A stretch of 27,911 bases of DNA from a virus. The position numbers and the translations under genes are program-made. Of this stretch, positions 1 through 27,911 are shown piece by piece. Each line of letters begins with the position of its first letter. Position 1 is the stretch's first letter. Under the pieces are notes generated by a model. That model saw only the letters and a program-made list of their open reading frames with translations. It was not told where the DNA came from and did no database searches. The stretch is from positions 1 to 27,911 of the IMG/VR virus record IMGVR_UViG_3300032092_003411; one strand, written 5' to 3'.

Positions 1-1
1 G

Positions 2-277
2 TGGCGTGGTGTTCGTCCTACCATGCACTATAGTGTTAGTCGTGAAGACTATCTAATTCATCACAATACTAGTACTGCGCCAGACCATGCAGGTCTATTA
101 TCAGAAGGCTACAAAAAACAAAAGCTTCGAGCCCATAGTGATTTCTATTGGAATACTGCAACAAATGAATGGGCGCTGGGCTTTTTAAATACGCACGATA
201 TTATGGCAGAAAGTAAAGGTAAAAACTTAGCATCATTTGCCCTTGCTAAACAAGCTAAAGAATTAGGTTTGCTGTAG
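2..277 (+). CDS. Unrecognised protein, C-terminal part (5' end outside window)
   Basis: The frame is open from the left edge to a TAG stop, giving 91 readable residues. An ATG at 23 exists but has no Shine-Dalgarno sequence in front of it, and the frame continues upstream without a stop, so this is most likely the end of a longer gene. The peptide is hydrophilic and His/Asn-rich at first (SREDYLIHHN), then has a Trp/Phe-rich stretch (DFYWNTATNEWALGFLN) and a Lys/Ala-rich helical end (SFALAKQAKELGLL). I recognise no family. Its 3' end overlaps the 3' end of the opposite-strand HNH gene by 15 bases (263-277), so the two are convergent. No terminator hairpin is visible after it. Confidence 0.6.
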   Translation, partial: WRGVRPTMHYSVSREDYLIHHNTSTAPDHAGLLSEGYKKQKLRAHSDFYWNTATNEWALGFLNTHDIMAESKGKNLASFALAKQAKELGLL

Positions 278-838
278 TACCCAACCCTTAGTTGATTTAT
301 ATCGACCATTGATTACAGAGCTAACTGCACCAGCACCAAGATTATATTTTTTAATAAAATCGTATCTAGTTAGCTTCGTTATTTCTAATGTTCTTTTGTT
401 GAACCAATTGTAAACAGTATGATCAAATTGAGGATGGTTTACTCCAAATTGATCTCTATTATTCCAATTGTGACGACCTTCTTTAAATAACTCTTTTCCA
501 GTTTTTCTAAATCCTTCCGATGCCTGAGATTTAATATAATCATACACACGGGAAGTTAATTTATTATTATATCTATGATGTTGTTTGTGTCCGGCTCGCA
601 TAACAACTAGTGCCATGCACATTTTCATTTTATCTTGTCCTGTTGTCATTTTAGTTAATAACCAATGACAAATAAAATGCTCCCTTGCTGTAAGAGAAAC
701 GATATTTTTTAGATTATTTGTACCGCCGAGACTTTTGGGAATAATATGATGTTTTTCTGAATACCCAATAAGCGTTCGATGTTGGGCAGAAAAAATGATA
801 GAATTATACCATTTGGTATATTTGTTTTGTAAATACAT
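263..838 (-). CDS. HNH homing endonuclease (free-standing, phage type)
   Basis: A 191-residue protein with a clear HNH nuclease core: E28-K-HH (30-31)-IIPKSLGG, N45 and the downstream EHF-x-x-H segment (E53, H54, H58), the pattern of T4-like phage HNH endonucleases. The C-terminal third (about 140-190) has a helix-turn-helix-like stretch ending NGRYKSTKGWVL, which resembles the modular NUMOD/IENR DNA-binding repeats of homing enzymes. It is expected to cut phage DNA and promote spread of its own gene; this is family knowledge, not shown here. The start is supported by AAGGAG (minus strand, 852-847), 8 bases before ATG, and a TATAAATA octamer (908-901) upstream. It lies antisense between two + strand genes, which suggests insertion. 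Confidence 0.88.
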   Translation of the reverse strand: MYLQNKYTKWYNSIIFSAQHRTLIGYSEKHHIIPKSLGGTNNLKNIVSLTAREHFICHWLLTKMTTGQDKMKMCMALVVMRAGHKQHHRYNNKLTSRVYDYIKSQASEGFRKTGKELFKEGRHNWNNRDQFGVNHPQFDHTVYNWFNKRTLEITKLTRYDFIKKYNLGAGAVSSVINGRYKSTKGWVLQQT

Positions 839-900
839 TGCTGATGCTCCTTCATAGCATTAGAGTCAGTGGATATTGGCGTATCGCGACTGGCACTTTT

Positions 901-908
901 TATTTATA
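901..908 (-). promoter_or_regulatory. Late promoter for the HNH gene (TATAAATA)
   Basis: The minus strand reads TATAAATA, the exact T4 late-promoter consensus. If spacing follows T4, transcription starts near 895, leaving a leader of about 57 bases before the ATG at 838, with AAGGAG correctly placed. It lies beside the divergent sigma70-like promoter of the helicase gene. Confidence 0.6.
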
Positions 909-936
909 CTTTTGGTTAGATTGAGTTGTAAAACGG

Positions 937-965
937 TTGACTATTTGGCAAAATCTTGCTATAAT
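937..965 (+). promoter_or_regulatory. Sigma70-type promoter of the nuclease-helicase gene
   Basis: TTGACT (937-942), a 17-base spacer and TATAAT (960-965), preceded by TGC, which makes an extended -10. This is close to the full bacterial consensus. Start of transcription would be near 972, about 24 bases before the ATG at 996. The promoter overlaps the longer reading frame that begins at 876, which argues for the start at 996. Confidence 0.8.
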
Positions 966-995
966 ATATATATACAAACACACAGAAAGACGGAA

Positions 996-3900
996 ATGGA
1001 TCTAAATACACTTTTGGACAAGAACCAAAATCATTTAGACTTTTGGGAATCATTAGAGCAAAACGGCGGGCGCCTGCTGTTTGAAGAATATGTTGCCTTA
1101 TATCTTAAGGCTACTTTGCCAGGCGACACATATTGGCTTGGCGAAGATGTAGTGCCAGCACACATAGCACAGAAATATCGTTTTACAAACCTGCTTAAAG
1201 GCAAGCGTAGTTTAGGCGGCGATGTTATTAACATTTACCAAAATCGTGCCGTTGCCTACGAATCCAAATGGTTTGACGAAAAAGAATCAATCAACTTAAA
1301 ACTGGTTGCTAACAAGCAACAGGTTATCAACAAGACTGGCATTGATCAACTTATCTTTACAACTAATGCTCGTCGAACTTCTGATGCTGTAACAGAATGG
1401 GTCGACGAAGCCGGCTTCATGTTCCAAGAAGAATGGATCACTAAAGAAGTCTATGACACAGTTAAGGCATATATTAAATGCCAAGTAAAAAAAACTTACA
1501 AACCAATGACTCCGCGAGACCAGTTCTTCCGTGATGCGTTGAGCGAACTCCAAACCGACTTTGACAAGAAGTTTGCTAAAGTAGCAACTTCTAAAATTCT
1601 TACTCGTATCTTCCAACACTGGCCTGCCGCTTCCGGTAAGGGTAGTTTCCCTCGCTTAGCCTACGATATGATTTTTGAGCCTCGTTGGAACTACAAGAAA
1701 GCATACCCTATCAACACAGTTATCAATCCAACACTAACTGTTTTGAAGGGCAATCTTGTTAAACATATTCATCACGATATTGGATTAGGTAACATTGATA
1801 ATGTAATTCATGCTATCTACGCAGGAGATGTTACTAAGGCCGCAAAGGATACAGAAGAACTACAGAGTATCCGTTCGATGGCAAAGGTGTTTGTTAATAA
1901 GATCGAGTTTGTTAAGTTCTTGCGTGAAACTCAAAATCAAACAGTTTGGGTTCATACAACTGTTCATAGTTATGACCGATTAGCTAAAGTAATGAAAGGA
2001 CAAAAGAAGAGTTTTTACTTTGCTCATATTGATGAAGTTCATCATATGATACAACCAGACTACTCAACATGGACTGCTTCTCTTAATGACTCAGACTGTC
2101 CTATTCAAATTCGTTTGATGAGTAGTGCCAATAAGCGTAAGGCCCGTGGTAACGGTGCTACATACAGCATGGATGATCCTGCGTTCTGCGACATTCAAAT
2201 TAAAGACTTAGACGAACAGACTGCTGTTAAACTTGGTTACAAACGCAAGACTGTTTTGTTAAACTATGTCTACGATGACAATAGTTTTCCAACAGATTGG
2301 GTCGAACGACTTGAGAACGGCGGACAACCTTTAATCAAACTCAAAGATACTGATATTGTTGTGCCTATGAGTTGGTTTATGGCTGTAGATAGTCTATTCC
2401 GATTCCGTGTAGAATACAGCGAACGCAATCATACCAAACTTACAGTGAACGGTATCGAAGATTGTGTAAAATTCAAAGAGTTTATGGAGGCTATCCGTCC
2501 GAAACTTCTTAAAGAACTTGCTCATTCTAACAACCATGTGTATCGTCGATTGCTCAAAGCAAAGATAATGGTCGCAGACACACATAACAACTCTACTGTA
2601 AAATTGTTAAAAGAAGTAAGTGCTATACCAGATACATTTACAGATAGTTTCGTAATCCACGATCGACTTTTAGGTGAAGGGTGGGATCCGGAGAATGGTT
2701 GGATCGACAGCAACATGTTTATCAGCCCTACTCACAGCGAGATTCGTATCTATCAAGATGTAAATCGCGGTAGCCGTATTGGCGACGGTAGTAAGTCTAT
2801 TAACTATGTTGTTCAGTTTTTCCTTAAAGATGAAGAAAATCACTTTAACAATATGTTTGCCCGTGTGAAAGCAGTTGGGGAAGCATTAGAAGTTGGTCTT
2901 GATGAAATTACAGAACAAGTAATTTTCAAACAAATTCGAAACATTCCCAAAGGAAAAAAACTGTCTCGCCAAGCAGGAACAGATGTCCTTTCCTACTATG
3001 ATGAAGTAGGGGCTGACTTCTTTGCTAACAGTTTTACCACCTACATTAAGGAAGGTCGTTATCATAAGTTTGGGCAAACAGTTAATGACATTTTTACCGA
3101 CTACCATGCTATGTTCAAAGAAAGGATGGCGTGGTTACACAATTACCAAAAAGGTTTAATCTATCAAGAGTTAGTAACTAACAACAAAGATTTCTTTACA
3201 GGATATATCGGACTTACTCGATCCACCGCAAAAAGTTCATTAAACTATAAAGATCATTATGAAAGATTTTCTCAAATTATCACAGGAGAACATCCATTAA
3301 TTTCTGATGAGAATTATTCTCTTGCTATTGACTACGCAATTCAGTATGAAGAAGCAAAGACGGATTACATTATAACAGTTGTAAATGAATGGGTATGTAA
3401 AGCATCAACTATCGCTTTTCCTGCTACAAGAGAATCAGGAAAACTGAACTCTACAGGAATGTGGCCTGTTCATCAAATTAACGAAATTAAACAAGAAATC
3501 GATTCACAGTTTGAAGTAACAAAATTCTCTACTAAAAAATTGAAAAACTTTCCTGACAGTATTTCGAAAGAAATCAAAGATCAGACGGAAGTAGTTAAAT
3601 TAATTTGGCAAAAAAACTTTTGTCTTGTAGTTCAAGAAATTATTAAACTCTGCCAAAATAAAACAATACTAACTAATAACGATTTACAATCTGCAATTGA
3701 AAACAATAATATCTATAAAAAGTTTAGAACTACACCTGCTGGTTCTTTGATATCTCTTCTAATGGAAGAAACTGAAAAGTCTATAAAGTTTAAGAACGCA
3801 GTTAAGTCTATTAATTCTTCTATTTACAAAGAATTAGTTTCTTCTCTTAAAGAATTTAAGACTCGTAGAGATATTTTAGTTGTAGAATGGAAAAAAGAAG

Positions 3901-4118
3901 AAAGAAAAAAACAACGAGAGTCTACAAAGGATATTCGCAAATCTCAATGGAGGGAAAATGTTAAAGTTGCGGCTTCAAAAAGAAAGCGTCCGATGATATG
4001 TGAAGGAAAATGGTTTGCTGGTGTAGTAGAAGCGGCTACTTATTTTAAGGTTGATCCAGGGACTATTGGTTATCGTAGGACAAAGTTTCCTGAAATATAT
4101 TACTATATTGAAAATTAA
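996..4118 (+). CDS. SF2 helicase with N-terminal Mrr-like nuclease domain and IENR1-like C-terminus
   Basis: A 1040-residue protein. Residues about 30-150 look like a PD-(D/E)xK nuclease of the Mrr type: a conserved acidic F-E-E-Y near 30, D76 in GGDVINIY and E89-S-K91. A SF2 helicase core follows: motif I SGKGS (K215), motif II DEVH (346-349), motif III SSAN (376), motif V GEGWDP (560) and motif VI QDVNRGSR (R591, R594). The order resembles single-chain restriction helicases, but no methyltransferase motif (NPPY/DPPY) is seen, so it is not a complete type ISP enzyme. The last 45 residues (about 997-1040) fit the IENR1/NUMOD1 DNA-binding motif of homing endonucleases. Base composition turns clearly more AT-rich after about 3200. 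The start at 996 is chosen because the sigma70 promoter lies just upstream; an in-frame ATG at 876 precedes that promoter. It may be a DNA-translocating nuclease acting on host or competitor DNA (inference). Confidence 0.8.
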   Translation: MDLNTLLDKNQNHLDFWESLEQNGGRLLFEEYVALYLKATLPGDTYWLGEDVVPAHIAQKYRFTNLLKGKRSLGGDVINIYQNRAVAYESKWFDEKESINLKLVANKQQVINKTGIDQLIFTTNARRTSDAVTEWVDEAGFMFQEEWITKEVYDTVKAYIKCQVKKTYKPMTPRDQFFRDALSELQTDFDKKFAKVATSKILTRIFQHWPAASGKGSFPRLAYDMIFEPRWNYKKAYPINTVINPTLTVLKGNLVKHIHHDIGLGNIDNVIHAIYAGDVTKAAKDTEELQSIRSMAKVFVNKIEFVKFLRETQNQTVWVHTTVHSYDRLAKVMKGQKKSFYFAHIDEVHHMIQPDYSTWTASLNDSDCPIQIRLMSSANKRKARGNGATYSMDDPAFCDIQIKDLDEQTAVKLGYKRKTVLLNYVYDDNSFPTDWVERLENGGQPLIKLKDTDIVVPMSWFMAVDSLFRFRVEYSERNHTKLTVNGIEDCVKFKEFMEAIRPKLLKELAHSNNHVYRRLLKAKIMVADTHNNSTVKLLKEVSAIPDTFTDSFVIHDRLLGEGWDPENGWIDSNMFISPTHSEIRIYQDVNRGSRIGDGSKSINYVVQFFLKDEENHFNNMFARVKAVGEALEVGLDEITEQVIFKQIRNIPKGKKLSRQAGTDVLSYYDEVGADFFANSFTTYIKEGRYHKFGQTVNDIFTDYHAMFKERMAWLHNYQKGLIYQELVTNNKDFFTGYIGLTRSTAKSSLNYKDHYERFSQIITGEHPLISDENYSLAIDYAIQYEEAKTDYIITVVNEWVCKASTIAFPATRESGKLNSTGMWPVHQINEIKQEIDSQFEVTKFSTKKLKNFPDSISKEIKDQTEVVKLIWQKNFCLVVQEIIKLCQNKTILTNNDLQSAIENNNIYKKFRTTPAGSLISLLMEETEKSIKFKNAVKSINSSIYKELVSSLKEFKTRRDILVVEWKKEERKKQRESTKDIRKSQWRENVKVAASKRKRPMICEGKWFAGVVEAATYFKVDPGTIGYRRTKFPEIYYYIEN

Positions 4119-4129
4119 AAGGAAATAGT

Positions 4130-4192
4130 ATGAGTAAATTGCTTCTTGCAATATTTACAAATTCCTGTATAATAAACACATTACCAGGCTAA
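4130..4192 (+). CDS. Possible 20-residue micro-ORF
   Basis: ATG preceded by AAAAGGAAAT, a fair Shine-Dalgarno sequence, encodes MSKLLLAIFTNSCIINTLPG and ends inside the first arm of the downstream RNA stem. It starts 11 bases after the helicase stop. The frame overlaps the sigma70-like promoter at 4146-4173. It could be a tiny peptide, a remnant of a gene end displaced by an insertion, or chance. Weak support only. Confidence 0.2.
   Translation: MSKLLLAIFTNSCIINTLPG
4146..4173 (+). promoter_or_regulatory. Sigma70-like promoter of the small-gene pair
   Basis: TTGCAA (4146-4151), a 16-base spacer and a perfect TATAAT (4168-4173). Expected transcription start is near 4180, eight bases before the first arm of the closing stem of the RNA described next. 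The leader to the ATG at 4331 would be about 150 bases, far longer than other leaders in this window. Confidence 0.6.
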
Positions 4193-4305
4193 CAGGTAGA
4201 AGCCGCCCGGCCCCCAACGCAATGTTGGAAGCGAACAGACAGGCGGTCCAGCGATGATATCAATGGTAGGCAATCCTATCAAGAGATTGCTAATGGCGTG
4301 TTAGC
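4188..4305 (+). ncRNA. Structured RNA or regulatory leader, closed by a 7-bp long-range stem
   Basis: The ends pair perfectly: GCTAACA (4188-4194) with TGTTAGC (4299-4305). Inside are GCCGCC/GGCGGT (4202-4207 with 4242-4247, one G-U), enclosing a hairpin CCAAC/GTTGG (4214-4218/4224-4228, loop GCAAT), and then GCAATC/GATTGC (4270-4275/4285-4290). Competing pairings exist: GCTAA (4289-4293) can pair with TTAGC (4301-4305) instead of the long-range stem, and TAGG/CCTA (4267-4270/4275-4278) competes with the third hairpin. The GC content is well above the surroundings. The segment begins just after a promoter and ends 9 bases before the Shine-Dalgarno sequence of the next gene, so it is either a cis-regulatory leader or a separate small RNA. 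It matches no RNA family I can name. Confidence 0.5.
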
Positions 4306-4330
4306 ACATTTTATAAAAGGAAATGTCCAA

Positions 4331-4549
4331 ATGACAAGAAAATTGATTAAAAAAGAAATGCACGAAAGCAAGACTGGAAACATCTACGAAGTTACACAAT
4401 TTGAAGAAACTGTTGAATACGAAGATGAAGAAATTGTCCAACATAGTATTCGAATTATGAAAACCCCATACAAGGCTGATCAAGAAGTTGAAGTCACAGA
4501 TACTACAAAATCTTTGATTGAAAAGATTGCCAAAGGAGTCTCTAAATGA
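4331..4549 (+). CDS. Small acidic protein of unknown function
   Basis: A 72-residue protein, charged and without Cys or a membrane segment. It starts basic (MTRKLIKKEMHESKTG), has an acidic middle (EETVEYEDEEIVQHS) and ends in a Lys-rich helix. The start at 4331 is chosen because AAAAGGA (4315-4321) lies upstream; a GTG at 4298 in the same frame is inside the RNA structure and has no Shine-Dalgarno sequence. The stop overlaps the next start (ATGA, 4546-4549), so the two are translationally coupled. It follows a long structured leader and a sigma70-like promoter, which points to early or host-polymerase expression. Function unknown. Confidence 0.65.
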   Translation: MTRKLIKKEMHESKTGNIYEVTQFEETVEYEDEEIVQHSIRIMKTPYKADQEVEVTDTTKSLIEKIAKGVSK

Positions 4550-4758
4550 AGGACGAAAGCTGGATTCCTATTCCGCCGCCTGGTGCAGGTAGGTTGCGTA
4601 GATTGCTACAAAATTTAGACGAGCCTGCGGAAAAACTAACTAACCACCATCTCTATAAAGAGGGGTTCGAAGACGGTTATCGACAAGCACAGGATAATCA
4701 TAAGAAACTACTAACTGCACTATCAGTAGTTTATCGAATCAACGAAAGTGATATTTAA
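4546..4758 (+). CDS. Small protein of unknown function
   Basis: A 70-residue protein coupled to the preceding gene by an ATGA overlap. The N-terminus is Pro/Trp-rich (ESWIPIPPPGAGRLRRLLQ); the C-terminal half reads as amphipathic helix (LYKEGFEDGYRQAQDNHKKL). The E-G-F-x-D-G-Y-R-x-A segment is common in small phage proteins but does not identify a function. A terminator hairpin follows 6 bases after the stop, so this is the last gene of the unit. Confidence 0.65.
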   Translation: MKDESWIPIPPPGAGRLRRLLQNLDEPAEKLTNHHLYKEGFEDGYRQAQDNHKKLLTALSVVYRINESDI

Positions 4759-4764
4759 ACGAGA

Positions 4765-4785
4765 AAAAGCCCCACTGGGGCTTTT
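4765..4785. terminator. Bidirectional rho-independent terminator
   Basis: AAAAGCCCC (4765-4773) and GGGGCTTTT (4777-4785) form a 9-bp stem with a 3-base loop. It lies between a + strand gene ending at 4758 and a - strand gene ending at 4806. On the minus strand the stem is followed by T-rich sequence (TTTTTCTC), so it should stop transcription from both sides. Confidence 0.8.
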
Positions 4786-4805
4786 CTACGAACAGGCTAA
4801 GGCTC

Positions 4806-5063
4806 TTACTTTGCTTTAGGAGCACGTGGCTTTTTAACAGCAGGTGCTTTTGATTTAACAGCCGCTATTGCTTGCTCAACTACGGCTGCTGGAACAACAG
4901 CTTCTGGAGCAACTACCACTGCTTCAACTGCCGGAGCTGTTGGCGGGCTGGCAATAATTGATGCTTCTGTACCGGCTGGGACTGCGTCTACTTTGTATGG
5001 TGCCGCTACCGGTGATTGTACTGGTGAGCTGCCAAATAAGAAATCTTTAATTTTACTGAACAT
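4806..5063 (-). CDS. Ala/Pro-rich small protein with basic C-terminal tail
   Basis: An 85-residue protein. The N-terminus MFSKIKDFLFG is a short amphipathic helix. Residues about 15-70 are a low-complexity Ala/Pro/Val region, and the end is strongly basic (KSKAPAVKKPRAPKAK), resembling histone H1-type tails. Such a tail could bind DNA or another polyanion (inference). AAGGAGG lies 8 bases before the ATG and an exact TATAAATA octamer 22 bases before it, so late expression from its own promoter is likely. I do not recognise a named family. Confidence 0.75.
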   Translation of the reverse strand: MFSKIKDFLFGSSPVQSPVAAPYKVDAVPAGTEASIIASPPTAPAVEAVVVAPEAVVPAAVVEQAIAAVKSKAPAVKKPRAPKAK

Positions 5064-5085
5064 TCTATGTTCCTCCTTGGAGTTT

Positions 5086-5093
5086 TATTTATA
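5086..5093 (-). promoter_or_regulatory. Late promoter TATAAATA for the Ala/Pro-rich gene
   Basis: The minus strand reads TATAAATA. The predicted start near 5080 leaves a 17-base leader containing AAGGAGG (5078-5072). This is the cleanest late-promoter and Shine-Dalgarno pair in the window. Confidence 0.7.
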
Positions 5094-5106
5094 ACTAAAA
5101 TAGCGG

Positions 5107-5114
5107 GCTAAATA
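5107..5114 (+). promoter_or_regulatory. Late-type promoter GCTAAATA before the SOD gene
   Basis: GCTAAATA, identical to the octamer before the gene at 19819. With T4-like spacing the mRNA would begin at 5120, exactly at the ATG. Confidence 0.5.
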
Positions 5115-5119
5115 CAACT

Positions 5120-5674
5120 ATGAGCTATAATTTTATTAGGTGGAGTATGTTACAAGAATCAAACACTCCAAAAACACTAGAATTATTTAAACTTCCCTAT
5201 CACAGAGAAGATTTAGATCCTAGCATCAGTTTGGACACAATAAACTATCATTACGGTAAGTTGGCTAAAACATACGTTGATCGTTACAATGCAGGCGAAG
5301 GTGATGCTGATTTTAACGAAGCTGGTGCATATTTGCACAACATTCTGTTTCCACAATATAAAAAGTATGCTGGGTCAAATCCGCCCACTGGTGCAGCTCT
5401 AGAATTTATCAACAAGCACCATAAGACATTTGATAACTTTAAAGAAAAGTTTGCTAAAACAGCCATGGGCATACAAGGCTCAGGTTGGGTATATCTTGCT
5501 CGTAATGGTGAAATCAAAACCATTGTTAATCATCAAACTCGAAATGACATAGTGTTATTAATTGATTGGTGGGAGCATGCCTGGTCCTTAGACTACCAAC
5601 ACGATAAGAAAAAGTATCTAGAGAATCAATGGAAGATCATTGACTGGGATATTGTATCTGCTAGAGTCGGCTAA
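5120..5674 (+). CDS. Fe/Mn-type superoxide dismutase
   Basis: A 184-residue protein that fits the Fe/Mn SOD family along its length: ELFKLPYHREDLDPSIS at the start, INYHYGK, FNEAGAYLHN, GSGWVYL and DWWEHAW near the end. The four metal ligands are present as H44, H73, D149 and H153, and the active-site Tyr is Y52. The gateway His that normally follows G-K (His30 of E. coli SodB) is Leu (L48). Asn-His after IKTIV suggests His in the second-sphere Gln position, as in some actinobacterial Fe-SODs. The expected reaction is disproportionation of superoxide to oxygen and peroxide, in the infected cell or virion. There is no Shine-Dalgarno sequence before 5120; an in-frame ATG at 5147 follows AGGTGG, so the protein may begin nine residues later. 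A hairpin terminator lies beyond the stop. Confidence 0.88.
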   Translation: MSYNFIRWSMLQESNTPKTLELFKLPYHREDLDPSISLDTINYHYGKLAKTYVDRYNAGEGDADFNEAGAYLHNILFPQYKKYAGSNPPTGAALEFINKHHKTFDNFKEKFAKTAMGIQGSGWVYLARNGEIKTIVNHQTRNDIVLLIDWWEHAWSLDYQHDKKKYLENQWKIIDWDIVSARVG

Positions 5675-5948
5675 TATCAGCAGTACTTGACACTGGCATA
5701 TCCCATATTAGGCGTCGCTCGACGCCTTTCTTTTGAGCAAAACGTTTAGCGTCACAATGTTCACAACAATGAAAGTAGTTGTTGTTTAGTCTCTTAGGAC
5801 TAATCTTTTCTTTAGGTCGGCAAAACCCTTCACCACAGTTGTCACAACGAAATACTGCTAAGGTACGAGTGCGGTTATAAGTATGTTCTTGACCTAACTT
5901 GCTGGTCCTAGTGTGAACTGTTGTTTCTAATTCTGTTGTGATGAACAT
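5661..5948 (-). CDS. Zinc-ribbon protein of unknown function
   Basis: A 95-residue protein with a four-cysteine zinc site: C35-x-x-C38 (FRCDNCG) and C62-x-x-C65 (HCCEHC), separated by a basic linker (CRPKEKISPKRLNN), followed by DAKRFAQKKGVERR. This is a typical treble-clef or zinc-ribbon layout that could bind nucleic acid or protein; no specific role can be assigned. It is convergent with the SOD gene and overlaps its end by 14 bases. No Shine-Dalgarno sequence precedes the ATG; instead TGTAAATA sits just upstream, so the mRNA may be leaderless. Confidence 0.75.
   Translation of the reverse strand: MFITTELETTVHTRTSKLGQEHTYNRTRTLAVFRCDNCGEGFCRPKEKISPKRLNNNYFHCCEHCDAKRFAQKKGVERRLIWDMPVSSTADISRL
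5710..5734 (+). terminator. Rho-independent terminator of the SOD transcript, inside the antisense gene
   Basis: AGGCGTC (5710-5716), loop GCTC, GACGCCT (5721-5727) and then TTCTTTT. The stem is 7 bp with a T-rich tail on the + strand only. It lies 36 bases after the SOD stop, within the coding region of the opposite-strand zinc-ribbon gene (codons for KKGVERRL). Confidence 0.7.
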
Positions 5949-5952
5949 TATG

Positions 5953-5960
5953 TATTTACA
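5953..5960 (-). promoter_or_regulatory. Late-type promoter TGTAAATA before the zinc-ribbon gene
   Basis: The minus strand reads TGTAAATA. T4-like spacing places the transcription start at 5947, within one base of the ATG (5948). Confidence 0.4.
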
Positions 5961-5976
5961 TTAGGGTTATAAAATG

Positions 5977-5994
5977 ATATGATAAATATCATAT
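5977..5994. repeat. Inverted repeat overlapping the iscA-type promoter
   Basis: ATATGATA-AA-TATCATAT, 8-bp perfect arms with a 2-base spacer. It covers the late-promoter octamer GATAAATA (5981-5988). It could be a binding site for a dimeric repressor; it has some likeness to a Fur box but does not match the consensus fully. AT-rich palindromes also arise by chance. Confidence 0.4.
5981..5988 (+). promoter_or_regulatory. Late-type promoter GATAAATA before the IscA-like gene
   Basis: GATAAATA with predicted transcription start near 5994, followed by AGAGG (5996-6000) and ATG at 6007. The same octamer precedes the gene starting at 27664. Confidence 0.55.
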
Positions 5995-6006
5995 TAGAGG
6001 CGTTTT

Positions 6007-6330
6007 ATGATAACAATTACCAACTCAGCACAAGTAAAAATACTAGATATTCTAGCAGAAGAAAACAATCCCAACATAGCACTACGTACATTTGTACAAG
6101 GTGGTGGTTGCAGTGGTTTTAGTTACGGGTTCACTTTAGAAGAAGAACAAGCAGAGGACGACTTTGAGTTTCCTGTAGGTAACTATAAAGTTCTAGTAGA
6201 TGCAATGAGCATGCAGTACCTACAAGGTGCTGAAATCGACTACAAAGATGAACTAATGGGTGCAAGTTTCACAATTAAAAATCCACAAGCAACTACAACA
6301 TGCGGTTGCGGATCAAGTTTCGGGGTATAA
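6007..6330 (+). CDS. IscA/HesB-family A-type Fe-S carrier
   Basis: A 107-residue protein with the full A-type carrier signature: [10 protein letters not shown] (C35) and the C-terminal CGCG pair (C99, C101), at the length usual for IscA/ErpA. The three cysteines bind an Fe-S cluster or iron for transfer to apo-proteins in the cytoplasm. HesB/IscA genes are known in marine T4-like phages, where they are viewed as host-derived metabolic genes. The next gene starts 2 bases after the stop, so the carrier and the giant fibre protein are on one late mRNA. An inverted repeat covers its promoter. Confidence 0.93.
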
Positions 6331-6332
6331 AA

Positions 6333-9300
6333 ATGGCAAGACAAAATGTAGATATTGGCGTACAAGGTAATGACGGTACTGGCGATAGTATTCGCGAAGC
6401 GTTTAGGAAAGTTAATGATAACTTTAGAGATCTATATGCAGTGTTTGGGCAAGGTGATAGGATTGCCTCAACTGATTTAGATGACTTCCCTAGCAATTAC
6501 TCATATCTAACTACGCCGCCGCCAAATACATTTAGTACAACAACCAGTGCAAGAACGTTTGTGGTTAACAGCACAGGTGACGGTGTATTGGCCAAAGACA
6601 TTATTGGCACTAACGGTGTTACCATTAACAACAGCAGCAGTGGACAGTTAGTTATCAGCGCAGGCGGCGCTAAACTAATCGGCGACACTAGTCCTGCAAT
6701 GAGTGCTCCGTTAAATGCTAATACTATACCTATTGGTAATGTTGGAGATCCATCTACTGCTAATGTAAATTTATTTAATAGTGTACATCCTACTACTCCT
6801 ATTACCATTGACGAATTAGTTGTTACTAAGGGCTATGCTGATCGTCGCTACCTACAACAGTCAGGTGGATCAACTGCGGGTCAAATTCGTATTAGACCAG
6901 AACCAGTTGACCAAAGCGAATATACAAAAACCATTGCAGGGTATCAAAACGGTAATATACTAATTACCGGACACGGCTATGACAGCGGTGCTGACGGTAT
7001 TGCCTACAAATATTTTACAACAGGAACGCCACCAGCAGGAATAGTTAGCGGAACTACTTATTATTTAAAATATGTCAATGTTGACGAACTTAGTATTCAT
7101 ACAACATTCGAAGATGCTAAGACTGGCACTGCAAAAATTACAATTAGTACTGGATCAGGCAGTGGTACGCAGACACTAGTAGATGCGTTTTTTGATGCAA
7201 CACTACCGGGCAATTTCTTAAGCAATGAAGCATTACCTCGTGAGTCTACTGTGCGTAGACAAGGTGATGTCATGGATGGTCCATTATATCTTTCAGACCA
7301 TCCTAGTCCGTTGAATGTTGATCCAGTTCCAGTAATTGTAGGTGCTGACGAAGATTTCCAGGCTGCTACAAAATACTATGTTGACAATAATAGTTTTGCC
7401 AGTAATATTAATTTGTTTGTTTCTACTAGTGGAGACAATACACAGGCTGGGGTACCAGCGGGTAAAGAAGGTCGTGCGTTTGCCTATGCTTATTCTACCG
7501 TTGGTGCTGCCTGTGCAAAAGCTGTAGAATTAATTGCACTAGCAGGAAACGAACCAGGTCCTTATAGACAGCGTATTGCCTACACCTTGGGCGGCACCAC
7601 AACATACAGCACTGTTCAAAGCGCAGCATTTACCGGTGGTACTGGATATGTTGCTGTAGAAACCTTATTAACTCTTAATAGAGAATATATTAGAGCAGAG
7701 GTAATTGGTTATATTGACAGCACGTATCCAGATTTAAACTATAATGCAGAATTGTTTTCTAGAGATATAGGTAGTATTATTGATGCTGTTGTTATTGATA
7801 CGTTAGTTAACGGCAACTGGCAAAGTATAAGTGCAGGGCAATCATATTTTAAAAATGCCAACCTCACACTTCAATTAGAAACAGTAGCTGGCATTGCCTA
7901 TGCTAAATCTCTAGCCAACTATGTTCTACAGAAAGTTAATCCTCCAACTAGTTATCAAACGGTTTACGTAAGACAAACAGATCTAGTAAGTACTAATTCA
8001 ACACAACGAGATCTAGTTGATGATAAATTTGACATTGTATTGAATATCATACAAAATGGTATTAGTTCAGCTCCAAATATTGACTATGGTGATGGCCAAG
8101 TAACATTCAATGTTGACAACGGCGGCCAAGGTTATGTTGACCAAGGATTGCCAACTAACGTTGACATTACTCCAGGTAAGCTAGTCAAAGGTATCCAATC
8201 AGGTGCATTAGGAAGAATTTTATCCTACGCTAGCGGTGCATTGGAAGACACTATCACTTGTCAATTGCTAACTCCTTATAATTTTGATCTCACTGAACAG
8301 GTAGAATTTGCTGAGCCAAACAAAGATCTACAGATTACTGTTAGAATTGAAAGTGGTATCTACTACGAAGACTTGCCTATTAAAGTGCCTGCTAACGTGT
8401 CTCTCAAAGGTGATGAGTTCCGTAGAACAATTATACGTCCAAGAGATCGTGCTAGTCAAAGCCCGTGGATTGAAACATATTTCTATAGAGATGTAGAATT
8501 TGACGGTATGGATCTTGCCACTACATACAATCCAAATGCAATAACACTGTTAACAGCAAACAAAGATTATTTGAAACGTGAATTAATTGCATGGATTGCT
8601 GCTCAAGTATCAGGCAACATCAGTCCATTTACCACTGCGTTTGTTTATAACGAAGGCAAATGTAGTCGTGACGTTGGACTAATGGTAGATGCATTAGTTC
8701 AAGATATTAAGTTTGGCGGTAATGCCAGTACATACGATGCTGCCTCTTTATATTACAACGGTGCTGTTAGTAAAATTATTGGTCAGGAAACACAAACTGC
8801 TGCGGCCGTTAATCAGTTAAAAACTATAATTGTCAGTTATATCCTAGTTAATACTGCATATACATCATTGCAGACTTCAGTTACGCAGACAATCAATTCC
8901 ACCAACGGCGAAGCTGCTGCTATTACCAAAGTAGGTACGCTGTTGACCAGTGTGGCATCTGTAATTACTACAGGTCTAAGCGCACTACCTGCAACATATG
9001 ACAGTCCAAAATATGGATATCACTACCTAATGAACAGCAGTGTTCCAATGGATGTTGGTCCAAGTTATGCAAATGCAGGCGGATATACTAATGCTGCTAA
9101 ACTATTGGAAATCAACAAGGCATTCATTCAAGATGAAGTTAATGAGTTTGTAAAAGTACAACCAGGTGTTGTTGCATATGATGAGGATAAGTCTAAACGT
9201 GATACTGGATTCATCGTCGATGCGCTGGTACAAGATTTAAAAGATGGTGGTAAGATCAACGCTGTTGATACAGCATTAAAATATTATAATTCTTCAAGTC

Positions 9301-12300
9301 TAGTTACGCAGGCAGCATGTATTGCAGGTATTAATTATGTCAATACCATTGCTCAAAAAATTATTGACAATATTTTACTAACTGGCTCCACTACTCCGCC
9401 GAAGCGTGGAACTACTACGCAGATCAGAAATACAAGTATTGTAAAAGAATCAACTAGTGGAACAACTATCACTAACCTAATTAGCACAGTTGTATATGCA
9501 TTTGATGCAGATTTTAACCCGCCTAAGAACAATACAGAAATTGACATGTTCATGTTTAACGATGCTGTTAAAGTTCACAATATAACAGGTCAAGGCCACG
9601 GCGGGTTTATGTGTGTACTAGATCCTGCAGGTTCAGTTGGTTCTAAGAGTCCATATGTACAAAGCTGTGCATGTTTCTCTAGAAGTGTAAATCAACAGAC
9701 ATTTGCAGGAGGTATGTTTGTTGACGGATTTAGTGGTAGACTAAAGACTAAAATTACCAACGTCAGTGGTTCAACTTTAACACTGTCTGGATTAACTTTT
9801 AGAGCGCCAATTGCACCTACTGCGTTCTATTACAATGGTTTTAGATATCAAGTAGACAGCGTTAGCTCTTGGAGCGCATCTACAGGCATTGCTACTATTG
9901 AACTTAACCCAACAACTCCATGGACCAGTGGCAACCTAAACATTATCTTAGAAACTCCTGGCAATCGTTCAATGTTAGGTAATGACTACACTCAGGTTAA
10001 TGACCTAGGTTATGGTATTGTTGCACACAACACTGGTCTAACAGAACAAGTATCAACATTTACCTACTACTGTTGGACTGCATATCTTGCCAGCTATGGT
10101 GGACAGATTAGGGGTATTGCTGGGTCAAATGCACAAGGTGTATATGGTTTAAAATCTGTAGGTGCTGATCCAACAGAGATCCCAGACCAAGTGGCACTGG
10201 CCAACAACATGACACAGGTAGCTAAAGTCTATCGTTATGATGATTATAGTGCAGATAGTCAGCAAAATGATATTGAGCTGTATATTAAACGCTATACTTA
10301 CATTCCATCAAATGTTAGTGAAATTGAAATTGATCATCTAGATGGAACTATTGGTCGCTACGAATTAAGAACAGTCACCCGCACAGGACTAAACGAAAGT
10401 CAATATACCTATAGAATTACTGGCGTAACTAATGCCACTACTGCAGTGGTTACTGTACATGGTACTTTACCGTTAACTGTTACTGGTATTAGTCGTGCTA
10501 GTCCAGCAGTGGTCACAATCAGTGGTAGTCATGGAATGACAGATGGTGATTTTGTAACTATCACTGGCGTAGTGGGCATGACCGAAATTAATAACGGTAG
10601 CTACTATATTAAATCAACTGGGCCTGGAACTTTTTCATTACATACAGATGATACCCTGATTCCTGAAGTTGACAGCACCAGTTGGACCACTTGGAGTTCA
10701 GGTGGTACTGTAGAAAGTCCAATTAAATTCTATTCAGGCGATCGTGTATTGATCAGCGGTGTAGGTGGTACAACTCAGCTTAATGGTAACAAATATTATG
10801 TTAACCCATTAACTTATAACACTTTTGAATTATACAGTGATGCGCTGTTAGCTACTCCTGTTAATTCTAGTGGGTATGGGGTGTTTACCAGTGGCGGCGT
10901 TGTCAATGAGAAGTTTACCTACGCTATCAATGCAATTACTAAAGCTGAACCTGCACAGGTTACATTTACTGAAAGTCATCACTATTCAGATGGAGACCTA
11001 GTTAAAATTGAAGGCGTAGGCGGTATGACACAGATTACTGGTCTATACTATGCTAAGAAAAACGGTGCAAACACTATTCAGTTATATACTGATCCCACAC
11101 TGGTAACACCAACTAACAGCATTACCTATGGAACTTATACTAGTGGTGGTACTGTATTTGGTGGTAAAGAAATATTATTATTAAGTGTTAGCACCAGTGC
11201 TAACGATAATAGAGAAGCAAATGGTTTGGTCACACAGTTAAGTGATCACATGAATATCTCAATTAGACAGTTGCAAAACTTTACATTTACAGGCATTGCC
11301 AACGTTAATCCAACTAGACCAAGTACTGCGCTAGAATTTGATGCTACCTTGCCAACTGTTTATAGGATCATTGCATATAATTCTGCACTGTCAGATGGCT
11401 CCGTATTACCAGATGATACTGCAGTGTTAACTTCTGACAGTAGTTTTGTTTATATTAAACCCACTACTGATCCTACCTTAGTGACAACTACTGATCCTAT
11501 AGACGGTGCTAAGAAAATGGGATCACAGATTGGCGATACTAGAATTGCTATCTACGAGTTTAGCGGCATAGATAATACTGCCACTAGAGACTTATTAAAC
11601 AGTGGAACATTAACTTTTGCATGGGCTGGTAAGACTCATACCATTACGGGGTATACTGCTGCTGCAGGACTAGTGCCAGCATATATTACTATTGCAGATG
11701 CTGTTAACAATAACAACTACAGTGGTAGTACAGCCGGTATTGCTAAAGTGTTTGGTATTGCAAGTGCTTCAACGTTACGTGCAGGATTACCTGCAGGATC
11801 TACTGGTGCAATTACAGTTAAAATATCAACATGTCGTGTAACTGGACATGATTTCTTAGACATTGGAACAGGTGGTTATAATACCACTAACTATCCAAGT
11901 GCTATCTTTGGTAATCCTACACAAGGACCAACACAGGAAAATGAAGTTATTGAGGAACTAAAAGGTCGTGTGTTCTATGTAAGTACAGACCAAGACGGTG
12001 TATTCCGTGTTGGACGATTCTTTACTGTTGACCAAGGTACTGGTACTGTTACATTTGCTGCTTCAATTGCACTGAGTAACCTAGACGGTATTGGATTCAA
12101 ACGTGGTGTTACAGTTGCTGAGTTCTCAACTGATGCAACTATGACCAACAATGCTGCTGACACTGTGCCTGTGCAGAGTGCTATCCGCGGGTACATTGAC
12201 AAGCGTCTTGGTTTAGATCACAGCGGTAATACTATTCCTGTACCTAACCTAATTGGTTCAGGTTACTTGCCGTTAAACGGTGCGTTAGCCATGAAGGCTA

Positions 12301-13823
12301 TTATCAATGCTGGCGGATTTAAGATTCAAAACTTAGGTGCTCCGGGAATTGATGATGATGCTTCAACTAAGTTATATGTTGACACTCAAGTAGGATTGTA
12401 CAATCAACTGTCAACACTGGTTGATGTGGGTGCAATGACTCCTGCCAGTGGCGACCTAATGATCTACACAGGTGGTAACAAATCAATAGTCAGCGCAACT
12501 CCCGCTGGAGATATTGTCAGTACGCTGAGCAGTGCAAACATTGCAACCTTAGTTGGTGGTATTACTACTTCCCCAGTTATTGATGCTGGTATTGCAGGAA
12601 CTGCGCAATTAAATGTCTCTGGTGGTATTGTTGTCGATGACATTACTGGATTCCCATCTATTGGTTATATTAAAATTAACAATGAGATATTCAGCTATAG
12701 TGGAATTAATACTCCCACTAATAGATTTGAAGGTATAGCTAGAGCACAATGGACCACTACCAGCACCACACATGCCGCCAGTTCAACTGTTATTGGATTA
12801 AACAATGCACAGGCTAATTTACAGATTGCACCGTTAGTCATTGTTGATGGTGATGTAAGTAACATTGCCGACATAGCGCAGAGTAAGTTACTAATGTCAT
12901 TGGCCACAACCAGTGCAACTGCTCCAACAGGTACTGCTGCGGTTAAACAGGCTGCCAGCGGTGTTGCAAGTTTTGACAGTGCTAACTTTGAAATCACAGA
13001 TGGATGGGTTGGCATCAAAGCAGGCGGTGTTGCAGTAGATGATATTGCCACCATTGCCGACAGCACAGTGATAGCTAATTTCTCAGGTGGTGTTGCTAGT
13101 CCAACAGCAGTGACGGCAAGTACAGCAGGTGCAAAAATATTAGACGCAGTGTTTACCACTAACGGTCTGATGAGCAGAACTGGTGCAGAAACATTTGCAG
13201 TTGTGGCGGTGACTACCAGTGGTGGTAATGACAGCCTAGTTAAGACTAGCAGTACTGGTACTATTAATGTTAAAGGACTACAGTTAAACGGTAGTAACGC
13301 ACTAACACTATCTAGTACAACTATTAAACTGACAACGCCTGGTGGCGTTGATGTTATCAGTGCAACAGGTAGTGCGGCCGGTGCTACTCCAGTGACACTA
13401 ACTGGTCAGTTTACGTTAGGTACTAGCAGTACACTACAGGCAACATTTGCTGACTTGGCAGAATACTATACTGCTGATAAAGAATATGAGCCAGGTACTG
13501 TGTTGATATTTGGCGGCACAGCTGAAACTACTACAACAAATGTCTTTGGTGATGCTAGACTAGCAGGTGTTGTGTCAACTGATCCAGGATTTAAAATGAA
13601 TGGCGAACTACAGGGTACTAGAGTTTGTCTAGCCCTACAAGGTCGTGTACCATGTAAGGTTGTTGGACAGGTCAAGAAAGGTGACATGCTGACCACTGCT
13701 GGTATTGTTGGCTACGCTGCCAAGGCCATGGATCCCAAAGTAGGTACTATCATTGGTAAGGCATTAGAAGATAAAAACTATACTGAAGCTGGCGTAATCG
13801 AAGTTGCCGTTGGTAGAGTGTAA
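6333..13823 (+). CDS. Giant mosaic fibre / virion surface protein (2496 residues)
   Basis: Modules in order (approximate residues): shared N-terminal module GNDGTGDSIREAFRKVNDNF (10-40); fibre segments ending in A-T-K-x-Y-V-D or a like motif (about 125-180, 312-353 and 1980-2021); a segment with VSTSGDN and EGRAFAYA (355-425); three helical repeats around 442, 736 and 921 with RDxGxxVDALVQDLK; pectate-lyase-like beta-helix sequence near 667-710 (ESGIYYEDLPIKVPANVSLK) and 1030-1250 (GQGHGGFMCVLDP); three FCCH-like repeats (about 1384-1611); VFYVSTDQDGVFRVGRFF near 1880; and a C-terminal domain from 2370 beginning ADLAEYYTADKEYEPGTV, also found at the ends of marine myophage structural proteins. 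The start at 6333 begins with the shared module; an ATG at 6300 lies inside the IscA gene. Likely a long fibre or adhesin-like appendage; exact position in the virion is unknown. Confidence 0.85.
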   Translation: MARQNVDIGVQGNDGTGDSIREAFRKVNDNFRDLYAVFGQGDRIASTDLDDFPSNYSYLTTPPPNTFSTTTSARTFVVNSTGDGVLAKDIIGTNGVTINNSSSGQLVISAGGAKLIGDTSPAMSAPLNANTIPIGNVGDPSTANVNLFNSVHPTTPITIDELVVTKGYADRRYLQQSGGSTAGQIRIRPEPVDQSEYTKTIAGYQNGNILITGHGYDSGADGIAYKYFTTGTPPAGIVSGTTYYLKYVNVDELSIHTTFEDAKTGTAKITISTGSGSGTQTLVDAFFDATLPGNFLSNEALPRESTVRRQGDVMDGPLYLSDHPSPLNVDPVPVIVGADEDFQAATKYYVDNNSFASNINLFVSTSGDNTQAGVPAGKEGRAFAYAYSTVGAACAKAVELIALAGNEPGPYRQRIAYTLGGTTTYSTVQSAAFTGGTGYVAVETLLTLNREYIRAEVIGYIDSTYPDLNYNAELFSRDIGSIIDAVVIDTLVNGNWQSISAGQSYFKNANLTLQLETVAGIAYAKSLANYVLQKVNPPTSYQTVYVRQTDLVSTNSTQRDLVDDKFDIVLNIIQNGISSAPNIDYGDGQVTFNVDNGGQGYVDQGLPTNVDITPGKLVKGIQSGALGRILSYASGALEDTITCQLLTPYNFDLTEQVEFAEPNKDLQITVRIESGIYYEDLPIKVPANVSLKGDEFRRTIIRPRDRASQSPWIETYFYRDVEFDGMDLATTYNPNAITLLTANKDYLKRELIAWIAAQVSGNISPFTTAFVYNEGKCSRDVGLMVDALVQDIKFGGNASTYDAASLYYNGAVSKIIGQETQTAAAVNQLKTIIVSYILVNTAYTSLQTSVTQTINSTNGEAAAITKVGTLLTSVASVITTGLSALPATYDSPKYGYHYLMNSSVPMDVGPSYANAGGYTNAAKLLEINKAFIQDEVNEFVKVQPGVVAYDEDKSKRDTGFIVDALVQDLKDGGKINAVDTALKYYNSSSLVTQAACIAGINYVNTIAQKIIDNILLTGSTTPPKRGTTTQIRNTSIVKESTSGTTITNLISTVVYAFDADFNPPKNNTEIDMFMFNDAVKVHNITGQGHGGFMCVLDPAGSVGSKSPYVQSCACFSRSVNQQTFAGGMFVDGFSGRLKTKITNVSGSTLTLSGLTFRAPIAPTAFYYNGFRYQVDSVSSWSASTGIATIELNPTTPWTSGNLNIILETPGNRSMLGNDYTQVNDLGYGIVAHNTGLTEQVSTFTYYCWTAYLASYGGQIRGIAGSNAQGVYGLKSVGADPTEIPDQVALANNMTQVAKVYRYDDYSADSQQNDIELYIKRYTYIPSNVSEIEIDHLDGTIGRYELRTVTRTGLNESQYTYRITGVTNATTAVVTVHGTLPLTVTGISRASPAVVTISGSHGMTDGDFVTITGVVGMTEINNGSYYIKSTGPGTFSLHTDDTLIPEVDSTSWTTWSSGGTVESPIKFYSGDRVLISGVGGTTQLNGNKYYVNPLTYNTFELYSDALLATPVNSSGYGVFTSGGVVNEKFTYAINAITKAEPAQVTFTESHHYSDGDLVKIEGVGGMTQITGLYYAKKNGANTIQLYTDPTLVTPTNSITYGTYTSGGTVFGGKEILLLSVSTSANDNREANGLVTQLSDHMNISIRQLQNFTFTGIANVNPTRPSTALEFDATLPTVYRIIAYNSALSDGSVLPDDTAVLTSDSSFVYIKPTTDPTLVTTTDPIDGAKKMGSQIGDTRIAIYEFSGIDNTATRDLLNSGTLTFAWAGKTHTITGYTAAAGLVPAYITIADAVNNNNYSGSTAGIAKVFGIASASTLRAGLPAGSTGAITVKISTCRVTGHDFLDIGTGGYNTTNYPSAIFGNPTQGPTQENEVIEELKGRVFYVSTDQDGVFRVGRFFTVDQGTGTVTFAASIALSNLDGIGFKRGVTVAEFSTDATMTNNAADTVPVQSAIRGYIDKRLGLDHSGNTIPVPNLIGSGYLPLNGALAMKAIINAGGFKIQNLGAPGIDDDASTKLYVDTQVGLYNQLSTLVDVGAMTPASGDLMIYTGGNKSIVSATPAGDIVSTLSSANIATLVGGITTSPVIDAGIAGTAQLNVSGGIVVDDITGFPSIGYIKINNEIFSYSGINTPTNRFEGIARAQWTTTSTTHAASSTVIGLNNAQANLQIAPLVIVDGDVSNIADIAQSKLLMSLATTSATAPTGTAAVKQAASGVASFDSANFEITDGWVGIKAGGVAVDDIATIADSTVIANFSGGVASPTAVTASTAGAKILDAVFTTNGLMSRTGAETFAVVAVTTSGGNDSLVKTSSTGTINVKGLQLNGSNALTLSSTTIKLTTPGGVDVISATGSAAGATPVTLTGQFTLGTSSTLQATFADLAEYYTADKEYEPGTVLIFGGTAETTTTNVFGDARLAGVVSTDPGFKMNGELQGTRVCLALQGRVPCKVVGQVKKGDMLTTAGIVGYAAKAMDPKVGTIIGKALEDKNYTEAGVIEVAVGRV

Positions 13824-13826
13824 ATA
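13819..13826 (+). promoter_or_regulatory. Late-type promoter TGTAAATA
   Basis: TGTAAATA spans the stop codon of the giant fibre gene. The predicted start near 13832 is followed directly by GGAG and the ATG at 13842. The short leader is consistent with a separate late transcript for the next gene. Confidence 0.45.
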
Positions 13827-13841
13827 TAAGTGGAGCGATAA

Positions 13842-15101
13842 ATGGTACAAAAAATAATAGGCTTAGGTGTTCCTGACAAGGGCAATGGTGATCCGCTACG
13901 CACAGCGTTTAGTAAAGTAAATGATAACTTTACAGAACTATATAATTCTGTATCAGCAGTAGTAGTGACAGGTGCTACTGCACCTACTGGACCGGAAGAG
14001 GGTTCTCTATGGTGGAATAGTGAAAGTGGTAGAATGTATGTCTACTACGGAACAAGTTGGGTTGATGCTAGTCCAGTAGACGGTGCGGGTATTAACAGCA
14101 CTAACGAATTAGTTAACGGTGCTCATACAGTTAGCTTAGGATCAACTGGTATAATAACCTTGCCAAACAGCAGTTATTTAGAAAGTACTGATACTAACTT
14201 AAAAGTTGGTGCTCAAGGTACTGTAACTATTCGTAGTAATGCAGAATTGAGTGGGACTACAAGATCGTGGGAGTTTGGCAGACAAGGCACTATTGCAACT
14301 CCTTTAATGTTACCAACAACATTTACTGCGGTATTAGACAACGCTCACAGAACTGTAGGTGATGCTATATCAGGTACACCGTGGCAATACACTGTTGCGT
14401 TTGTGGTAGGGCCTGGAGGAGCTGTTGAAACACAAATAGACAATCCAGATTGGCCAACAAATCCAGGATATTCGCCAGGCGACGAGTTTGAGTTCACTGA
14501 AGAGGATCACGGTATTCCAGGATTTATATTTGCTGTTACAATCAACGGATTTTCAGAAATACCAGGAACAGGATTTCTAGTAGTGATAGGAGTTACACCT
14601 CCTCCAGAATATCCAAGCACAGTTAGTTCACTAGGTGCTATTAAACTAAGTGCTAATACAAGTGATTGGGTGTTTGATCCTAACGGAAGTTTATACTATC
14701 CAGATGCTACAGTTCAGACCACAGCCTATGTGGCACCTACCACTGGCAATGCTGTGATAAGTTCACAAAGTTCTATTACTATTAGTAGAAACGGTATGAC
14801 TATCAAAATAACAGAAGCTGGGGTTGTACAGATGTCGTTTGATAGCATTATTGATATTAGAGGACGTAGTTCAATAAACAACGCAGGATCAACAACAATT
14901 GCTACACCTAACGGAGATACTGTTATAGGTACTTGGTATAACATTAGCACTGCACTAGCGGTAGGTGATCAGTTAGTTTCTACTATTATGGACAGTAGTT
15001 TTCATAATGTATATAGAATAACTGTACTCATCCGTGAACAAGATACTACTCCAGGTGTTGAGTTCACTACCGCTTATGCAATCATCGAACAGTTACAATA
15101 A
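13842..15101 (+). CDS. Fibre protein with shared N-terminal module (419 residues)
   Basis: Residues about 10-40 repeat the module of the giant protein (GNGDPLRTAFSKVNDNFTEL). Residues about 48-75 carry EGSLWWNSESGRMYVYYG and SWVDASP, nearly the same as in the gene at 19819. A shaft-like region follows with LVNGAHTVSLGSTGIITLP (about 89-113) and NGSLYYPDATVQTTAY, both of which recur in the next gene. The C-terminal 120 residues (from about 300) look like a beta-rich tip with no recognised family. GGAG lies 6 bases before the ATG. No signal peptide or membrane segment is seen. Probably a short fibre or fibre-tip subunit. Confidence 0.75.
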   Translation: MVQKIIGLGVPDKGNGDPLRTAFSKVNDNFTELYNSVSAVVVTGATAPTGPEEGSLWWNSESGRMYVYYGTSWVDASPVDGAGINSTNELVNGAHTVSLGSTGIITLPNSSYLESTDTNLKVGAQGTVTIRSNAELSGTTRSWEFGRQGTIATPLMLPTTFTAVLDNAHRTVGDAISGTPWQYTVAFVVGPGGAVETQIDNPDWPTNPGYSPGDEFEFTEEDHGIPGFIFAVTINGFSEIPGTGFLVVIGVTPPPEYPSTVSSLGAIKLSANTSDWVFDPNGSLYYPDATVQTTAYVAPTTGNAVISSQSSITISRNGMTIKITEAGVVQMSFDSIIDIRGRSSINNAGSTTIATPNGDTVIGTWYNISTALAVGDQLVSTIMDSSFHNVYRITVLIREQDTTPGVEFTTAYAIIEQLQ

Positions 15102-15102
15102 G

Positions 15103-15110
15103 ATTAAATA
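15103..15110 (+). promoter_or_regulatory. Late-type promoter ATTAAATA
   Basis: ATTAAATA directly after the preceding stop codon, with predicted transcription start near 15116, GGAG at 15119-15122 and ATG at 15130. Confidence 0.4.
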
Positions 15111-15129
15111 CAAGATACGGAGCAAATAA

Positions 15130-18100
15130 ATGACAGTACTAACATTCCCAACAAATCCAATACTAGGGCAACAATATGCAGCACCTAATGGGATTCAATA
15201 TGTGTTCGACGGTGTAAAATGGATAGTTGAAACAACTAGCTCATCGTCAGCAGCAGTGACTAATTCAGTGCAGGATAGGGTTGCTCCTATGTTTGTTACT
15301 GGTGATCATACAGGTATTACCTTTACATACAATGCAGCTACAAATGTAATGAGCGCAGAAGTTGCCGGATCAACTTTTAACGGTGATTATGACGACCTAA
15401 TTAACAAACCAACTCTATTTGTTGGTCCAGGTTCAGCCACTGACAATGCAATTGTTAGATTTGATGGTACAACAGGAACTCTTGCACAAAATAGCTTGGT
15501 CACTGTCAGCGATACCGGTGCAATAGTTGCGCCACAGGTAGGCAGCGTTATTCCATTTTACTTTGCTAATCAAGCAGCCTTTCCAAGTGCCGGTACCTAT
15601 CATGGTGCTGTTGCACACAGTCACAGTGATGGTAAGATGTACTTTGCACATGGTGGTGTTTGGAATGCTTTGGCCAACGCCAGTGAGTTATTCAGCGGCA
15701 ACTATGACAACCTAAGTAATAGGCCAACTATTCCACCTGCATATACTTTACCCACAGCATCAACCACAGTACTGGGTGGTGTAAAAGTTGACGGCACAAC
15801 TGTTACAATTACAGACGGAGTTATTAGTTCAGTTGGCGGCGGTAGCGGTGGTGGCGGTGATGCCAACATCTGGGTACAGACATTTGAATCTGAGGACGGT
15901 GCTCCAACAGACGTTGTGGGAATAGCAATCAGTGTAGAATACGATAGTGCGGGCAATGTCATTAGTTTGTTTACTCATAGCAATGCAGTTGGTAATAATT
16001 ATTATTCCGTGGGCAAGTACACCACCACAGGTACCAAGATATGGACAGCAAGATTTGCAGATGGATTTGACACAGACGGTTGGGGTTTAGCAGTAGACAA
16101 CAACAGCAACTCAATATATGTGGCAGGTCAAACTACTCCAGAAACAGGATATAGTGTGTCCACACTGACCAAACTTGACAGCAGTGATGGCACCATTGAG
16201 TGGAGCAAGACCTATGACTTTGGATTTGCGAGTCAAAGTGCTGTTGTGGATGTAGACAGTGATGGTAATCCCATTATGGTGGGATATGCCAGCAACGGTA
16301 ATGACAATTATATCACCACTACCAAAGTCGCTGCCGCAGACGGCACAATAATATGGTCAAGAGCATTAGACGGACAAAACGATGAAGAAGCCTATGGTAT
16401 GGCAGTGGGACCTACGGGTGAGGTTGTGGCTGTTGGTTATATGGAGTCATTTGGAGTACAGGATGCGGCTGCAACCTTATACACTGAGCCTGCGAGCAAT
16501 CCACTATGGACTGTAGGCGGTTCAATAATATCTTTGGATGGCGTCACAGCAGATTACTCTTTCACTGACGGTGTTCCCACATTTACCAATGTGGTTGATA
16601 CTGTGGGTGGCAGATCAGTGGACGATGTAATTATCACTGTGTTAGGTGGCAACCTTGGCGGCGTTACTGGTGTAGATGATATGGTCGTCAAAGTTGCCAC
16701 ATTGGCCGCTAACGACACTGATAATCGTATGTTGGTGGTCAAGTATGCTGCCAACGGAACTATCGCTTGGCAAAAGGCCATACAGTTTGATGCGGGCTTT
16801 GACTGCCGTGGAGCAGATGCTGACATTGACAGCGACGGTAACATCTATGTTACTGGCAGTTATCGATATAGTTTTGAAAGCGGAACAACCAGTGCTCTCA
16901 GCATACTTAAACTGGACAGCACAGGTGTGAAACAGTGGAGTAGACGAGTAACAGGCAACTGTGATACATTTGGCGTCAGTGTGGTGGTTGGTGCTGATGA
17001 TAAACTGTACTTGTCAGCCATGACTGGCAACAACAATGATGCGAACAACGCTTATACCTGGGTCGCAGCCAAATATGGCATTAATGGCACAGTAGAATGG
17101 CAAAGACTCATAGACAATACCACAGGTTGGTCATTTACTGGCGACATCTTTCTCGGCGACGGCGGCGGCAGTAACATAGCAGTCAAACAGGACTATGTGG
17201 TACTTGCGGGCGGCTTTGGTGATCTCATAAACAGTGGCGTACCACATGCCACATTGGTACAGGTTGCGGCCACTGGAGATGTGTTCTCTGTGGGCGACTG
17301 GGACTTCACAGCGGCTTCATTCAGCGGTGTACTCAACAGTTCAGCCAGTGATATCACAGTGGTCAACGCTGGTAAAACTGACACAGACAATGTGTCAAAC
17401 ATAAATGTTTCCACTGTTACTCTACAGTTTGACAGTAGTGCCTTCTTGATAGGCACGCTGTACTCAGCGGGCGACAGCAGTGACCGATTGGTCAACGGTG
17501 CTCATGAAGTTGTATTGGGAGCAAGTGGCACAGTGACATTGCCAGCAGGTGGTACTATCACTGAAGGCTACGTTACCAGTAATCCCACAATACAACTTAC
17601 TCCAGCAACGCCAGATGTTGCCAGTCAGAAGTTGGTGATCAAGGGCGGCGGTTCATATGATTATACCGACAATGGTATAAACATAAATTATTATACTAAT
17701 ACTGCTATAGTCGGTGATACTCTTACTTTCTATATCAATTCACCTACTTACGCTGGTCAAACGCTCTACTGGTGGATCTACCCAGAGGGTGCTAACATAT
17801 CAGATCCAGGATCAGGCACAGTGGTATTGGATGGCAATAGCGGCACTATTAGTTTTGAACTAGACAGTGATGACAATGAGTTTACTCTGCGTGTGTCACC
17901 TGAAGCCAACAACTATGACCCTGCGAGTTTAGGTGTTGAATCAGGCTTGATTAACCCTGACGCACCTACATTTGATTTTGAGCATCACCTACACTTGACC
18001 ACAGGCAACTTGGCTGAAACCAGTATCTTCTTAGGCACTGATGATCACAATGTTCGTACTACAACTGATGGCAATATACAAATAACCACTCCTAACACAA

Positions 18101-19092
18101 GCAACAATGTTTGGAATTTTGATGTTGCTGGAGATTTAAATCTACCAGATAACGGTGGTATAGTGTTTGACCGCAACAACACAACAATACGTGTGGGCAT
18201 GGGCTTCCACATTGCCAGTGGTGAAGGTATCAGTCTTGACGCTATTGATCAAAATGCTATACTAACTCTAAGTGGTGCTGGTAATGGTCCAGTAAATCAA
18301 ACTTATAACAAAACTAACGATACACTTTATACAGGTAATGACAACAGTAGTGTCACTGTAGAAAATCTAGGCGGCACTTGGAATGTACTCATAGCTGGTG
18401 ACAGCAAATACACCAGCAATGATCTCATCGGGTGGGCTCTAAGTACTGGACCTGGACCTGTGCCAGTTGGAGTATTATCAAATGGCTATAAAAGTTGGGT
18501 ATTTTCTCCAACTGGTAATTTAACATTCCCGGATGGTACTACAAACTCAGGCGATACAGTTATTTCAACCAGCACTTATAATATACAAAGTATTGGCAAT
18601 ACACTAATTCAAACCAGTGCCAATGCCGGCGCAAAGACTTGGACATTTGGTACAAATGGTTCATTAACATTCCCAGATACTACTGTACAGACCACAGCCT
18701 GGGCAGGTGGTCGTGTTGTTGCAGTACCTACTGCTAGTATAGGTGCCGCAGGAGATAAGCAAGGAGATTTAGCATTTAATAATTCCTACATATATTATTG
18801 TACTCAAAATTTTACACCATCTAGTTATTCTTCTACGATTGTCTTAACGTATTCAGGTACATATCCTACTATAGTAAAAGGCAGTATTCCTCAACCACAA
18901 GCAGGATGGGAGTTAATTCATGATGGAAATACTTATATTTTAGATGCTAATGCTACCGAAGGAAATCCAGGCGAATGGTCCTTATCATTATCAAGTAGTA
19001 TATCAGTAACTATTGGTGATAGCGTTACAATTGGGCCAGCATCAGTTCCAAATATTTGGAAGCGTGTAGCCTGGAGTGGAGACACTTGGTAA
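15130..19092 (+). CDS. Large fibre protein with embedded beta-propeller (1320 residues)
   Basis: The N-terminus (MTVLTFPTNPILGQQY, then GIQYVFDGVKWIVE) is a phage structural start. After a Gly-rich linker (GGGSGGGG, about 238) comes a propeller of SBBP/PQQ-like blades (about 246-725), each with a T/D-G-T-x-x-W strand and I-Y-V-A/T-G strand, for example GTKIWTARFADGF, NSIYVAGQT and NIYVTGSY. Blades are interrupted at about 451-525 by a non-repeat insert. Then follow LVNGAHEVVLGASGTVTLP, beta-rich shaft domains, NGSLTFPDTTVQTTAW and a tip ending IWKRVAWSGDTW. The propeller DNA is notably GC-richer (about 45-57% in sampled lines) than the flanks (25-33% in sampled lines). Its stop codon overlaps the desaturase start (TAATG). 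Confidence 0.8.
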   Translation: MTVLTFPTNPILGQQYAAPNGIQYVFDGVKWIVETTSSSSAAVTNSVQDRVAPMFVTGDHTGITFTYNAATNVMSAEVAGSTFNGDYDDLINKPTLFVGPGSATDNAIVRFDGTTGTLAQNSLVTVSDTGAIVAPQVGSVIPFYFANQAAFPSAGTYHGAVAHSHSDGKMYFAHGGVWNALANASELFSGNYDNLSNRPTIPPAYTLPTASTTVLGGVKVDGTTVTITDGVISSVGGGSGGGGDANIWVQTFESEDGAPTDVVGIAISVEYDSAGNVISLFTHSNAVGNNYYSVGKYTTTGTKIWTARFADGFDTDGWGLAVDNNSNSIYVAGQTTPETGYSVSTLTKLDSSDGTIEWSKTYDFGFASQSAVVDVDSDGNPIMVGYASNGNDNYITTTKVAAADGTIIWSRALDGQNDEEAYGMAVGPTGEVVAVGYMESFGVQDAAATLYTEPASNPLWTVGGSIISLDGVTADYSFTDGVPTFTNVVDTVGGRSVDDVIITVLGGNLGGVTGVDDMVVKVATLAANDTDNRMLVVKYAANGTIAWQKAIQFDAGFDCRGADADIDSDGNIYVTGSYRYSFESGTTSALSILKLDSTGVKQWSRRVTGNCDTFGVSVVVGADDKLYLSAMTGNNNDANNAYTWVAAKYGINGTVEWQRLIDNTTGWSFTGDIFLGDGGGSNIAVKQDYVVLAGGFGDLINSGVPHATLVQVAATGDVFSVGDWDFTAASFSGVLNSSASDITVVNAGKTDTDNVSNINVSTVTLQFDSSAFLIGTLYSAGDSSDRLVNGAHEVVLGASGTVTLPAGGTITEGYVTSNPTIQLTPATPDVASQKLVIKGGGSYDYTDNGININYYTNTAIVGDTLTFYINSPTYAGQTLYWWIYPEGANISDPGSGTVVLDGNSGTISFELDSDDNEFTLRVSPEANNYDPASLGVESGLINPDAPTFDFEHHLHLTTGNLAETSIFLGTDDHNVRTTTDGNIQITTPNTSNNVWNFDVAGDLNLPDNGGIVFDRNNTTIRVGMGFHIASGEGISLDAIDQNAILTLSGAGNGPVNQTYNKTNDTLYTGNDNSSVTVENLGGTWNVLIAGDSKYTSNDLIGWALSTGPGPVPVGVLSNGYKSWVFSPTGNLTFPDGTTNSGDTVISTSTYNIQSIGNTLIQTSANAGAKTWTFGTNGSLTFPDTTVQTTAWAGGRVVAVPTASIGAAGDKQGDLAFNNSYIYYCTQNFTPSSYSSTIVLTYSGTYPTIVKGSIPQPQAGWELIHDGNTYILDANATEGNPGEWSLSLSSSISVTIGDSVTIGPASVPNIWKRVAWSGDTW

Positions 19093-19796
19093 TGGAAATT
19101 ATCTTAGCAACACTCTTAATGACACACTTGACAATAGTGTCAGTTACCCTGTATCTACATCGTTGTCAAGCACATAGAGGAGTTGAGTTCCATCCTGCGG
19201 TAAGCCATTTCATGCGATGCTGGCTATGGCTAACAACGGGCATGACCACTAAGGCATGGGTAGCTGTTCATCGCAAACATCATCAAAATACAGATGTAGA
19301 AGGTGATCCACACTCACCGCACGTATTTGGTATTAAACGATTGCTACTAGGTGGATGGAGTTTGTATCACGAAGCAACAAAAGATCCTAACATGGTTATT
19401 AAATACGGGGCAGGGACTCCTAAAGATCGTGCCGAAGTTTTCTACACTAGATATCACCGCCATGGCATTCTTGTAATGCTGGTTATAGACCTATTGTTAT
19501 TTGGGCCATGGGGATTTTTAGTGTGGGGTGTTCAGATGATATGGATTCCATTTTGGGCGGCTGGTTTTATCAACGGAATCGGCCATTGGTGGGGCTATCG
19601 CAATGGTGAAACTAAGGATCACTCACACAATGTAAGCCCTATAGGCATACTAATTGGCGGTGAGGAACTACACAACAACCATCACTTAGAACCTGCAAAC
19701 CCTAAGTTTAGTCGCAAACCCTGGGAATTTGATCTAGGATGGTTTTATATACGCACTTTAAGTCTGCTAGGTTTAGCAAAAGTACGCACCAGCTAA
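19092..19796 (+). CDS. Membrane fatty acid desaturase (acyl-CoA/acyl-lipid type)
   Basis: A 234-residue protein with the three histidine boxes of membrane di-iron desaturases: H23-RCQA-H28, H60-RKHH (60-64) and H194-NNHH (194-198). Hydrophobic segments lie at about 3-22, 40-58 and 125-165. The end, WEFDLGWFYIRTLSLLGLAK, is typical of delta-9-type acyl desaturases. It should introduce a double bond into fatty acyl chains at the host membrane, using electrons from a carrier not encoded here; regiospecificity cannot be read. It is somewhat shorter than most bacterial homologues, but all boxes are intact. The start at 19092 overlaps the fibre stop codon (TAATG) and begins in a hydrophobic helix; an upstream in-frame ATG at 19056 lies inside the fibre gene. 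Expression is thus tied to late fibre synthesis. Confidence 0.92.
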   Translation: MEIILATLLMTHLTIVSVTLYLHRCQAHRGVEFHPAVSHFMRCWLWLTTGMTTKAWVAVHRKHHQNTDVEGDPHSPHVFGIKRLLLGGWSLYHEATKDPNMVIKYGAGTPKDRAEVFYTRYHRHGILVMLVIDLLLFGPWGFLVWGVQMIWIPFWAAGFINGIGHWWGYRNGETKDHSHNVSPIGILIGGEELHNNHHLEPANPKFSRKPWEFDLGWFYIRTLSLLGLAKVRTS

Positions 19797-19799
19797 ATA
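19792..19799 (+). promoter_or_regulatory. Late-type promoter GCTAAATA
   Basis: GCTAAATA overlapping the stop of the desaturase gene, with predicted transcription start near 19805 and ATG at 19819. Same octamer as before the SOD gene. Confidence 0.5.
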
Positions 19800-19818
19800 T
19801 AGTATATGAGAGCGAACT

Positions 19819-20676
19819 ATGGCAATACAACCAATTAATTTAGGAACTTACGCAAACGACGGCACTGGCGACGACTTGCGATCAGCTTTTCAGAAAGTTA
19901 ATGCTAATATTTTAGAATTAGCCAGTACAGTCTACGGAGCAAACGTAGGAGCAGTTCCGCCAACGTCGGGAGTCTATGAAGGTGAACTATGGTGGAGTAC
20001 TGTAGAAGGTAGAATGTACATCAAATACGGGACTACATGGGTTGATGCAAGTCCTGCTGACGGATTTGTAGAGTATGACATTTCAGCAGTGGCAACCACC
20101 GGTGGAGTAAACGTTAGACTAAGCGGTACAGACTTATCACAAGATGATATTAAAATTGCAGCTGGTGCAAACATTCTAGTTACTAGAACAGATGCAAATA
20201 CTATTACACTGAGTGCTCCTAGTTTTACTGGAAACGTTACAGGTAACTTAACTGGTAATAGTGCAGGAATTCATACTGGTAGTGTTATCGGAGATACTAC
20301 TGGATTTCATACAGGCAGTGTGACAGGCGATGTTACGGGCAATCTTACTGGTTATGTAAACGGCAATGTTACAGGAAATGTAACTGGCAACCTAACTGGT
20401 GATAGTTTTGGAATTCATACCGGCAGTGTTGTTGGTAATGTAAACGGATCAGTAACTGGCAATGCAGGATCAGTTACCAATGGTGTATATACAACATCAA
20501 GCATTAATGCGTTAGTAGATGTTAATACTGTATCAACTCCTCCAACTTCAGGTCAAGCATTAGTTTGGAATGGAACTAATTGGGTTCCAGGTACAGTTGC
20601 TACCAGTGGTGGCGGGTTAGATTTTGGAACATTTTCAGCACCGGCTGGATTTACATTAGATTTTGGAACATTTTAA
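19819..20676 (+). CDS. Fibre protein with Gly/Thr short-repeat shaft (285 residues)
   Basis: Residues about 8-38 carry the shared module (DGTGDDLRSAFQKVNANILE), followed by GELWWSTVEGRMYIKYG and WVDASPADG, matching the 419-residue fibre. Residues about 136-220 are a repeat shaft of units such as GNVTGNLTG, GIHTGSV, GFHTGSV and GDVTGNLTG, likely a trimeric beta shaft. Then comes a linker (VSTPPTSGQALVWNGTNWVP) and a C-terminus with the hexapeptide LDFGTF twice. No enzymatic domain is seen. Likely a slim fibre or a fibre adaptor; the receptor is unknown. Confidence 0.78.
   Translation: MAIQPINLGTYANDGTGDDLRSAFQKVNANILELASTVYGANVGAVPPTSGVYEGELWWSTVEGRMYIKYGTTWVDASPADGFVEYDISAVATTGGVNVRLSGTDLSQDDIKIAAGANILVTRTDANTITLSAPSFTGNVTGNLTGNSAGIHTGSVIGDTTGFHTGSVTGDVTGNLTGYVNGNVTGNVTGNLTGDSFGIHTGSVVGNVNGSVTGNAGSVTNGVYTTSSINALVDVNTVSTPPTSGQALVWNGTNWVPGTVATSGGGLDFGTFSAPAGFTLDFGTF
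20224..20480 (+). repeat. Coding tandem repeat (G-x-V-T-G-N units)
   Basis: Degenerate in-frame units of about 12-36 bases encode G-x-(V/L)-(T/N)-G and G-(I/F)-H-T-G-S-V-x-G. The H-T-G-S-V element occurs three times. Codons differ between units, so this is an old rather than recent expansion. Confidence 0.6.
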
Positions 20677-20692
20677 AGGTTAGGAGATAATA

Positions 20693-22081
20693 ATGGCATT
20701 ACAAATTAGAAGAGGCCTTGAGGCAAATCGATCAGCAGTTACTCCTGACGAAGGCGAATTCTTATACACTACTGATCAAAGTAAATTATATGTTGGAAAC
20801 GGTACTACTCCAGGTGGCGTACTTATTACTGGGAGCGGGATTAACAGTGTTGTTGAAGATACCACTCCACAACTAGGAGGAGCATTAGATGTCAATGGAT
20901 TTAAAATTGTTAGCACAGGCAATGGCAACATTGAATTAGATCCAGATGGTACTGGTGACGTTATACTACATGGTAATTTAACAATTGATGTCAATGGTAA
21001 CGTTACTAAAACTGGTGAATTAAATATTAGTCCGACTAGTTTTACAACTTTCGGCAGTAATAATGCGTCAATCGACGGTAATGTTTTTATTACTAGAAAT
21101 AGTTACTCAACAGGAACGGCCGCCGGATTTACTTTTGCTCAACATCATAACACTGCAGACGCTGTAAATTTTACATTTTATAGAAGTAGAGGAACAGGAA
21201 ATTCCCAAGCAGTGGTTTCAAATGGTGATGACATAGTTGATCTTGCATTTGTTGGTCATGATGGCACTAGTACTCCTATAGGTGCAGGAAATATTTCTTG
21301 TCAAGTAGACGGAACTGTTAGTAGTGGAATAATTCCAGGTAGATTTAGATTTGCATTACACGATGGTGTAACTAGTGGAGCACTAGGATTACGAGCAGTA
21401 GCAGAATTAAATTCAGCGGGCGTATGGAAGGTCAACAGTATACAAAACTACAGCGGCTCTAACTTAACTGTCACAGCTACTACTGTTAACATTGCAGGGG
21501 ACCTACAACTTAACGCTCAGGGCGATTTAAGATTTGCGGATGCAGATTCTAGTAACTATGTAGCATTCCAAGCGGCTGCCACAGTCGCTGCCAACGTGAC
21601 TTGGACACTACCTAGCGCAGACGGAACTGTTGGTCAGGTGTTAACAACCAACGGTGGTGGTACATTAAGTTGGTCAACTGCATCGGGAGGATCAGGGCTA
21701 GTATCAAGAGCTAGTCTAACACCAGTAACTACTGCAGCATTAGCCAGCGGAGCAAGTGAAAATCTTATGATTACTGGCTACAAAGGATATGTTTTGTATA
21801 AAATTGAAACTTCGTCAGCAGCTTGGGTAAGATTGTATTCTAGTACTGCGGCCAGGACAGCAGATGCTAGTAGATTAGAAGGAACTGATCCACTACCAGG
21901 TGCAGGTGTTATTGCTGAAATTATATCTACAGGGTCACAGACTATTTTAATAACTCCAGGCGCACTTGGCTTTAGTACAGAAACAACTCCTAGTATACAA
22001 ATACCTTGCACTATAACAAATAAATCTGGAGCAACAACTACTATTACCGTTACATTGACTGTTCTACAAATTGAGGTATAA
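20693..22081 (+). CDS. Fibre protein with Mtd-like N-terminus and receptor-binding-type C-terminus (462 residues)
   Basis: Residues 1-45 (MALQIRRGLEANR, then PDEGEFLYTTDQSKLYVGNG) match the N-terminal virion-attachment domain seen in the Bordetella phage major tropism determinant and many tail fibres. The middle has fibre signatures (TPQLGGALDVNGFKI, WTLPSADGTVGQVLTTNGG). The last 120 residues (ASLTPVTTAALASGASE, then YKGYVLYKIETSSAAWVRLY and SRLEGTDPLPGAGVIAE) form a beta-rich domain found at the ends of marine phage fibres and are the best candidate here for contact with the host surface (inference). TAGGAG lies 6 bases before ATG. The stop is just before the protease start. Confidence 0.82.
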   Translation: MALQIRRGLEANRSAVTPDEGEFLYTTDQSKLYVGNGTTPGGVLITGSGINSVVEDTTPQLGGALDVNGFKIVSTGNGNIELDPDGTGDVILHGNLTIDVNGNVTKTGELNISPTSFTTFGSNNASIDGNVFITRNSYSTGTAAGFTFAQHHNTADAVNFTFYRSRGTGNSQAVVSNGDDIVDLAFVGHDGTSTPIGAGNISCQVDGTVSSGIIPGRFRFALHDGVTSGALGLRAVAELNSAGVWKVNSIQNYSGSNLTVTATTVNIAGDLQLNAQGDLRFADADSSNYVAFQAAATVAANVTWTLPSADGTVGQVLTTNGGGTLSWSTASGGSGLVSRASLTPVTTAALASGASENLMITGYKGYVLYKIETSSAAWVRLYSSTAARTADASRLEGTDPLPGAGVIAEIISTGSQTILITPGALGFSTETTPSIQIPCTITNKSGATTTITVTLTVLQIEV

Positions 22082-22082
22082 T

Positions 22083-25058
22083 ATGCCTATATCAGCATAC
22101 ATTAGCAAACGAGAATACATTGTTACGGTTCATAATTTTCAAGACCTAGACAGCATCTATGCTGATTTAGAAACACTTGGAAAATCTCCTGCTGGAGTAG
22201 ACCTATCTAGAAGTGTAGAATGCCTGCATCGTAGAGCTACAAGTAGAAATACACATTACTTACTAACAGATTGGGAAGCTGGTGAGCTTGCTGCCGATCA
22301 TAGAATTAAATCAGTAACCCTTGCTCCTCAATATCTAGGCATCCAAGCAGGAACATTTGCCATAGAACAAACATCTTCTTCATGGGATAAATCTTCCGCT
22401 ACTTCAAACAATATGAAAAATTGGGGTTTATTACGCTGTACAGGAGGCGAACAATTAGTCAACTGGGGTGGAACTGGATATAACGGTAACGGCACAGGCA
22501 CTCCTGCACAATCAGGTACAATCACCTTAACACAAACTGGACGCAATGTTGATGTGGTGATTTGTGACCTCAATGGTATTGTATGGAATCATCCAGAATA
22601 TACTGTTAATGCAGACGGTACTGGTGGCTCTAGAGCCATTCAGTACAATTGGGGCCAACATAACGCAGAAATAGACAACGGTGCAAACGGAACTTATATA
22701 TACGGAACTGGGGATCATTCTACACACGTTGCTGGCACAGTTGCTGGCAATACACAAGGGTGGGCCCGTGATGCTAACATTTATAGCATTTACTATGATG
22801 CTGGCAATCCTGGAAATTTTAGTTATGTATTTGATTATATTAGAGCATTTCATAGAAACAAAGCAGTGAATACAGCTACAGGTCGAAAAAATCCTACCAT
22901 TGTTAATAACAGCTGGGGGCAAAGTATTTTTCCTAGTCAATGGGAGTTTAGTGATATTACAGCAGTGACCTATAGGGGAACACGATATGAACCAGGTGGT
23001 ACTGTTACCTTTAATGGTGTAAGTGGAGTGTGTACTGCTAATACAAAGTTAGCTGATCTAGTAAATTTTGAACTTGGTGGTAATCGTATTACAACGACGG
23101 GACCATATGTTCCACCAGGTGGAAGTATTTTAACTAAGCCAAGTGCGTGGACTCAAGAAGGGCAAGAAGCATTTATAACACAATTTGCTGCTCCAGATGC
23201 ACAATACGTATTGACTGTACAAGGTCCTGCTGATATAAGTTTTATCAGTAATGTAGCCGCTGATGCTGTTTCTGGAACGATGAGTGTGCAAGTTGAAGTG
23301 GTCGTTAAACAAGGTCCTACTGTGATTAATACGTATACTGGACCTGTTAGTTCAACTACTAATGGTGGCACTATTGAATCAATAGTTGAAGAACTCACAG
23401 TTAGTCTAGCTAATACTGCTGTCTATACTGTAGAATTTAATACTACATTAGATACTGCAGGTGCAGGTGCAGACTTGTCAGTTGCAACTGCCATGAGATT
23501 TACTGTAATTACAGATGTAGTTGGTGCTGGTGCAACAGTTGCACCTATTAGCAATTCGTTATTAGGTGCTGCCAGTCTTGGTGTGTCTACAACACCGACA
23601 GTTGGAAACAGTGACGATGGGTACTGGACTCTAAACTTGCCGTTTAGTATAGAATATTTAGGTACTACGTACACTACAATATACGTAAGCACCAATCATT
23701 ATCTAACATTTGGCGGAGGGTCAACTGTCTGGAGTGGTATTAGTATAACAACTCCAAATCTTCCTAAAATCATGTGGTGTTCTGCGGATAATTCTGCACA
23801 GAGAATTTATTTTGGTGTTGAAGATGCAGGAACTGTTGGAACTTATACAGTTATTAATTCTGGTACAAGCGCATATACAATTAATTCATTATCTAATCCC
23901 ACTCTAACATTAAAAAGGGGTGATACATACACATTCAATGTCAGCGCCAGCAACCATCCTTTCTGGATTACAACAGTTCAAGGTACTGGTGCCGGAGATG
24001 CATATAACACAGGAGTTACTAATAACGGGACTGATTCAGGTACTATTACTTTTACAGTGCCTATTGATGCTCCTTCTACGCTTTATTATAGTTGTGCATT
24101 TCACGTATCAATGGGAGGTACCATTAATATTGTAGCAGGAACAAGAACATATCGTGTTAGATTAGAAGGCAACGGAGGAACGTCTGGCACGTTAGGTAGT
24201 CCTGGAATGGTATGCGAATATGTATTCTATGAAAATGCGCCGGCCCAAATTGATTTAATAACCGGCGTTAACAATAGAAAGACTGCCGGCGGTGGGTTTA
24301 CTATTCAACAGTTAAACGATTGGGGATTCATCAGTGGTCAACGTATTCCTGCTCGTGTAGCAGCATGCGATGTTGACCTAGAAGACTTATACTCTGAAGG
24401 TATTGTTATGGTTGGGGCTGCTGGCAATGGTCGGTGGAAACATGATGTACCAGGTGGTGTTGATTGGAATAACTCTTTTGAAATGTCTAGTCGTTATCCT
24501 GATAGTGTTAGTACTCCTTATTTCTATATGAGGGGCACTAGTCCAACTGCCAATGATAATCTAGTTAGCGGGCAATACAATTTACCTTCAATCTGTGTAG
24601 GCGCAGTGGACAGCATACAAATTGATCAGAAAGTTCAATTTAGTGATTGTGGTCCAGGTGTAGATATTTGGGCACCTGGAACTTATATTATTAGTGCTTT
24701 GCCAAGTGGTGGCGCCGGAGATCTTAGAAACATCACCTATCGTATTGGTAAGTTTAGCGGCACTAGTATGGCTAGCCCACAAGTATGTGGTGTATTAGCA
24801 TGTGCGCTAGAATTGTATCCGCATATGACGCAAACAGCCGCCAAGGCCTATATACTAGCCTATGCTAAAAATAATCAATTAACTGCCAACACTAATGGTC
24901 CGGCAGATGGCCAAGATTTGCAAGGTGCGCCTAATAAATTTTTATATTATCATAAAGAACGTTTAGTTACTGGAAACACTGTGCCAAAGTTAAATTATCA
25001 ACCTAGGCCTAGTACAGGATCAGTATATCCTAGACCTAGAATAAGAAGGACTCTATAA
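22083..25058 (+). CDS. Subtilisin-like serine protease with nested beta-sandwich and cupredoxin-like insertion
   Basis: A 991-residue protein. Residues about 10-95 resemble an I9-type propeptide (EYIVTVHNF, then TDWEAGELAADHRIKSVTLAP). The S8 catalytic triad is D162 (VVICDLNG), H212 (GDHSTHVAGTVAG) and S895 (FSGTSMASPQVCG), with oxyanion Asn N782 (GAAGNG). Between NNSWG (275-279) and GAAGN lies an insertion of several hundred residues: Ig-like beta regions, a nidogen-like sandwich (about 480-590, YVSTNHYLTFGG, IMWCSADNSAQRIYFG) and, inside that, a cupredoxin-like domain (about 602-686) with candidate copper ligands H625, C671, H674 and M677 (SCAFHVSMGG). The sandwich then resumes at TYRVRLEGNGG. 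No signal peptide is seen, so it is probably built into the virion with the fibres. GAGG lies 6 bases before ATG 22083. Confidence 0.9.
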   Translation: MPISAYISKREYIVTVHNFQDLDSIYADLETLGKSPAGVDLSRSVECLHRRATSRNTHYLLTDWEAGELAADHRIKSVTLAPQYLGIQAGTFAIEQTSSSWDKSSATSNNMKNWGLLRCTGGEQLVNWGGTGYNGNGTGTPAQSGTITLTQTGRNVDVVICDLNGIVWNHPEYTVNADGTGGSRAIQYNWGQHNAEIDNGANGTYIYGTGDHSTHVAGTVAGNTQGWARDANIYSIYYDAGNPGNFSYVFDYIRAFHRNKAVNTATGRKNPTIVNNSWGQSIFPSQWEFSDITAVTYRGTRYEPGGTVTFNGVSGVCTANTKLADLVNFELGGNRITTTGPYVPPGGSILTKPSAWTQEGQEAFITQFAAPDAQYVLTVQGPADISFISNVAADAVSGTMSVQVEVVVKQGPTVINTYTGPVSSTTNGGTIESIVEELTVSLANTAVYTVEFNTTLDTAGAGADLSVATAMRFTVITDVVGAGATVAPISNSLLGAASLGVSTTPTVGNSDDGYWTLNLPFSIEYLGTTYTTIYVSTNHYLTFGGGSTVWSGISITTPNLPKIMWCSADNSAQRIYFGVEDAGTVGTYTVINSGTSAYTINSLSNPTLTLKRGDTYTFNVSASNHPFWITTVQGTGAGDAYNTGVTNNGTDSGTITFTVPIDAPSTLYYSCAFHVSMGGTINIVAGTRTYRVRLEGNGGTSGTLGSPGMVCEYVFYENAPAQIDLITGVNNRKTAGGGFTIQQLNDWGFISGQRIPARVAACDVDLEDLYSEGIVMVGAAGNGRWKHDVPGGVDWNNSFEMSSRYPDSVSTPYFYMRGTSPTANDNLVSGQYNLPSICVGAVDSIQIDQKVQFSDCGPGVDIWAPGTYIISALPSGGAGDLRNITYRIGKFSGTSMASPQVCGVLACALELYPHMTQTAAKAYILAYAKNNQLTANTNGPADGQDLQGAPNKFLYYHKERLVTGNTVPKLNYQPRPSTGSVYPRPRIRRTL

Positions 25059-25060
25059 AA

Positions 25061-27667
25061 ATGGCGTTAAACATCTGGACTCAACGATCTGGATACGAAT
25101 TCAGCAGTGCCGCTGAAGGCAGTGAAATAGTCCAACAGTTACCGGTATCATATACAGCATTAGGTATAACTGCTAACGATGTTACTTTTACTGTTATATC
25201 AGGTCGTGTTCCTCACGGTCTAAGATTGTCTAGCGACTACATTATTGGTACTCCATTTGAAGTTCCACGTACTACAGTTTTTGAATTTGTTATCCGAGCC
25301 AGCTACAATGGACAAATTGCAGATAGAACATTTTTTTGGACCATAGAAGGAGCAGACGAACCAACGTGGGTTACTCCTGTTGGATCGTTGCCTGTTGGGG
25401 CAAACGATCAGTATTATATACTAGACAGTTCTTACATTGATTTTCAATTAGTGGCTACAGACTTTGACACGGCAGCTGGTCAAACATTAAAATATTTTCA
25501 ACCTAAGAATGGAGGAGATTTGCCTCCTGGGTTGATTCTAACTGAAGACGGAAGGATTGTAGGTTGGATACAACCTACATTAGCAATTCCAGAAGGCACT
25601 GGCAATGGCGCATATGATACTGCAATATTTGATGAAGTGGCCTACGACTTCGGTTATCGTCCTTCTAACGGTTATGACAGCTATGTCTATGATACTGTAA
25701 TCTACGATTATGCAGAAACTTCGTTAACTCCTAAGAAGCTGAATAGATACTATGAATTTTTAGTTACTGTTACAGATGGGGACACTAGTTCAACAAGACA
25801 GTTTAAAATATTTGTAGTAGGTGACGATTACTTCCGTGCCGACACCGTGGCCATTGGGGCAGGCGACGGAGTATTTACAGTAGACTCAACTTATGTTCGT
25901 GCTCCTATTTGGACCACAGCCAGTAACTTGGGTGTAAAAAGAGCCAATAACTATCTAACTTTTAAATTAGATACGTACAAAGCATTGGAACTAGGACCTA
26001 TCATTTACTCATTAGACACAGTAAACCCTATCATTGATGGATATGCTTATACTACCTTAGCAACTGAAAACAAAATAACTAAAAATCTTTTAAGAATTAA
26101 AAATACAACTGGCACTCCCGTTGTAGGTAATAAACTCTGTCTTAAGGATTATGTGACAGATGCAGATGCCACTACATACAATGTTATCAATGTTACTAAT
26201 GTATCATCAACTGAATTTATTCTAACCTTATCTCCGCCGTTGGCTATTGGTGTTGCTAATAACAAATTTATACAATTAGGCACTGCTAGTACACTTCCAT
26301 TGGGCATGCAATTTGATCAGGGAACTGCAGAAGTTTTTGGAGTTGTTCCATATCAACCTGCAATTACAAAAAGCTATACATTCACAGTAACTGCCACTAG
26401 ACTAAGTGACCGTGGTGAAATTGCCAACTCTAAACGTACATTTAGCGTACAGGTACTGGGTGAAATTGATAGCGTAATGACATGGAATACTCCTAGCAAT
26501 CTAGGTAGCATTGGTGCTAATCTAGTTAGCACCTTAGCTGTTAGTGCATCTAGTACAGTGTCAAATAGTGCAATATTGTACGTATTAGAATCAGGAACAT
26601 TGCCTCCGGGACTAACACTAAGTCTAGACGGAGAGATTGTAGGTAAAGTAAACCAATTTGGTGGTGAAGATGCGCCAGGAATACTTACACTAGATGGTGG
26701 GGGTCTACTGTTAGACGACGGTACTACTACCTTAGACAAAGACTATGCATTTACGATACAGGCTAGAGATATACTCAGCTATAGTGCAATATCAAGAGAG
26801 TTTACGCTAAACATTGATACTCCAAATGACAGATTGTACAGTAACTTGATTGTTAGACCTTTCCTAAAACAAACACAAAGAGATCTATTCAAAGACTTTA
26901 TTACCGACTCTGATGTGTTTAGTATTCAATCAATATACAGACCGAGTGATCCAAACTTTGGCATACAGAAAGATCTTAAAATGCTAGTGTTTGCAGGTAT
27001 AGAAACCAAGTCAGCTGCAGAAGTTGCCGGTGCCCTGGGTCGTAATCATAAACCTAAAAAATTTAAATTTGGCGCTGTTAAGAAAGCACAGGCAAAGATT
27101 ACTGGAACAAACACAGTAGTTTACGAAGTAGTCTATGTAGAAGTTGTAGATCCATTAGAAACTAACAATGCTAAATTACCTGAACATGTATTCACAGGTA
27201 TTAGTTCTGCAAACACTCCAATAACTGTTGATCAAAACAACGAATTTTATCTAGGACCTTTTAATCAAGATAGACAATTTTGGCATGCTCCGGATCCGTT
27301 TAATGTTACATTGGACAGCACCGAAGTGTATGCCGGAGACCCGCATACTAACATTGTGTTCCCTGCTAGTATAAGCATCTGGAGAGATCGCATTAAATCT
27401 TTAGGATTAAAAGAACGCAACTATTTGCCACTTTGGATGAGAACAGTTCAAGACGGTAGTGTGCAAGAATTAGATTTTGTTAAAGCTGTACCTCTATGCT
27501 ACTGCAAGCCAGGAACGGCAGACGACATTATTTTAAACATTAAAAATCGAGAATTTGATTTTAAGCAAATTGACTATGTAATTGACAGATATATAATAGA
27601 TTCTGTCACCGGCTACTCAGCCGATAAATACATCGCATTTAAAAACGATAGGACAACAATATCATGA
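25061..27667 (+). CDS. Structural protein with putative Ig (He_PIG-like) repeats (868 residues)
   Basis: At least three, probably four, Ig-like repeats with the hallmark LPPGL-x-L-x-x-D-G-x-I-x-G: GRVPHGLRLSSDYIIGTP (about 50), DLPPGLILTEDGRIVG (about 152), TLPLGMQFDQGTAEVFG (about 412) and TLPPGLTLSLDGEIVGKV (about 514). Two repeats carry loop insertions, one rich in Tyr/Asp (about 187-225). The C-terminal 270 residues (from about 595, RPFLKQTQRDLFKDFITD) are a distinct domain without sequence repeats that is known in marine T4-like phage structural proteins but has no assigned function. It begins 2 bases after the protease stop and overlaps the next gene by ATGA, so it is part of one operon. 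Probably a surface-exposed baseplate or fibre-attached protein. Confidence 0.75.
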   Translation: MALNIWTQRSGYEFSSAAEGSEIVQQLPVSYTALGITANDVTFTVISGRVPHGLRLSSDYIIGTPFEVPRTTVFEFVIRASYNGQIADRTFFWTIEGADEPTWVTPVGSLPVGANDQYYILDSSYIDFQLVATDFDTAAGQTLKYFQPKNGGDLPPGLILTEDGRIVGWIQPTLAIPEGTGNGAYDTAIFDEVAYDFGYRPSNGYDSYVYDTVIYDYAETSLTPKKLNRYYEFLVTVTDGDTSSTRQFKIFVVGDDYFRADTVAIGAGDGVFTVDSTYVRAPIWTTASNLGVKRANNYLTFKLDTYKALELGPIIYSLDTVNPIIDGYAYTTLATENKITKNLLRIKNTTGTPVVGNKLCLKDYVTDADATTYNVINVTNVSSTEFILTLSPPLAIGVANNKFIQLGTASTLPLGMQFDQGTAEVFGVVPYQPAITKSYTFTVTATRLSDRGEIANSKRTFSVQVLGEIDSVMTWNTPSNLGSIGANLVSTLAVSASSTVSNSAILYVLESGTLPPGLTLSLDGEIVGKVNQFGGEDAPGILTLDGGGLLLDDGTTTLDKDYAFTIQARDILSYSAISREFTLNIDTPNDRLYSNLIVRPFLKQTQRDLFKDFITDSDVFSIQSIYRPSDPNFGIQKDLKMLVFAGIETKSAAEVAGALGRNHKPKKFKFGAVKKAQAKITGTNTVVYEVVYVEVVDPLETNNAKLPEHVFTGISSANTPITVDQNNEFYLGPFNQDRQFWHAPDPFNVTLDSTEVYAGDPHTNIVFPASISIWRDRIKSLGLKERNYLPLWMRTVQDGSVQELDFVKAVPLCYCKPGTADDIILNIKNREFDFKQIDYVIDRYIIDSVTGYSADKYIAFKNDRTTIS
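27623..27630 (+). promoter_or_regulatory. Possible internal late promoter GATAAATA
   Basis: GATAAATA within the 3' end of the Ig-repeat gene, the same octamer as before the IscA gene. The predicted start near 27636 gives a 28-base leader with AGGA before ATG 27664. Being inside coding sequence (codons for SADKY), it may be chance. Confidence 0.35.
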
Positions 27668-27911
27668 CCAGCGCAATAGTATCATCAACAATTAACCAAA
27701 ACTTTCCGGTAGCAGGACAAGACAACAATAGTGTAGGTTTTAGAAATAACTTTACCTACATTAAAACTGGACTAGCAACTGCTGCTGGTGAAATTACTGC
27801 ATTGCAGGCAACCACTGCTAAAACAAATGCAGACAACGATTTTAACGGTGTTAAAATTGAAAATGCTGAAACTAACTTATTATATGGTACTGTTCTTACT
27901 GGTAATAAAAC
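27664..27911 (+). CDS. Structural protein, N-terminal part (3' end outside window)
   Basis: 82 residues are readable before the right edge. The start (MTSAIVSSTINQNFPVAGQD, then NNSVGFRNNFTYIKTGLATA) is a known N-terminal signature of T4-like marine phage structural proteins, where a N-x-x-x-F-R-x-N-F-x-x-I-K helix is related to the D-G-x-G-D-x-L-R-x-A-F-x-K-V-N module of the upstream fibres. The following E-I-T-A-L-Q-A stretch looks like a short coiled coil. ATG overlaps the previous stop (ATGA). The role in the virion cannot be fixed from this fragment. Confidence 0.75.
   Translation, partial: MTSAIVSSTINQNFPVAGQDNNSVGFRNNFTYIKTGLATAAGEITALQATTAKTNADNDFNGVKIENAETNLLYGTVLTGNK

Follow-up and report, generated by a model that had tools for sequence, protein, structure and literature searches.

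A conserved pseudoknotted RNA upstream of small genes in uncultivated phages

Genomic Setting of the RNA

The sequence analysed here, referred to as the window, is the 27,911-base virus record IMGVR_UViG_3300032092_003411 of IMG/VR. It contains a structured RNA (positions 4182-4305) that sits between a large open reading frame (ORF) resembling SF2 helicases (876-4118) and two small genes, p72 and p70 (Table 1). Neither small protein matched a Pfam or PHROGs profile; p72 has a possible relative in another contig (L352, 36% identity), while p70, the predicted structure of which is of low confidence (pLDDT 64), shares with its family the motif GGxGxLRxLLxxLxED...YxEGYDDGYxxAQ. The sigma70-like promoter that an earlier sequence-only reading of this DNA had recognised by its TATAAT at 4168 is indeed present, together with an upstream TTGCAA. 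In nearly all homologues described below, the RNA is preceded by a -10-like hexamer, the end of which lies 7-12 nt from P0, its first hairpin; transcription is therefore expected to begin no more than a few bases from P0, the exact start being placed here from the position of the promoter. A terminator scan of the window found no terminator directly after the RNA.

Table 1. Promoter, RNA helices and downstream genes in the window
Feature	Position	Strand	Description	Basis
Sigma70-type promoter	4146-4173	+	TTGCAA 4146-4151, spacer 16, TATAAT 4168-4173	10/12 consensus matches
P0	4182-4185/4195-4198	+	5′ hairpin UACC/GGUA, 9-nt loop; first stem of H-type pseudoknot	covariation
P1, 5′ strand	4188-4194	+	GCUAACA, within P0 loop	covariation
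P1, 3′ strand	4299-4305	+	UGUUAGC, closes pseudoknot	covariation
P2 bearing P3	4203-4246	+	P2 4203-4207/4242-4246; P3 4214-4218/4224-4228, NCAA(U) loop	covariation, conservation
P4	4248-4266	+	CCA/UGG 4248-4250/4264-4266, conserved GC/AA internal loop; variable apical P4b 4253-4255/4259-4261	
P5	4269-4275/4285-4291	+	includes GCAATC/GATTGC	covariation
P6	4306-4312/4320-4326	+	hairpin around Shine-Dalgarno AAGGA (4317-4321); putative translational expression platform	kept with changed sequence, all lineages
p72	4331-4549	+	operon gene 1, 72 aa	
p70	4546-4758	+	operon gene 2, 70 aa	

Several further elements of the window may be mentioned. After p70, at 4764-4786, lies a GCCCCACTGGGGC hairpin that resembles a terminator and has a short run of T residues; it was not called by the terminator scan, but if it acts as a terminator, the unit of promoter, leader, p72 and p70 would be closed. 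A short ORF (MSKLLLAIFTNSCIINTLPG, 4130-4192) has its own Shine-Dalgarno sequence and a stop codon inside the 5′ strand of P1, and it may be a remnant, since its ATG lies upstream of the promoter. Host-like genes encode an Fe/Mn superoxide dismutase (5120-5671), an Fe-S cluster assembly protein (6007-6327), a fatty acid desaturase (19062-19793) and a subtilase (22080-25055).

The first gene 3′ of the RNA varies by lineage and thus gives no hint of a ligand; for the same reason, autoregulation by that gene is unlikely. A gene of the p70 family is nevertheless the first or second after the RNA in five contig types (the window and those of the L014, L356, L377 and L374 types), whereas the group of L004 has other genes downstream. 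In that group the RNA and its downstream genes are found jointly at two different genomic sites, as predicted for a cis-acting leader. A p70 relative also occurs in a 6.9-kb phage contig from which the leader RNA is absent (L360, 3001-3201). Note also that otherwise unrelated proteins encoded after the RNA (L004 7918-8616, L023 10372-11022, L351 4143-4904, window p70 and L352 4317-4520) have in common a short motif of the type [KR]L[KR]x[ML]LxxL.

DNA-methylase or helicase-nuclease cassettes adjoin the RNA in most of the phages. In the window, ORF 876-4118 has, to judge by eye, an N-terminus resembling nucleases and, at its other end, the NUMOD-like tail that typifies homing endonucleases, and it gave no Pfam, PHROGs or PADLOC match; an HNH homing endonuclease (263-838, minus strand; phrog_655, E 3e-34) is encoded two genes upstream of the RNA. 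The helicase of L004/L005 has its first ~790 residues in common with the window ORF (83%) and differs at the C-terminus, and a different helicase-like protein of 1,115 aa, with a similar tail, occupies the same place upstream of the RNA in L020. The gene directly upstream is methylase-related in L009, L038, L025 and L374 and encodes an N6/N4 methylase in L023, while L053 has no DNA-processing gene there. Different methylase pairs lie 1-3 kb downstream of the RNA in the L014, L041 and L356 contigs. The otherwise near-identical L014/L015 and L041/L047 differ, ~1-3 kb 3′ of the RNA, in pairs of a methylase with an unknown partner, resembling swapped restriction-modification cassettes. These cassettes would seem to form a hot spot beside the RNA rather than part of its function. 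S-adenosylmethionine (SAM) was considered as a ligand on account of the nearby methylases and of an S-adenosylmethionine synthetase in L004, and was rejected because neither kind of gene belongs to the operon downstream of the RNA.

Homologues and Covariation

The RNA is found in at least 17 IMG/VR phage contigs besides the window, which amount to at least 11 distinct sequences in about six lineages, on contigs of up to 320 kb; the known lineages are few, and all are uncultivated. The first homologue was reached through relatives of the helicase, which led to L004 and to a clear copy of the RNA after that gene, and further ones were obtained with a DNA pattern built on two conserved blocks. 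Relaxed versions of this pattern gave mostly chance matches among those listed, although the final one added L374 and L377. A covariance model seeded with eight sequences matched three RNAs from outside the model end to end: L025 (94.9 bits), L356 (86.9 bits, on the 320-kb contig and reached via the p70 protein) and L374 (101.8 bits, on a 260-kb contig). Weak matches of the model in L262, L258, L272, L341 and L287 were inspected and rejected, and the entry L041:206-303 of alignment A4 proved spurious, alignment A7 being used in its place. Whole-record searches, which covered 15 of the 18 contigs including the window, gave a single RNA copy per contig, even in the contigs of 260 and 320 kb.

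In nine sequences, the alignment of which was fitted to the covariance model, standard pairs occur in 99.3% of the cells, and both sides have changed in 19 of 32 pairs; the covariation score of 0.505 compares with 0.170 for shuffled alignments (none of 500 reached it) and with at most 0.081 when the pairing partners were slid. A MAFFT alignment of the eight-sequence seed, from which L025 is absent, gave the same picture (99.6% paired, 16 pairs, 0/500 shuffles). The single-sequence fold of the window (-40.9 kcal/mol, z -2.3) is only moderately special, being equalled by two of 200 shuffles; it is the covariation in homologues that shows the helices to be real. There is, then, a conserved structured RNA at 4182-4305.

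Searches of 50,697 phage records with DNA from four lineages gave chance matches only, and the p72, p70 and helicase proteins had no matches among them; therefore no isolate in this collection carries the RNA. When bacterial and archaeal genomes, one for each species, were scanned with the core pattern, 65 pattern matches were returned, none of which passed the covariance model. Rfam 15 found nothing at the gathering cut-off in the window and nothing near the cut-off in permissive scans of four lineages, and no ribozyme, group I or II intron or riboswitch model (preQ1 included) matched in either; ARAGORN detected no tRNA or tmRNA in the window. Among the weak Rfam matches on the same strand as the RNA, the best was to DUF2815 RNA (RF03084); with 14.3 bits (E 4.7; cut-off 41.2) it was dismissed as chance, the likeness being confined to 'AAAAGGAAAU...AUG' near the start codon. 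No earlier description of this leader was found in the literature accessible without subscription, and the family is apparently undescribed.

Architecture of the RNA

The outer stem proposed in the sequence-only reading, GCTAACA with TGTTAGC, does pair and covaries, as does GCAATC/GATTGC within P5, the two helices that had been named as the test of the fold. That reading missed the 5′ hairpin P0, and with it the fact that the outer stem, P1, is not a simple closing helix: since the 5′ strand of P1 is located in the P0 loop, the two stems constitute an H-type pseudoknot. Two nucleotides make up its first loop (L1) and none its second (L2), so nothing separates the stems, in all lineages. P0 was assigned by hand in ten sequences because the covariance model cannot hold it, and its variants all pair (UACC/GGUA, CUCC/GGAG, UUCC/GGAA and UGAG/CUCA; 40 of 40 cells). 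P1 has 7 bp in every lineage, with four of the seven pairs altered on both sides (GCUAACA/UGUUAGC, GCCAACC/GGUUGGC, GUUGAUC/GAUCAGC, GCUGAUU/AAUCAGC and GCAAAUA/UAUUUGC). Across the ten-sequence hand alignment, P0 and P1 pair in all cells, and each of the four P0 pairs, like five of the seven in P1, occurs as two or three pair types.

Three hairpin domains, in which unpaired stretches are nearly invariant, lie within the pseudoknot, and the earlier expectation of at least three helices between the closing strands is thereby borne out. The first domain carries, between P2 and P3, an almost invariant internal loop made of NGGCCC and GANGCGAANA. In the second, P4 is invariant and its CCA-GC...AA-UGG elements barely vary across homologues, whereas P4b covaries. 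The third, P5, is topped by a further helix, P5b, in other lineages and lacks it in the window. Conservation of this kind bears on the view that the RNA is a passive 5′ structure, which protects the mRNA or serves as a ribosome standby site and senses nothing. Its location at the transcript's 5′ end and a fold that is stable in every lineage agree with such a role, but protection needs no nearly invariant internal-loop sequence across diverged lineages, and we regard it as unlikely.

The RNA lies just before the Shine-Dalgarno sequence of a small gene, as had been read, with the ATG of the window at 4331. P6, the hairpin that holds this sequence, follows P1 at a distance of 0-1 nt in all lineages. 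These hairpins are individually weak (-1.1 to -3.4 kcal/mol); the best-stem score is nonetheless unusual in most lineages, with a combined p of ~3e-5 over six of them, and between L356 and L377 the RNA is identical while the P6 hairpin is entirely different. The distance from P1 to the start codon is 22-30 nt in all lineages. The sequence-only reading had left the choice between a leader and a free-standing small RNA, next to which the downstream gene would be incidental, and this constant distance makes the leader the likelier of the two. A promoter of its own and ends that pair would suit a free-standing RNA; the ever-present hairpin around the Shine-Dalgarno sequence, the lack of a terminator and the fact that the RNA is accompanied by its downstream genes at two sites would not, and we consider that alternative quite improbable.

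Two pairs of competing helices had also been proposed. The first, in which TGTTAGC leaves the outer stem for a local hairpin with GCTAA(TG) at 4289, can form in the window, but 5.6% of shuffles do equally well, and the other lineages have no homologous alternative helix (46-94% of shuffles are equal); a switch through GCTAA/TTAGC was therefore rejected as unconserved. The second opposes TAGG/CCTA (4267-4270/4275-4278) to P5, and it is P5 that the homologues keep. P6 and P1 lie side by side and do not exclude each other, and the sequence accordingly shows no switch. Any switching would likely consist in the stabilisation of P0/P1 and its stacking on P6, and not in strand exchange with GCTAA.

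Probable Control of Translation by the Leader

Covariation, the absence of an Rfam match, a promoter of its own, the fixed distance to the start codon and p70 genes downstream in five contig types together strongly support the claim, made in the sequence-only reading, of an unassigned structured leader upstream of a two-gene unit. With a hairpin around the ribosome-binding site at its end, the RNA probably sets the amount of protein made. On balance, we favour a new family of cis-acting 5′ leader RNAs in large tailed-phage genomes that controls translation of its operon. Transcription would start a few bases before the element, and the 3′ end of the element would then pair with the loop of P0, so that P1 closes a coaxial H-type pseudoknot around the three hairpin domains, with P6 and its Shine-Dalgarno sequence abutting P1. 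A partner bound to the P2/P3 internal loop, the sequence of which is nearly invariant, probably forms or stabilises the pseudoknot, which in turn may stabilise P6 by stacking and lower translation of the operon. A single-copy knot of ~124 nt with almost invariant loop bases across diverged phages implies that a specific partner binds it and that this binding is under selection.

The partner could be a small molecule, bound in the P2/P3 internal loop of a metabolite-sensing riboswitch and setting both the pseudoknot and the Shine-Dalgarno hairpin. The nearly invariant unpaired NGGCCC, GANGCGAANA and CCAGC...AAUGG, the placement of the element at the extreme 5′ end and the pseudoknot adjoining the Shine-Dalgarno sequence are as one would expect. 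A conserved domain and a Shine-Dalgarno hairpin are present, but a conserved, mutually exclusive fold is absent, Rfam riboswitch models find no match and the downstream genes are small, unassigned and devoid of a metabolic theme. We hold a riboswitch to be possible, if somewhat unlikely. Its more specific form, an undescribed phage-only metabolite riboswitch that reports host or infection state and adjusts the dosage of a small-protein operon next to a hot spot where methylase and nuclease cassettes are swapped, is rather doubtful. If the RNA does sense a metabolite, a phage RNA would be reading host physiology.

Alternatively, a phage or host protein might bind the pseudoknot and block the ribosome, as in a translational operator of the T4 gene 32 kind. 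Mobile DNA-processing genes lie near the leader in both cases, but the knot described here encloses ~100 nt of elaborate conserved structure and the genes downstream do not encode a single-stranded DNA-binding protein (SSB). We give this protein-binding reading, too, tentative standing only. Whatever the partner of the leader, the aptamer is short enough for direct probing and its regulon consists of two small proteins.

Comparison with Known Leader RNAs

To our knowledge, few phage-specific leader RNAs of comparable size and conservation have been described. The closest parallel in position is the leader of gene 32 in T4 and RB69, in which a pseudoknot at the 5′ end of a phage mRNA lies just upstream of the ribosome-binding site, as the covarying P0 and P1 do here; in T4 the homing endonuclease gene segG is found directly upstream and overlaps the leader pseudoknot (PMC535899). 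The T4 knot measures ~28 nt, has no embedded domains and is followed by UUAAA repeats near the ribosome-binding site and by gene 32, whereas the present RNA is ~124 nt long and has three domains, loops that hardly vary and a Shine-Dalgarno hairpin. No SSB gene was found downstream, the proteins being too short and matching nothing in Pfam or PHROGs. Should the leader bind a protein, it would be a larger parallel to the gene 32 operator.

The preQ1 riboswitches of classes I-III are likewise pseudoknot leaders at the Shine-Dalgarno sequence, on which they act, and so provide a precedent for regulation by a knot in this position; those of class III are ~100 nt long and form multibranch pseudoknots (PMC11625349). 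The leader described here differs from them in topology and in conserved bases, and its Shine-Dalgarno sequence lies not within the knot but in a separate, adjacent hairpin.
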